Assembly: GCA_003818605.1 (NCBI GenBank)
Contig: RPQS01000020.1
Span: 1 to 64,000, forward strand
Origin: Candidatus Zhuqueibacterota bacterium
GTDB taxonomy: Bacteria; Electryoneota; RPQS01
DNA: 64,000 nucleotides
Reading direction: 5' to 3'
Made by a program: the position numbers and the translations under genes. The notes beneath the pieces are model-generated. The model ran no database searches. It was not told the origin of the DNA and worked only from the letters and a program-made list of their open reading frames with translations. Below are positions 1-64,000 of the stretch, in pieces. Each line of letters opens with the position of its first letter. Position 1 is the first letter of the stretch.

Positions 1-2971
1 AGTTGGCGGATGTTGCCCGGCCAATTTCTGCCAGTGTTCCCGTCACGTCGGTGGCCCGATAAATGATGTATTCTACGGCACCTAAGGCGGTTGTCCAGCG
101 TAACTGCACGGAGTCCGTGAGCGGATAAATGGTCAATGAATCCGGCTTCAGCGGGACTCGCACCCATTCAGCGGCTTCGATATTGCCGTTGCCGATTACT
201 GCGGAAGGAGCCTGACCTTGGAGCGTTCCGCCGTCAGCCGTGGCATATCGTGCCGCGCAGAGATAAATGGCAGGAGGAATCGAACCCAGCTCTCCGGCAA
301 GATTGATCGTTCCTTCGAGCACGGTTCCTGCCGCCGAAGCCGTAGCGCCGCTTGCATCGAACCATCCGCGCCAGCCGTTGTTTTCTTCTTGCGCAAGAAA
401 AGCCGCCCAATTCGCCACTTGTCCGGCCTTGGCCCACGGGGCCGCGCTCAAAGTTCCGGGCGGATTCGAGACAAAAAGGAATCGGTCTTGTCCGGTTCCC
501 TGCGCAGATTCGGTAGCCAGATAAAGATCGCTGCCGTTCCATCCGGCCCAGAGCGTAATGCTTGCTCCCGCTGCCACCGTTTGCGCGGAAGCATCGCGAG
601 AGCCGTCCATCAAAAATCCCGATGATCCCCCTCCGGTTACGGTGACGTGCCAATCCGAGCCGCCGTTGTTGTCCCAGTTGTTCGAATTGTCGCGGAACAC
701 AAAATCCACGGTTGTCGCGGCAGACGGAATGGAATAGGCGTAGAACCATTCTTCTTCCCCGCTGTCGTAGGTCATTTGCGGATCGGGACTGATGATTCCC
801 TGCCAGCCGGAGTGTCCGATGTGAATATAGACGGGATTGGTTCCGGCGGGAAGCGGTCCTTGAGTCGCATCGTAATAGATGGTGACCGTCTCACTGGCTA
901 CGGGATTTTGCGGAGACCAATGCACGCGGTCACCGGTGGATCCTCCCGTGCCCGTTCCGACGTACGTGTGGTAGATATCCGAGCGCGCGACGTTGCCCAG
1001 CGAATCCACGGCTTCAATGTAGTAGTCCACGAGGACGCCGCCGGAGTCCGCGACTTCCGCATCGGTGAGATGGTAGTAATATTGATCGGCGATGTAAGTC
1101 GGCAGGTCGCCGAAGGAGATTTCCGGATCGTTGTAAATATTTCCGGCGGGAAAAGCGCGGCGTGTCAGGGTTCGCGCGCGCCACGACGTAACTTCGCTTC
1201 CTCCGGCAAAGGTTTCATTTTGAGTGGATGCGAGCGGATTCACACCATCCGTATCCAGACGATAATAGACGGTTGCCGAAGACACACCGGACACATCGTG
1301 AATAAATGTCCAGATGTAAAAAGCGCGCGGCTGCGGAGTCTGCTGATAACTCCACAGTGAGCCGAAGCCGATGCCTCCGGGATTGTGCGGATGCTGCTGT
1401 ACGGTCCAAATGGTGGGAGGAGTTGGATCGCCGCCGCCCGCGAGAACCTGATCGGCATAGTCCACGGCTTCATTGCAGGCCACGGTCGGCTTCATTTCCA
1501 TATCGAGCGAATTGCCGTAGTACATGAAACCGGAGTTCAGCGAACCGAGCAGGAAATGCCAGGCCAGATCCGCAAGCGTAGCGGGATTAACGCTCGGATC
1601 CTGAATGCCCGCCAGTGAAATGCCGCCGGCTACGGCCTCCGCCGTAACTACGCGATTTGTTGCCGCTGTGATGACGGCCCAGTTGCGGATATCGAGCGCC
1701 CAACCATTCGGAATGTCGAATTGTCCGCTCGAATTGTAGGGCGGCCAGTTCCAGTTGATGAAATCCGGACTGCCGAAATCACCGTCCGCATTCACCCAAG
1801 CTCCATCTTCCACGTGCGCGATATTGCCTGATGAAACTGGATGATCCGCTAAAAATTCCGGCACGGTAGTCGGTTCATAGCCTGCGGCGACCGCTTGCGA
1901 AGTGAATCCGGCCACGCTCTCCATATAATAGGAATAGCCGCCGCCCCAGGCGTTGTCACCATCGTGACCCAACACCGCAATCATCGGATTGTTCGGATCA
2001 TTATACGCGGCAATGTTGTTGATATCGCCGACGCCGTAAGTCATGTAGCCGTCCTGCCAGCTCATCGCCATCGCCACGGGCACAACGACCACTTGCGACG
2101 CGACTCCCGTCTGCGGATTGACATGCTGCGCGTAATGCGGCTGGAAGGAATACGGCACGGCATCAGTCGGTGTGCAGCCGCGGCTGATGGTGAGCGAGAA
2201 CCAATGCGCGGATGAAGGATTGATCTGATCGGCGGGATTGGGCGGATCGCAGTTTTCACCGCCGGTGCCAAGAACTAAAGGAAAGTTGGAGCATGCGCGC
2301 GAAATGTGATTGGACGGAACCAGACACCACGTGATTCCGCACTCCGCGAGTGCGGGAATGATGCGCTCGCTGAAAGCCAGCTCCGGCGGGAAGAAACCCA
2401 CGGATGGCGCGGGTGTTGAACCCCACACCCACGGATAGAGATACTGATAGATCTGAATTTCTTTTTTCAGCACGGTTTTATCCACAAGCGGCGCGAGAGC
2501 ATGATGATAGGGAATGATGACCATTTCGAGGCGCGGGCGTCCGCCGCTGGTTGTCCAGCCGCGCGCTTGAATATTCGCGGAATTCCACGAAGCAGAATAG
2601 CCGTACGCATTCTGCGCGCCTAAGCTTGCCACGTTGCGAACCAAGCCGCCGGTGTAGGTGACTTGGGCGCCGGCATCGGTTCCGGACATCGTGCCAATGG
2701 CATCGCGCAAACGATATTGATAGGCGGCGACGCGATCGGCAACGGAGAATATTTCCGCGACGTTGTTCTCCGGATGTGCTGCGCCGCCGTTGCGGTGCTG
2801 GATGGATTCCCACGCGGTTTGATAGCCTTGCGTCCATTCGGAAGGGGCTGGCCAGTAGACCGGCTGTTCCAAATGCCAAACGTATGTGGTGTGCACCGGA
2901 GCGGCGGAGCAGAATGGGGCAACAGATGCAAAAATGCATAGGCAAATCGTCCGGAATCGCAGTGTATTCAT
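1..2971 (-). CDS. GH57-like glycoside hydrolase/secreted protein with CBM25-like and Fn3-like C-terminal modules (3' end outside window)
   Basis: Manual minus-strand translation from ATG at 2971 is open to the window edge: MNTLRFRTICLCIFASVAPFCSAAPVHTTYVWHLEQPVYWPAPSEWTQGYQ...PYHHALAPLVDK...GFFPPELAFSERIIPALAECGITWCLVPSNHI...LGHDGDNAWGGGYSYYMES...FRDNSNNWDNNGGSDWHV. Signal peptide, GH57-like motifs (HLEQP, PPE, DGDNAW) and a CBM25-like WDNNxxxxW motif. Absent from the ORF track because it runs off the edge. Confidence 0.75.
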   Translation of the reverse strand, partial: MNTLRFRTICLCIFASVAPFCSAAPVHTTYVWHLEQPVYWPAPSEWTQGYQTAWESIQHRNGGAAHPENNVAEIFSVADRVAAYQYRLRDAIGTMSGTDAGAQVTYTGGLVRNVASLGAQNAYGYSASWNSANIQARGWTTSGGRPRLEMVIIPYHHALAPLVDKTVLKKEIQIYQYLYPWVWGSTPAPSVGFFPPELAFSERIIPALAECGITWCLVPSNHISRACSNFPLVLGTGGENCDPPNPADQINPSSAHWFSLTISRGCTPTDAVPYSFQPHYAQHVNPQTGVASQVVVVPVAMAMSWQDGYMTYGVGDINNIAAYNDPNNPMIAVLGHDGDNAWGGGYSYYMESVAGFTSQAVAAGYEPTTVPEFLADHPVSSGNIAHVEDGAWVNADGDFGSPDFINWNWPPYNSSGQFDIPNGWALDIRNWAVITAATNRVVTAEAVAGGISLAGIQDPSVNPATLADLAWHFLLGSLNSGFMYYGNSLDMEMKPTVACNEAVDYADQVLAGGGDPTPPTIWTVQQHPHNPGGIGFGSLWSYQQTPQPRAFYIWTFIHDVSGVSSATVYYRLDTDGVNPLASTQNETFAGGSEVTSWRARTLTRRAFPAGNIYNDPEISFGDLPTYIADQYYYHLTDAEVADSGGVLVDYYIEAVDSLGNVARSDIYHTYVGTGTGGSTGDRVHWSPQNPVASETVTIYYDATQGPLPAGTNPVYIHIGHSGWQGIISPDPQMTYDSGEEEWFYAYSIPSAATTVDFVFRDNSNNWDNNGGSDWHVTVTGGGSSGFLMDGSRDASAQTVAAGASITLWAGWNGSDLYLATESAQGTGQDRFLFVSNPPGTLSAAPWAKAGQVANWAAFLAQEENNGWRGWFDASGATASAAGTVLEGTINLAGELGSIPPAIYLCAARYATADGGTLQGQAPSAVIGNGNIEAAEWVRVPLKPDSLTIYPLTDSVQLRWTTALGAVEYIIYRATDVTGTLAEIGRATSAN

Positions 2972-3001
2972 CGAATCATCCTTTCGGGTAATCGGCGAGG
3001 A

Positions 3002-4603
3002 TCAGAAGAAAATGGCCCACAGTATCAAGAGGATAATCACAAGTAAAACGGAAAAGACAATGTTCATTTTCCGCCACAGGCCAGGAACGGCGGCGCGAGC
3101 GTCACCGGCATGTTTGAAGGTCAGTCCTTTCACTTTCTCAAAAGCGGGTGCTTGGGTGGCCAGACTAACCACGATCAATACGGCAACACAGACCACGAAA
3201 AGGAAAATCGCAAAATGGAGGAAGTTGATTTCAGCCAGCGTTGCGAGTGGAGAGAAGCCGATGGGCGACTGCTTGTGAATCAATTCCGTGATCAACCGCA
3301 GCGCCCCAAGGACGAGACCCGTGAGAAGGGAGGCAATCGCGCCTTTGCTATTCGCTCGGGGCCAGAACACTCCTAAGAGAAATACCGCGGCAATGGGCGG
3401 GCTGATATAAGCCTGAACGCTCTGGAGATAAATGTAAAGCTGCGATGAAATGAACCGAATGAACGGAACCCAAAGGATTCCTAACACAACCAGTGCACCG
3501 GTAGCCAGCCTTCCTATATGTACGAGTTGTTTCTCGGAGGCTCCCGGTTTCAGTTTTTTGTAGATGTCCATCGTGAACAGAGTGGAACTGCTGTTAAAGC
3601 AGGCGGAGAGCGAAGACATCAAAGCGGCCAGCAAACTGGCAATGACAATTCCTTTCAGACCGATGGGGAGCAAACGAGTGACGATGGCCGGATACGCCTG
3701 ATCGCCCGCGATGTCGGGATAAAGCGCGCGCGCAATGATGCCGGGCATGACGAGAATGAACACCGGCAGTATCTTGAGAAAACCGGAGAAGATTGTCCCC
3801 GACTGAGCATGGTTGATGTTCTTCGCGCTTAAAACTCTTTGGACAATATACTGATCGGTGCACCAATACCAGATTCCGAGAATCGGCGCACCGAAGACAA
3901 TTCCCGTCCACGGGAAATCGGGATCGCTGATCGGTTTAAACATACTGAAGAAATCCGCGGGAACGGATTGCTGCAGGCCGCTGATTCCACCCACTTCATT
4001 CAAGCCCAGAATCGTAAGGACAACCGCGCCGCCGATAAGGACAAACATCTGCAGCAGTTCGGTGTAGATCACCGCAGCCAGACCGCCGAAGACCGTGTAA
4101 ATTCCGGTGGCGATCACGAGGACAATGGAGGACGTGTACATATCCCAGCCGAGCAACTGATTCAACAGCAGCGAACCGGCGAACAACGTCACGGATATTT
4201 TCGTCAGCACATAGCCCGTAATAGAGACGACCGTGAGATACCAGCGGCTGGATTCCCCGTAGCGGCGTTCGAGAAACTCCGGCATGGTGAAGACGCCGCT
4301 TTTGATATAGAACGGTACAAACACCCAACCCAAAATTAGAACGATCAGACAAGCCAGCCATTCGAAATGCCCCACCGCCATGCCTGTAGCCGCACCCGAA
4401 CCCGCCAGACCAATAAAATGTTCGGAAGAAATATTGGTGGCGAACATGGACGCGCCGATGGCGAACCAGCCCACATCCCGTCCGGCCAGAAAGTAGTCGG
4501 TACTGTTGCGGCCGCGCCGGGCGAAGTAGATTCCGATGCCGAACACAATCAGAAAATAGAGTCCGATCACGACCAGATCAATGCCGCCCATATTGAGAAA
4601 CAT
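3002..4603 (-). CDS. Sodium:solute symporter (SSS family, SGLT-like)
   Basis: 533 aa, many TM helices; YFLAGRDVGWFAIGASMFATNISSEHFIGLAGSGAATGMAVGHFEW is typical of the SSS family. Confidence 0.9.
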   Translation of the reverse strand: MFLNMGGIDLVVIGLYFLIVFGIGIYFARRGRNSTDYFLAGRDVGWFAIGASMFATNISSEHFIGLAGSGAATGMAVGHFEWLACLIVLILGWVFVPFYIKSGVFTMPEFLERRYGESSRWYLTVVSITGYVLTKISVTLFAGSLLLNQLLGWDMYTSSIVLVIATGIYTVFGGLAAVIYTELLQMFVLIGGAVVLTILGLNEVGGISGLQQSVPADFFSMFKPISDPDFPWTGIVFGAPILGIWYWCTDQYIVQRVLSAKNINHAQSGTIFSGFLKILPVFILVMPGIIARALYPDIAGDQAYPAIVTRLLPIGLKGIVIASLLAALMSSLSACFNSSSTLFTMDIYKKLKPGASEKQLVHIGRLATGALVVLGILWVPFIRFISSQLYIYLQSVQAYISPPIAAVFLLGVFWPRANSKGAIASLLTGLVLGALRLITELIHKQSPIGFSPLATLAEINFLHFAIFLFVVCVAVLIVVSLATQAPAFEKVKGLTFKHAGDARAAVPGLWRKMNIVFSVLLVIILLILWAIFF

Positions 4604-4667
4604 CTTCTCTCCTCGGTCTATTTGCTTTGACCTTGAGATCGGTTCGATTTATTTCGGAAGAGGAATG

Positions 4668-7115
4668 CTATTGTACGATCAGCCGCCACGCCGCCCGCGC
4701 ATCCGGAAAAACTATTGTGAGGATGCGTTTTTCAGAGTCGTATTGATATCCGGATTGCGTTTTTTCAACGGCAGCCTGTTCTAAAGGCTTTCCCTCGAGA
4801 GTCACGAAGCCGGGAGCTTTGTCCACCGCATGAATGCGCAGTTGAAGCGGACGGTCGGGAATAGAATAACGATCATGAGGCCGCGTTTGATTGATGCGAA
4901 CCTCATCTCCCGTGCGTTGACAGGCCCATTGCGTCAGGCGGTATTCCCCGTTTTCGTAATCGAATGTCCGGCCGTCATCTTCGTAGAGAGTAAAACCGGA
5001 TTCATGAATGGCAGGATAGATTTCCAAAGTCAACCGGTTTGACGCCGCATCGGCTGTGTGTTGCTTAACATCCTGCAGGGGAATGATCGCTCCTTCGTGC
5101 AGGAAGATCGGCATTTTTTCCAATGGAGTTTCCACAGTGATGGTTTGTCCGCCTTCGTAAACGGTTTCATCGCTCCAATCCAGCCACCAGCCGCGCGGGA
5201 GATAAACTTTTTTCAGATACTGATTTTCGCGAGTGACCGGAGCGGCGAGCAAATTCTCGCCTACGAAAAATTCCTGCTGATTCGCCCAATCCCACGTATT
5301 GTTGTCGGCGGGATCATTCCAGCACAAAGGTCTCCAGAGCGGTGCGCCGGTCTGCGATGCTTCATAGAAAAGAGAATAGAAGTAGGGAAGAAGACGGTAG
5401 CGCAGGGAAATGTAGTTGCGGCTGATGTCTTCCACGCGTTCGCCGAAAGCCCACGGTTCCTTGTCGGGAGTGCCGTATTCCGTGTGTGCGCGGCAGAGCG
5501 GCGACAGCGAACCCACTTGAATCCAGCGGGCAAAGAGTTCACTTGAAGGCATGCCGATGAAACCGCCGATGTCCGTGCCGACGAACGGTACTCCGGAAAC
5601 GCTCAGTCCTTGCAGCATGCGAATCCCGAGCTCCAAATGATCCCAACTCGCGATATTATCTCCGGTCCAAACGGCGGTGTAGCGCTGTTCTCCGGCAAAG
5701 CCCGCGCGCGTTAGAATGAAAGGCCGCTCGTTAGGTTCGGCTTTGAGCGCGCCTTCGTAGGTGGCGCGGGCCATGAGAAAACCGTAAAGGTTGTGCATCT
5801 TCTTGTGGTCAGTGCCGCGGCCTTCATCATCAAAGCGGGTTTCCAGCGGGAAAGCCTGTCCCCACACGGCAGGTTCATTCATGTCATTCCAGATTCCGGA
5901 GACTCCATTCTTGAGCCATTCTCCGACCAAGCCGCCCCACCACGCGCGGGTTGAACTGCGGCTGTAATCGGAAAAGTAGGACGGCCCGGGCCAGACTTCA
6001 CCGATGTAGGTTTGACCGTCGGGATAAGTGACAAAGTGATTTCCGGCTAAACCTTCGCGGCACACGCGAAAGGCCGTATCCACTTTCACGCCGGGATCAA
6101 TGATGGTCACGACGCGAAAATTCAAATCCGCAAGCTGCTTGAGCATTTTTTGCGGATCGGGAAAACGGTCTTTATTCCATGTAAAGACCCGATAGCCATC
6201 CATGTAATGGATATCGAGGTAGATCACATCGGCGGGGATTTGCTTTTCGCGAAAGGTATTGGCAATGCGCAGGACTTCCTTGTCGGGGAAATAGCTGTAG
6301 CGGCACTGCTGAAATCCCAGAGACCAGAGCGGCGGCAGGGGAGCGCGGCCGGTCAGATCCGTATATTGCTCGAGCACGTCTGCAGGTTTCGGTCCGGCGA
6401 AGAAGAAATAATCGAGATGGCCGCGCTCGGCGGAGAAGGAGTAGTAGCGCGACGTGCTGGCTCCCATATTGAATCGCGTGCGGTAGCTGTTGTTGAAGTA
6501 GAGACCGTAAGCTTGTCTTTCGCGAATGCCGATGAAGAAAGGAATACTCTGATAGATCGGATCCGTACTCCAGCCGTAGGCGGGAGTATCGCTGTTCCAC
6601 ATCACCCATTCCTGACCGCGTTTGTTGATGTTGCCCGTTTTCTCCCCAAGCCCGAGAAATTTTTCATCAGGAACAATTTTTTTCCAGCAGCGGACTTCGT
6701 TTCCGTCCCAGCCCATTCCCAGCGCGGCCTCATCTTCGCAGAGCACTTGCCCCAGAAGATTTTTGATCGTGATGCGGCAGGGCGTCTTATGGATTTCCAC
6801 GACGAGCGCCGCAGAGCGCATTGTGTACAGGCTGTCACTTTCGGATGATTTTGTCTGCAGCGGCGGCCATTCCGTTTTCGCCAGCGGATAATCGAGAAGC
6901 GCTTCGGTCTGTCCCTGCCGATGAAGAGTGACGCGAATCATTTCCGGTTTGAGAAAGGTCACCTCGAGCGCATGACCGTTTTCGCAGACAACGGTCACGC
7001 CCGCAGTTGTGCCCGTGCAGCGCTGCGCATTGCCGAGAAATTCATAGGCCGCGTGCAGTTTGATTGTGCTGCCGACCACGCAGAGCAGAAGGAAAAGCCA
7101 TCGGCGTGAAATCAT
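4668..7115 (-). CDS. Alpha-glucosidase, GH31 family, secreted
   Basis: Contains WNDMNEPAVWG (GH31 nucleophile region), YLDIHYMDGYRVFTWNKDRFPDP and FVGTDIGGFIG. ATG at 7115 (MISRRWLFLLLCVVGSTIKLHA signal peptide) follows AGGAGAAATAAT, so it is preferred to the 7193 start in the ORF track. Confidence 0.92.
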   Translation of the reverse strand: MISRRWLFLLLCVVGSTIKLHAAYEFLGNAQRCTGTTAGVTVVCENGHALEVTFLKPEMIRVTLHRQGQTEALLDYPLAKTEWPPLQTKSSESDSLYTMRSAALVVEIHKTPCRITIKNLLGQVLCEDEAALGMGWDGNEVRCWKKIVPDEKFLGLGEKTGNINKRGQEWVMWNSDTPAYGWSTDPIYQSIPFFIGIRERQAYGLYFNNSYRTRFNMGASTSRYYSFSAERGHLDYFFFAGPKPADVLEQYTDLTGRAPLPPLWSLGFQQCRYSYFPDKEVLRIANTFREKQIPADVIYLDIHYMDGYRVFTWNKDRFPDPQKMLKQLADLNFRVVTIIDPGVKVDTAFRVCREGLAGNHFVTYPDGQTYIGEVWPGPSYFSDYSRSSTRAWWGGLVGEWLKNGVSGIWNDMNEPAVWGQAFPLETRFDDEGRGTDHKKMHNLYGFLMARATYEGALKAEPNERPFILTRAGFAGEQRYTAVWTGDNIASWDHLELGIRMLQGLSVSGVPFVGTDIGGFIGMPSSELFARWIQVGSLSPLCRAHTEYGTPDKEPWAFGERVEDISRNYISLRYRLLPYFYSLFYEASQTGAPLWRPLCWNDPADNNTWDWANQQEFFVGENLLAAPVTRENQYLKKVYLPRGWWLDWSDETVYEGGQTITVETPLEKMPIFLHEGAIIPLQDVKQHTADAASNRLTLEIYPAIHESGFTLYEDDGRTFDYENGEYRLTQWACQRTGDEVRINQTRPHDRYSIPDRPLQLRIHAVDKAPGFVTLEGKPLEQAAVEKTQSGYQYDSEKRILTIVFPDARAAWRLIVQ

Positions 7116-7131
7116 ATTATTTCTCCTGCGG

Positions 7132-7162
7132 AAATCCGGAAAATTTGCGCAAATCCGGAAAA
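7132..7162. promoter_or_regulatory. Putative operator: 12-bp palindrome ATTTGCGCAAAT embedded in a direct repeat AAATCCGGAAAA (x2, 19-bp period)
   Basis: 7132-7143 and 7151-7162 are both AAATCCGGAAAA; 7143-7154 is the perfect palindrome ATTTGCGCAAAT. Sited 17-47 bp upstream of the GH31 ATG. Confidence 0.5.
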
Positions 7163-7775
7163 AGCACACTTTCATACTTAGCGATTTCAGCACACAATGT
7201 CAAACAAAAATCGCCTTATCGTGCATATAGTTGGATTTTTGTCGGGTTATGACACAATCGGACGAAGTGCTTTATATGATTAGAATGCGGGATAATTTTG
7301 CAGCAGATTATAAATAATCAGGTTATGAAACAAACCAATGCCTCCTTTCTTACGAGTTTGTCTAATATATTGTAATATAGATAAATATAAAGCGTTGCGG
7401 ATATATGGCGATAGATTTTAGATTGCGCGATTGGCAAGACTCTATGAATCTATTGCGCAGACCGCAGTTGAAAAAAAGTTGTTATTCTATATAACCGAAG
7501 TTGCAGCGAATACGGGATTGTGAACAATACTGCCTAAAAACTGAGTTCAAGATTTCACAAATGTAAAACAACACACTGCACAATATATTGTTATTTATTT
7601 GTTTGTAATATATAATGCAAGAATTTTGTGATGTGAATGTCCATTAGCGAATTTCGTGTCGAAATCCGTTGGAACGGTTCAGTGCAGAATGTCCGGCACT
7701 GACGCCGGTTGTTTTCATCGGTCAGATGTTGAGAAAAAGTTGCAGTATGAGAAATCCAGAGACGGTCAGTAATAG

Positions 7776-7804
7776 TTGACATTCCTGTGAAGTCTTCTTA
7801 ATTT
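7776..7804 (+). promoter_or_regulatory. Putative sigma-70-like promoter for the TonB receptor operon
   Basis: TTGACA (7776-7781), 17-bp spacer, TAATTT (7799-7804); 78 bp before the receptor start, in an AT-rich divergent intergenic region. Confidence 0.4.
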
Positions 7805-7881
7805 AAACCAGTTCGCATTTCCGGCCGACAATGTAGCCGGATTATCTAACCCATTGCTCTCTTTCCTGGAGTCTTCAAGCC

Positions 7882-10629
7882 ATGAAAGTGAAAATTATCC
7901 GTTGGCTAAGCCTCGTTGCGATCTGCGGAGTCGCGCTTCTGTTTTACACCGCAGCGCGGGCGGGAACCGTCGGGAAGATTGCAGGCCGCGTGATTGACAG
8001 CGAGAACGGCGAGCCTGTGATCGGAGCCGCGATTATGGTTGAAGGCACAGAATCCGGCGCGGCCGCCGACATCAATGGAGACTACTATATATTGAATGTT
8101 CCACCCGGCATGGTGAATCTGCGGTGCTCGGCTTTAGGGTACGCGCCGCGGAGCATTCAAGGAGTTCAGGTGATCTCCGATCAGACGTCCACCGTGGATT
8201 TTTCTCTCCAACCGGCGTCTATTCAGGGTGAAGAAGTGATTATCATTGCGGAGCGCAAGCTGGTGGAACTCGACCGCACGTTTGCCACGCAGACGATTGC
8301 CGCGCAGGATATGGGTACCTTGCCCATCACGAATTTAAATCAGGTGGTGGAATTGCAGGCCGGTATTGTGGACGGTCACTTCCGCGGCGGGCGCAAGAAC
8401 GAGGTGCTGTATCTGGTGGACGGCGTGTCCATTACGGACGTCTACGACAACGCGCAGGGCACGCAGGTAGACAACCGGGTGGTGGAAGAATTGCAGGTGA
8501 TTTCCGGAACGTTCAATGCCGAGTACGGGCAGGCGATGTCGGGCATCGTCAATATCGTGACGAAAGAAGGCGGGAAGGAGTACCACGGCTCGGTCACCAC
8601 GGAATTCGGAGACTATCTGTCCGACCACGATGAACTTTTTATGAACATCGGCGATGTGACGCCGATGGCGATTCAGGATTACGGAGTTTCGCTGTACGGC
8701 CCGGTTCCGAAAATCCGCAAGCTGTCTTTTTACGCCAGCGGCCGCTATTTAAAGGACAGCGGGTGGATGTACGGGCGGCGGCGATGGATTCCGGTATGGC
8801 TGGTGTACCCGAACGGTATGGCAATGGTAGGACACGGAGACAATTCGTACGTGGAGATGAACCGCAACTGGGAGAGTTTCGGGCACGTCAAACTCTCGTA
8901 TGATCTGTCTTCGCGGATGAAACTCAGCTATTCGAATTTATTCAGTTCGCGCAACTACCGCGATTTCAGTCAGGACTGGAAATTTTGTCCGGACGGGGAT
9001 CTGCGCCGCTACCGGGACGGACGGACGAACATCGTGAAATTCAATCATGCGGTGAGCGGCAGCGCGTTTTACGAATTAGGTTTTACCAACACGTTTACGG
9101 AATATCATCACTATGTGTATGAAGATCCGTACGATTCGCGCTACGCCCATCCGATGTATGAGGACGCGAATCCGGCCTATACGATGAATCTCGCCGGCAC
9201 GAACCTGAACCGATTCCGCCGCTGGACGCAGACCAACCAATTGATGGGCAATCTGTCGTGGCAGGTGAACAAACTGCATCTGGCGAAGCTCGGTTTTGAC
9301 GTGAAGCTGCACGACATCTTGTACGACGATGTTTATCTGGTATCCGCGAATCCCGGTCAGGTGATTGATCCAAGCGCGACGGCGGACGATCCCAAGCCGC
9401 TCTATTTCAAGCCCGTTGTGGAAGACATTCAGCAGACGTCGCATGACCGCTATCTGAATCATCCGTCGGAATATGCCGTTTATCTGCAGGACAAATTCGA
9501 ACTGCCGTATTTGATCGTGAATGCCGGTTTGCGGATTGATTACTTCGAGCCGGACGGAAAAGTGCTGACCGATCCGAAAGACCCCAACGTGTATTCGCCG
9601 CTGCTGACCACCCATGTGGATGATCCGCTGGACGAACGGCTGTCGTATTGGTATAAAGACGCGAAGGCGAAATGGGCGCTCTCGCCGCGTATCGGCATTG
9701 CCTATCCGATGAGCGACGTGGGCGTGTTCCACTTCGCCTATGGGCATTTCGTGCAGCGGCCGACGTTCGAGCGGATGTACGCCAATCCGAAATGGGAGCT
9801 GGCCTCGGGTGTGGGACTCAATACGGTGATGGGCAATCCCGATTTGAAGATGGAAGAAACCACAACCTATGAGTTTGGATTCCAGCAGCAGTTGCTGCAA
9901 AACGTAGCGCTGAACACCACGATTTTTTATCGCGACATCCGCAATCTGGTAGCCACCGATAAAATCGTGGAGACATATTCTTCCGGAACGAAATATTCGC
10001 AATACATCAACCGTTCCTTCGGAGAAGTGAAGGGCATCACGCTGTCGTTCGACAAACGGATGGTGGATAATTTCAGCGCATTCGTGGATTACACGTATCA
10101 GGTGGCGCAGGGAGACGCATCCGATCCGCAGTCGGCCTATAACGATTTGCGGGGCAGCAATCCGCGCGAACCGCAGAAGCAGTTGGTGCCGCTGAGCTGG
10201 GATCGCCGCCACACGATCAACGGCAGTGTCACCTATATGACTCCGGGATTGCAGAATCTGGGCGTCACGCTGCTGGCCAAATACGGCAGCGGTCTTCCCT
10301 ACAGTCCGGTAAATCAGGGCATCCGCACGGGTTTCGAGAACGACGGCCGGCGTCCGAGCTTTTACAATTTTGATTTGTCCGCATTCAAGACGTTCAAATT
10401 GAGTCCGAAGGCGGAGCGGAAGCTGATCCTGACGCTGACCGTGCTCAATCTGCTGGATACAAAGAACGAAGACAACGTCTACAACGACACCGGACGCGCG
10501 GGGTACTCGCAGGAGGAATTGCGCGCCGTCGAGGTGATCGAATACAACACGTTGAAGGAATATTACACGAATCCAACGTACTATTCGCGTCCGCGAATGG
10601 TTAAAATAGGTGCGAGGTTCGAATTCTAA
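7882..10629 (+). CDS. TonB-dependent receptor with N-terminal carboxypeptidase-regulatory-like domain
   Basis: GKIAGRVIDSENGEPVIGAAIMVEGTESGAAADINGDYYILNVPPG, plug domain (LVDGVSITDVYDN, GTFNAEYGQAMSGIVNIVTKEG) and barrel ending RPRMVKIGARFEF. Confidence 0.92.
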   Translation: MKVKIIRWLSLVAICGVALLFYTAARAGTVGKIAGRVIDSENGEPVIGAAIMVEGTESGAAADINGDYYILNVPPGMVNLRCSALGYAPRSIQGVQVISDQTSTVDFSLQPASIQGEEVIIIAERKLVELDRTFATQTIAAQDMGTLPITNLNQVVELQAGIVDGHFRGGRKNEVLYLVDGVSITDVYDNAQGTQVDNRVVEELQVISGTFNAEYGQAMSGIVNIVTKEGGKEYHGSVTTEFGDYLSDHDELFMNIGDVTPMAIQDYGVSLYGPVPKIRKLSFYASGRYLKDSGWMYGRRRWIPVWLVYPNGMAMVGHGDNSYVEMNRNWESFGHVKLSYDLSSRMKLSYSNLFSSRNYRDFSQDWKFCPDGDLRRYRDGRTNIVKFNHAVSGSAFYELGFTNTFTEYHHYVYEDPYDSRYAHPMYEDANPAYTMNLAGTNLNRFRRWTQTNQLMGNLSWQVNKLHLAKLGFDVKLHDILYDDVYLVSANPGQVIDPSATADDPKPLYFKPVVEDIQQTSHDRYLNHPSEYAVYLQDKFELPYLIVNAGLRIDYFEPDGKVLTDPKDPNVYSPLLTTHVDDPLDERLSYWYKDAKAKWALSPRIGIAYPMSDVGVFHFAYGHFVQRPTFERMYANPKWELASGVGLNTVMGNPDLKMEETTTYEFGFQQQLLQNVALNTTIFYRDIRNLVATDKIVETYSSGTKYSQYINRSFGEVKGITLSFDKRMVDNFSAFVDYTYQVAQGDASDPQSAYNDLRGSNPREPQKQLVPLSWDRRHTINGSVTYMTPGLQNLGVTLLAKYGSGLPYSPVNQGIRTGFENDGRRPSFYNFDLSAFKTFKLSPKAERKLILTLTVLNLLDTKNEDNVYNDTGRAGYSQEELRAVEVIEYNTLKEYYTNPTYYSRPRMVKIGARFEF

Positions 10630-13600
10630 TGCGACATCGAATTTCCAACACCAACCTGACCATCCTGTTGGCGGCGGTGATCGGCCTTTGGATGGCGGCG
10701 GATTCCGGGCTGGCTCAGGAGCGAATCTACCGTGGGAATACCATCTATCGCGCCAAGAATACCATGAGCGGCAATCTGGTGCGCTCGGTATTCTACAACT
10801 ACGGTCTGGTGGGCAATATTGGCGAGATATCCGGCGAGTGGCCGATCGGAACGGGGAATGAATACGTAGGCGACGTCTCGCCGTTGGTGGGTGTACAATT
10901 TGTCCATCCTTCGGGCGACACCATGGTTTCCGTGACGACGTCGGACGGCCCGCGGCAAAATCCGGACGGCCCTCCGGGTGGCGGAACCTTTTGGGGGTTC
11001 GAACCGCTGGAAGGTTTTAACGCCGTTCCCATCGTCGGACAAGATCCGAAAGTAGCGATGTCCAACCAGCCGGACACGTGGCCGGAGTATTGGCCAGATA
11101 AGAATCAAGACGATGAGCGTGACCACGGTTGGCGAAAGGACATGGCCGATCCGGGTTGGCAAGGCGCGTGGAACGGGTACTTCGGCAAGAACGTGATGAG
11201 CGCCGATCAAGAAACCTATTTCCAGATGGACGATCATGCGGACGGCGAATGGTTTCAGCGAACCGACAGTCTGGAAAACGTATACTATTACTATCCGTCC
11301 ATAGAAGATTCACTGCGGCGCGGTCTGGGTTTGCGAGTCCTGGTACGCGGCATGCAATGGGCGCATTTCCTGGCTCAGGATTGCATTTTCTGGCTGTATG
11401 AGATCACCAATATCAGTTCCTTCAATTACGACAAAGTCTGCTTCGGCATGATTGTGGGAACGCTTTCCGGCGGACGGCAGGATTCCGAAGACGATTTGGC
11501 GTATTTCGATCTGGAAAATGACATTACTTATAGTTGGGACAGCGACGATCAAGGTTCGCTCGGCTGGGTATCGGTGCGTCCCGGCGAAATCAACGTGGGC
11601 TACGTCGGCTACGCCTTTTTGGAATCTCCCGGCAATCCGGTAGACGGGATTGACAACGACGGCGACAGCGATCATCCCGGCAGTCCGACGTTAACGGCGA
11701 GTTTACTGTATGAGATGACACAACCGCAGACGGTGCGATCCGGTCAGCCGCTCATCCTGATGGACTACAATACGTATCAGCGAAGCGATACGGTCATGAC
11801 CGCCGATTCGCTGATATGGTTTTTCCGCGATCAGCGGCGCGTGCTGCGCGTGGGAGATACGCTTCGCGAAAACGGACGCAACAACATTGACGATAATTTC
11901 AACGGATTGATTGACGAACGTTTCGACAGCACGCACATAGACCACAAGTACCGGGATTACTTCACCGGACAGGGTCTGACCGATCCTTTAATTGACGAGG
12001 CCCGCGATGACGGGATTGACAATGACGGCGACTGGAATCCGCTGACGAACGACGTGGGATTCGACGGCGTGGCCGGCACCGGAGATATCGGCGAGGGCGA
12101 TGGTCAGCCTACGGACGGCGAACCGAATTTCGACAAGACGGACGTAGACGAATCCGATCAGATCGGACTGACGTCCTTCTATTATTTTACGCCGCCGGGA
12201 GCGGTGCGGATGCGCGATGATCAGAGCATCTGGACGCGGATGATTCCGGGCAATTTCGACGTCATCGAAGATACGCCGATGGACGGCGATTTCGTGTACG
12301 GATCCGGCTACTTCCCGCTGCGGTCGGGTCAGACGGAGCGCTTCTCGATGGCCTTGCTGTACGGAGAAAATTATACGGACATCCGCGACAACAAGATCAC
12401 CGTGCAGCAGATTTACGACGAGAATTACAATTTCGCGCGGCCGCCCGACAAACCGAAGCTGTGGACGGTTCCGGGCGACGGCAAGGTGACGCTGTATTGG
12501 GATTCCAAGGCGGAGGATTCCTACGAACCGATCTGCGACTGCAAAGATTTTGAAGGATACAAGATTTACCGGGCAACCGATCCCTCGTTCAACGAAGTAT
12601 TTTCGGTGACGGACGGATTGGGAAGACGGGTGTTCCATCGTCCGATCGCGCAGTTCGATCTGGACAACGGCAACGGCGGCTTCTTCCCGATTATCCGCAA
12701 TGCGGTGATTTTCAATTTAGGCGACGATACCGGCTTGCGGCACTCGTGGACGGACACGACCGTGGAAAACGGCCAGACATATTATTACGCAGTGGTGGCG
12801 TATGACCGGGGCGATATCGAGAAGCAGATTCTTCCCGCCGAAAACAGCAAGACCATCGTGATGGACGAGGCGGGCAATATCACGCTGGATATCAACACGG
12901 CGGTCGTCACTCCGCGCGCTCCGGCGGCGGGCTATGAAGAAGCCTCCATGTCGTCCTTTGAGCACGCTTCCGGCTCCGCGACCGGCGCGGTGGCGCTGGA
13001 TCTGGTGGATCCGCGGCTGGTGCGGGACAACGTCCGCTACGATTTTACGTTTGCCAACGTCCCCGATTCGATTTCATCCACACAGACCATTTATTCGATT
13101 ACGCGGGATTCGCTGGGCATTCGTTCCAACGTGCTGGTCAACGAGCCGCTGCTGCCGAAGGACAATCTGCTGCCGCAGACGCGGCGGTTCCGCGCCTATT
13201 ACGATTCGCTGTTCAACCGTCCGCCCGGATTGTACGATCCGATTCAGTATTTCCAGGTGGCGGGCACGCCGATGTTCGACGGGCAGATCGTGTATATTCT
13301 GATTCCGCGCGACACGGCGCTGATCGCGGAGATCAGCGGCTGGGAAGATACGACGAAAACGCTGTTTAGCTTCACGTTCCAGAAAACGAATCTGGGTACG
13401 AATCCCGATTCGGCCGTGCGCATTCCGATGGACTATGAGATCGAGTGGTTCGATCACATTGTGGACACGACGCTGCACTTTTACGATCCGCTCAATTTCG
13501 ATTTTCCGGCGATTCCCGTGAATTTCTCGGTGAAAAACATCAGCCGCGATTATCGGGTCAAGTGCGTGTTTGTGGAGCGATCCGCCACGCGGAACGGAAC

Positions 13601-14129
13601 GGTGGACGCCAACGAGAGTCTGATTCTATTTGACAGTCTGGGCGGGCAATATGAAATCGGATGGAACGTCGGTTTCGTGGCTCGCCCGATACAGGGCGAT
13701 ACGCTTCCCCCCGGCGCGGGGGACAAGCTGACGCTGCATGTATATCAGCCGTATACGGGAAACGATCTGTATGTATACGGCACACGCGCATCGCGCATCA
13801 ATGCAGACGCCGTGACGTTAGATAGGATCAAAGTGTATCCTAATCCGTACGTCGCCGTATCGCCACAAGAGCCGACCAATTTGTTTAACGAGGGACGCGG
13901 CGAACGGCGCATCACTTTCATTCACTTGCCCAACGAGTGTACGATCCGGATCTATACCGTGCGCGGGGATCTGATCCAGGAGATTCGGCATTTCGCCGAC
14001 ATTGACGACGGCCATGAGAATTGGGATTTGCGCAGCCGTGACGGGCAGAACGTGGCGTATGGAACGTACCTTTACCATATCGAGTCACCGTTCGGCGAAA
14101 AGACGGGAAGGTTTGCGGTGATCAAATGA
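10629..14129 (+). CDS. Large secreted surface protein with DxDGD-type acidic repeats, Fn3-like region and FlgD/T9SS-like C-terminal domain
   Basis: Signal peptide; IDNDGDSDHPG, NNIDDNFNGLIDE and GIDNDGDWNP motifs; Fn3-like LWTVPGDGKVTLYWDSKAEDSYEP; C-term KVYPNPYVAVSPQEPTNLFN...YGTYLYHIESPFGEKTGRFAVIK. ATG overlaps the preceding stop by 1 nt (TAATG). Confidence 0.75.
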   Translation: MRHRISNTNLTILLAAVIGLWMAADSGLAQERIYRGNTIYRAKNTMSGNLVRSVFYNYGLVGNIGEISGEWPIGTGNEYVGDVSPLVGVQFVHPSGDTMVSVTTSDGPRQNPDGPPGGGTFWGFEPLEGFNAVPIVGQDPKVAMSNQPDTWPEYWPDKNQDDERDHGWRKDMADPGWQGAWNGYFGKNVMSADQETYFQMDDHADGEWFQRTDSLENVYYYYPSIEDSLRRGLGLRVLVRGMQWAHFLAQDCIFWLYEITNISSFNYDKVCFGMIVGTLSGGRQDSEDDLAYFDLENDITYSWDSDDQGSLGWVSVRPGEINVGYVGYAFLESPGNPVDGIDNDGDSDHPGSPTLTASLLYEMTQPQTVRSGQPLILMDYNTYQRSDTVMTADSLIWFFRDQRRVLRVGDTLRENGRNNIDDNFNGLIDERFDSTHIDHKYRDYFTGQGLTDPLIDEARDDGIDNDGDWNPLTNDVGFDGVAGTGDIGEGDGQPTDGEPNFDKTDVDESDQIGLTSFYYFTPPGAVRMRDDQSIWTRMIPGNFDVIEDTPMDGDFVYGSGYFPLRSGQTERFSMALLYGENYTDIRDNKITVQQIYDENYNFARPPDKPKLWTVPGDGKVTLYWDSKAEDSYEPICDCKDFEGYKIYRATDPSFNEVFSVTDGLGRRVFHRPIAQFDLDNGNGGFFPIIRNAVIFNLGDDTGLRHSWTDTTVENGQTYYYAVVAYDRGDIEKQILPAENSKTIVMDEAGNITLDINTAVVTPRAPAAGYEEASMSSFEHASGSATGAVALDLVDPRLVRDNVRYDFTFANVPDSISSTQTIYSITRDSLGIRSNVLVNEPLLPKDNLLPQTRRFRAYYDSLFNRPPGLYDPIQYFQVAGTPMFDGQIVYILIPRDTALIAEISGWEDTTKTLFSFTFQKTNLGTNPDSAVRIPMDYEIEWFDHIVDTTLHFYDPLNFDFPAIPVNFSVKNISRDYRVKCVFVERSATRNGTVDANESLILFDSLGGQYEIGWNVGFVARPIQGDTLPPGAGDKLTLHVYQPYTGNDLYVYGTRASRINADAVTLDRIKVYPNPYVAVSPQEPTNLFNEGRGERRITFIHLPNECTIRIYTVRGDLIQEIRHFADIDDGHENWDLRSRDGQNVAYGTYLYHIESPFGEKTGRFAVIK

Positions 14130-15154
14130 AACACAAGCTCCTTTACCTCGGCGCATTGGTGATGCTGGCGGCTCTTGTTCCCGCCGCCGCACAAGCACAG
14201 AGCAAAGTCGGAACGACGGCGGCTCCGTTTTTGAATATCGCCGTGGGGGCGCGCGCTCTGGGCATGGGTGGGGCCTTTACGGCTACGGCGGACGATCCGA
14301 GCGCTCTGTATTGGAATCCGGCCGGCATAGCGGGCATAGAGCGTTTTGAGGCGAGTTTCGTTCACACGGATTGGCTGGTGGACTTGAAATACGACGTGGT
14401 GGGCGTGATCTTGCCGATAAAGGGTGCCGGAACGCTGGGCGCGCAAACCGTTTTTCTGACGATGCCGGATCAGGAAATTACGACGACGCTGCAATCCCAG
14501 CAGGACGGCACCGGCTTGTTTTTCAGCTCGGGAAGCATGGCCATGGGATTGTCGTTTGCGCGCGCATTCACCGACCGTTTCAAACTGGGCATAACGGCTA
14601 AATGGGTGCGGGAGTGGATTTGGCATGAAGATGCCAACACGATTGCGCTGGATTTGGGCAGCATTTATCGCACGACGTTTCACAATATGCGCATCGGTGT
14701 GGCCATTACGAATTTCGGCGGCGACATGTCCATGAGCGGCCGCGATTTAATGCACTATCATGACGCGGATGAGACGCGATCAGGAAACAACGCGCGCGTG
14801 CTGTCCGAATGGAGCACGGATAATTGGCCGCTGCCGATGTGTTTGCGATTCGGATTGGCGATGGAAATTTTGCAGAATAAAGATCACCGAATCACGACGG
14901 CGATGGATGCCATTCATCCCAATGACAACCGGGAGTCGGTGAATTTGGGTTGTGAATACGCTTTTCGCGAGCAGTTTATGCTGCGGGCGGGATACAAATC
15001 GCTGTTCATGCCGTATAGTGAAGAGGGATTGACCTTGGGCGCGGGCGTCCGCACGAAGACGCGCGGGGGGCCGGGTTTCGGTTTGGATGTCGCTTACGAA
15101 GACTTCGGACGGTTCGATGCGGTCTACAAGTATTCCATCATCGTGAGTTATTGA
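14126..15154 (+). CDS. PorV/PorQ family outer-membrane protein
   Basis: KVGTTAAPFLNIAVGARALGMGGAFTATADDPSALYWNPAGIAGIERFEASFVHTDWLVDLKYD is characteristic of the family; ATGA overlap with the preceding gene. Confidence 0.9.
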   Translation: MKHKLLYLGALVMLAALVPAAAQAQSKVGTTAAPFLNIAVGARALGMGGAFTATADDPSALYWNPAGIAGIERFEASFVHTDWLVDLKYDVVGVILPIKGAGTLGAQTVFLTMPDQEITTTLQSQQDGTGLFFSSGSMAMGLSFARAFTDRFKLGITAKWVREWIWHEDANTIALDLGSIYRTTFHNMRIGVAITNFGGDMSMSGRDLMHYHDADETRSGNNARVLSEWSTDNWPLPMCLRFGLAMEILQNKDHRITTAMDAIHPNDNRESVNLGCEYAFREQFMLRAGYKSLFMPYSEEGLTLGAGVRTKTRGGPGFGLDVAYEDFGRFDAVYKYSIIVSY

Positions 15155-15229
15155 GATCAGATCGTTTCGGAATCCAGTTTTTTGGTTCCACATACCCATA
15201 CCATTCCATAAGAGATCCGAGGAGGGATC

Positions 15230-16720
15230 ATGAAAGGCACACTGAAATTTCTGGTAGCAGCCGTGCTGACCATAGTTTTAGCTGCGTCGGCTTGGGCTAC
15301 AAATGTCACGTTCCAGGTGAACATGACGGTGCAGGTGAATGCCGGCAACTTTATACCGGCCACGGACATTCTCGTGGCCCGCGGTACGTTTAACGGCTGG
15401 GGCGGCAACGCGAACCAGCTGATTGACAACGGCGCGGGCATCTACGTCGGAACATGGGACATCACACCGGGGACCATCGAATACAAATTCGCGATCCCTC
15501 ATACCGGGCCGGATGACGTTTGGGAAGGAGTCAACAATCGTACGGTTGTCGTGGGAACTGATCCGTTGGTACTGCCGGTTGTCTATTTTAACGATGCCAC
15601 GCTGATCGCAGACGTGGAAGTTCGTTTCCGCGTGGACATGACCGTTCAGATCGCGCGCGGAACCTTCGATCCGGCGGTAGACTGGGTGGTTGTCCGAGGC
15701 AGTCATGCCAATATCGGCAACTGGGGAGGCGCGGTACGGTTGAACTCGGAAACCTTGAATCCGGAAATCTACTCGGCGTGGATTCAGTTCGATGATCTGA
15801 CCGGTGCGCTTCAGTTCAAGTATGTGTATCTCACCGCCGGGGACCCGAATGCAGCCCATTGGGAAGAGCACATTCCCGCCAACCGGGAGATTCTGCCCAC
15901 CGGTACGGAGCCGGACGCGAATTCCAACGGCTATGGCGAGATTAATCCCGCCACTCCATATTTCGATGATCTAACTCCCGCCGATATCATCACGAACGAC
16001 CTGACCGTTGTCTTCCAAGTGGAGGTACATCCGCTGCTGGGCCGTCTTCGTGATCAGGGATTCATCTATGACGTGCAGTCGCATGATACGATCTACAGCG
16101 TGGAGAGCATTCAAGTAGCCGGCGGCTTTAACACTTGGCCGTGGGGCGGCTTCACGCAGGAATACTTCATGAATGACGGCGGCACAAACGGCGACGTCAC
16201 GGCCGGCGACAACATATGGAGCGTATCGCATTTGTTCGCGGCCGGAACCGAACGCGCGCTTATTTATAAGTACGGCGCCAATCAGCTTGACGTGGAAGCC
16301 GGATTTGCGCTGAACCACGTGGCGCATCTGGACGATACGACAGCCGCCACGTATTACGTGCCGCCTGTATGCTGGGGCGAGCAGGATACGATCTATGCAT
16401 CATGGCAGAGCGAGTGCCTGATTTCTTCCGTTCCCGAGTATAGTGCCACAGTGCCGGCAGCCTATCGTTTGGATCAGAATTTCCCGAATCCGTTCAATCC
16501 GAGCACGATGATTCGCTTCTCGATTCCGCGCGCGGATGTGATGACACTGCGGGTGTTCAACATCATGGGACAGGAAGTCGCGGTGTGGAATCTGGGCCGT
16601 CTGGAAACGGGTGAACACAGTGTGCGGTTTGACGCGTCTTCGCTGGCGTCCGGCGTATATGTGTACCGTCTGGAAAGTCCGGGCTTCTCGGCCTCGCGCA
16701 AGATGCTGCTGATGAAGTAG
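15230..16720 (+). CDS. Secreted multi-CBM (starch-binding-like) protein with T9SS type A sorting domain
   Basis: Three tandem Ig/CBM-like segments (VTFQVNMTVQ...ILVARGTFNGWGGNANQL; VRFRVDMTVQ...WVVVRGSHANIGNWGG; LTVVFQVEVHP...IQVAGGFNTWPWGG), then DQNFPNPFNPSTMIRFSIP...ASGVYVYRLESPGFSASRKMLLMK. Confidence 0.82.
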   Translation: MKGTLKFLVAAVLTIVLAASAWATNVTFQVNMTVQVNAGNFIPATDILVARGTFNGWGGNANQLIDNGAGIYVGTWDITPGTIEYKFAIPHTGPDDVWEGVNNRTVVVGTDPLVLPVVYFNDATLIADVEVRFRVDMTVQIARGTFDPAVDWVVVRGSHANIGNWGGAVRLNSETLNPEIYSAWIQFDDLTGALQFKYVYLTAGDPNAAHWEEHIPANREILPTGTEPDANSNGYGEINPATPYFDDLTPADIITNDLTVVFQVEVHPLLGRLRDQGFIYDVQSHDTIYSVESIQVAGGFNTWPWGGFTQEYFMNDGGTNGDVTAGDNIWSVSHLFAAGTERALIYKYGANQLDVEAGFALNHVAHLDDTTAATYYVPPVCWGEQDTIYASWQSECLISSVPEYSATVPAAYRLDQNFPNPFNPSTMIRFSIPRADVMTLRVFNIMGQEVAVWNLGRLETGEHSVRFDASSLASGVYVYRLESPGFSASRKMLLMK

Positions 16721-16749
16721 CGCTTCTTTTTGCGGCGACAATGCACTCA

Positions 16750-16789
16750 AGAAAGGGGGCGCGCGCCCGCGTCGTCGCGCCCCCTTTCT
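16750..16789 (+). terminator. Strong GC-rich hairpin (terminator or attenuator/RNA stabiliser)
   Basis: Perfect 14-bp stem AGAAAGGGGGCGCG (16750-16763) / CGCGCCCCCTTTCT (16776-16789), 12-nt loop; no U-tract follows. Confidence 0.6.
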
Positions 16790-16871
16790 GCATCTTATCA
16801 ATTTCATCCGGCATATCGGCGATATGCCGGATGCGTGTACGCGATACAGCGGTCCGGCAAGGAGTGAAAAG

Positions 16872-19800
16872 ATGAAAAGAATCATTGGATTTGCAGCGGT
16901 TTTATGGATCACGGCGGGTATTGCCTGCGCTCAGCACGTGAGTTGGCAGCCGACTTCGCCGCGAGTGGGCGATGCGGTGACCTACCGATATGATTCGCGA
17001 ATCGGGCCGCTTGGCCCCGCCACGACCACGATTTGGCTGCATTGGGGGGAACTCGATCCGTCCACGGGGAGTTGGTCTACTCCGCCGCAGAGCATTTGGC
17101 CGCAGGGATCGCGCCTTCACTCCGATAACGTGGCCGTGCAAAGCCCGATGACGCGCGGGCAAGACAGTGTATGGAGCGTCTCGATTGATTTTGATACAAG
17201 CCTACAGGATATGGCCTTTGTGTTTACCGATGGAGTCAGCCAGTGGGACAACAACAACGGCCATAACTGGATTCTAAACTTTGTTTTACCGGGCACGGTC
17301 TCGTGGTGGACTCCGGAGGACGCACAGCCGGGAGACACCATTACGATTTATTATGACGCGGTGCCGGGAACTCTTCCGAATGCCTCCCCGAATGCCACTC
17401 TCCATTGGGGCGTGAATGAATCCGGCCACGGCAACTGGCGGCTGCCGCCCCAAGCCATTTGGCCGGCGGGTACGGTTCCGGTCGGCTCCGCCGCGCAGAC
17501 CCCCATGATCGCGATGGGCGGCGGTCTCTTTCGCATTACGATTATCACTACCGATTCCGTTTATACATTGCACTACGTCGTTACCGACGGCACGAATTGG
17601 GACAACAACGGTAACTCCAACTGGGACATCGAACTCACAGAGCCGCCGCCGCTCACGTATACGTACCGAATATTCCGTTTCGATCCGCGTTCCGCTTTTG
17701 CCACGCAGTTTTCCGGATCGGTGAACTCGCTCAATCTGGCGGGGGCTTTCAACGGCTGGTCTACGTCGGCCAATCCGCTGCCGAACGTGGATATGTACGG
17801 CAATCGTTGGGGCGAAGTGCGAATGCCGGTGGGAACGAGCGAGTACAAGTTCGTTATCAACGGCAACAACTGGCAGACCGATCCGGACAATCCGCTCACG
17901 GCTCCGGGCGGCTACAACAATTCCGTGATTACGCTTACCGTGGATTCGTTGCCGCAATTCTACGACATTCAACCGGGTGAAAATTCGGTATTCAATACCA
18001 ATACCGCTTTGCATGTGGCGGTGAAGGTTCGTCCGGGGGATCTCGGCCCGGGAATTTCCGGATCGCCGTTCGCCGTCGTAAATGGAATGCTGTATCCGCA
18101 GATGACATGGAATGCCGCAACCGGAGATCTCTCTTTCGATTGGCCGGCCCAAGCAACGCCCGGCGGGATGGATGTCACGATCTATGCGGCGGATTCGGCG
18201 GGACGCAACGGCCGTCGCAACTTCCACTACGGTTTCCGCGATAACGGTTACATGGCTGTGGATCCCTACGAGGACTTGAACTACAATGCGGGTGAGTTGT
18301 CTGATGTTTACGACTTGTTCGGGATGACGATTAAGGAACGTGCCAACGGTGACTCTTTGGAAATGACCGTGATGCTCGCTGGCGTGACTCCGGCACTTTC
18401 GCCTTTGATTCTCGTAACGATTTCCTGTTCCGCCGATGCTTTTGCGGAAATTCCGGGTTTCAACGGTGATCTTGCCGTTCCCAATCAATCCGGCGGCGGC
18501 GTGTCCTTGCTCCTGCTCTATCCGCAATCACCGTTCTATAATCCCGCCGTGCACAATACCTTGCATCCTGGCGGCAATCTCGCCACTCCCGGTCCCTCGG
18601 TCGCCCTCGCGTCCGACGGTGCCAACGACGCCTTCACCGTGGTCATGGCCACTTCCGATCTCGAAGATGCTCTCGGTTCTTATCAAACGGCTTGGTATTA
18701 CACATGTTCCACCTTTATAGCCGCTGGTTCCGATCAAGGCTATTGTCAGGAAATCACCTCCGCTATGGGTGGAGTGGACGGAGAAGAGGAACCCGATTGC
18801 ATTGATGTCTTGTTTATAATGGCCGCCGACGTGCAAACCAAACTCATGCACAACTACGGCCTCACGCGCCGCGCCACGCTCGATGCTCCGGGCCGCGGTT
18901 TAGCGGCGGTCACCCCGCAGGGAATCGGCCCGAATATTTTATCACCGGGGCCGGTATGCCGGGTGCTTACGCGCGGCGCACCGACCTATGACACGACGCA
19001 AACCATTACCGGGCGCGTGACGTCTTCCGTCGCGCTCGGGCAAGTATGGCTTGTGCGGAATGACGTACTTGCTCCGGTTACATTAACGGGAGATTCGTTC
19101 GTTGTCCCGGTGATTCTGACGGAAGGCGAAAACCGGTTCAATGTCTGGGCGGTGGATGTAAACAGTGATACCGGACGCTCACCGGCGTGTGTCTTCACCT
19201 TGGTCATTGATCACGCTCCGAATATTACACTTGCCACTCGGGTCGAGGCGGGACAGTGCGTACTGGATGCATCGGCAACTACCGATCCCGAACAGCAGGC
19301 CGTTACGTTTTTATGGGAAGCCGACGCGGACAATCCGGCGCCGGTCACGTTGCTGAACGCCAATGCGGCTGTCGCCAGTTTTACGCGGCCTGCGGTTTTG
19401 GGAGAGTATTATTTCAACGTGACGGCGACCGATCCCGATCAGCATATTTCCCGCGCGCGAACGCTCTTTACGGTTTACGCCGATTCCGCACACGGATTTG
19501 CGAATAACGAGTGTACCGATTGGGTGAAGAACGCAATGATTTACGAAATCTTTCCGCGATCCTACTCAGCACAAGGAAATCTCGACGGGATCACGGCGGA
19601 TTTGCCAAGACTGGCCGATCTGGGAATCAACTGCATTTGGATGATGCCGATTTTCGAAGGGCCGTCCGATCATGGATATGAAATCACGGACTATTACGCG
19701 ATTGAGCAGGATTACGGCGCGGCAGCAGATTTGCATGAACTTGTACAAGCCGCGCATGCCTTGGGTATCCGAATCGTATTGGACATGGTGCTCAATCATA

Positions 19801-21137
19801 CGGGAATCGGCCATCCGTTCATGCAGGATGCGCTGCGATACGGACGATATTCGCATTACTGGGATTGGTACGACCGCGACGCCAACGGCAATTATACGTA
19901 CTATTTCGACTGGACGTCGCTGCCGAATATCAATTTGAACAATCCCGAGACGGTCAAGTACTACATTGACATGTGCAAGTACTGGATTACGGAATTCGAC
20001 ATTGACGGCTACCGCTGCGACGTGGCTTGGGGTCCGCAGCAGCGTTCGCCGCAGTTCTGGGTGCAGTGGCGGCAGGCGCTGAAAGAGATCAAGCCGGAAT
20101 GTCTGCTGCTGGCCGAGAACGGGGCGAACGATTTCACGATTTTTACCAATCGCTTCGATCTGGCTTTCGACTGGAATCTGCATCACGAGGGAGCGGCGAG
20201 CTTTGCCAACATGTTCCCGCAGATTCCCAATTTCAATCAGCTGAATCAACTGGTGACGAATTACAATGTCTGGTGGCCGGCCTATAAGAATCCGCTGCGC
20301 TTTATGGAAAATCACGACGAAGCGCGCTTCATTTCGTTAAACACGGCGGTGCAGACCAAGCTGGTCTCTTCTTTTATGATGTGTCTGCCGGGAGCGGTGA
20401 TGCTCTATGCCGGACAAGAAATCGGCACGACGTCCCAGCGCGGGACGATCACCTGGAGTGTAGATCCCAACGGCATGTACCCGCATTATTACCGCCTCAC
20501 AAATGCCAGAAAGCTGCTGCCCGCAATGCGGACGGGTTCGTTTACTCTGCTGGACAACAATCAGAATACATCGTGCTACAGCTTTGCCCGATATGGGGCC
20601 AACATGGATCCGGTGATTTTCGTGGGTGATTTCTCGCCGTCTTCATCGGTTGTAACCTTGACGATCAATCTGCCGCAGCTCGGACTTCATGCCGATTCGA
20701 CGTATGTGGTGACCGAACTGCTCAGCGGCACCTATTATTCCACGCAAGGTTCGCAGCTTGCGTCCTTATTGACCAGTCTTTCCGGTTATCAGTCGCGGGT
20801 GTGGGTGGTTTCGGATTCGGTCATTTCGGTGGATGTTCCGCCCGCGCAGCAGCCGTTGCCGCAAAAAACGGAACTGGGTGCGGCGTACCCGAATCCGTTC
20901 AATCCGGTCACGACTCTACCATTGGAACTGTCGTCGCCCGTGCACGTCACGCTGAAAATTTTCGACGTACTGGGACGCGAAGTTGCGATGGTGATGGACG
21001 CTCCACTGCAGGCGGGAGTTCACCAGATTGTCTGGGACAGCCGCGCTGCCGGTCGTGAAGTGGGCAGCGGAATTTATTTCGCTGTGATGCAGGCCGGCAA
21101 GACGACGCAAATTCGCAAGCTTGTGCTTCTGAAATGA
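16872..21137 (+). CDS. Secreted alpha-amylase-type GH13 enzyme with tandem CBM25-like modules, CBM48-like module and T9SS sorting domain
   Basis: MIYEIFPRSYSAQGNLDGI...LVLDMVLNHTG-type motif (IVLDMVLNHTGIGHP), IDGYRCDVAWG, CLLLAENGAN, FMENHDEARF (GH13 motifs I-IV); two WDNNxxxxW modules; AGAFNGWSTSANPLP...YKFVINGNNWQTDPDNP; C-term YPNPFNPVTTL. ATG at 16872 (MKRIIGFAAVLWITAGIACA) after GGAG preferred over 16824. Confidence 0.92.
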   Translation: MKRIIGFAAVLWITAGIACAQHVSWQPTSPRVGDAVTYRYDSRIGPLGPATTTIWLHWGELDPSTGSWSTPPQSIWPQGSRLHSDNVAVQSPMTRGQDSVWSVSIDFDTSLQDMAFVFTDGVSQWDNNNGHNWILNFVLPGTVSWWTPEDAQPGDTITIYYDAVPGTLPNASPNATLHWGVNESGHGNWRLPPQAIWPAGTVPVGSAAQTPMIAMGGGLFRITIITTDSVYTLHYVVTDGTNWDNNGNSNWDIELTEPPPLTYTYRIFRFDPRSAFATQFSGSVNSLNLAGAFNGWSTSANPLPNVDMYGNRWGEVRMPVGTSEYKFVINGNNWQTDPDNPLTAPGGYNNSVITLTVDSLPQFYDIQPGENSVFNTNTALHVAVKVRPGDLGPGISGSPFAVVNGMLYPQMTWNAATGDLSFDWPAQATPGGMDVTIYAADSAGRNGRRNFHYGFRDNGYMAVDPYEDLNYNAGELSDVYDLFGMTIKERANGDSLEMTVMLAGVTPALSPLILVTISCSADAFAEIPGFNGDLAVPNQSGGGVSLLLLYPQSPFYNPAVHNTLHPGGNLATPGPSVALASDGANDAFTVVMATSDLEDALGSYQTAWYYTCSTFIAAGSDQGYCQEITSAMGGVDGEEEPDCIDVLFIMAADVQTKLMHNYGLTRRATLDAPGRGLAAVTPQGIGPNILSPGPVCRVLTRGAPTYDTTQTITGRVTSSVALGQVWLVRNDVLAPVTLTGDSFVVPVILTEGENRFNVWAVDVNSDTGRSPACVFTLVIDHAPNITLATRVEAGQCVLDASATTDPEQQAVTFLWEADADNPAPVTLLNANAAVASFTRPAVLGEYYFNVTATDPDQHISRARTLFTVYADSAHGFANNECTDWVKNAMIYEIFPRSYSAQGNLDGITADLPRLADLGINCIWMMPIFEGPSDHGYEITDYYAIEQDYGAAADLHELVQAAHALGIRIVLDMVLNHTGIGHPFMQDALRYGRYSHYWDWYDRDANGNYTYYFDWTSLPNINLNNPETVKYYIDMCKYWITEFDIDGYRCDVAWGPQQRSPQFWVQWRQALKEIKPECLLLAENGANDFTIFTNRFDLAFDWNLHHEGAASFANMFPQIPNFNQLNQLVTNYNVWWPAYKNPLRFMENHDEARFISLNTAVQTKLVSSFMMCLPGAVMLYAGQEIGTTSQRGTITWSVDPNGMYPHYYRLTNARKLLPAMRTGSFTLLDNNQNTSCYSFARYGANMDPVIFVGDFSPSSSVVTLTINLPQLGLHADSTYVVTELLSGTYYSTQGSQLASLLTSLSGYQSRVWVVSDSVISVDVPPAQQPLPQKTELGAAYPNPFNPVTTLPLELSSPVHVTLKIFDVLGREVAMVMDAPLQAGVHQIVWDSRAAGREVGSGIYFAVMQAGKTTQIRKLVLLK

Positions 21138-24022
21138 ACCAACGATTGTTGAACTTTGTGTGCATTACGCTGCTTGTTTTTACAGGCGGCGTTTTTGCCG
21201 TTCCTCCGATAGCGTCTCTCCAGCAAGCATCGGACGAACTGATTATTCGCGTGAATCCGGGCGAATTCCGATCCTTCATATTGGCGAACCGTTCCGGCAC
21301 TTACTTTTACGGCGCAACGGGCGGCGGATGGGATAGCGGCTGGATGGGATTGTGGGTTGATCGGAAACGAGTGCTGACGGATTTCCGCGTGATGGATTCG
21401 CTCGGAAAACGGATGGATTTGGCGAAAGCCCGCTGCGAAATCACACCTTTTGATGTGACATGGCATTGGGACAAACCGCGCGCCGATATCTCGGTTTTCT
21501 TCCGTTCGACCGATTGCGATAGTCTGTATTACACGAGCCTATCCGGCTTGTGCGTGGAAGGACAGCCGTGGATACAACCGGCAGCATTCGACGACGAATT
21601 CGGACGGCGGGTTACCGAATGGCTCATCAGTTCGGACTCCCGCAGGCGGCCGCCGGCTGAATACCTGCCGGAGTTCATCCGCAGCGAACTCACGTCCACG
21701 TCTTTCCGCTGTGACGATGCGGATTTTACAAAAGCGATCGCTTGGGCGCATATCCAACTGCTCTTTTTACTTGCCGAAGACGATTCTCTTTTGTATGCCG
21801 GAATTCCGTGGTTCAATGAAGGTTGGGGGCGCGATACGTTTATTTCGCTGCCGGGTTTGCTGGTTACAGGACATATGGACGCCGCGCGAAAACTCTTAAT
21901 GCGCTATGCGGCATGGGTGGATAGGAATCCGAAGAGTCCGACCTATGGCCGTATTCCCAATCGGGTGCGACCCGGCGAAGAGATCGCATTCAACACGGCG
22001 GACGGTACTCCATGGTGGATTCTTGGAGTATACGCTTACGGCATCTCTTCCGGCGATTATACTTTGTGGTCGCATTTGGTATCCGCGCCGAACGACAGCG
22101 ATCTCACGAAAGGCGCGGTAACCATAGCGCTGGAAGGCGCGTTATCCCGCACGGACAGCCTCGGTTTTTTAAAGCACGGCGATGCGGATACGTGGATGGA
22201 CGCGGTCGGCCCCGCCGGGCCAGTCACGCCGCGCGGAGACCGGGCGGTGGAAATCGCGGCGCTGCACCACGCATCACTCGACGCCGCCATACGCATGGCC
22301 AGCATTCAGAAGAAAAAGTTTCCCGTTGATGTGATGAAAAAATGGCAGGAAGCGCGGGAACGCCTCGAGCGGAATTTTCTCGCATATTATTTCGATCCTT
22401 CCGAAAACCGGTTGTGGGATCATATAAACTCGAACGGAATTCCCGATTCGCAGGCGCGCTCCAATCAACTCTTTGCCTTAACGGTTCCGCTTTCGCCGCT
22501 GGTTCCGCCGCAAGTGCAGGACGAAATCGCGCGCAGGGTGTGCGGAGACCTCGTTCATTCCTACGGCGTGCTTTCGCTGAGTCCGAACGAGGATAAGTTT
22601 CATCCTTTTCATCAGGATGAGCATTATCCGAAAGACGATGCGTATCATACAGGAATCGTGTGGACGTGGCTGTCGGGTCCTGCCAAAGATGTATTGACGC
22701 GGCAGGGCAGAGCGGATTTGGCTTTGGAAATGGCGGAGTACGAAGCGCAGTTGATTTTAAAGCGTGGGTGCGCAGGCTCCTTGCCGGAGGTCACTGATGC
22801 CATGCCGCGCAAAGGAGTAAAAGAAGTTGCCCTGTCGGGAACCGTAACACAAGCGTGGAGTCTGGCCGAATTTCTGCGGACAACTTATCAGGATATATTA
22901 GGCATTCGTCCGGTATTTGTGGCCAATCGCATTGAACCGTTCTGGCTGTTGGATCCGCGTATTCCGGAAAATTGGGGGAAGGTGGAAGCGCGGATCACGC
23001 TGGAAAGCACGCCGCTGCAGATTGCTATGCAGAATTTCGGAGATTCCACGGTGGTAGTGATTCAGGCCGATACGATACCGCGTACCCCGCTCGGAATAAA
23101 AGTATTTAATGCGGATAACGGGATCACGGGTTTTATTCACGGTACGGAACCGGTTCGGCTCACTTATCGCAAGAGCGACAGTACGGCTTTGGCCGACGGC
23201 ACACCGACGGCAAAAGTTACGATGCGCGGCTGGCCGTATGATGAAGGCCCGCGCGGTCTCACTCTCGCCCCGCCGATAAAAAGGCGTGACTTCGCATGTC
23301 TGCGTCCGCCGTCCTGGGATGTATTAAAGGCAAAAGACGTCGCATATCTGAATAAATGGGATGATGTGCTTTTCGTTGTGGCCGACTCAACGCAGAACGA
23401 TAGAGGTGATGGGAATTACGTCTATCCGCTGAATGAACACTTCGAACCCGGCATTCTGGATATTCGGCGTTTTGATGTAACGGAGAGTAAAAATTCCTAT
23501 AACTTTCGACTGTGGTTCAGGAATCTGGTGCAGCCGGGCTGGCATCCGGAATACGGATTTCAATTGACGTTTGCGGCGATTTGTCTGCACACACCGGGCG
23601 GCAAACGCACAGATGTTGGATCCAATTCCAACTACGTATTTCCCGACTCCGGCAAATTCTCACGGATTATCTATGTCGGCGGCGGTTTGCGGATCGAAGA
23701 CGATCAGGGCAGAGTATTGGCGACATTCACTCCACGCGCTTCGGCTGAAGCCATCGGCGACACACACGTTTATATGGTTCGTTTTGAACTTCCGAAAAAG
23801 TATTTTCCCAAAGGAACAAGAGACGGCGGTTGGACGGTGCTCGTCGGAGCGCAGGACGATCACGGCGGGGCGGGAATCGGCGAATTTCGCACCGTGAAGC
23901 CAGTTGCCGAACAATGGGCGGGAGGCGGCAATCTGAACAATGGGCCAAACGTTTACGATATACTGCGTATTCCGGAGCGAGCCAAGCGGCCCCAAATCTA
24001 TGGGAAAGTCATAGATTTCTGA
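21134..24022 (+). CDS. Amylo-alpha-1,6-glucosidase / glycogen debranching-like (GDE_C, GH133-like) with glucodextranase C-terminal-like domain
   Basis: GIPWFNEGWGRDTFISLPGLLVTGHMDAARKLLMRYAAWVDRNPKSPTYGRIPNRVRPGEEIAFNTADGTPWWI plus C-term NDRGDGNYVYPLNEHFEPGILDIRRFDV...WTVLVGAQDDHGGAGIGEFR. ATGA overlap with the GH13 gene. Confidence 0.85.
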   Translation: MNQRLLNFVCITLLVFTGGVFAVPPIASLQQASDELIIRVNPGEFRSFILANRSGTYFYGATGGGWDSGWMGLWVDRKRVLTDFRVMDSLGKRMDLAKARCEITPFDVTWHWDKPRADISVFFRSTDCDSLYYTSLSGLCVEGQPWIQPAAFDDEFGRRVTEWLISSDSRRRPPAEYLPEFIRSELTSTSFRCDDADFTKAIAWAHIQLLFLLAEDDSLLYAGIPWFNEGWGRDTFISLPGLLVTGHMDAARKLLMRYAAWVDRNPKSPTYGRIPNRVRPGEEIAFNTADGTPWWILGVYAYGISSGDYTLWSHLVSAPNDSDLTKGAVTIALEGALSRTDSLGFLKHGDADTWMDAVGPAGPVTPRGDRAVEIAALHHASLDAAIRMASIQKKKFPVDVMKKWQEARERLERNFLAYYFDPSENRLWDHINSNGIPDSQARSNQLFALTVPLSPLVPPQVQDEIARRVCGDLVHSYGVLSLSPNEDKFHPFHQDEHYPKDDAYHTGIVWTWLSGPAKDVLTRQGRADLALEMAEYEAQLILKRGCAGSLPEVTDAMPRKGVKEVALSGTVTQAWSLAEFLRTTYQDILGIRPVFVANRIEPFWLLDPRIPENWGKVEARITLESTPLQIAMQNFGDSTVVVIQADTIPRTPLGIKVFNADNGITGFIHGTEPVRLTYRKSDSTALADGTPTAKVTMRGWPYDEGPRGLTLAPPIKRRDFACLRPPSWDVLKAKDVAYLNKWDDVLFVVADSTQNDRGDGNYVYPLNEHFEPGILDIRRFDVTESKNSYNFRLWFRNLVQPGWHPEYGFQLTFAAICLHTPGGKRTDVGSNSNYVFPDSGKFSRIIYVGGGLRIEDDQGRVLATFTPRASAEAIGDTHVYMVRFELPKKYFPKGTRDGGWTVLVGAQDDHGGAGIGEFRTVKPVAEQWAGGGNLNNGPNVYDILRIPERAKRPQIYGKVIDF

Positions 24023-24043
24023 ACTCCTTAACACGGAAATGCG

Positions 24044-25111
24044 ATGGCACAAATCGAACTTCATAACGTTCAGAAGAACTTCGGTACGAACGCCGTTATT
24101 CACGACATCACCTTCGCGGTGAAAAACGGTGAATTCGTGGTGCTGGTCGGACCTTCCGGCTGCGGGAAGTCCACGATTCTGCGTTTGATTGCCGGTCTGG
24201 AAACTCCCACGGCCGGCGAGATCAGCATTGGCGGCCGCGTCATGAACGATGTGCCGGCCCGCGACCGCGATATCGCAATGGTGTTCCAGAGCTATGCCCT
24301 TTATCCGCATATGACCGTGTTCGAGAATATGGCTTTTGCGCTGAAGATGCGAAAACTTTCAAAGCCGGAGATCGAACAGCGGGTTCGCGAAGCGGCGGAT
24401 TTCCTGGGATTGGCTGATCTTCTTCAGCGCAAGCCGAAGCAGCTTTCGGGCGGTCAGCGGCAGCGCGTGGCTTTGGGCCGGGCGCTGGTTCGCAAACCAC
24501 AGGTCTTCTTGTTTGATGAGCCGCTCTCGAATTTGGACGCGAAACTGCGGACGCATACGCGTACGGAGTTAGCCCGTTTGCACAAGCAGCTTGCGGCCAC
24601 GATGGTGTATGTGACGCACGATCAGGTGGAAGCGATGACACTGGGACAGCGCATCGTCGTTTTGAAGGACGGAGCCATTCAACAGGTGGACACGCCGCTG
24701 AATGTCTACCGCCGTCCCGCCAACCGGTTTGTCGCGGGATTCATCGGATCTCCCGCCATGAATTTTGTGCGCGGGGAGAAGCGCGACCGCGAATACGTTT
24801 CAGCAGGAATTCGTTTTCCGCTTCCCGACTCCGTGCGAAACGTTTCGGGAAAAGAGATCGTATTGGGATTGCGACCCGAGCAGCTTCGCATCGGAAAAGC
24901 GGGCGACGGCTGCGTGAATTTCAACGTGTTCGTGGAAGTGGTCGAGCCGCTGGGAAACGAGCTTTTAATCTATGGCCGCGTGAACGACGAGCGGCTGGTA
25001 ATTCGGGCCGAAGCCGGAGCTGAAATCGTTCCGGACGACCGGCCGTCCATTTGGTTTGATCCACAGCAGGTTCATTATTTCGATGGAGCGACCGATGTGT
25101 CTCTTCGCTAA
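24044..25111 (+). CDS. malK: ABC transporter ATP-binding protein, MalK/UgpC family
   Basis: GPSGCGKST (Walker A), LSGGQRQRVALGRALVRKP signature, VFLFDEPLSNLDAKLR, VYVTHDQVEAMTLG, TOBE-like C-term VLGLRPEQLRIG. Same cluster as MalEFG-like genes. Confidence 0.9.
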   Translation: MAQIELHNVQKNFGTNAVIHDITFAVKNGEFVVLVGPSGCGKSTILRLIAGLETPTAGEISIGGRVMNDVPARDRDIAMVFQSYALYPHMTVFENMAFALKMRKLSKPEIEQRVREAADFLGLADLLQRKPKQLSGGQRQRVALGRALVRKPQVFLFDEPLSNLDAKLRTHTRTELARLHKQLAATMVYVTHDQVEAMTLGQRIVVLKDGAIQQVDTPLNVYRRPANRFVAGFIGSPAMNFVRGEKRDREYVSAGIRFPLPDSVRNVSGKEIVLGLRPEQLRIGKAGDGCVNFNVFVEVVEPLGNELLIYGRVNDERLVIRAEAGAEIVPDDRPSIWFDPQQVHYFDGATDVSLR

Positions 25112-27431
25112 AAGATTCATACTTTCCGCCATTGCGCTGCTCGCGTGTGTTTTTTACTTGCCGAATGCGCGTGCCGGGGATTTGTATTTAAATCTGATCT
25201 GGCATCAGCATCAACCGCTTTATCTCGATCCGCAGTCGGATCAGCTTCGCGGCCCGTGGGTGCGCACCCACGGCACGAAAGACTATTTCGATATGGCGGC
25301 GCTGCACCGCAATTTTCCCGAAATCCACGCGACGATTAATTTGACATCTTCTCTACTCATGCAACTGCAGACATACTATGTGGATCGCATCGGGCCGTAT
25401 TTGTATTACAACACGGACGGCTATTGGGCGGTTCACGCGGATAGTTTTCTGGTCCGGTGGGCCGGAAAAACCGATCCGTGGATTGATTTGGCTTTGCGTC
25501 CGTCGGCTTCGTTCGATTCGGCGGATCGGGCTAAGCTCCTGACCGATCCGTGGAATGCCTTCGGAATTTCATCTGTGCAAATGGCTCGCTTCCCCGAATA
25601 CGAAGCGCTGCGCGACAAAGCCCGGTCAGGGACGTTGAGCACGGATGAATTGACCGCCGTGAAAGCGTGGTTTTTCCTCGCGCATTTCGATCCGGACTTT
25701 TTACGGGGCACGGCTCAGCTTGACCCGAATTTAACCAAGCTAATCAAAAGGCAGCACTCTCAAAGCGGCACAACCGATCCGAATTTCCGACCTGATACCA
25801 TGCGGATTGAAGTGAATCTTACGGATCTACTTGCGGAGCGCGACGGAAAGTTCTACCTTAGGCATTCACTGACGGAAAAGGACGCGAACCGTCTGGTCGC
25901 TGATGCGGTGCGCGTTATACGGCGGGTGATTCCCGAGCACCGCGCGCTAATGTACGATCCCGCCACGGGCAAAGGGCAGTTGGAAATCATTACGACGCCG
26001 TTTTACCATCCTATTCTGCCGCTGCTTATTGACAGCGACGCGGCGCGGACGTGCCAGCCGAAAGATTCTCTGCCGACGCGCTTCGCCTTTCCGCAGGACG
26101 CGCACGCGCAGGTCGTCAAGAGTGTACAGTACTATACAAAGACTTTCAGCCGCGCGCCGAACGGGATGTGGCCCGCGGAGGGTTCCATATCCGAAGCGGC
26201 GGCGGATGTTTTTTCCGGCGCAGGCATTAACTGGATCTGCGGCGACATGCAGGTGCTGCAGCGTTCGCTGCCGTCCGGTTTGCCGTTAGCCGCTTCGTAT
26301 CGCGTGCGAACGGCGGCGGACAAGGATATTGCCGTTGTCTTTCGCGAGACACACCTTTCGGATCACATCGGATTTACCTATCAAAACATGAATCCCGATT
26401 CTGCGGCAGAGCATTTTCTGGCCGGAGTGCTGGCTTATCGCCCGGGTAAAGACGAGCCGGATCGTTTGCTGACCGTGATTCTGGACGGAGAAAATGCGTG
26501 GGAATGGTACACGCAGGATATGGACGGCAAGCGATTTCTGCGGAATCTGTATACGGAATTAGCGAAAGCGCGCGAACAAAAATTAGCGACATGTGTAACT
26601 CCTACGGAATATTTCAAGGGAAATTCTGCGCGCGGAGTGGCCGCTCATCCAATTGAGTCGCTCGCGGCGATTACAAAGCTCTGGCCCGGTTCGTGGATCA
26701 ACGCGAATTATGATACGTGGATCGGCGAAAAGGAAGAAAATCGCGGCTGGGAATACTTGCTGAGAACACGGCAGGATTTGGAGAAGAGTGGACTGCCTGA
26801 GCCGGATCCGGCGGCGGATGCGCCGAAGAGCGGGAAGGACTTGGCGATTTGGCAAGCCTACGAATCCATGTATGCGGCGGAAGGTTCCGACTGGTTCTGG
26901 TGGTATGGTGCGGATCAAACGGCTCCGGGCGGGGATTTGCCGTTTGAAGACGCATTCTTCAGCCACATGCGCGCGGTTTATCAACGCATGGCGGAAGCCG
27001 GAGTGAACATTGCACCACCGCCATTCGAACCGATTCTGAGTGCGGCGAAAAAACAGCAGCAGGGCGGAGGTGTGATGGCGAAAGGAACCGGACTTGCCGC
27101 TAAGGTAAAATTCGTCTGCGACGCTTCCGCGCAAAACGTGACACGTGCCATATATATTGCCGGGAATCTGCCCGAACTTGGAGCGTGGCGGCCTAATACG
27201 ATTCTCATGTACGATGACGGGACGCACGGAGACGAGACCGCGCGCGACGGACGCTGGACACTCGAAATCGAAATTCCCTTGGGCAGCGAGGTGCAATACA
27301 AGTATACGAATTCGGGCGAGCCCGGTGTGTGGGTGCCCTCCGAGGAGTTCGCTTTTAAAAACAGGTCTTTTTCGGTTGATTCTCCGAGTGATGAAGTGAT
27401 CTTACGCAAAGACGTATTCGGTCAGGAGTGA
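25095..27431 (+). CDS. Secreted GH57 alpha-amylase/pullulanase-type enzyme with C-terminal CBM20-like module
   Basis: LYLNLIWHQHQPLYLDPQSDQLRGPWVRTHGTKDYFDMA, PNGMWPAEGSISEAAADVFSGAGINWICGD, VILDGENAWEWY; C-term AIYIAGNLPELGAWRPNTILMYDDGTHGDETARDGRWTLEIEIPLGSEVQYKYTNSG. Start ATG 25095 (MCLFAKRFILSAIALLACVFYLPNARA) inferred; overlaps malK end by 17 nt. Confidence 0.88.
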   Translation: MCLFAKRFILSAIALLACVFYLPNARAGDLYLNLIWHQHQPLYLDPQSDQLRGPWVRTHGTKDYFDMAALHRNFPEIHATINLTSSLLMQLQTYYVDRIGPYLYYNTDGYWAVHADSFLVRWAGKTDPWIDLALRPSASFDSADRAKLLTDPWNAFGISSVQMARFPEYEALRDKARSGTLSTDELTAVKAWFFLAHFDPDFLRGTAQLDPNLTKLIKRQHSQSGTTDPNFRPDTMRIEVNLTDLLAERDGKFYLRHSLTEKDANRLVADAVRVIRRVIPEHRALMYDPATGKGQLEIITTPFYHPILPLLIDSDAARTCQPKDSLPTRFAFPQDAHAQVVKSVQYYTKTFSRAPNGMWPAEGSISEAAADVFSGAGINWICGDMQVLQRSLPSGLPLAASYRVRTAADKDIAVVFRETHLSDHIGFTYQNMNPDSAAEHFLAGVLAYRPGKDEPDRLLTVILDGENAWEWYTQDMDGKRFLRNLYTELAKAREQKLATCVTPTEYFKGNSARGVAAHPIESLAAITKLWPGSWINANYDTWIGEKEENRGWEYLLRTRQDLEKSGLPEPDPAADAPKSGKDLAIWQAYESMYAAEGSDWFWWYGADQTAPGGDLPFEDAFFSHMRAVYQRMAEAGVNIAPPPFEPILSAAKKQQQGGGVMAKGTGLAAKVKFVCDASAQNVTRAIYIAGNLPELGAWRPNTILMYDDGTHGDETARDGRWTLEIEIPLGSEVQYKYTNSGEPGVWVPSEEFAFKNRSFSVDSPSDEVILRKDVFGQE

Positions 27432-28663
27432 GTGTGCGATTCGTAATGCGATTCCTGATACTATTGCTGATTCTCGCATTCACCGGTTGCCGCCGTGATG
27501 ATGGAATCGTGCGGCTCCAGCTTTGGAATCAGATGCTGCCGGAGGATCGCGCACTGCTGGAATCACTGGTCAAATCCTACGAAGCGATTCATCAAAACGT
27601 ACGCGTGGAAGTGATCTACAAGGAGACGGAGGACCTCCGTTCGTCCTTTCAAACCGCTTCGTTGGCCGGATTGGGGCCGGATTTGATCTTCGGACCGTCG
27701 GACCAAATCGGTCCGTTTGCCACCATGGGTTTTGTGCGTTCGCTCGAAGACCTGATTGACGCGAAAAGGATGAGCGAACTCGATTCGGTCGCCTTAGTGA
27801 GTTTTCGCGGCCATATCTACCAAATTGCCGACCGCGTGGGAAACCATCTCACTTTCGTGTGGAACACGAAGCTTTTATCTCATGCTCCCGAAAATACGGA
27901 TGAGATGATTGAGATGGGACGCGAAGCGACCAAGGATCTCAACGGCGACGGCAAAGTGGATCAGTGGGGCATCGTCTGGAATTTCACGGAACCGTATTTT
28001 TTCATTCCGTGGCTGTCCGGCTTCGGAGGCTGGGTATTCGACGCGAACGGCAAACCGACGCTCAACACTCCGGCAGCGGCCAACGCTTTCAAATTCGTGA
28101 AATCGCTTCGCGACCAGTATAAAATCATTCCGCCGGACTGCGATTACAACATGGCCGACGTGCTATTCAAAGAGGGACGGGCGGCAATGCTGGTCAACGG
28201 GCCGTGGTCCTGGACAGGCTACGAACGGGGCGGTGTGCCGTTCGAACTGGCGCGCATTCCACGCATTTCCGCTACGGGTTTATGGCCCGCGCCGATGGTT
28301 TCGCCGATGGGATATTCGATCAGCGCGAACAGTAAAGGAAAGCGGCTGCCCGAAGCGGTGAGGCTTCTTGAATATCTGATTTCGGATTCCGTGCAAAAAA
28401 GATTCGTGAGTGAGATCGGCGTGATTCCGTCCAGCCGAGTTCTTCGCGCGGATACGGCATTGCTGTCTCGTCCGCACATGGCAAACAGTCTTGCTCAATT
28501 GGAAGTCGGAAAACCCATGCCCATCGAGCCGGAACTGCGCGCGGTTTGGGATGCCATGCGGCCGGCTTATCAATCCGTTTTAGGCGGGACAATGTCGCCC
28601 GAAAACGCTGCCGTGCGTATGCAGAAGGATGCCGAAAACAAGATCCGGGAGATGAATGAATAA
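27428..28663 (+). CDS. Maltose/maltodextrin-type ABC transporter substrate-binding lipoprotein (MalE-like)
   Basis: Lipobox-like MRFLILLLILAFTGC; DGKVDQWGIVWNFTEPYFFIPWLSGFGGWVFDANGKPTLNTPAAANAFKFVKSL; AMLVNGPWSW. Start GTG 27428 or ATG 27446. Confidence 0.85.
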   Translation: MSVRFVMRFLILLLILAFTGCRRDDGIVRLQLWNQMLPEDRALLESLVKSYEAIHQNVRVEVIYKETEDLRSSFQTASLAGLGPDLIFGPSDQIGPFATMGFVRSLEDLIDAKRMSELDSVALVSFRGHIYQIADRVGNHLTFVWNTKLLSHAPENTDEMIEMGREATKDLNGDGKVDQWGIVWNFTEPYFFIPWLSGFGGWVFDANGKPTLNTPAAANAFKFVKSLRDQYKIIPPDCDYNMADVLFKEGRAAMLVNGPWSWTGYERGGVPFELARIPRISATGLWPAPMVSPMGYSISANSKGKRLPEAVRLLEYLISDSVQKRFVSEIGVIPSSRVLRADTALLSRPHMANSLAQLEVGKPMPIEPELRAVWDAMRPAYQSVLGGTMSPENAAVRMQKDAENKIREMNE

Positions 28664-29534
28664 CGACAAACGCTTCGCGATGGCGTTAATCATTCCCGCG
28701 GCCATTATCATTGCGGCCGTGGTCGTATACCCGTTTGTGTACAATCTGGTGCTCTCGTTTTCCAATATGAGCCTGCTGCACATTCGGGATTGGCAGATCA
28801 TCGGCCCGCGGCAATATGAGAAAGTGTTTACCGAACCGCGCTTCTACGGAATCCTCTGGAAAACGCTGCTATGGACGGTGGTCAACGTGACGTTTCACGT
28901 GACGATTGGTATGGCCTTAGCTTTAGTATTGTATGAAAAGGTGCCGGGAAAAAAGCTGTTCCGGACTCTGCTGATTCTGCCGTGGGCGATTCCGCCGGTC
29001 GTAACCGCGCTCACATGGCGCGGGATGTTCCACTATGAATACGGCGCGGTGAATCTGATCCTTGCCAAAGTGCTTCATCAGACGCCGATTCAGTGGCTGA
29101 ACGATCCCGTCGGCACTTTTGCGGCTTGCATCATGACCAACGTCTGGTTGGGATTTCCATTCATGATGATTGTTGCCCTCGGTGGATTGCAAAGCATTCC
29201 GCACGATCTCTACGAGGCCGCTACAATGGACGGCGCAAACGCCTGGCAGCGGTTTAAGACGGTCACGCTGCCGATGCTGAAGCCTGTGATGACACCCGCC
29301 ATCGTATTGGGTTTTGTCTGGACTTTCAATAAGGTGGATATTGTTTGGCTGGTGTCGAACGGCGGCGAACCCGCCGACAGCACGCATATTCTCGTGTCGT
29401 ATGTCTACCGCGCCGCGTTTAATTTGTACCGCTACGGTTATGCCGCGGCGTTTTCAGTGATTATTTTTCTGATCCTCATGGCATTTTCTTTGGTTTTCAT
29501 GCGCATGCAGCGCGAGAAAGCCACACCCGCGTAA
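28656..29534 (+). CDS. ABC transporter permease, MalF-like
   Basis: VYPFVYNLVLSFSNMSL...; EAA-type loop DLYEAATMDGANAWQRFKTVTLPMLKP. Confidence 0.9.
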   Translation: MNNDKRFAMALIIPAAIIIAAVVVYPFVYNLVLSFSNMSLLHIRDWQIIGPRQYEKVFTEPRFYGILWKTLLWTVVNVTFHVTIGMALALVLYEKVPGKKLFRTLLILPWAIPPVVTALTWRGMFHYEYGAVNLILAKVLHQTPIQWLNDPVGTFAACIMTNVWLGFPFMMIVALGGLQSIPHDLYEAATMDGANAWQRFKTVTLPMLKPVMTPAIVLGFVWTFNKVDIVWLVSNGGEPADSTHILVSYVYRAAFNLYRYGYAAAFSVIIFLILMAFSLVFMRMQREKATPA

Positions 29535-29554
29535 ACCAACGCGAGATCGTTTCT

Positions 29555-30373
29555 ATGTTGAAGAAGCTGATTCTGTTTATTGTTCTGCTGGCCGTGACGG
29601 TCGGGACGATTTATCCCGTGCTGACGGTGATCACCGTTTCGCTGCGTCCCGGCGACCGGCTGCTCTCTACATCGCTGGCGATCATTCCGGACGGCGCGAC
29701 CTTTGAAAATTATATTGCACTTTTTCGCGATAAGCCGTTTGCGCGCTGGATGTTCAACAGCACGCTGGTCGCTCTGGCGGTGACGATTTTCGCCACGGCA
29801 CTGGCTTCCACGGCGGGCTACGCGTTTTCCCGCTTCCGATTTCCCGGACATCGCGCAGGAATGACTTTGCTGCTCGTTACGCAGATGTTCCCTGCCACCA
29901 TGCTGCTGCTGCCGCTATTTCTCATGTTGGCCAAACTGCAATTGATTAATTCCTATCTTGGTTTGATTGCGGTCTATTCGGCTACGGCGCTGCCGTTTAC
30001 GATCTGGCAAATGAAGGGCTATTACGATACGATTCCGCGCGAATTGGAAGAGGCAGCCTTGATGGACGGCGCGGGTTATTGGCGCGTGTTCTATTCCATT
30101 ATTCTGCCGCTGGCAGCTCCGGCTTTGGTCATTACCGCGCTGTTTTCTTTTCTAACGGCTTGGAGCGAGTACATTGTGGCGGCGCAGGTGCTGCTGACCG
30201 AGAATTTGTTCACACTTCCACTGGGACTTAAGCAATTCCAGTCGAGTATGACCACGGAGTGGGGACTTTATTCGGCGGGTTCGATTATTGTCAGCATTCC
30301 GGTGATCGCTCTTTTCCTCTACCTTTCCAAATGGCTGGTATCCGGACTCACACTGGGCAGCGTGAAGGGCTGA
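29555..30373 (+). CDS. ABC transporter permease, MalG-like
   Basis: LPFTIWQMKGYYDTIPRELEEAALMDGAGYWRVFYSIILPLAAPALVITALFSFLTAWSEYIVA; typical MalG/EAA loop. Confidence 0.92.
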   Translation: MLKKLILFIVLLAVTVGTIYPVLTVITVSLRPGDRLLSTSLAIIPDGATFENYIALFRDKPFARWMFNSTLVALAVTIFATALASTAGYAFSRFRFPGHRAGMTLLLVTQMFPATMLLLPLFLMLAKLQLINSYLGLIAVYSATALPFTIWQMKGYYDTIPRELEEAALMDGAGYWRVFYSIILPLAAPALVITALFSFLTAWSEYIVAAQVLLTENLFTLPLGLKQFQSSMTTEWGLYSAGSIIVSIPVIALFLYLSKWLVSGLTLGSVKG

Positions 30374-30507
30374 TTTCTATCCGATAAATATTACTGACCC
30401 CTTGGCCGCTTGCATTCAGTCCAATCCCGATGTAAATTAAATTCTCCGGCTCAAGCACGTACTGCAGTGATGATCAGGAAACGAATAATGCCTTGAGGTG
30501 ATGTGCG

Positions 30508-33500
30508 ATGAAGAAATGGATAATGATTTTGACCCTTGCGTTCACCGCGCTGGCAGTTTTGGCGGAACCGGCCAGTCCGTGGAAACTCGACCAGTGGGTC
30601 ATTAAGGATGAAGTCAACGAAATCGCGGATGGCTCCGTAGATTTGTGCAACGTGTTTTGCCGCGAAGAATCCGGAGTCATTTTTCTGAAAGTTACGACAC
30701 GCTCGCCCTTAACGGAACAATCGGAAGTCCGGATCGCGATGAGCGATGCGAAGGGCAATAATCTTGATTTGATCAGCGGACCGAAATCCGGTTCGGAAGG
30801 GATTACCCGCTATCGCGGCGTGTGCGAATTTTCCGTTCGCGTTCCGGCGGAATGGAGCGGCCTGCAACGGCTTTCAGTGAAAATGATTGATGCGGCTAAG
30901 GGTAGCGTAGCCGACGAGAATTCCGTAGATATACGCAACCGCCGTTCGCTCGACGCGGAAACCGGCAATTGCGCTTTTGTCAATCACGGCAATCAAGGTT
31001 TGACCTATACGGATGTGTTTCGCGGGACGGGCGGCGCTATAGACAAGGGCTTCGACGAAGTTCTCGAAATTCACGATCTGCGCAATGTCCCCGGCAACTT
31101 CCACATGTCCGGCACGCTGATTACCGCGGCGGAGTGGTACGATCCGACGTTCAATCAATGGCTGCGCGACGGGATCACGGAAGGCTGGGTTTGCATGCTG
31201 ACGTCGGCGTATGCTCAGCACATCATGCCCTTCGTTCAGGATAACATGAACAACTGGGCCGTGAACGTCGAATATGACATGGTCAACACCCAGTACGGCT
31301 ATGCTCCGCAGGTGGCTTGGGTGCCGGAGCGTGTCTGGCTGGCCAACGGTCATGAACCGGATGACGGCATTGTGGATTTATGGCTCGGCGACAATTGGGT
31401 GCAGCATGGTGTGAATGCGGTGATCTTGGACGACAATCCGCATTGCGGCGATGACAACTACTGGTGGGATCGCAAGATTCACACCATGAGTAACGGCGTG
31501 GGCATCACTCTGCGCGTGATTCCCATTGACGGTTCCTTTACGGGAAACGTGCACTACGATCCGGGCGCTGCCGAAGCGCAGATTTCCTCCACTACGCGCT
31601 ACGGTTTGATTGTATATGGTACGGATTGGGAAGCCGCCGCGGAAATGGCCGATTTCTCTCCAAGCTGCCCGAACTGTCTGGAGAACTATACGGCGGTGAT
31701 TAATTGGGTGGGAGACAACTATCCGGCAGTGGGAGCCTGGAAGCTGGATGAAGCGCTGGGCAATCCGGATTTCAACGGCGGATCACTGGATATTACTTGC
31801 GGCACGTATCCGCTTTTAGGCGGAACGGGCGGCTATGGCGGCAGCAACAACAGTTGGTACAACAATTTCGCAGTGACTCTTTCGCATTCCGACCAGCACA
31901 ATCCGCAGTGGAACTACGGCAATACGTGGTGGCAGACTTATCTTAAAGTCAATAGCGCGCCCGTCAATAATCTTTCCGAGAGCGGCTGGTATGTGATGAT
32001 GACCAATCTTCATGAGACCGGCTGGCATACAGACGGTCAGGTATCCGATTGGATTCATCGCTATTCAAGTCACATCAAGAACGCGGCGGTTTATGCGGAG
32101 GCCGCCCGCTGGGCTGCGGGATTGTATGAAATTCCGGTCAACGCATATTTCTCTGACATTGACATTGACGGCATTGACGAAATCATCATCCATAACGATC
32201 GGGTCTTCGCCGCATTTGAATCCATCGGCGGCCGCGCGCAATGGGTTTTTGCCAAGGGACCTTCCGGCTATAATTATTCGGTAGTCGGAAGCTGCAACTC
32301 GTATTGGGCGGAAACCGACGGAGATTACGACGAATCCAATTCCAAGAACCATCAGGCCGTTTTAGCGGAAGTCAGTCCGCATTACCGGAATGATCTCTAT
32401 GCGCTGTCTATTGACGGCGTGACCGATACTACCGCTCAAATTCGATTGTCTTACGGTGGCGTCGTGAAAACCGTGGCCGTGGGCAGCGGACAGCCATATC
32501 TTGACGTTCGCTATGACGCGGCCTATCGCGATTGCTATATACAGAACGGTTTCTCACCCGATTTAGTGGATCTCATTTGGAACGCGGATATGGCTCGCGT
32601 TTGGGCTCCCGATGTTTCCTACGCGGGCTATCGAAATCCCAACACGGGCGCAACCGGCGTCTGCATCATGGGCAACGGCGGAGCGAGCCATTCACGCGAA
32701 GACGGCGGAACGCTGGTGCGCATCGAGGAAATCCGCGGTTATGATCGTTTTGGCTGGCTGCTGTTTGCCGGCGAGACGTCCGCTCCCGATACTCAAGGAC
32801 GGATTGCCGAATTGGAAGCCTTGAAGACGATGAATTTCGACCATTTCGGGCCGCGCCTCGATACGCTGGCGGTTTATATCAACGCCACGATCGTTGAAGT
32901 CTCGTTTACGGAAGCGGTGGAACAGACTTCCGCTCAGAACATCGCGCACTGGACGATGCAGGGATTTAGCGGAAGTTATTCCGTGGTTTCCGCGGTCCGG
33001 CAAAGCGATTGGCGGCGCGTGCGGCTGGTTATTAATCCCGGTCTTGCCACGGGTGACAACGGCAACATTGTTGCGGACGACGTAACCGATCTTAACGGTA
33101 ATGAAGTGTTGGCTGCCAATCGAACGGCGGCGCTGCACGTGCCTACCGGTGTAACCCCTCATACCATCGTGATTGATGGAGTCAAGGATTTCGACCGTCC
33201 GAACGAGACGCTATTTGCCGGGACGGACACCCTGTGGCTGACGTGGGATTCACTGGCCTTGTACGTGGGTTATTGTCCGAAGGATTTAGCCACGGGCGAT
33301 TTCTTTATCAACATAGATACGAATCAAATCTCCGGCAACGGCGCAGCCCGCGATAGTTGGGATCGCGTCGGATTTGCCAATCCGTTCCGACCCGAATATC
33401 AGGTCGCGATTGAAGGCGGTATGGATCAGATTCAGCTCAATCGCTGGAACGGAACGCAGTGGCTGTATCCGGGGCCGGGCACTCCGCCTGTAACGAGTTA

Positions 33501-33972
33501 TAACGGATGGTCGGGTAATTTGTTCACGGAAGTTCGTATTCCGTGGGCGGCCATCGGCAACCCGCGCGGGATCGCTTTCAACATCCACTTGACACAGGAA
33601 GATTCGCGAATCACAACTCGCGCGTTTCCAACCGATAATCCGACCGGCAACAACATTACGCTCACGTCGGTTTATCGGTTGTATCAACCCTATATTTCCG
33701 GGCCGATGCCGCTCATGGGAGTACGGCCTAAGTATATTCTGACGGGAGATCTGGCTGTTCCGCTGCAGCTTGTTATTCAAGAACTGAGCGGAGTTCGCCG
33801 CTTAACATGGCAGCCCGTTACGAATGCGGTGTCCTATGTTATCTATCGAGCGGATTCTCTGCTCGGAACGTACGCGCAAGTGGACGAAACCACAGCCACG
33901 CAATACGACGACGATGATATTCTTCCGGGCACGCGCTATTTTTACGAGGTTCGCGCCAAATCCGGCATTTGA
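30508..33972 (+). CDS. Large secreted GH57-like protein with C-terminal DOMON/CBM9-like and Fn3 modules
   Basis: Signal peptide MKKWIMILTLAFTALAVLA; YGYAPQVAWVPERVWLANGHEPDDG, GLIVYGTDWEAAAEMADF, NFAVTLSHSDQHNPQW; C-terminal TIVIDGVKDFDRPNETLFAGTDTLWLTWDSLALYVGY and Fn3 LSGVRRLTWQPVTNAVSYVIYRADSLLGTY. Confidence 0.6.
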   Translation: MKKWIMILTLAFTALAVLAEPASPWKLDQWVIKDEVNEIADGSVDLCNVFCREESGVIFLKVTTRSPLTEQSEVRIAMSDAKGNNLDLISGPKSGSEGITRYRGVCEFSVRVPAEWSGLQRLSVKMIDAAKGSVADENSVDIRNRRSLDAETGNCAFVNHGNQGLTYTDVFRGTGGAIDKGFDEVLEIHDLRNVPGNFHMSGTLITAAEWYDPTFNQWLRDGITEGWVCMLTSAYAQHIMPFVQDNMNNWAVNVEYDMVNTQYGYAPQVAWVPERVWLANGHEPDDGIVDLWLGDNWVQHGVNAVILDDNPHCGDDNYWWDRKIHTMSNGVGITLRVIPIDGSFTGNVHYDPGAAEAQISSTTRYGLIVYGTDWEAAAEMADFSPSCPNCLENYTAVINWVGDNYPAVGAWKLDEALGNPDFNGGSLDITCGTYPLLGGTGGYGGSNNSWYNNFAVTLSHSDQHNPQWNYGNTWWQTYLKVNSAPVNNLSESGWYVMMTNLHETGWHTDGQVSDWIHRYSSHIKNAAVYAEAARWAAGLYEIPVNAYFSDIDIDGIDEIIIHNDRVFAAFESIGGRAQWVFAKGPSGYNYSVVGSCNSYWAETDGDYDESNSKNHQAVLAEVSPHYRNDLYALSIDGVTDTTAQIRLSYGGVVKTVAVGSGQPYLDVRYDAAYRDCYIQNGFSPDLVDLIWNADMARVWAPDVSYAGYRNPNTGATGVCIMGNGGASHSREDGGTLVRIEEIRGYDRFGWLLFAGETSAPDTQGRIAELEALKTMNFDHFGPRLDTLAVYINATIVEVSFTEAVEQTSAQNIAHWTMQGFSGSYSVVSAVRQSDWRRVRLVINPGLATGDNGNIVADDVTDLNGNEVLAANRTAALHVPTGVTPHTIVIDGVKDFDRPNETLFAGTDTLWLTWDSLALYVGYCPKDLATGDFFINIDTNQISGNGAARDSWDRVGFANPFRPEYQVAIEGGMDQIQLNRWNGTQWLYPGPGTPPVTSYNGWSGNLFTEVRIPWAAIGNPRGIAFNIHLTQEDSRITTRAFPTDNPTGNNITLTSVYRLYQPYISGPMPLMGVRPKYILTGDLAVPLQLVIQELSGVRRLTWQPVTNAVSYVIYRADSLLGTYAQVDETTATQYDDDDILPGTRYFYEVRAKSGI

Positions 33973-33984
33973 TATTCCTTTCGG

Positions 33985-34018
33985 CAGCCGGGGGCACATG
34001 CCCCCGGCTGTAATTTTT
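33985..34018 (+). terminator. Rho-independent terminator
   Basis: 11-bp stem CAGCCGGGGGC/GCCCCCGGCTG with 4-nt loop, followed by TAATTTTT. Confidence 0.93.
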
Positions 34019-34068
34019 ACCACACATTTCCAACCATCTTTCCATTTCCCAACATTCAGGATTAGCCT

Positions 34069-35562
34069 ATGACCCGCAAAGCCCTTGCAACAGCGTTGGC
34101 TCTTTTTCTCCTGGCGTCAACCGCCATGGCTACTAATGGAGTAAGGTTGATTGGTTTCGGTACGAAAATGAACGGTCGCGGCGGTACCGGCATCGGTGTC
34201 TTTGACAGCCCGTCCTTAATGATGACCAATCCGGGCGGTCTCGCGTTCGATGACGGAACATCATTCGGAGTCAATTTTGCCGTTCTTGCTCCGGTCACAC
34301 ATTTTAAAAACACTTTAAATGACGAAGACGGCGATCGCAATTACTTTCCGCTGGGCGGCCTCGGCTACGTGCGGCATTCATCCAAATGCCCCAAGTTTAC
34401 GTGGGGATTCGGAGTCTATACACAAGGGGGGATGGGCGCCGACTACGAATTGAATCACGCGCTCTTCCGCAACACGGACGGCAGCTATGATAAGCAGACT
34501 TATCACTCGATGTTTTCCATTCTGCAGGCAGGTCCCAGTTTCGCCTACAACATCACGCCGAAATTCTCCGTGGGCACGTCCCTTCATATAATGTATGCGA
34601 TGATGGAGCTGGAGATGCCCTACTCGCTGCCGCCATCCATTATGAAAGGCGTAACGAATAATCCCGTTCCGGGCGCCACGTTCGGCGACATGTTTGCGAA
34701 CGCGCCTTTGAACTATGACGAAGTCACATCCGCGGCGGCCATGTCGGATTTAGGCGCGTTGGGATTTACCGGCAAGCTCGGATTTGCGTGGAAAGTGAAT
34801 GAGCGGCTCAGCCTTGGCCTGAATTACACATCGCCCACGCCGATGACGTTCAAGAACGGAACCGCCGATCTCGATATGACCGCTCAATTTCACGACGCCT
34901 ACACCAAGCAGGTTGTCGCCTATATGCAGGGGCACAGCGTATCAGCCGATTCCGCGCAGCGTGCGGTAGGTGCGCAATTCGCGGCTCTCGGAATTGACGC
35001 GAGTCAAGGGATGATAGCGCAGTATGATCTCGAAGCCGAACTGACCAATCCGCAATCTTTGGGTATCGGCGTGGGTTGGAAGGCATCGGATAAAGTCAAT
35101 CTCGCCGCAGACGTCGAATGGATCAACTGGAAAAACGCTTTCGACAAGATGAAGCTTTCATTGAAGGGCGGAGAAAATCCGAACATCAACCGCTTGCTGG
35201 GCAACACAGGCGATTTTGAAGTGGATTTCCCGCTGGAATGGACGGATGCGGTCATGGTACGCTTGGGCGGGGAATATTTGTTGAATCCTAAAACCACACT
35301 GCGGTTGGGGTATGCCTACGGAACCAATCCCGTGCCGACATCCACGCTCTTTTCGGTTTTTCCGGCAATCATCGAACATCACGTCACGATCGGGGCGAGC
35401 TACGATTTCACGGCGCGCTTCTCCGCGCATTTCGCGTATGAAATGGCGCTCACGAAGACGTTAACGGCGGACAATCCCAGTTTGATCGCGAATGAGTACA
35501 ACGACAGTGAAGATCAACTGAGCGGTATGTTTCTCAATCTCGGTTTTGCCTGGAAACTATAG
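34069..35562 (+). CDS. OMPP1/FadL/TodX-family outer membrane porin
   Basis: ATNGVRLIGFGTKMNGRGGTGIGVFDSPSLMMTNPGGLAFDDGTSFGVNFAVLAPVTHF; C-term LSGMFLNLGFAWKL. Confidence 0.88.
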   Translation: MTRKALATALALFLLASTAMATNGVRLIGFGTKMNGRGGTGIGVFDSPSLMMTNPGGLAFDDGTSFGVNFAVLAPVTHFKNTLNDEDGDRNYFPLGGLGYVRHSSKCPKFTWGFGVYTQGGMGADYELNHALFRNTDGSYDKQTYHSMFSILQAGPSFAYNITPKFSVGTSLHIMYAMMELEMPYSLPPSIMKGVTNNPVPGATFGDMFANAPLNYDEVTSAAAMSDLGALGFTGKLGFAWKVNERLSLGLNYTSPTPMTFKNGTADLDMTAQFHDAYTKQVVAYMQGHSVSADSAQRAVGAQFAALGIDASQGMIAQYDLEAELTNPQSLGIGVGWKASDKVNLAADVEWINWKNAFDKMKLSLKGGENPNINRLLGNTGDFEVDFPLEWTDAVMVRLGGEYLLNPKTTLRLGYAYGTNPVPTSTLFSVFPAIIEHHVTIGASYDFTARFSAHFAYEMALTKTLTADNPSLIANEYNDSEDQLSGMFLNLGFAWKL

Positions 35563-35595
35563 CGGTTTTACGCGATGTTTTCGGCGAATTTCCTT

Positions 35596-35630
35596 AAAAC
35601 GCCGATCCGCTTCAACGGATCGGCGTTTTT
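35596..35630 (+). terminator. Rho-independent terminator
   Basis: 14-bp stem AAAACGCCGATCCG/CGGATCGGCGTTTT, 6-nt loop, T-tract. Confidence 0.93.
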
Positions 35631-35878
35631 CTTCACGGAGAGCAATAGGCGTTGTTGAAGTGGGGCACTTGTGTTGAGCTAAAGCTATTTTCACTATTTA
35701 TAGGAACATACAAATAATGGATCTTCAGGAAAACTTTAAATTTTATTCGTGAGAGTCTTTTCAAAAGGGAGTTTTTGCGTATATTATAACGATGCCACAC
35801 ACGTCTCGTGTCAGATTAAAATCGCGTAATCGTTCACGAGCCCAAGATGACAAAAACCGCGTTTCCGAAGGAGTAACC

Positions 35879-37720
35879 ATGAGAAGATTTGTTCTCGCAT
35901 GTATGACGTTGATGCTCTGCGCGGGTTACCTGTTGGCAGTTCCGACTTTCACACCGACGATTGATGGTGTTAAGGACGCCGGCTGGGGTACCACGCCTGA
36001 CCACAACACTCAGACATTACAAGAACCTATCACTTTCAATCTCGACAGTGGTATGTATGTCACGGATGACGGTCAGTACATTTATTTCGGTTTTGATGCC
36101 GACAACGATCCATGGGGTGACGGCGCGAGCATTCATGCCCATGTATTGTTCGACGTCGGCAACACAGCCGCGGGCGGCACGACCGATCCGTGGGGTGCAG
36201 CCGGCGTTACGTATGGCATGCCTTACTTGCCCGATTATGACATTGTCGCTCAGTGGAACACCGACAACCAGAACATCGGCTGGACGGGATTGAATACGTG
36301 GACCGGTACGGGCTGGTCGCAAACTCAATTGGCCGACTCCAATCGCGCCGGCGGCGGCGGCCAATTCACGGAAATGCGGATACGGCGGTCCTACATTGGA
36401 TTGCCGGAACAGGGAACCGTACTGAATATATCCATGTGGCTCCGTCCGGAATGGGGAAAATACGGTTCAAACTGCTGTCTGCCTGCGGATGAAGATTTCC
36501 CAAGTGCTTGGGCAAACGGCGCAGGGACATTCAACACGCAATTCGCCTATACGATTCAAACGCTCAATGCCGACACCGATCCTCCCGGCATTGACCATGT
36601 GAAACAGATAGACCGTACCGGAATCGAAATCGTGTTTGATGAACCGATGAATATCAGCACACTCAATCTGGGTGCGAATTATACGTTCTCCGGCTGGACG
36701 TTCATCGGATTCCGGTATGCGACGTCAACCACAGTAGGATTTTCAGCGGCACCTCCGGGGTTCGGAACAACCGCTACATATTCTGCAGTTCTTCTGCCGG
36801 GTATTCAGGATCTGGCCGGGAACAGCATTGATCCGGATGATGATTCGATCAGTTGGTCAGGCGTTGGTTATTCGGACGTGTTGTTTACCGTAACGGATCC
36901 ATCCGCATGGTATACCGGGCTTCTTTTCAAAGGTTCTTTCAGCTTCTATCATGAGTATGACGACGGGTGGTCGGGTGGAAGCCATCAGCTCTATGATGAT
37001 GGTACGCATGGAGACGTCACCGCCGGGGATCACGTTTTCTCGCGTCTTTGGGAACTGGTTCCGAACGGCGGCGATCCGCAATATCAATGGGGTGTCACGG
37101 ACATGAGCGGCAATTGGCTGCTGCCCCCGGGCGGAAACGTCTTTTTCTCGCTGCCCGACACGACGGATATTACCACGAGTTGTACGCTGCCCGACGTAAC
37201 GGGTGTGCCAATGGACGTGATTTTCCATTGCGATATGCAGTTCATCAACGATCCAATCACTGGTGTTAAACTTGCCGGCAGCTTCACCAATTGGGGCGCA
37301 GGCGCGCTTAATATGACGGATGCCGGCGACGGTACGTGGATAGACACCGTGCATTTCGATACAGGATCGCCCCGCACGAACTATTTCAAGTTCATTCGCA
37401 TGGACGGTACGAACCAGAATTGGGAGTCCGTTTCCGACCGCAGCTTCACCATCGGCACAACATCGCCGCAGGATCTGGGCTATATTCTGTTCAATGATTA
37501 TCTGGTCGGACCGGACAGCCTGACGGTGGTGCCGGTTACCTACGGAGTGCAGTTGTACTGGACGGGCGGAGTGCGCATGTCCTTTGACGTTTTCTCCCAT
37601 ACGCTGCCTGACAGCATTATGGAACTTGGCACTTACCTCGGATCCACGACAACTCATTCGTACTTCGATTCCACCAATGCCGCGAAGAAATTCTATGCGG
37701 TGCGGGCCGTGCATCCGTAA
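35879..37720 (+). CDS. Secreted carbohydrate-binding-like protein (DOMON/CBM9-like N-term, CBM48-like C-term)
   Basis: MRRFVLACMTLMLCAGYLLA signal peptide; FTPTIDGVKDAGWGTTPDHNTQ...DDGQYIYFGFDADND; VKLAGSFTNWGAGALNMTDAGDGTWIDTVHFDTGSPRTNYFKFIRMDGTNQNWE. ATG at 35879 preferred over 35792. Confidence 0.65.
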   Translation: MRRFVLACMTLMLCAGYLLAVPTFTPTIDGVKDAGWGTTPDHNTQTLQEPITFNLDSGMYVTDDGQYIYFGFDADNDPWGDGASIHAHVLFDVGNTAAGGTTDPWGAAGVTYGMPYLPDYDIVAQWNTDNQNIGWTGLNTWTGTGWSQTQLADSNRAGGGGQFTEMRIRRSYIGLPEQGTVLNISMWLRPEWGKYGSNCCLPADEDFPSAWANGAGTFNTQFAYTIQTLNADTDPPGIDHVKQIDRTGIEIVFDEPMNISTLNLGANYTFSGWTFIGFRYATSTTVGFSAAPPGFGTTATYSAVLLPGIQDLAGNSIDPDDDSISWSGVGYSDVLFTVTDPSAWYTGLLFKGSFSFYHEYDDGWSGGSHQLYDDGTHGDVTAGDHVFSRLWELVPNGGDPQYQWGVTDMSGNWLLPPGGNVFFSLPDTTDITTSCTLPDVTGVPMDVIFHCDMQFINDPITGVKLAGSFTNWGAGALNMTDAGDGTWIDTVHFDTGSPRTNYFKFIRMDGTNQNWESVSDRSFTIGTTSPQDLGYILFNDYLVGPDSLTVVPVTYGVQLYWTGGVRMSFDVFSHTLPDSIMELGTYLGSTTTHSYFDSTNAAKKFYAVRAVHP

Positions 37721-37744
37721 ACGAATTTTCCGGGAAATAAACAC

Positions 37745-37775
37745 AAGCGGGCCGCTCAAAAAGAGCGGCCCGCTT
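37745..37775. terminator. Hairpin between convergent genes (probable bidirectional terminator)
   Basis: Perfect 13-bp stem AAGCGGGCCGCTC/GAGCGGCCCGCTT, loop AAAAA, between stops at 37720(+) and 37799(-). Confidence 0.75.
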
Positions 37776-37798
37776 ATGTTAGAATGGAACTCTTGCGG

Positions 37799-39241
37799 CT
37801 ATTTCAGAAGCAGCATCTTTCGCGCGGCGGATTCGCCTTCGGTTTTCATCCGACAAAAGTAAACTCCGGATGTTTCCGCGGCGGCATTGAAGAGGATTTG
37901 ATGAATTCCCGCGGTCATTGGGCTGTCTATCAGCGAAGTGACCAAGCGCCCCTCAATATTGTACACATTCAGACTCACATGCTGAGGAATTGCCAGAGAA
38001 AATACGATCGTCGTACTCGAATTGAAAGGATTGGGGTAGTTCCACAGCAGCGAGTAGGTCTGCGGAACACCCGCTTCAGAAACATGCTCCGCGGAATCGC
38101 CGGGGAAAAACATTTCGAGCGCGTTGTCAATGTGCGCGCGCCAATTTCCCCAACTGTGACCTTCATGGAATTCGAAATAGCGGTACTCGTAACCATGCGT
38201 TTCGAGAATCTGCTCCAGATTTCTCACCATCGGAATCAGGGCCGGAATGTCATAGGTTCCGATATCCAGATAGAAACGCAGGGTTAAAGGTGGGTCCGAT
38301 TGCAAACGGTTGGAAATTGAAGTCTGCACGTTGCTGGATTGGGCGGCGATATTGCCAAAGACTTCCGGGTGAGTAATCCCCAGCCATAGCGCGATGTTTC
38401 CGCCGTTTGACGCGCCGAGCGTTGCGCGACTTTCCGCATCAGTCAACGTGCGAAACCGGCTGTCCATCCACGGCAATACGTCATTGACGACAAACGCAGT
38501 GAACTGATTCATCCGGTTGCCTGCGTATTCTTCTGTGCGGTTCACCGGCGGAACAAATACAGCAATGACGGGCCGGATGCGGCGATGGGCGATGAGATAA
38601 TCCAGCACATCATCCGTGTTGGCAAGGGTAATGTATTCCAGTCCATCGTGAAACAGAATGATCGGATACCGGTCGCTGGATTGATCGTAGCCGGGCGGAA
38701 GATAAACGCGAATCGTGCGCGAATTATTGAGGTCGCTGCTGAACAGCACAGTATCCCGCAGTGTGCCGTGGGGAATTTCCGGATAGGTGCGGATCTCCGG
38801 CGGGGATACCCAATCCGGCATGCGCAGTTCCGAATTCGGGCCATAGCCGCCCGAACAGGTGTACGGATTGCGCGGATCAAGAATCCAATTCGTGCCGTTT
38901 GTTACGAATTTGTAATCCAGTCGCGCATCCGATTCGAAGTTGCGGGTATAGTACCAGAAATCCGTTCCGGTAATCCGCGTCATCGGGAATGAAGCAGGAT
39001 CCCAGTTGTTGGCATCGCCGGGAACAGTGACGGAGTTCGCCGCACCGCGATAGACGTAGTGAACGGTTGTGTCGAATTCGATGCAGGGAAAGATTCCGAC
39101 AGCGGTGATAAAACTGTCCACAATAGCGCCGCGTTCGCCTTCGGGTACGGCATTTACGCGGCTAAGAAAGTCCTGAAAGGTTTGCGCCGATGCTAAGGAT
39201 ATCCAGCAGAAAACGGCGGCAAACAGGATTCGGAGCTTCAT
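37799..39241 (-). CDS. Secreted esterase (enterochelin esterase/Fes-like alpha/beta hydrolase) with CBM48-like N-term and T9SS sorting domain
   Basis: VTVPGDANNWDPASFPMTRITGTDFWYYTRNF; RTIRVYLPPGYDQSSDRYPIILFHDGLEY; RATLGASNGGNIALWLGITHPEVFGNIAAQSSNV (GxSNGG nucleophile elbow); C-term YPNPFNSSTTIVFSL...KMLLLK. Confidence 0.87.
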   Translation of the reverse strand: MKLRILFAAVFCWISLASAQTFQDFLSRVNAVPEGERGAIVDSFITAVGIFPCIEFDTTVHYVYRGAANSVTVPGDANNWDPASFPMTRITGTDFWYYTRNFESDARLDYKFVTNGTNWILDPRNPYTCSGGYGPNSELRMPDWVSPPEIRTYPEIPHGTLRDTVLFSSDLNNSRTIRVYLPPGYDQSSDRYPIILFHDGLEYITLANTDDVLDYLIAHRRIRPVIAVFVPPVNRTEEYAGNRMNQFTAFVVNDVLPWMDSRFRTLTDAESRATLGASNGGNIALWLGITHPEVFGNIAAQSSNVQTSISNRLQSDPPLTLRFYLDIGTYDIPALIPMVRNLEQILETHGYEYRYFEFHEGHSWGNWRAHIDNALEMFFPGDSAEHVSEAGVPQTYSLLWNYPNPFNSSTTIVFSLAIPQHVSLNVYNIEGRLVTSLIDSPMTAGIHQILFNAAAETSGVYFCRMKTEGESAARKMLLLK

Positions 39242-39480
39242 GGCGGTTTCTCCGTTTATCAGGATAAAGAGTAAGTTGCCGCATTCTTGCGGTTACTCTA
39301 TGGTAATACATCTGAAGAAGTAAGTCAAGTTCGCAGAAGCCTCGCCGAGATTCATTGGTTGGCAACTGCACATTTGTGCACCAGCTACAGATTTGATTCG
39401 CCTTGATTTCATATTTTCACGGTCGTATATTCTTACCGGATTGATCTGAGTTCATTGGTATTTCAGATATCGGGACGACC

Positions 39481-40377
39481 ATGTTTAATGATCCGGAAAA
39501 ACGCATACGTCTGTTGCGCGAACGGTTGCCTAAGCTGTACGATCTTCTCGATCCGTGCACGCTTTGTCCGCGGCAGTGCATGGTTGCGCGGCGCGAAGGC
39601 GAAGCCGGAGAGTGCGGAATAGCCGACAAGCTGATCGTTTCCACGATCGGCCTGCATCACGGAAATGAGTATCCGATTTCGGGCACGCGTGGTTCAGGCA
39701 ATATTTTTGCGTCCGGCTGCAATCTGCATTGCGTTTATTGCCAGAACTGGGGAATCAGTCAGGGTCGCGAAGGGCGGACGATGTCCGCAAATGATTTGGC
39801 AACGGCTATGCTGCAACTCAGTGACATGGGAGCCCACAACATCAATTGCGTTTCTCCTTCGCATGTCGTTCCTCTGCTCATGGACGCTTACCTGAAGGCG
39901 ATTGAACAAGGGCTGCGTTTGCCGTTTGTGTACAACACGGGCGGCTACGATTCTTTAGAAACGCTGCAATTACTGGACGGCATCGTGGACATTTATCTGC
40001 CCGATATGAAGTACGCCGATGCGGACATCGGCCAAAAATATTCGGATGTCGTGGACTATCCGCGATACAATCAGGCGGCGGTAAAGGAAATGCACCGGCA
40101 GGTCGGGCCGCTGGTTCGTGATGAGCAGGGTGTGGCTATCAGCGGCGTGCTGGTTCGACATCTTGTGCTGCCCGAAGACACCGGCCAATGCGGCAAGATA
40201 TTCGATTTTCTCGAATCCGAAATTCCCGGTCCGGTCTATGTCAACATCATGGCGCAGTATCGCCCGTGTTACAAAGCGGCGAGTGTCAAATCGCTCAGTC
40301 GACCCCTGCAATCCGAAGAATATCTGGCGGCGCGGGCGGAAGCCTTACAGAGGAAATCTCTCAAATTGATCGAGTAA
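39481..40377 (+). CDS. Radical SAM protein, PflX/COG1313-like (putative pyruvate formate-lyase activating enzyme homologue)
   Basis: GSGNIFASGCNLHCVYCQNWGISQGREG (CxxxCxxC), VYNTGGYDSLETLQLLDGIVDIYLPDMKYADADIGQKYSDVVDYPRYNQAAVKEMHRQVG. Confidence 0.87.
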   Translation: MFNDPEKRIRLLRERLPKLYDLLDPCTLCPRQCMVARREGEAGECGIADKLIVSTIGLHHGNEYPISGTRGSGNIFASGCNLHCVYCQNWGISQGREGRTMSANDLATAMLQLSDMGAHNINCVSPSHVVPLLMDAYLKAIEQGLRLPFVYNTGGYDSLETLQLLDGIVDIYLPDMKYADADIGQKYSDVVDYPRYNQAAVKEMHRQVGPLVRDEQGVAISGVLVRHLVLPEDTGQCGKIFDFLESEIPGPVYVNIMAQYRPCYKAASVKSLSRPLQSEEYLAARAEALQRKSLKLIE

Positions 40378-40398
40378 AACCATCGGAGCAGGTATACC

Positions 40399-40743
40399 AT
40401 GAAAGTAATTCGAGTAAACGAAGGCGAGACCTATCAACCGGAACCGGGATGGAAGCGCGTCAGCCTTGCGGGCAGTCCGAAAATTTCGGCGGAGTATTTC
40501 GAAAAACCTGTCGGACACACGTCGCCTCTTCACACGCATCCGAATGAACAAGTCTCGATCATTCTGAAAGGTCAGATGAAAGTCGTAAACGGCGCGGGTG
40601 AGGAGGCCGTCTTAGGTCCCGGTGACTCAGCATGGTTTGCCGCTAATGAACCACACCGCATCGAAAATCCCGGAACCGAATTAGCCGTCGGTGTGGATCT
40701 GTTCGTACCGGCGCGCTCTTTCGATTTCTGGAAGCAGCGCTGA
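40399..40743 (+). CDS. Cupin-domain protein
   Basis: SPLHTHPNEQVSIILKGQMKVVNGAGEEAVLGPGDSAWFAANEPHRIENPGTELAVGVDLFVPAR. Confidence 0.87.
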   Translation: MKVIRVNEGETYQPEPGWKRVSLAGSPKISAEYFEKPVGHTSPLHTHPNEQVSIILKGQMKVVNGAGEEAVLGPGDSAWFAANEPHRIENPGTELAVGVDLFVPARSFDFWKQR

Positions 40744-40750
40744 AATTCTC

Positions 40751-41038
40751 ATGAACGACGAACCCGACCCTGTTGAGATTCCGATTGACGGCACGCTGGA
40801 TCTGCACACATTTCATCCGCGAGATGTGAAGGATCTGGTGCCGGACTATTTAAACGCGTGCCGCGCGAAAGGAATTTATTCCGTGCGGATTATTCACGGC
40901 AAAGGCACGGGCGCGCTGCGCGAGACCGTACATGCGATTCTGAAGCGGCTGCCGGATGTGATTTCGTTTTCGCTGGCCGGAGACGCTTCCGGTTGGGGTG
41001 CAACTGTGGTCGAGTTGCGGCCTGAAGAATCGTTATGA
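40751..41038 (+). CDS. Small Smr-domain protein
   Basis: LDLHTFHPRDVKDLVPDYLNACRAKGIYSVRIIHGKGTGALRETVHAILKRLP: LDLH and HGKGTG Smr motifs. ATG 40751 preferred over 40691. Confidence 0.87.
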   Translation: MNDEPDPVEIPIDGTLDLHTFHPRDVKDLVPDYLNACRAKGIYSVRIIHGKGTGALRETVHAILKRLPDVISFSLAGDASGWGATVVELRPEESL

Positions 41039-41187
41039 CTGACCTTTTGCAGTCCTCATACGATTTGATGGATCCCTGCCACGAGGCAGACAGGTTTCCT
41101 CCCCTTAATCGCAGCCTGACCGCTTCCGAATTTACGGAGGCATTGACCTTAGCGCGCAATCGGAAGTCGCTCCGGATTGTGGAATGA
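41035..41187 (+). pseudogene. 50-aa ORF resembling only the C-terminus of a PflX/COG1313-like radical SAM protein (gene remnant or micro-protein)
   Basis: Manual translation MTDLLQSSYDLMDPCHEADRFPPLNRSLTASEFTEALTLARNRKSLRIVE* aligns by eye with the C-terminus of the 39481-40377 product (MAQYRPCYKAASVKSLSRPLQSEEYLAARAEALQRKSLKLIE*). ATG overlaps the Smr stop (ATGA). Confidence 0.55.
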
Positions 41188-41216
41188 ATTCGCATTGTTT
41201 AACGAATAGAGCCATT

Positions 41217-41248
41217 GTCCGCCTTTGGCGAGATCTCGCTTTGCGGAC
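41217..41248. repeat. Palindromic repeat copy 1 (inverted partner of 42799-42830)
   Basis: GTCCGCCTTTGGCGAGATCTCGCTTTGCGGAC: GTCCGC...GCGGAC arms around the perfect palindrome GCGAGATCTCGC. Confidence 0.8.
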
Positions 41249-41289
41249 CGGTAAAAAAACCGACAACAGCGAGCAATTTGAGAATCACG

Positions 41290-42780
41290 ATGCACATCTC
41301 TAAGAGAATATTCATTACTCTGCTTCTGCTATTTATAGTGTTCAACTTCCCTGTTTACTCCGATTGGAGTCCGGAAATTCTTATCTGGCAAAACGCTCCC
41401 GGTATTAGCGGAGGTTCGGCAGAAGTGGCTGTTGCAGCGGATTCATCAGAGACACTGCATCTCGTTTATCAGTCCACGTTTCTACATTCTGGATCGGGGT
41501 TTACCAGGCAGGGTTTGAACTATGTTCAATTTGATGATCATGGTCATCAGATTACAGACGCAGTTATGCTGAACGACAGCAGCGATGTAAGTGCAAGGCG
41601 TCCACAACTCATTCTTTATGGAACAGATTCTCTCATGGCAATGTGGCAATGGGAGGAACTTGATTCGGGTTATGCGTACGGCTTTCGGTCGCGAGTTATC
41701 ATCAACGGCAGTGTGCTTGGCTCGTTACGTTACTGGGGAACCCTTGGGACTTTCTCCGATTTAGGTTATCTGCTGGATATTACAAACACGCGAAGCATCG
41801 TTTTTGTCTACCCGGATCCGGATAATTGGGGGCAGATTCGAGCTATAGTGGAGAATGCCGGAGGATACCGGCTCATGGATGGTTCGATTATCTGGCGCCG
41901 TGAAAACGATATATCTGATGAAATCTCCGGTTTTGTCGGTTATAGTGATTCGCTTCAACTTGTGTGGCGTCAACGTTCGAGTGGAGATCCAATCTACACC
42001 AAACGAATAAGCGTTTCTACCCCGATAGACAGTCAAAGCGTGGGTGATTACCACAGTCTTACTCCCGAGAATCCCGGGGAATACTATGCAGTGCCGAAAA
42101 TCATGCCTGCCGGTGATTCCCTGCTCGTTTTTCTTGCTACGTATCCCGAAAACATGTGTACGGATCATTTGCATGTGATCCACAGATATTCGTATCAACG
42201 GATAGCGGAACTCAGTTTAGGGAGCTGCGGCTCGTTTGCGGCCGTCGAGGGTGACTCGATTGTCAGCGTCGTCTGTTCGGTGCGGAATACATGGGCACTG
42301 CATTTTCGGAAGTATCGCTTGCCGTCACTTCAGCTGATTACTGATACGGTTTTAGTCAGAAGAACCGAGAGAAATCTTCTTGCCTTGGGGTATACGGTTT
42401 CTCCTGCCGGCGTTAGGCATCTTTTCTACTATGTAGGAATCGGCAGTTCAGACGTGCATCTCATCTATCGTTATTGGCGTGAAGATTTATCTGCGGGAGT
42501 TGAAGCATCGGTACCCAGAAATATTTGTTTATTGACCGCGTATCCGAATCCTTTCAACGGCACGACGCAAATTGAGTTCACGTTACCCGTGACACAGCGT
42601 GTGTCGCTTCGTCTCTACGATGTCTTAGGCCGCGAGGCGGCTGTACTATTGGATGAGATGCGCACGGCGGGAGAACATCGCGTCAGTTTCGACGGCAGCG
42701 CGTTGGCGTCCGGAGTCTATTTCTGCCGTATGGAAGCCGGAAAGGAAACGCGGACGCAGAAGATTGTGCTGATGAAGTGA
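41290..42780 (+). CDS. Secreted protein of unknown function with T9SS type A sorting domain
   Basis: MHISKRIFITLLLLFIVFNFPVYS signal peptide; C-term YPNPFNGTTQIEFTLPVTQRVSLRLYDVLGREAAVLLDEMRTAGEHRVSFDGSALASGVYFCRMEAGKETRTQKIVLMK. The 41215 start in the track is a TTG; ATG 41290 preferred. Confidence 0.82.
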   Translation: MHISKRIFITLLLLFIVFNFPVYSDWSPEILIWQNAPGISGGSAEVAVAADSSETLHLVYQSTFLHSGSGFTRQGLNYVQFDDHGHQITDAVMLNDSSDVSARRPQLILYGTDSLMAMWQWEELDSGYAYGFRSRVIINGSVLGSLRYWGTLGTFSDLGYLLDITNTRSIVFVYPDPDNWGQIRAIVENAGGYRLMDGSIIWRRENDISDEISGFVGYSDSLQLVWRQRSSGDPIYTKRISVSTPIDSQSVGDYHSLTPENPGEYYAVPKIMPAGDSLLVFLATYPENMCTDHLHVIHRYSYQRIAELSLGSCGSFAAVEGDSIVSVVCSVRNTWALHFRKYRLPSLQLITDTVLVRRTERNLLALGYTVSPAGVRHLFYYVGIGSSDVHLIYRYWREDLSAGVEASVPRNICLLTAYPNPFNGTTQIEFTLPVTQRVSLRLYDVLGREAAVLLDEMRTAGEHRVSFDGSALASGVYFCRMEAGKETRTQKIVLMK

Positions 42781-42798
42781 CCCCCCTTTCATCCCCCC

Positions 42799-42830
42799 GT
42801 CTGCAGAGCGAGATCTCGCCTACGGCGGAC
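42799..42830. repeat. Palindromic repeat copy 2 (inverted relative to 41217-41248)
   Basis: GTCTGCAGAGCGAGATCTCGCCTACGGCGGAC; its reverse complement GTCCGCCGTAGGCGAGATCTCGCTCTGCAGAC closely matches copy 1. Flanked by CCCCCC...GGGGGG. Confidence 0.8.
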
Positions 42831-42856
42831 ATGCGGGGGGAAATAATGCTTGGTTG

Positions 42857-42919
42857 GGGCGGCTTTCTATGGCCGCCCTCGATAATCCGATATCCGCCGA
42901 GGCGGGCGCCTCACCCGCC
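42857..42919. repeat. Tandem GC-rich hairpins in intergenic region (REP-like)
   Basis: GGGCGGC(42857-42863)/GCCGCCC(42872-42878) and GGCGGG(42901-42906)/CCCGCC(42914-42919). Confidence 0.55.
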
Positions 42920-43095
42920 CGAAAGACGAGACATTAGAAGTGATCCACATTCGTTAGGCTGTTTGCATTCCGGCCGCACGAGGCGTGCGACTCAGCGGAA
43001 TATGGGTATACGCAGATATGTCCCGCCGCGCAAAAGACTTTAAGTGATTCTTCAGGCCGAATCGGCTTTCGTGATGACAGATTATACCGTGAAAG

Positions 43096-43131
43096 ATAAC
43101 GAGTTGACTATGTCAACTCACTGTTATTTTA
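43096..43131. promoter_or_regulatory. Extended dyad/hairpin (operator or terminator)
   Basis: ATAAC-GAGTTGAC-tat-GTCAACTC-act-GTTAT followed by TTTT; perfect 8-bp arms 43101-43108/43112-43119 plus 5-bp outer arms. Confidence 0.5.
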
Positions 43132-43299
43132 GAACTAATATTTTCCATTTTTCTGGCTTCCCAAGAAAGAATCAAACCTGTTCATGCGGTCTTGCTTTCT
43201 GTCGAAGGCTGTAGTAAATTGCTGATGGTGCAAAATGCCCCACTTGGGTAGGACTGCATCTCCTCTGTTCCCAGTCGGCGCACGAAGAGAGGGCTCTGC

Positions 43300-45042
43300 A
43301 TGCACGGCGGCTTCGACAGCTCGGCCTGGGAAGCACTGCCGATTCCGGAACCGGAACGGGCAGCCAGCTTCCTCCAACTGACCCGCAGCATCTTAGGCTG
43401 TGCGGGCCGGGGTGTGCCGCGCGCGGCCTTTTTGCGCGAAGTCTCCGCCATGCTGCTGGACTTCTCCGGCTGCGACTATCTGGATATCCGCCACCGCGAC
43501 GGTGACACCATCTACCGTTGGTCCGCCTCCCGCCGTTCTTATATCCTGCCGCGTTTCGAGTTGTTTTCCCCTTCCGAAGACATTGTTACCACACTCGGTT
43601 TGCCGCATGGTACCGCGCTCGGCAACGTCGCGCGCATGGTGCTGACGCGTACGTATCCGGGCGGTTTGGATTGCTTCACATCCGGCGGCAGCTTCTGGCT
43701 GAACGATACGTCAGAGACGCCGCAGTTTCTCGGCCTGCATCCCGGTCTTACTCAGTGCATTGATTTGGAAGGTGCGGAGCCTTGCCGTTCGCTGCTGTTG
43801 ATTCCGTTTGCGATCAGCGGCGGGAACGCCGGATTCGTTTTATTGGCCAGCGAGCGAACCGAGCATTTTGATGCCGCCGATATTCTGCTTTTTGAGACCA
43901 TCGCGCAGACATTCGGATTCGCAGCCGCGGATCGTCGCGCGCAGGAGGCCTTGCGCGAACGAGTGAAAGAGCTGACATGCCTGTATGGAATGATGCAGAT
44001 CGCGGATTCAGCGGAATGGACGCGCGAGGAAAAACTGGAGCGCATCGTTCATCTGCTCCCCTTGGCCTGGCAGCATCCGGAGATCGCCGCGGCGAAAATC
44101 GAACTCGACGGGACGGCGTTTCAAACTCCGAACTGGCGGGAAGAGGGCAAATCGCAGAGAGCGGACGTCATGGTGGACGGCCGAAAACGAGGATGTGTCG
44201 AAGTGGTTTATATTACGGGTGAACTCGAATTCGCGGGGAATCCATTTCTGGACGAGGAAGCCTGCCTGATTGTCGAAGTGGCACGGCAAATTGCCGGAAT
44301 TATTGAGCGCGAAGAAACGGAAGCCCTTCGCCGGCGAGAACAGCTCTGGCATGCCGACCGTTTAGCGACCATCGGCAAACTGTCTTCGAGCATTGCGCAT
44401 GAGCTTAATGAGCCGCTGAGCAGCATTCTGGGATTTGCTCAATTGGCGAAAAAGAGCGTTTTGGATCCCGCTCGTGTAACAAGCGACCTCGATAAAATCG
44501 TGAGTATCTCTCTCCACGCGCGCGAAATCGTTCGGAAACTACTTATCTTCGCCCGGCAAATGCCCGCGAAGAAAAGCCTCGTGCAAATTAATCACGTCGT
44601 GCAGGATGCTTTAAGTCTGGTAGAAACGCGTTGCGGCAACGAAGGAATAGAATTAGCGCTGCAACTAAAGCCGGACTTGCCGGAAATCGAAGCGGATCCT
44701 TCCCAGCTCAATCAGGTGATTGTCAACTTGGTGGTAAATGCCATGCAAGCCATGCCGCGCGGCGGGCAATTGACTATCCAAACTGCGCGCGAAACGGACG
44801 CACTGCTGCTGATCGTGGAGGATACCGGCATTGGCATGGATCCGGACGTAAGCCGCCAGATTTTTCATCCGTTTTTCACGACGAAAGATGTTTTGCAGGG
44901 AACGGGACTGGGACTCTCGGTTGTGCATGGCATTGTCACGTCGCACGGCGGCACAATTCAGGTCCAGAGCAGTCCCGGGGCGGGATCGCGTTTTGAAGTG
45001 CGACTTCCTTTATCCGGCGGGAATAGTGAGAAGAAGGGATAG
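43300..45042 (+). CDS. Sensor histidine kinase with two N-terminal GAF-like sensor domains
   Basis: LSSSIAHELNEPLSSILGFAQL (H-box), DPSQLNQVIVNLVVNAMQAMP (N-box), VEDTGIGMDPDVSRQIFHPFFTTKDVLQGTGLGLSVVHGIV (G1/F/G2). Confidence 0.9.
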   Translation: MHGGFDSSAWEALPIPEPERAASFLQLTRSILGCAGRGVPRAAFLREVSAMLLDFSGCDYLDIRHRDGDTIYRWSASRRSYILPRFELFSPSEDIVTTLGLPHGTALGNVARMVLTRTYPGGLDCFTSGGSFWLNDTSETPQFLGLHPGLTQCIDLEGAEPCRSLLLIPFAISGGNAGFVLLASERTEHFDAADILLFETIAQTFGFAAADRRAQEALRERVKELTCLYGMMQIADSAEWTREEKLERIVHLLPLAWQHPEIAAAKIELDGTAFQTPNWREEGKSQRADVMVDGRKRGCVEVVYITGELEFAGNPFLDEEACLIVEVARQIAGIIEREETEALRRREQLWHADRLATIGKLSSSIAHELNEPLSSILGFAQLAKKSVLDPARVTSDLDKIVSISLHAREIVRKLLIFARQMPAKKSLVQINHVVQDALSLVETRCGNEGIELALQLKPDLPEIEADPSQLNQVIVNLVVNAMQAMPRGGQLTIQTARETDALLLIVEDTGIGMDPDVSRQIFHPFFTTKDVLQGTGLGLSVVHGIVTSHGGTIQVQSSPGAGSRFEVRLPLSGGNSEKKG

Positions 45043-45045
45043 ATT

Positions 45046-46389
45046 ATGGCCATCGTTGTCCGTGAAACGATCTTGGTAGTGGATGACACTCCGGACACTC
45101 TGGAAGTACTGGAACGCAATCTGAGCGGGCAGGGATACCGTGTTTACACGGCATCGAGCGCAAACGAAGCTCTGCGCACTCTGGACGCCGCCCCGGTGGA
45201 TCTGGTGATTACCGACTATAAGATGCCGGGAGTGAGCGGATTGGATCTCATCCGTCATGTGCGCGAAAACTTCCGCGACACGGAAGTGGTCATGATTACC
45301 GGCTTTGCCTCCATTGAAGGAGCGGTGGAAGCGATCAAGGGCGGAGCTGAAGAATATTTGTCCAAACCGTTCACCGATGATGAATTGGCCGGGGCGGTGC
45401 AGCGCGCATTGAGCAAATTGAATCAACGGCGGGCCGGGCAGCAAGCCGCCGAGGCGGCCGAAACGCCGTACGGTCTGATGGGAGCATCCGAATCCATGCG
45501 CAAGGTGGCGGTGACACTGATGAAAGCCGCTGCAACGAAGAGCACGGTGTTGATCACGGGGGAGAGCGGCACGGGGAAAGAATTAGTGGCACGTGCTATT
45601 CATTATTACAGTCCGCGCGCTTCCGGGCCGTTCATACCGATCAATTGCGGCGGGATTCCCGAGGGACTCTTGGAGAGCGAACTGTTCGGGCATGTCAAGG
45701 GAGCCTTTACAGGCGCAACCGAGTCGCGCGCTGGGTTTTTTCAAACGGCGGAAGGCGGCACGATTTTTCTCGACGAGATCAGTGAGCTCAGCCTGCCTTT
45801 GCAGGTGAAGCTGCTGCGCGTGCTGCAGGATAAGGAAGTTTGTATGGTGGGCGCGACCCGACCGAATAAAGTGGACGTGAAAATTATTGCCGCAACCAAT
45901 AAAGATCTTCAGGGAATGGTGAAGAGCGGCGGTTTCCGCGAAGACCTGTTTTTCCGTCTCAACATTATTACGATTTCGCTGCCGCCGCTGCGCGAACGCG
46001 GCGATGACATTCTGCTGCTCACACATCACTTTGCGGCGAAGCTTGCGCAAGAATTCGGCAAGCCTGTGCCGCAGTTTTCGGAGCGCGCTTTACAGGCTTT
46101 GCAAAACTATGACTGGCCGGGTAACGTCAGGGAACTCGAAAATATTATTCATCGCATTGTCGTAATGACGGATGCGCCGCTCATAGACATCACCGATCTG
46201 CCTTCACTGATGCGTTATTCGGCAACACGCGAGTACGGATTAGACCGCACGCTGGCCGACGTGGAAGCTGATCACATTCAACGGGTACTGGCCAGCGTCA
46301 GCGGCAATAAAACCACAGCCGCGCGTGTACTGGGAATTGACCGGAAAACCCTACGGGAAAAGTTAAAGCACTACCGGATCAACAACTGA
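45046..46389 (+). CDS. NtrC-family sigma-54-dependent response regulator
   Basis: Receiver ILVVDDTPDTLEVLERNL...DLVITDYKMPGVSG; AAA+ GESGTGKELVARAIHYYS, GAFTGA (ELFGHVKGAFTGATESRAGFF), C-terminal Fis-type HTH VSGNKTTAARVLGIDRKTLREKLKHY. Confidence 0.95.
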   Translation: MAIVVRETILVVDDTPDTLEVLERNLSGQGYRVYTASSANEALRTLDAAPVDLVITDYKMPGVSGLDLIRHVRENFRDTEVVMITGFASIEGAVEAIKGGAEEYLSKPFTDDELAGAVQRALSKLNQRRAGQQAAEAAETPYGLMGASESMRKVAVTLMKAAATKSTVLITGESGTGKELVARAIHYYSPRASGPFIPINCGGIPEGLLESELFGHVKGAFTGATESRAGFFQTAEGGTIFLDEISELSLPLQVKLLRVLQDKEVCMVGATRPNKVDVKIIAATNKDLQGMVKSGGFREDLFFRLNIITISLPPLRERGDDILLLTHHFAAKLAQEFGKPVPQFSERALQALQNYDWPGNVRELENIIHRIVVMTDAPLIDITDLPSLMRYSATREYGLDRTLADVEADHIQRVLASVSGNKTTAARVLGIDRKTLREKLKHYRINN

Positions 46390-46422
46390 GGAATTTCTCC
46401 TCAGCACATGCCGCCAACTGCA

Positions 46423-46457
46423 AATCGGTGGGGCGTCTTGCCCCGCCGATTCTTTTT
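46423..46457 (+). terminator. Rho-independent terminator downstream of response regulator
   Basis: AATCGGTGGGGC/GCCCCGCCGATT (12 bp, one G-T wobble), followed by CTTTTTT. Confidence 0.88.
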
Positions 46458-46613
46458 TCCCCGCAATGTAAATCGTTATCGAGTCGCAAAAACCCGTTAT
46501 ATGCGAGCCCGGTCTCTGTTCCGTAAATATTTTAGGCTGTTTATTTTCAAGATACAAAGTGGAAAATATCGAATTTGCGTAGAATTCTCCTGAAAGTGTC
46601 TTATTGTGAAACT

Positions 46614-46630
46614 TGGCACACGGAATGCTT
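46614..46630 (+). promoter_or_regulatory. Near-consensus sigma-54 (-24/-12) promoter
   Basis: TGGCACACGGAATGCTT versus consensus TGGCACR-N4-TTGCW; GG at 46615-46616 and GC at 46627-46628 have the required 10-nt spacing. Next gene starts at 46789. Confidence 0.65.
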
Positions 46631-46788
46631 TGTTACTTGATGCTGTCATATCCCAGATTATAATAAATGGCTCGGCAAGTTGAAGCTGACAGCCCGCAGA
46701 ACTGAATAAAAACCGAGCGCGCATTGGCCGGGATTATTGACCGCATAGTTCGTATCACGTCAGTCGCTGGAGCAGGGAGGTGTCATTC

Positions 46789-47079
46789 ATGTTCATGGCA
46801 TCCGACGAAAAGTCAGGTCCGGTTCAGGGGTTGTGCTCCACCTGTATTCACGGGCCGGATTGTCAAAACTGCAATGAAGAGGCGATTTTTTATTGCGAGA
46901 ACTATGAAGACAGTCTTACTCACGAACATGAACTCCAACCATCAGCCGTTCCCGTCGGAGTCGCGGCCGCCGAGGGTGAAGACCGCTTGATGGGATTATG
47001 CGTCAATTGCGAACGTCGCGGATACTGCACGAACGCCCGTAAATTGGGCGGCGTGTGGGTGTGCGAAGAGTATTTGTGA
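46789..47079 (+). CDS. Small Cys-rich (metal/Fe-S-binding-like) protein with duplicated CxxC...C...C motif
   Basis: GLCSTCIHGPDCQNCNEEAIFYCENYED ... GLCVNCERRGYCTNARKLGGVWVCEEYL. ATG 46789 with GGAGG 8 nt upstream; the track start 46780 is a GTG overlapping that Shine-Dalgarno sequence. Confidence 0.7.
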   Translation: MFMASDEKSGPVQGLCSTCIHGPDCQNCNEEAIFYCENYEDSLTHEHELQPSAVPVGVAAAEGEDRLMGLCVNCERRGYCTNARKLGGVWVCEEYL

Positions 47080-47168
47080 TTTGTTTCTTGACACCGGCGC
47101 TGATGATTCATCCCACACGTTATTTCTGGAAATGACCGATACACTTCCTTCAGGATGGTGGTGAACAA

Positions 47169-48017
47169 ATGAAATCGGAAGACATTTCGGGCATTGTAGA
47201 ACGACACCGCAATGACCAAGGGAGCCTGATCGCGATCCTGCAGGACATTCAGGCCCGCTATAGTTATCTGCCGGCGGATGCTCTGCAACTGGTATCGCAA
47301 CAGACCGGACGCTCGCTGGTGGACATTTACGGAGTGGCCACGTTCTACCGTGCGTTCAGTCTCAAGCCTCGCGGCAAGCATCTCATCTCCGTGTGTCTCG
47401 GGACAGCGTGTCATGTGCGCGGCGGACCGGCCATTGCCGCCAAATTTTGCTCCGTGCTGGGCATTAAAGCCGGTGACACCACAGCCGATCGCGAGTTCAC
47501 TCTGGAGACATTGAACTGTCTGGGAGCCTGCGCGTTAGGCCCAATTGTGGTGGTGGACGGCCATTATTATTCGAATGTCAGCCCCGTGAAGGTGAAGGAG
47601 ATTTTAGAGGAAACCCGCGCCGGTCTGAAAAAAACGGGTGTGCGAGACGATAAGCGCATCTTTCCGGTGGAATTGAGCTGCCCACGGTGCAATCATAGTC
47701 TGATGGATACCGCGCATAAAATTGACGGCTATCCGGCCGTGCGCGTAACAGCCGCATTCAACGGTTCTCACGGGTGGATCCGGCTGTCGAGTCTGTACGG
47801 CAGTCCGGTTGTGGAATCGGAGCACGAAATTCCCCCCGACGTCGTGGTGAACTTTTTCTGTCCGCACTGCCACACCGAATTGACCGGAGCCGGACCTTGT
47901 CCAGTGTGCGAAGCGCCGATGGTGCCGCTCATGATTAGCGACGGCGGCATTGTGCAAATCTGCTCGCGCCGCGGTTGCCGTTTTCATATGCTTGATCTGG
48001 AAACAGATATCGTCTGA
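47169..48017 (+). CDS. NuoE-like [2Fe-2S] thioredoxin-fold subunit with C-terminal zinc-ribbon-like extension
   Basis: GSLIAILQDIQARYSYLPADALQLVSQQTGRSLVDIYGVATFYRAFSLKPRGKHLISVCLGTACHVRGG...LNCLGACALGPIVVVDGHYYSNVSP; tail with SCPRC, FCPHC, CPVC, CSRRGC. Confidence 0.92.
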   Translation: MKSEDISGIVERHRNDQGSLIAILQDIQARYSYLPADALQLVSQQTGRSLVDIYGVATFYRAFSLKPRGKHLISVCLGTACHVRGGPAIAAKFCSVLGIKAGDTTADREFTLETLNCLGACALGPIVVVDGHYYSNVSPVKVKEILEETRAGLKKTGVRDDKRIFPVELSCPRCNHSLMDTAHKIDGYPAVRVTAAFNGSHGWIRLSSLYGSPVVESEHEIPPDVVVNFFCPHCHTELTGAGPCPVCEAPMVPLMISDGGIVQICSRRGCRFHMLDLETDIV

Positions 48018-48079
48018 GAAACAATTCCCCAGTGTGTTCTCGAAGAACACTGCGGAGTAAATAGAGACGGGACTACTTT

Positions 48080-51000
48080 ATGGAACGACTACCATCCATT
48101 GACTCTTTACTGGCAATGCAGAAGCGGCTGGCGAGTCAGCGCGATCCCAATCGCCCGACGATTGTGATTCCCGCCGGAACTTGCGGTCAGGCCAGCGGAG
48201 CCAACGACTTGATTCGCATCGCCAAACGCGAAATTCTCGAACGCGGTCTGACGTCGCGAATCGGATTGCGGATTACCGGCTGCCACGGCTTTTGCGAAAT
48301 GGAGCCGTCGGTGCTCGTCGAACCGCGCGGCACGTTCTACCCGAAACTGAACATGGATCAGATGGCGCAAGTGGTGGAAGCGGTGGCGCGCGGCGAGGTG
48401 TTGACCGATCTTTTACTGAAAGATCCCGAAACGGGAAAACCACTGGAAACCCAGGCGGCGATTCCTTTTTTCCGAACTCAAGTTCGGGCGATTCTTGGCC
48501 GCAACGAAAAGGTGGATCCCATCCGGGTTCAGAACTATCTCGAATACGGCGGCTATCGTTCGTTGGCCATGGTTCTCAAGAAAGGCGATCCCGCATGGGT
48601 AATCGGGGAAATGAAAACTTCCGGTCTTCGCGGGCGCGGCGGCGCCGGTTTCCTGACGGGAGCCAAGTGGGAGATGCTGGCCGCGAAAACCCATCCCAAA
48701 GGCAAATATCTGGTTTGCAATGCGGACGAGGGCGATCCCGGCGCTTATATGGATCGCAGCGTGCTCGAAGGCAATCCCCACAGCATTCTTGAAGGCATGT
48801 TGATCGGAGCCTATGCGACCGGCGCAAATAAAGGTGTGATTTACGTGCGCTCTGAATACCCGCTGGCTATCAAGCATTTATTGATCGCCTTGCGGCAGGC
48901 GCGCGAACTTGGAGTGTTAGGCGATCACATTCTCGGAACCGGATTTTCCTTTGATATTCAAATGGTCAAGGGCGCGGGCGCGTTCGTATGCGGTGAAGAG
49001 ACGGCGCTTATTCGATCCATTGAAGGCAAAATGGGAGAACCGAGACAGCGCCCGCCGTATCCGGTGCAGAGAGGCATTAACGGCTGTCCGACCGCTATTA
49101 ATAACGTGGAAACCTGGGCGAACGTGCCGCTGATTATCGAGAACGGCGGCCATATTTTCGCGAAAAGCGGAACGACCACCAGTACGGGCACGAAGATTTT
49201 CAGTTTGGTGGGTAAGATAAAAAACACCGGACTGGCGGAAGTGCCGATGGGAATCACCGTAGAGAAGATCGTTAATGAGATCGGCGGCGGCCCGTCGGGC
49301 AAGGCGGCGATTAAAGCCGTGCAGACCGGCGGTCCCAGCGGCGGCTGTATTCCGGCTTCCAAATTCGATCTGCCGATAGACTACGACAGTTTAGCGAAGG
49401 CCGGTTCCATTATGGGATCGGGCGGTATGATCGTGATGGACGAAAACACCTGTATGGTGGATATCGCCAAATACTTCATGCACTTCTTAAAAGATGAGTC
49501 GTGCGGCAAGTGCTTCACCTGCCGCAAAGGCACGCAGCGAATGTACGAACTTTTAGACGACATCTCCTGTGGCCGCGGGACGCTTGCTCATCTTGACCTT
49601 TTAGAGGAATTGGCGAATGTCGTTAAAGATACCACGATGTGCGGACTGGGGCAAACGGCGGCCAATCCGGTGTTGAGTACGCTCCGCTACTTCCGCCAAG
49701 AATATCTGCGGCATGTGGTACAGCAGCGCTGCGACGCGTTCGTGTGCAAGGAATTGGTGGGAGCACCGTGTCAATCGGCGTGTCCTATCGGTACGGAAGC
49801 GTGGCGTTATATTGCGCACATTGCCCGCGGGGAATATGAGAGCGCCTACGTTGCCATTCGCGAAGCGAATCCGTTTCCTTCGGTTTGCGCGCGCGTATGC
49901 AGCCATCCCTGCGAAAGCCGCTGTAAAAGCGGGACTGTGGGCAGTCAACCCATCGCCATCCGCGCGCTCAAGCGATTTATTACCGACCGGATTGATCCGT
50001 CGGTATATCATGCGAAGCCGCAGCGGGCGGCAAGTTCCGATGCGGCGAAGATCGCAATTATCGGATCCGGCCCGGCCGGGCTTACGGCGGCGCATTATCT
50101 GTCGCTGTTAGGCTATAAATCCACCGTGTTTGAATCGGACGACCGGCCGGGCGGCATGCTGGTCAGCGGTATTCCGTCCTATCGTTTGCCGCGCAAGACG
50201 ATTGAAAAAGAAATTCAAAGTCTGATTGACGGCAATGTCACGTTGAAATGCAACGCGCGTTTCGGCCGCGACGTTACCGTGGACAAGCTCTTGAAAGAGG
50301 GTTATCAGGCTATCTTTTTAGCGATGGGTGCGCACAAGAGCCGCAAGCTGAACGTAGAAGGCGAGGATATTGACGGCGTGCATCCGGCCATTCAATTCCT
50401 GAAAGCATTCAATCTCGAAGGCAAAAAGCTGGCGCGGGGACGGGTGGGAGTCATCGGCGGCGGCGATTCGGCGGTGGATGCAGCGCGCACGGCGCTTCGG
50501 CAGCCCGGTGTGGAAAGCGTCACCATTTTCTACCGCCGTACGCGCCATGAAATGCCCGCGCTCGGCGAAGAAGTGGATGCCGCGATCAGTGAAGGAATCG
50601 GATTAGAGACGCTCACCGCGCCGGTGAAAATTCTATCCAAAGACGGAAAGTTATCCGGAATCGAATGCATTCGCAATAAACTCGGCGCAATGGATAAGCG
50701 GGGACGGCGCAATCCCGTACCCCTTCCGGGCACCGAGCATCAGATTTCTCTGGACACATTGATTGTCACGATTGGAGACGTTCCCGATATTGATTACATG
50801 GCCGAAATGGACGTTACCATCAGCGATTGGGGAACGCTGGTGGCTGATCCTGTGACCTTAGCGACCAGTCGTCCCGGAGTATTCGCGGGCGGCGACGTGG
50901 TCACCGGGCCGAATACCGTGGTGGAAGCGATTGCCGCGGGTAAACGCGCGGCGCGCATGATTGACCGCTATCTGCAAGGTTTATCTCTGGAAGCGATGTC

Positions 51001-51250
51001 GGAACGACGGCGTCCGGAAGTCTATGTGGAACCGGTCATGTTAAGCGAAACAGAGATGAGCAAAACGGATCGTTCGGTACCGCCGGCCATTGACGCAGAG
51101 GCGCGCCGCCGCTCCTTCGATGAGGTCGAGTTAACGCTGACCGAGGACGACGCCAAACGCGAAGCCCGGCGGTGTTTGCGCTGTGATCTGGAGTTTACTC
51201 AAGATCAGGCTCACGCAGAGAAACCCGTGGAAAGGGGGCAACTCGTATGA
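48080..51250 (+). CDS. NuoF-like (NADH/FMN/4Fe-4S) subunit fused to GltD-like FAD/NAD(P) oxidoreductase
   Basis: NuoF: GRGGAGFLTGAKWEM, NADEGDPGAYMDRSVLEGNPH, CGEETALIRSIEG, SCGKCFTCRKGTQRM. GltD-like: CQSACPIGTEAWRYIAHIARGEYESAYVAIREANPFPSVCARVCSHPCESRCKSG, IAIIGSGPAGLTAAHYLSLLGY, GVIGGGDSAVDAARTALR, GVFAGGDVVTGPNTVVEAIAAGKRAA. Confidence 0.93.
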   Translation: MERLPSIDSLLAMQKRLASQRDPNRPTIVIPAGTCGQASGANDLIRIAKREILERGLTSRIGLRITGCHGFCEMEPSVLVEPRGTFYPKLNMDQMAQVVEAVARGEVLTDLLLKDPETGKPLETQAAIPFFRTQVRAILGRNEKVDPIRVQNYLEYGGYRSLAMVLKKGDPAWVIGEMKTSGLRGRGGAGFLTGAKWEMLAAKTHPKGKYLVCNADEGDPGAYMDRSVLEGNPHSILEGMLIGAYATGANKGVIYVRSEYPLAIKHLLIALRQARELGVLGDHILGTGFSFDIQMVKGAGAFVCGEETALIRSIEGKMGEPRQRPPYPVQRGINGCPTAINNVETWANVPLIIENGGHIFAKSGTTTSTGTKIFSLVGKIKNTGLAEVPMGITVEKIVNEIGGGPSGKAAIKAVQTGGPSGGCIPASKFDLPIDYDSLAKAGSIMGSGGMIVMDENTCMVDIAKYFMHFLKDESCGKCFTCRKGTQRMYELLDDISCGRGTLAHLDLLEELANVVKDTTMCGLGQTAANPVLSTLRYFRQEYLRHVVQQRCDAFVCKELVGAPCQSACPIGTEAWRYIAHIARGEYESAYVAIREANPFPSVCARVCSHPCESRCKSGTVGSQPIAIRALKRFITDRIDPSVYHAKPQRAASSDAAKIAIIGSGPAGLTAAHYLSLLGYKSTVFESDDRPGGMLVSGIPSYRLPRKTIEKEIQSLIDGNVTLKCNARFGRDVTVDKLLKEGYQAIFLAMGAHKSRKLNVEGEDIDGVHPAIQFLKAFNLEGKKLARGRVGVIGGGDSAVDAARTALRQPGVESVTIFYRRTRHEMPALGEEVDAAISEGIGLETLTAPVKILSKDGKLSGIECIRNKLGAMDKRGRRNPVPLPGTEHQISLDTLIVTIGDVPDIDYMAEMDVTISDWGTLVADPVTLATSRPGVFAGGDVVTGPNTVVEAIAAGKRAARMIDRYLQGLSLEAMSERRRPEVYVEPVMLSETEMSKTDRSVPPAIDAEARRRSFDEVELTLTEDDAKREARRCLRCDLEFTQDQAHAEKPVERGQLV

Positions 51251-51924
51251 CCACTTTGATGATCAACGGCTTGCAGGTTTCCGTTGAAAGCGGATCCACC
51301 ATTCTCGAGGCGGCGCAATTCCTCGGATTTCCGATTCCCACTCTCTGTCACATGGAAGGGCTTTCTCCGTATGGGGCGTGCCGTCTCTGCGTGGTGGAAA
51401 TCGGGGAAGGTCCGAAGGCGCGGCTGGTTTCGTCATGCACCTATCCCGTGGAAGAAGGGATGAAGGTGCGCACGGCGTCGAGCCGGGTGGTGCGTGCGCG
51501 CAAGATGGTTCTCGAACTGCTGTTAGCGTCGTGTCCGCAGTCAAAAGTGATTCAGGATTTGGCTTCGGCGCACGAAGTGCGAAAGCAGCGTTTCAGGCAG
51601 GAATACGAAGACTGCATTTTGTGCGGGCTGTGCGTTCGGATGTGCGAAGAACAGATGATGGCGCACGCCATCGGATTCCGCGGACGCGGGGAGACTCGGA
51701 GTATCGGAACTCCCTTCGATGTTCATTCCGATGTGTGCCGGCTGTGCGGCGGCTGCATTTACGTTTGTCCCGCCTGCCAATTGCGCTGCACATACACCGA
51801 ACCTGAAAAGGCGATTTGCGGCGGCTGCGCGAATTTAAGCCCGCCCTGCGTGGTCAAGGATCCGTTCGACGACATGATGTGCTTCATGTCGCCGTGTGTC
51901 GCATGTGAGATTAAACGAAATTAA
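51247..51924 (+). CDS. 2Fe-2S/4Fe-4S protein (NuoG/HoxU/HydA N-terminal-like), no hydrogenase H-cluster domain
   Basis: Plant-type [2Fe-2S] PTLCHMEGLSPYGACRLCVVEI; CILCGLCVRMC and CRLCGGCIYVCPAC; extra Cys in C-term. ATGA overlap with preceding gene. Confidence 0.88.
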   Translation: MTTLMINGLQVSVESGSTILEAAQFLGFPIPTLCHMEGLSPYGACRLCVVEIGEGPKARLVSSCTYPVEEGMKVRTASSRVVRARKMVLELLLASCPQSKVIQDLASAHEVRKQRFRQEYEDCILCGLCVRMCEEQMMAHAIGFRGRGETRSIGTPFDVHSDVCRLCGGCIYVCPACQLRCTYTEPEKAICGGCANLSPPCVVKDPFDDMMCFMSPCVACEIKRN

Positions 51925-51954
51925 GAAATAGATACAGATCGGAAGGAGACCGTA

Positions 51955-53544
51955 ATGTCTATGACGCTCTCGAGGGTCAATTCCTCCGCCGCGACCCTCA
52001 CCAAGAACCGGACGGAAGGTTCTGTCGTCCCGGCTTCCGGCATGTGCGTGACTTGTGTGGACGGCTGCATCGGTATGTGCGAAATCGGCAAGTCCGCTTT
52101 CCGCGGACACGAAGTCATCTATCCGCAGCCGTTCGGCGTTATCACCACGGCGGCCGAGAAGACCTACCCGGTGGACTACTCGCATTTCAACATTATGGGA
52201 ACGGCCGTGGGCGCTCACGGCATTGAGGCCGACAGTGACAAAGCCATCTTCCCGGCCGTGAATCTGGAAGTGAAATTCGGACATGAAAATGGCATAAAGT
52301 TCCGTTTGCCGTGGATTATTCCCGGCATCGGATCTACGAACATTGCCAAGAACAACTGGGAAGGCTTGGCTATCGGTTCGGCTCTGGCGGGCACGGGTTT
52401 GACCATCGGTGAGAACGTGGTCGGCATGGATCCGCAATCCACATTCAAGAACGGTCGGGTCGTGGATACTGTTGACTTAAAACGCCGCGTCCAACTCTAT
52501 ACGAGTCATATGCGTGATGGCTACGGCGCGATCATCGTGCAGGCCAACGTGGAAGACGGGCGCCTGGGCGTTCAGGAATACGCTATCGAAAAATTAGGCG
52601 CGCAGGTCGTCGAACTGAAATGGGGTCAGGGAGCCAAGGATATCGGTGGAGAAGTGAAGATTAACGACCTCAAGAAAGCGCAAATGCTTTATGAACGCGG
52701 ATACATCGTGCTGCCGAATCCGACTGATCCCAACGTGATTAAAGCTTTTGAACGCAATGCATTCAAGGAATTCGAACGGCACTCTCGCGTGGGCATGGTC
52801 ACTGAGGAAAGCTTTGCCAAACGAGTCGAGGAACTTCGCAAAGCGGGCGCACAGTATGTTTTTCTGAAAACCGGCGCCTATCGTCCGGCAGATTTAGCGC
52901 GCGCTATCGCGTTTGCCTCCAAATATAAAATTGATTTGTTGACCGTGGATGGCGCAGGCGGCGGAACGGGCATGAGTCCGTGGCGGATGATGAACGAGTG
53001 GGGTGTGCCGCCGGTGGAACTGCATTCTCTGCTTTATTCGTACGCCAAGAAATTGGCCGATAAAGGCAAGTACCTTCCGGCGCTGGCCGTAGCGGGAGGA
53101 TTTACGTTTGAAGATCAAATCTTCAAAGGCTTAGCGCTCGGCGCTCCATTTGTCAAGCTGGTGGGCATGGCCCGCGGCCCCATCGCCGCGGCGATGGTCG
53201 GCAAGACGATTGGCCGGACGATTGACGAGAATCAAGTGCCGGTTTACATCGAGCGTTTCGGCAATACGAAGAACGAAATTTTCGTGACGGCAGCGGAACT
53301 CCGGCACACGTTGGGCGACGAGGCTTTTGAAAAGCTGCCCACGGGGGCCATCGGTCTCTACACGTACTATGAGCGGTTGGCGCAAGGTCTGCGGCAGCTT
53401 ATGGCCGGAAGCCGCAAGTTTGCGTTATCGCACATTGCGCGCGAGGATCTTGCCGCGCTGACTCACGAGGCCGAGAAAATCAGCGGCATCCGCTACATTA
53501 TGGACGTGGATTCCAAGGAAGTCGAGAACATCCTCAACTTCTGA
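51955..53544 (+). CDS. Glutamate synthase-like FMN-binding protein (GltB central domain family, no amidotransferase domain)
   Basis: GGEVKINDLKKAQMLYERGYIVLPNP...LLTVDGAGGGTGMSPWRMMNEWGVPPVELHSLLYSYAKKL...PALAVAGGFTFEDQIFKGLALGAPFVKLVGMARGPIAAAMVG; N-terminal Cys cluster MCVTCVDGCIGMC. Confidence 0.9.
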   Translation: MSMTLSRVNSSAATLTKNRTEGSVVPASGMCVTCVDGCIGMCEIGKSAFRGHEVIYPQPFGVITTAAEKTYPVDYSHFNIMGTAVGAHGIEADSDKAIFPAVNLEVKFGHENGIKFRLPWIIPGIGSTNIAKNNWEGLAIGSALAGTGLTIGENVVGMDPQSTFKNGRVVDTVDLKRRVQLYTSHMRDGYGAIIVQANVEDGRLGVQEYAIEKLGAQVVELKWGQGAKDIGGEVKINDLKKAQMLYERGYIVLPNPTDPNVIKAFERNAFKEFERHSRVGMVTEESFAKRVEELRKAGAQYVFLKTGAYRPADLARAIAFASKYKIDLLTVDGAGGGTGMSPWRMMNEWGVPPVELHSLLYSYAKKLADKGKYLPALAVAGGFTFEDQIFKGLALGAPFVKLVGMARGPIAAAMVGKTIGRTIDENQVPVYIERFGNTKNEIFVTAAELRHTLGDEAFEKLPTGAIGLYTYYERLAQGLRQLMAGSRKFALSHIAREDLAALTHEAEKISGIRYIMDVDSKEVENILNF

Positions 53545-53560
53545 CACACTGATAAATGAC

Positions 53561-53593
53561 GCACGACCGCCACAGTCATTTTAGCGGCCGTGC
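53561..53593. other. Intergenic hairpin upstream of the PPDK-N-like gene
   Basis: GCACGACCGC(53561-53570)/GCGGCCGTGC(53584-53593), 10 bp with one mismatch, no T-tract. Confidence 0.4.
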
Positions 53594-53715
53594 GCAAAAT
53601 TCGGAGGGCGGGAGCATGGCCGTCCACCTTTTGGGCTTGCCCGACAAGGTTGATACGTTCATGTTCTCGCCCCCTTTTTCTCGGCATGCCTTTCACAGCC
53701 CGGAAGGAGGACCTT

Positions 53716-55842
53716 GTGCAGCCGGAAACTCGCGTGAGTGCTGAACGCGAACAGGTCAATTGCCTGTACCGAATCTGGGAAGTCCTCAACAGACTGGATA
53801 CAGATTTCGAGGAAGCTTTTACGGTAGTGGCGAAAGCCATTCCGGTGTGCGTCCGCTTTCCCGATCTGTGCCGCGTACGCGTCATCTATGCCGGTCAAAC
53901 GTTCGCGGCGGAAAAAGCGGTCGAGACAAGCTGGTTTTACGGGCAAGAGATCCGGGTGCAGAATCGCGCAGCGGGGAATATTCTCGTTTATTACACGCAG
54001 GAGGTTCCACTCGTCTCCGGCGCGCTCTTTGATGATAATGAACGGCATTTGTTCGAGATGATCGCCGTACGTCTCGGTCATTTTATCGAGCACCGCGAAC
54101 TGCTGCGCAATCTGGGACATATTCCGCCGAAGAAAAAAGAATCCACGGCGCAGCGGCCCAATGATTGGCGCACCCTGATTGCGCTGCTGCGCAATACGAA
54201 TCTGGATCTTGTGTTTCGGCTTTCGCATAAAATGCTTGTTCATTTACGGCTGCGCGGTATGGCGGAAGCGGACTCCATAATGGAACGGCTGGGCGTGCAC
54301 GCCGAGCGCGAAGATGACGACGACGCGACAACGGCCATGATGCCCGTGCAGCGAAGCCGCGAGGATACGATTACGTTCAGTGAAGACGTATTCCGGCTGG
54401 CTTCCACCAGTTTGAGCGATGACGAGGTTTTTACCTGCCTGCATCGCTGGATGCAGGAAGATAAGTGCAGCTACTTTGCCCGCACGATTTCCAATCCCGA
54501 CAGCACACTGCGCGAGACGATAGATGCCATTCGTTTTCTCAGTCATTGCGCCGCGCAGGGAGTGGAGCTTTCCGACTGGCTGCTCAAGGCCGCGCATGTG
54601 CATCTGATCCAAAGATTCCTTTCCGATCAATTGGAGTTCGTGAAGATAGCTAAAGATTATATTGCAAAGGATGATTTTTATGATTTGATCCGCCGCATGG
54701 TCTATTTACAGGGAAGTCACGGGAAATTAGGAGCGAAAGGTGCGCGGCTGTTCTTGGCGTCGCATATCCTGCAGAAAAAGAGCGGCGAACATCCGGAACT
54801 GCGCAAGATCAAGACCCCCAAGAGCTGGTACATCACCACGGACTGCCTGTTCGCTTTTTTATGCTATAATAATCTTGAAGACCTGATGGATCAAAAGTAT
54901 AAAAAGCTGGATCAGGTTCGTCAGGAGTATCCGTTGGTGGCGCAGTTTTTCCGGCATGCGCAATTTCCGCCGGAAATCGTTCGCGGTCTGGCGATGGCGC
55001 TGGATGATTTCGGGGATGTGCCGCTGGTTGTGCGCGGCTCCAGTCTGTTGGAGGATCAATTGGGTGCGGAGTTCAGCGGCAAGTATGTCAGTCGCTTCAT
55101 TCCGCCATACGGCAGAAAGCAAGAAAGGCTGAAAGCGGTGTTGGACGGCATTGCGGAAGTGTACGCATCCGTTTTCGCCGCCGAGCCGATTGAATTCCGT
55201 GCCGAGCGCGGTCTGATTGATTTTGAGGAGGATGTCGGAGTTCTGATTCAAGAGGCGGTGGGGATGCGCGTTGGCCGGTACTTCCTTCCGGCTTTTTCCG
55301 GTGATGCTTACGGCGGGGCGGAAAATATTCCGGGTATCCGCGGCGAAAGCATGTTGCGGCTGGTGTTCGGTTTGGGAACGCGCATGAACGCGCGACCGGA
55401 AGACGATTCGTCCGTGCAATATACTCTGTCGCAGTCACCGCGCTTGCTGACGATTTTAAATATCGGAAAGCACGCCGGTGACACGGCCATGATGGACGTC
55501 ATCAATCTGGAATCCGCGCAGATTGAATCGCTGGTCGTGAACGATTTTTTGAAATCATACGGCCGTAAGTTTGTCGGCATCGAGCAAGTGATGTCGTCCA
55601 TCCGCGATGGACAGACTGTGCCTTTCTCACCGCTCGGTTTTGAATATGACAAGGATCAATGTCTTGTCACGTTCGACGGCATGGTGCGGTCCACGCCTTT
55701 GGTGCAGCAAATCCGCACTATTCTTGACGTGTTGGTAAAAGCCTTTCACACCCCCCTTGAAATTGAGTTCGCTACTAACGGCCATGATCTCTACTTGTTG
55801 GAGTGTAAAGGACCAAGGCAGGGACGCACCGCCAAATCATAA
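53716..55842 (+). CDS. PEP/pyruvate-binding (PPDK N-terminal-like) protein with N-terminal GAF-like sensor domain
   Basis: GDVPLVVRGSSLLEDQLGAEFSGKYVSRFIPPYG...LIDFEEDVGVLIQEAVGMRVGRYFLPAFSGDAYGGAENIPGIRGESMLRLVFGLGTR. GTG start at 53716 with AAGGAGG 5 nt upstream, preferred over 53590. Confidence 0.82.
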   Translation: MQPETRVSAEREQVNCLYRIWEVLNRLDTDFEEAFTVVAKAIPVCVRFPDLCRVRVIYAGQTFAAEKAVETSWFYGQEIRVQNRAAGNILVYYTQEVPLVSGALFDDNERHLFEMIAVRLGHFIEHRELLRNLGHIPPKKKESTAQRPNDWRTLIALLRNTNLDLVFRLSHKMLVHLRLRGMAEADSIMERLGVHAEREDDDDATTAMMPVQRSREDTITFSEDVFRLASTSLSDDEVFTCLHRWMQEDKCSYFARTISNPDSTLRETIDAIRFLSHCAAQGVELSDWLLKAAHVHLIQRFLSDQLEFVKIAKDYIAKDDFYDLIRRMVYLQGSHGKLGAKGARLFLASHILQKKSGEHPELRKIKTPKSWYITTDCLFAFLCYNNLEDLMDQKYKKLDQVRQEYPLVAQFFRHAQFPPEIVRGLAMALDDFGDVPLVVRGSSLLEDQLGAEFSGKYVSRFIPPYGRKQERLKAVLDGIAEVYASVFAAEPIEFRAERGLIDFEEDVGVLIQEAVGMRVGRYFLPAFSGDAYGGAENIPGIRGESMLRLVFGLGTRMNARPEDDSSVQYTLSQSPRLLTILNIGKHAGDTAMMDVINLESAQIESLVVNDFLKSYGRKFVGIEQVMSSIRDGQTVPFSPLGFEYDKDQCLVTFDGMVRSTPLVQQIRTILDVLVKAFHTPLEIEFATNGHDLYLLECKGPRQGRTAKS

Positions 55843-55882
55843 CACACTCATCAGATATTAATTCGATGTTTCTGATAAACAG

Positions 55883-55909
55883 TGGGTTGGCCATGGTCAG
55901 CCCATTTTT
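55883..55909 (+). terminator. Rho-independent terminator
   Basis: TGGGTTGGCCATGGTCAGCCCA (9-bp stem with two wobbles, CATG loop) followed by TTTTT. Confidence 0.82.
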
Positions 55910-56039
55910 GCATGTTCACCTTAGCCAATCAAAGGGGACACTCCGCCGGGTTTTCTTGCGCTTTCAAAAATATCTTGTTAAATTTCTTTGACGTGTGACG
56001 GCCAAACCCGATCATTATTACCGGATTAACCGCGTTTCA

Positions 56040-56759
56040 ATGAGTTCTCAGCGGAAGTACTACGTCAAGCTCTCGGTGGTGGTCTATGCCATCTGGCTTG
56101 CGGCCTATGAAATCGTGGGTCACTATGTCAAGACCCTGCCCACTATTGACCTGACCGGATTCATTGATCGGCAGATCCCGCTCATTCCGGAATTCGTCTG
56201 GGCTTACGCATTCTGTTACATCTATCCTTTCGTTCCGCTGTTTGTTACGGTGGACTGGCACCGTTACAATCGCGGTTTGATTGCGATGGCCATCGCGAAT
56301 ATCACGGCTTTCGTGGTTTACATTCTTTATCCGGTAGCGATGCCGCGCGTACCGCTGGGCGATTCCATATCCGAAAAGCTGCTGGGCTTCATATACTGGT
56401 TGGATTTCAAGCCGGCGGTCACTGAACTCCCGAGCCTGCATGTGTTCTTCGCCTGGCTGGTTTATTTGATGTCTCGCAAACAGCGTTTGAACCAATTCGG
56501 CGACGCCGTTCTTTTTAGCATTGCGGCGGCGATTACCGTTTCCACCTTATTTGTCAAGCAGCATTTTGTTCTGGATGTTGTTGCCGGTCTGATTTGGGCG
56601 ACGGGTTCATGGCTGCTTGCCGGACTGCTGTACTCCCGGTTAGCTGATCCCGCATTGGAACCGGCGGTGGCGCTCCGCCAAGTCATGGCGCGGCTTTCGC
56701 CCTCTACCTTATTCTCTGGTTTAATGCTGGCGATTCGCCGGCGCAGCCGCAGTAATTGA
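56040..56759 (+). CDS. PAP2-family phosphatase-like membrane protein
   Basis: Multiple TM; TELPSLHVFFAWLVYL and FVKQHFVLDVVAGLIWA match the PAP2 PSxH and H-x3-D motifs. ATG 56040 preferred over GTG 55995. Confidence 0.82.
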   Translation: MSSQRKYYVKLSVVVYAIWLAAYEIVGHYVKTLPTIDLTGFIDRQIPLIPEFVWAYAFCYIYPFVPLFVTVDWHRYNRGLIAMAIANITAFVVYILYPVAMPRVPLGDSISEKLLGFIYWLDFKPAVTELPSLHVFFAWLVYLMSRKQRLNQFGDAVLFSIAAAITVSTLFVKQHFVLDVVAGLIWATGSWLLAGLLYSRLADPALEPAVALRQVMARLSPSTLFSGLMLAIRRRSRSN

Positions 56760-56832
56760 CGGCTGCACCTTTCGTGTCCTCCGATTCCGAAATTACAATC
56801 CATCTCCATAGTTCACCCACGCAGGAAGAAAG

Positions 56833-58785
56833 ATGAAGTTCCGTGTAGTCACTCCGTTTCTTGCCGCACTGTTGATGGCGGCCGTATGTGTATCCGTTTT
56901 TGCCGTGCCTCGTTCGCAAATTCAGGATGTGTATAAATGGAAGCCTGAGCACATCTATTCAACCGTTCAAAAATGGGAAGAGGATGTCCAAGCCCTTCGT
57001 ACTGGTTTAGATGCACTGGCCGCATTCAAAGGTCAGTTTTCCGGCCCATCGGCCAAGAATCCGGCGGAAAGCCTGATCGCCTACAACCAACTCAGCGAAC
57101 AGCTCAAAATCAAGTATGAGTTGCTGGAAGCGTACTGCTCCTATCACTTTCACGTGGATATGGGTGATGCGGAATGGGTGGGTCGCAGCCAGCAAATGGA
57201 GGACTTGAGCCGGATTTTTAATGAAAAAACATCATGGTTCGAGCCGGAACTGCTCACGATTCCCCGCGCCACGCTCATGCACTGGGTGGACGCGAATCCC
57301 GCTCTTCAGACGTATCGGAAGACCTATGAAGATATGTTTTTGCTGCAGGAGCATACACTGTCCGAGCCGGAAGAGCAGATACTGGCTCAGGCCGGGAATA
57401 TCACCGAAACGGCAGCGGATGTGTTCGGAAAGATGACTAACGTGGATATGCGCTGGGGATACCTTCTCGATGAGAAAGGCGATTCGGTTCAAATAACGGA
57501 TGAAGGCTGGACGAGTTGGCGTGTCAGCCAGGATCGCCGTATCCGTGAGGAGTACTTCCGGGGTGTGTGGAACGGCTATAAGGCTTATGAAAATACTCTG
57601 GCCGCATTAATGGCGGGCAATCTTCGAAAGAATGTTTTTTTGAGCCGCGTGCGAAAATACGACAATACGCTGCAGCATGCTCTCCATTCCGTATTTGTTC
57701 CCGAAGCGGTGTATCTGAGTCTCATCAATTCAGCGCGGGCGGGCGTAGCGCCGCTTCACAAATATGAACAGGTCCGCAAGCGTGTTTTGGGTTTGGATCA
57801 TTACCGCCATTGGGATTACTATGTGAGTCTGGTCAAGGAAGACGAAGCACGGTACACGTGGGAGCAGGGCGTGGCGATGGTCACGGATGCTTTGAAGCCG
57901 CTGGGCAAAGAATACATTGCGGATATCACTCACGGTCTCGATGCGAAAAGCGGCTGGGTGGATGTCTATGCCAATGACGGCAAACGCGGCGGAGCCTATT
58001 CCAGCTCGACTTACGGCGTGCATCCCTATATGCTGTATAATTTCGATTCGGAACAGGGACTCACTCTGGAAGACATCAGCACGATTGCGCATGAAGTCGG
58101 CCACTCGATGCATACCCTCTATTCCGAGAAGAATCAACCGTATCCCAATCGCGATTATGCCTATTTCAACGCCGAAGTGGCGTCCACCACGAATGAAACG
58201 ATCATGAATATGAAGCTGCTGGACGACGCCCGCGCTGCTTATCGCAAGGCGAAAGGCAAGGATAAGGATGCGGCCAAGCAGCGCTTGGTATATCTGCTCG
58301 ATCAGAATCTCGCTTCGGCACGCGGCAGCTTCTACCGGCAAACGATCTTTGCGGCATGGGAACTGGAAGCGAATAGAATGGCCGAAAGGGGAGAACCGCT
58401 GACGGCGGAAGGCTTCAATAAATTGTACGGCGACTTGATCCGCGAATTCTACGGCCCGGCGCTGGAGTATGAAGATCTTTCCAATGTCGAATGGGCGCGC
58501 ATCCCGCATTTCTACCGCGTCTATTACGTGTATACTTATGCCACCAGCTATGCCGCCGCCGTGGCCTTGGCCAAAGATATTCGCGATGAAGCCGCCGGTG
58601 TTTCTGCGAAGAAGGGCGTGACCACACGATTTATTAACTTCCTCAAAAGCGGCAGCTCCAAGCATCCGGTGGATTTATTGAAGGATGCCGGTGTGGATAT
58701 GACGACGCCGGCTCCGTTCGAATCCTGCACCCGCTATTTGGGAGATTTGGTTAACGAACTGGATCAGCTCACCAAAACGAAATAA
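56833..58785 (+). CDS. Oligoendopeptidase F-like M3 metallopeptidase, with signal peptide
   Basis: ISTIAHEVGHSMHTLYSEKNQPYPNRDYAYFNAEVASTTNETIMN (HExxH and downstream E); signal-like N-term MKFRVVTPFLAALLMAAVCVSVFA. Confidence 0.92.
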   Translation: MKFRVVTPFLAALLMAAVCVSVFAVPRSQIQDVYKWKPEHIYSTVQKWEEDVQALRTGLDALAAFKGQFSGPSAKNPAESLIAYNQLSEQLKIKYELLEAYCSYHFHVDMGDAEWVGRSQQMEDLSRIFNEKTSWFEPELLTIPRATLMHWVDANPALQTYRKTYEDMFLLQEHTLSEPEEQILAQAGNITETAADVFGKMTNVDMRWGYLLDEKGDSVQITDEGWTSWRVSQDRRIREEYFRGVWNGYKAYENTLAALMAGNLRKNVFLSRVRKYDNTLQHALHSVFVPEAVYLSLINSARAGVAPLHKYEQVRKRVLGLDHYRHWDYYVSLVKEDEARYTWEQGVAMVTDALKPLGKEYIADITHGLDAKSGWVDVYANDGKRGGAYSSSTYGVHPYMLYNFDSEQGLTLEDISTIAHEVGHSMHTLYSEKNQPYPNRDYAYFNAEVASTTNETIMNMKLLDDARAAYRKAKGKDKDAAKQRLVYLLDQNLASARGSFYRQTIFAAWELEANRMAERGEPLTAEGFNKLYGDLIREFYGPALEYEDLSNVEWARIPHFYRVYYVYTYATSYAAAVALAKDIRDEAAGVSAKKGVTTRFINFLKSGSSKHPVDLLKDAGVDMTTPAPFESCTRYLGDLVNELDQLTKTK

Positions 58786-58811
58786 GGCTTGTTCAAATAG
58801 AGGAGGTTGGC

Positions 58812-60434
58812 GTGAGAGACCTTCGATGTTTGCGTGCTTTCTTTAGTTGGATTTTATTCGTATTGCCCGTAATCGCCCTGGCGGTTCCGGGCGATACTCT
58901 TTCATCCCTTCCCAGTCCGTGCCGGACACCGACCGGCTTGGCTTGGGACGGACAGCACTTATGGGTTGCCGACCGCTTGACGGATACGGTTTACGCCGTG
59001 AATCCGGCATCGGGCCGCGTGGATCGCGCACTGCCCGCCCCCGGTTACGATCTTCGAGCCATCACTTGGGATGGAAAATACCTTTGGTGTGTGGACGGCG
59101 AAGAGAGTCGGATTTCGCAATGGGATGTGGCAACCGGATTGACTCTGCGGAATCTGGAGTGTCCCGTTTCCAATCCGCAAGGTCTGGCGTGGGACGGCAA
59201 GGATCTTTGGCTGGTAGACGGTTCCCAGAATCAGATTTGCCGGGTGTCCACGGAAGACGGCACGACGATTGTTACTTTTCCGGCACCGTCCAACGGTTCA
59301 ACAGCTTTAACATGGTGGAACGGATATTTGTGGTGCGCGGATCGCCGCGACGATAAAATTTATCTGTTCGATCCGCAGCATGGCGAGGTCGTGTTGGCCG
59401 TGGATGCACCGGGGAAATATGCGCGCGGACTGGCAACGGACGGCAAGGTACTCTGGAATGTGGATTTCCAAGACGATCTCATTTACCGCCTTTCATTGGA
59501 TGATTCCATTTCGGTTAAAATCTCCAGTCCGCAGACGCTCGATCTGCTGTTGACTTACGAATTCCGCAACTACGGCCCCGGAGATGTTCCTTCGCTGGAT
59601 GTCTATATCGCGATGCCGCACGACCTTCCCAATCAGAAGATCATCAGCTGCGCCAATTACAGCATTCCTCCCACGGACATTCTGATGGATCGTTGGGGGC
59701 AGAATGTCGCGCACTTCCATCTTGAAAATCCAGCCCATGCCTCCCGCATACAGATTACCGCTGATATGACGGCGGAACTTTCGAATGCGCGCTGGTTTGT
59801 CTATCCGCACAAGGTCGGTGCACTGAAGAATATTCCGAAGGATGTGCGGGATGCCTATCTTGTGGATGAAGACAAGTACCGGCTGACTGATCCGGTAATT
59901 CAGAATGCGGTGAAAGATGCCGTCGGGGCGGAGACGAATCCCTATTGGATCATGCGCCGGATTCACAAATGTGTGCGCGAGCATTTGGTGTATGAATTGT
60001 CCGGCGGTTGGAACGTCGCGCCGCAAGTTTTGGCTCGCGGCAACGGTTCGTGCAGTGAGTACGCATTTGTATTCATCTCGATGTGCCGCGCCGCAGGTTT
60101 GCCCGCAAGATATGCAGGATCTGTTGTTGTGCGGGGCGATGATGCGTCGTCGGATGAAACATTCCATCGTTGGTGTCAAGTGTACTTGCCCAACTATGGT
60201 TGGATTCATGTGGATCCGCAAGGCGGCGACCGCGAAAAACCTGCGGAAATCGCCGCATCCATCGGGCAGGTGGACAACCGTTTTCTTATTACCACCGAAG
60301 GCGGCGGAGGATCGGAATATCTCGGCTGGGGCTACAACTACGATTTCAAGTGGACTGGTCGCGGCCCCGTTAAAGTGTATTCGACAGCCGTCGGCGAATG
60401 GAGTCCGTCTACATTCTCTCCGGGCGGCAGATAG
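58812..60434 (+). CDS. Secreted protein with LAWDGxxLW propeller-type repeats and transglutaminase-like domain
   Basis: Repeats TGLAWDGQHLWVAD, RAITWDGKYLWCVD, QGLAWDGKDLWLVD, TALTWWNGYLWCAD, RGLATDGKVLWNVD; transglutaminase core GNGSCSEYAFVFISMCRAAGLPARYAGSV...HRWCQVYLPNYGWIHVDPQ. GTG start after AGGAGG. Confidence 0.85.
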   Translation: MRDLRCLRAFFSWILFVLPVIALAVPGDTLSSLPSPCRTPTGLAWDGQHLWVADRLTDTVYAVNPASGRVDRALPAPGYDLRAITWDGKYLWCVDGEESRISQWDVATGLTLRNLECPVSNPQGLAWDGKDLWLVDGSQNQICRVSTEDGTTIVTFPAPSNGSTALTWWNGYLWCADRRDDKIYLFDPQHGEVVLAVDAPGKYARGLATDGKVLWNVDFQDDLIYRLSLDDSISVKISSPQTLDLLLTYEFRNYGPGDVPSLDVYIAMPHDLPNQKIISCANYSIPPTDILMDRWGQNVAHFHLENPAHASRIQITADMTAELSNARWFVYPHKVGALKNIPKDVRDAYLVDEDKYRLTDPVIQNAVKDAVGAETNPYWIMRRIHKCVREHLVYELSGGWNVAPQVLARGNGSCSEYAFVFISMCRAAGLPARYAGSVVVRGDDASSDETFHRWCQVYLPNYGWIHVDPQGGDREKPAEIAASIGQVDNRFLITTEGGGGSEYLGWGYNYDFKWTGRGPVKVYSTAVGEWSPSTFSPGGR

Positions 60435-60457
60435 CAAGCGTGAAAAATTCCAAATGG

Positions 60458-60484
60458 AAAAGCCGGTGTTGTGCACCGGCTTTT
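60458..60484. terminator. Bidirectional rho-independent-type terminator between convergent genes
   Basis: AAAAGCCGGTG/CACCGGCTTTT, 5-nt loop; flanks give A-rich and T-rich sides. Confidence 0.88.
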
Positions 60485-60510
60485 CGGCATCCGTTTGTGA
60501 TCCTAAAATA

Positions 60511-62541
60511 CTATTTGATGAGCAGCAGCTTGGTCGTCGCTGAGAACGACGATGTTTCCATGCGGCAGAAATAGAGACCGCCGCTCAGCGGCGACGCGTC
60601 GAAAATCACGTTATGAAAACCGACAGGTCGGACTCCTTCCGCCAGGATTGCCGCCTGCCGTCCCAATATGTCGTATACGGTAATGCGAACGAACTCGCTC
60701 CTTGTCAATCCGAAACAAATCATTGTAGTCGGATTAAACGGATTCGGCCAGGCGGGCAGCAATTGCGTTTGGAGCGGCATATCAGCACGATGTTCGGGAA
60801 TTCCGCTCGGTTCATAGCTGACGTGAAGGGAATCGCCGGCCCGCGGATTCAACGGTGCGTGAGATTGGTCTACTAATTCGAGAACGATGGAGTTGTTGCC
60901 TTGAGTGAGCTGCGTAACCAGCACGGAATCCGGATTCGTGTACCAGCCGATTACGGTTCCATTCACCTTTAATTCTACCACGCCGTCCGCCAGAGGTTCG
61001 CCTACGGCGAAATCTTCAATATCGTAGTGTACCGTAAGTGGTAAGTCGGACACTTGCGCCCCCTCATGAGGTGCAGTGATTTGCAATGAAGGTTCCGGCT
61101 GCGGATTGTACGGTCCGAAAGAGCCGTCCGGGTTTACATTCTGCAAAAAAATGTCAGGCGAGACACCGCCCCGATTTTCCTGCCAGACGGCGATAACTTG
61201 TCCCGTATCATTGCGGGTTGAAACCAGATAACCTTTGGGGCTTACAGTTAAGGTAAGACTGATCGGCGAAGCGGCCCAGACCAACGATCCATCTGAAGCC
61301 ACGCGAAATGCTTTAATCCTGCTGTCTACTTGACTGCCGGGAGCATACTCAATGTAGGTAACAATAGCTCCGTTGCCGCACGTCGCCGCCTGAATGTCGT
61401 GCCGTTGCTGATCGCCTAATGGAATAAAGTCTTGGCCGTTCGACGTCCACTGAACAGTCCCGTCATTGCCGATGCGTTGTCCGCCCACGCCCCATTCGGA
61501 CTGATTCGGGCTGGCAATCATGTAAAATAGCATTACTCCCTGATTATCGGCAGATATGCAGAGTGCCGGATCCATTTGGAGTTGAGTTCCGGATGTCGAA
61601 ACAATGACTCCATTACGAGTCCAGAGCGGTGCACCGTTAGCGGCAATGTGCTGGGCAAAGGCGTGTAGAGTGTTGTCGCGGCTATCGTACCAATAACTAT
61701 ACGCTCCACCTGCGCCATCCGCGAGCATATCCGGCTTCATTTGGACACCGATTCCGCCAGCATCCGATACTACGACTCCGCTGGCGGGCCATTGCGCGGT
61801 TCCGAACGAATCGAATTTTTGCATGCAGATGTGGCGGATAGCCCAGAACTCCGGCCCCAGATGCTTCAAGTACTGGACGATGACTCCATCATTTTCCGCA
61901 GGAGCGATACGCGGAATAGATAAACCGTTTATTCCATTCGTCAGCGTCATCGTGTTCGGAGTCCAAACGTCCACACCCGCAGGCGTCAGTTTGCGAAGAT
62001 TAACAACCATCCCGGCATCAGTCTCCTGCTGCCAGGCGATGACGATGTTTCCGCCCATTGTGACCGTAACTCGCGGACTGGGTTCGAAATCGCCGTTGTC
62101 GGAAATTGCAATGCCGTCCGGTCCCCAAACGAACACTCCCGCGGGGCTGATTCGATAGGCATAGATGTCCCAATCATCCCCGGCGCGAATATCGTTGAAG
62201 ACAATGATCGCGTGATCAGCGGCATCCACCGTCATATCGTAGTCCGTAATCCACGTGTCTTGCGGATGATCGCTGATGAGAATGCCGTTGCGCGTCCACT
62301 GCGGGATTCCGTTTCCATCGAGCCGCTGCAGATAGACATCGTAATTCCCGGATAGCAGATCGAACCAGCAAATGTAGCAGCCTCCGTCGGAAGTGGCGGC
62401 GACTTTAGGAACGGTCTGCTCGCCTGCATGGTTGCAGATGACCAGATTCGTGTCCGGTGATGCCGGCCATTGAGCGAATACTGATGCCGCAAGAAGGAAG
62501 GCAGAGAGAACGGTGAGCCGAACAAATGGATGATAAATCAT
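60511..62541 (-). CDS. Secreted repeat-containing (propeller-like) protein with T9SS type A sorting domain
   Basis: MIYHPFVRLTVLSAFLLAASVFA signal peptide after GGAGGGACACC; C-term WPNPFNPTTMICFGLTRSEFVRITVYDILGRQAAILAEGVRPVGFHNVIFDASPLSGGLYFCRMETSSFSATTKLLLIK. ATG 62541 preferred over 62613. Confidence 0.85.
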   Translation of the reverse strand: MIYHPFVRLTVLSAFLLAASVFAQWPASPDTNLVICNHAGEQTVPKVAATSDGGCYICWFDLLSGNYDVYLQRLDGNGIPQWTRNGILISDHPQDTWITDYDMTVDAADHAIIVFNDIRAGDDWDIYAYRISPAGVFVWGPDGIAISDNGDFEPSPRVTVTMGGNIVIAWQQETDAGMVVNLRKLTPAGVDVWTPNTMTLTNGINGLSIPRIAPAENDGVIVQYLKHLGPEFWAIRHICMQKFDSFGTAQWPASGVVVSDAGGIGVQMKPDMLADGAGGAYSYWYDSRDNTLHAFAQHIAANGAPLWTRNGVIVSTSGTQLQMDPALCISADNQGVMLFYMIASPNQSEWGVGGQRIGNDGTVQWTSNGQDFIPLGDQQRHDIQAATCGNGAIVTYIEYAPGSQVDSRIKAFRVASDGSLVWAASPISLTLTVSPKGYLVSTRNDTGQVIAVWQENRGGVSPDIFLQNVNPDGSFGPYNPQPEPSLQITAPHEGAQVSDLPLTVHYDIEDFAVGEPLADGVVELKVNGTVIGWYTNPDSVLVTQLTQGNNSIVLELVDQSHAPLNPRAGDSLHVSYEPSGIPEHRADMPLQTQLLPAWPNPFNPTTMICFGLTRSEFVRITVYDILGRQAAILAEGVRPVGFHNVIFDASPLSGGLYFCRMETSSFSATTKLLLIK

Positions 62542-62917
62542 GGTGTCCCTCCGGGGAAAGATGTCAGAAACTGTGGATATCACAAATGTACAGAAATCGT
62601 TTGAGGTTGTCAATTACGTGTGTTTTCCGCCTCATTCATTAGAGTGGTATGGACTCCGAATTGTTTCTGACAACGAGTAGGCAGAAAACGAAAGAAGCTT
62701 ACTTGAGTCAACGCTATTATATTGAATAATATAAGAATAAGATTACGCAGCTCAGCAATTCAGCTTTCGTCCATTCGTACAGCCTGCGGTTCGACATGTA
62801 TAAGAGTACCGTATGTATGCATCATCATGGTGGGGTTGTCGGCTTGCTTTTTGACTTGGATGTCAGTAATTTTGTTTACTCAAAGAACAATTAGCTTCAG
62901 GGTTATCATTGAATCCC

Positions 62918-64000
62918 ATGTCTTTCCAACCCGCCGAAAAACTCATGCGCGAATTGCGAGACGAAATGTCCCGCCGCATACTCGTGCTTGACGGAGCAAC
63001 CGGCACGGGCTTGGAAGCGCTCGGCCCGACGGCAGCGGATTTCGGCGGTGAAAACCTTTCAGGCTGCAATGAGGCTCTGAATCTCAACGCGCCCGAATTT
63101 GTTCGGCAGCTACATCACGGCTATATCGAAGCCGGTGCCGATATTATTGAGACCAATACATTCAATGGTTCGACCATTGTACTGGCGGAGTACGGCCTCG
63201 ACAAGCAGGTTCACGAGATCAACCGGCGAGCGGCGGAACTGGCGCGCGAAGCGGCGGGAAAATTCGCGGGAGACCGCCGGATATTTGTAGCCGGATCCAT
63301 GGGACCGACGAACAAATCCATATCCGTGACCGGTGGTGTGACCTTTGACGATATTATCAACACATACCGCCTGCAAGCGGAAGGACTAATTGCGGGCGGT
63401 GTGGATTACTTGTTGCTCGAAACGCAGCAGGATACAATCAACATCAAAGCCGCGTTGATTGGAGTGGATGAAGCCATGCACCGCGTGGGGCGGCGCGTTC
63501 CTCTGGCCGTGTCGGTTACTATAGAACTGAACGGTACGATGCTCGCCGGGCAGAACATTGAAGCGCTTTATTACACGCTGGCTTCTCGCGACCTTCTCTA
63601 TCTGGGAATGAACTGTGCTACCGGTCCCGGCCAGATGACTGATCATTTGCGCACACTTGCGCAGCTTTCGCATTTTCCCGTATCGTGTGTTCCCAATGCG
63701 GGTATGCCCAATACGCAGGGCAAGTACGACGAGGGGCCGTCGCATTTTCACGAGCATTTCGAGCGATTCTGTACGGAAGGTTTTGTGAATCTGATCGGCG
63801 GCTGCTGTGGAACAACAGCGGAACATGTTCGCGCCATGCGCGAAGTGGCCGACCACCATCGCCCGCGCAAACCAAATCTCAAATCCGTCCGCCGCGCATT
63901 GGCGGGCAATGAACCGCTAAAGATTGACGAATTCATTCGCCCGGTATTTGTCGGCGAACGCACGAACGTAATCGGTTCGCGCAAATTCAAACGTCTGATC
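62918..64000 (+). CDS. metH: Cobalamin-dependent methionine synthase (MetH), homocysteine S-methyltransferase domain and start of pterin-binding domain; truncated by window end
   Basis: Manual translation from ATG 62918, open to edge: MSFQPAEKLMRELRDEMSRRILVLDGATGTGLEALGPTAADFGGENLSGCNEALNLNAPEFVRQLHHGYIEAGADIIETNTF...VNLIGGCCGTTAEHVRAM...RPVFVGERTNVIGSRKFKRLI. Confidence 0.9.
   Translation, partial: MSFQPAEKLMRELRDEMSRRILVLDGATGTGLEALGPTAADFGGENLSGCNEALNLNAPEFVRQLHHGYIEAGADIIETNTFNGSTIVLAEYGLDKQVHEINRRAAELAREAAGKFAGDRRIFVAGSMGPTNKSISVTGGVTFDDIINTYRLQAEGLIAGGVDYLLLETQQDTINIKAALIGVDEAMHRVGRRVPLAVSVTIELNGTMLAGQNIEALYYTLASRDLLYLGMNCATGPGQMTDHLRTLAQLSHFPVSCVPNAGMPNTQGKYDEGPSHFHEHFERFCTEGFVNLIGGCCGTTAEHVRAMREVADHHRPRKPNLKSVRRALAGNEPLKIDEFIRPVFVGERTNVIGSRKFKRLI

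Follow-up and report, generated by a model that had tools for sequence, protein, structure and literature searches.

Conserved enhancer-like and sigma-54 promoter elements probably link a two-component regulator to a redox operon in mostly uncultured bacteria

A dedicated two-component, sigma-54-dependent switch very probably drives the redox operon in the 64-kb stretch of DNA analyzed here (the window), judging from sequence comparison. The earlier note had predicted a sigma-54 promoter for this cluster under the control of the adjacent two-component system, and that prediction is supported: the −24/−12 element and an enhancer-like element (UAS) upstream of it are conserved, both show an association with the regulator gene, and the genome carries rpoN, whose absence had been named as a reason to discard the idea, as an open frame of 496 codons (PF04552, E 7e-61). 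The regulatory features of the window are as follows.

43300 to 45042, + strand: sensor histidine kinase gene (580 aa, HisKA and HATPase_c), adjoining the regulator gene in relatives
45046 to 46389, + strand: NtrC-family response regulator gene (receiver, AAA+ domain with GAFTGA at residue 219, Fis-type HTH)
46423 to 46458, + strand: hairpin (46423 to 46451) and T-run, probably an intrinsic terminator for the regulator transcript that overlaps the UAS
46430 to 46463, + strand: conserved enhancer-like element, probable regulator binding site (UAS), the only match in the genome
46614 to 46629, + strand: predicted sigma-54 promoter, −24 GG at 46615-46616 and −12 GC at 46627-46628, predicted start near 46640

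In the proposed mechanism, the kinase (43300) would phosphorylate the NtrC-type regulator (45046), and the phosphorylated regulator would bind the paired element at 46430 to 46463. A DNA loop over about 150 bp would join the UAS-bound regulator to the promoter, where the AAA+ domain would open sigma-54 polymerase at 46614 to 46629. From a start near 46640, we infer a transcript spanning at least the genes for S, NuoE, NuoF/GltD, ferredoxin, and the glutamate-synthase-like protein. As for the signal sensed, the kinase contains a weak GAF-like region upstream of HisKA/HATPase_c, under the Pfam cutoff, and no strongly hydrophobic 19-residue segment except for borderline residues 165 to 183. This combination suggests, but does not prove, that the signal is cytoplasmic. 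The regulator keeps the GAFTGA motif, and its HTH recognition helix is conserved among orthologues.

The genes downstream of the predicted promoter begin with a small protein referred to here as S.

46789 to 47079, + strand: small Cys-rich protein (96 aa) with two LCx2Cx5C...CE repeats, called S and encoded first in the operon
47169 to 48017, + strand: NuoE/HydC/StnA-like [2Fe-2S] subunit with a C-terminal extension
48080 to 51250, + strand: HydB/StnB/NuoF-like part fused to a GltD/NfnB-like NAD(P)-binding part
51247 to 51924, + strand: ferredoxin-like subunit resembling the HydA/NuoG N terminus
51955 to 53544, + strand: glutamate-synthase FMN-domain-like protein
53590 to 55842, + strand: PPDK_N-domain protein after the cluster, operon membership uncertain

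The start codon of S (ATG at 46789) is preceded by a Shine-Dalgarno-like GGGAGG at 46775 to 46780. Eight Cys residues of S are invariant among 39 aligned homologues. Searches of Pfam and NCBIfam returned no match for S, the best PDB match was marginal (E 0.03), and its AlphaFold model is of low confidence (pLDDT 56.5, pTM 0.21). Sequence search likewise returned no solved relative of the glutamate-synthase FMN-domain-like protein. A relative of the PPDK_N-domain protein lies within about 11 kb of a regulator that lacks the cluster in another genome (G015, L161).

The promoter sequence itself, TGGCACACGGAATGCT at 46614 to 46629, was described in the earlier note as near consensus, and its sequence, coordinates, and spacing all hold exactly. 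Compared to TGGCACR-N4-TTGCW there is one mismatch, an A replacing the first T of TTGC, and the GG-N10-GC spacing is exact. A stretch of 159 bp separates the site from ATG 46789, as had been stated for the first open reading frame of the cluster, and the site lies within a regulator-to-operon gap of 390 bp. A string match by itself had to be rejected as proof of a promoter. Matches with up to two mismatches are not enriched in the 64-kb window (9, versus 18.5 expected), and matches with up to one mismatch across the whole genome number 55, versus 52 for a reversed-pattern control, counts at the level of chance that make the bare match weak evidence. Arithmetic from the genome rate gives a chance expectation of about 0.003 matches on the same strand of the 390-bp gap. 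With a weight matrix set by hand from the published consensus rather than trained on data, the site scored 16.8, the top value in the 64 kb with both strands considered; the runner-up scored 13.5.

The decisive evidence for the promoter is conservation across orthologous gaps rather than the string match. A shared gene order of histidine kinase, NtrC-type regulator, gap, S, NuoE, NuoF/GltD fusion, ferredoxin, and glutamate-synthase-like protein was found in Zixiibacteriota, Planctomycetota, Acidobacteriota, Latescibacterota, Coatesbacteria, Hydrogenedentota, Neomarinimicrobiota, Bacteroidetes/Ignavibacteria, Spirochaetales, and deltaproteobacterial groups, with taxa taken from record titles, which may err for uncultured genomes. 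The regulator pair, paired site, and sigma-54 promoter precede the same cluster in dozens of bacteria belonging to many phyla. In the forward direction, the best sigma-54 score per gap averaged 13.6 over 51 regulator-to-operon gaps; the reverse strand and shuffled gaps each gave 3.5. Of 47 orthologous gaps, 36 held an element of at least 12 bits, versus 9 of 1,995 control windows of the same length drawn elsewhere in the same loci. On this comparison, the predicted promoter looks real.

Where the same enzyme genes occur without an adjacent regulator (13 loci), the upstream sigma-54 score was low in all except L081 (12.6), and the scores were lower than in loci with the regulator (Mann-Whitney p 1e-7, which, like every p value given here, overstates independence because the loci are akin to one another). 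Counting against the proposed switch are three acidobacterial loci (L095, L104, and L129) with a strong UAS beside the regulator and a poor −24/−12 element (4.7 to 5.5), as well as the regulators of G001 (broken) and of G003 and G015 (lacking the cluster) described below.

The second conserved feature of these gaps is the UAS. In the window, it is built from a dyad, GGGGCGTCTTGCCCC at 46430 to 46444 (GGGGA-N5-TCCCC), and a second CCCC half-site within 46448 to 46462, 18 bp further on. Directly after the regulator stop codon, the gaps have in common a 34-bp consensus, GGGGA-N5-TCCCC-RSYGG-TTCAAAWYTCCCC-R, of which the first 15 bp are the dyad. Gibbs sampling recovered the UAS at 30.7 bits, versus 10.7 bits in shuffled sequences. 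When the genome was searched with a profile of the element (R1), the single match was 46430 to 46463 (E 6.5e-4), and related genomes usually had one R1 match each, at the redox operon. Activator sites had been expected around 46460 to 46600; a conserved element was indeed found, but just upstream of that interval. It is probably the enhancer to which the regulator binds.

Spacing between the two elements is also conserved. From the start of the UAS to the −24/−12 element, the median distance was 188 bp (range, 132 to 217 bp; 47 pairs), and the distance in the window is 184 bp (~185 bp). Both the window and its relatives fall inside the range of 100 to 250 bp that PMC6615313 reports for the majority of Clostridiales UAS. 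Helical phasing of these distances is suggestive only (p 0.01 against a smoothed null, uncorrected for kinship). The second half of the UAS was also considered as a full dyad, which is not supported on average (3.0 of 7 pairs, equal to the offset control), although L136 and L079 are among the few genomes that show both dyads.

The UAS and the regulator travel together. Among 60 loci with sufficient upstream sequence, the UAS was present in 36 of 42 with an adjacent regulator and in 3 of 18 without one (Fisher 5.5e-7, with a UAS model trained in part on loci it was tested on). Using held-out loci that did not contribute to training, the comparison was 13 of 19 versus 3 of 18 (p 0.002). When close relatives were searched whole, 10 genomes held both a regulator orthologue (at least 63% identity) and the UAS. 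In G016 (L165), the regulator, UAS, promoter, and S are together and the Nuo genes are not beside them. G103, in which the UAS and regulator are far from the operon, was set aside because the sequence breaks off into runs of N at both places.

Because the UAS directly follows the regulator gene, its GC-rich inverted repeat could be the terminator of that gene, conserved as such, with the regulator binding elsewhere. This explanation, which we consider unlikely, has in its favor a strong hairpin (46423 to 46451; −23.3 kcal/mol) followed by CTTTTTT in the window. The earlier note had read this stretch as a strong terminator for the regulator gene, and the hairpin and its T-run do exist, but they coincide with the conserved element at 46430 to 46463. 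The T-run is absent from a same-genus relative in which the enhancer positions remain, so the stretch is read as an enhancer with an overlapping terminator in the species of the window. Most relatives lack the T-run as well. Conservation extends to the loop bases and to the lone CCCC half-site downstream, neither of which a terminator would need. In G028, the regulator pair is on one contig, while the UAS, a sigma-54 site (15.4), S, and the Nuo genes are on another, meaning that the UAS goes with the target operon and not with the 3′ end of the regulator gene. Two other genomes (G003 and G015) have kept a regulator orthologue, and neither the cluster nor a UAS was found beside it. In L071 and L066, a second UAS with a sigma-54-like site lies ahead of a displaced S gene or NuoE; the extra copy in L071 is the one preceding S. 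The favored reading remains an enhancer to which the regulator binds, and in the species of the window the hairpin and CTTTTTT probably end the regulator transcript too. Terminator-like hairpins can thus conceal conserved activator sites.

An equally improbable alternative is that some other NtrC-family protein of the cell, and not the neighboring regulator, drives the conserved sigma-54 promoter. The genome carries further NtrC-family proteins (~45% identity), and in G001, which belongs to the same genus, truncation and frameshifting have broken the orthologous regulator (L164, 9295 to 9608) but the UAS and sigma-54 site persist. Against this stands the co-occurrence of the UAS with the orthologous regulator across loci and genomes, which favors control by the neighbor. 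Least probable of all, and by our estimate highly unlikely, is that a sigma-70 promoter (TTGATG-16-TATAAT, 46637 to 46664) is the main one for the operon and the sigma-54 match incidental, since this 10/12 match just downstream of the sigma-54 site is of a kind expected about 0.8 times by chance in the region and is not conserved in the same-genus relative, where TGGCACACnG is, and the sigma-54 element is strongly conserved.

By eye, the open reading frames directly upstream of the UAS in G028 (L163, 4069 to 5909) are superoxide dismutase-like and hemerythrin-like.

Sigma-54 operons run by a neighboring two-component activator are well known (PMC4641369, PMC6615313), so the type of circuit described here is not new. 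For example, in PMC4641369, the Desulfovibrio vulgaris response regulator DVU2394 is paired with DVU2405-DVU2399 and listed under energy metabolism. As in such D. vulgaris regulons, the window combines a GAFTGA-type activator, a local energy-metabolism operon, a UAS, and a sigma-54 promoter. The target genes differ, and the searched text of PMC4641369 names no glutamate synthase or NADH enzyme as a target. The domain plan is also that of NtrB/NtrC and AtoS/AtoC, and among named NCBIfam models AtoC and NtrC come closest, but the regulator scores far under their cutoffs (442.9 versus 714 and 437 versus 558.6, respectively), and both the target operon and the UAS motif are different.

The encoded enzyme resembles Stn/Bfu (HydBC-type) bifurcating enzymes in having NuoE-like and HydB-like subunits and a GltD/NfnB-like NADPH-binding domain (PMC7483475, PMC10482914, and PMC9304861). 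In StnC, according to PMC10482914, a GltD-like domain is joined to a NuoG-like domain, whereas the GltD-like part here follows the NuoF-like part (48080 to 51250). A further difference from Stn/Bfu is the added glutamate-synthase FMN-like protein. The searched passages of the three Stn/Bfu papers discuss no regulator or sigma-54. Our literature search, whose coverage left out most subscription journals, returned no paper on this regulator, UAS, or cluster, and no description of the present circuit was found in it.

A broader, tentative interpretation, which we hold with less than even confidence, is that the sigma-54 circuit is self-contained, usually serves a single target, and has been retained or transferred as a whole across many phyla, and that it controls an undescribed NAD(P)H/ferredoxin complex with a HydBC-like bifurcating core and a glutamate-synthase-like FMN protein. 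As part of the same interpretation, S would be the most constant target of the circuit and may be a redox partner or a feedback sensor. The downstream genes form a widespread redox cluster, mostly in uncultured bacteria, encoding a little-studied enzyme. A defined enhancer and promoter, usually found once per genome, provides a handle on the inducing condition and hence on function. With a conserved switch placed before the same cluster in so many lineages, what turns this enzyme on becomes testable.
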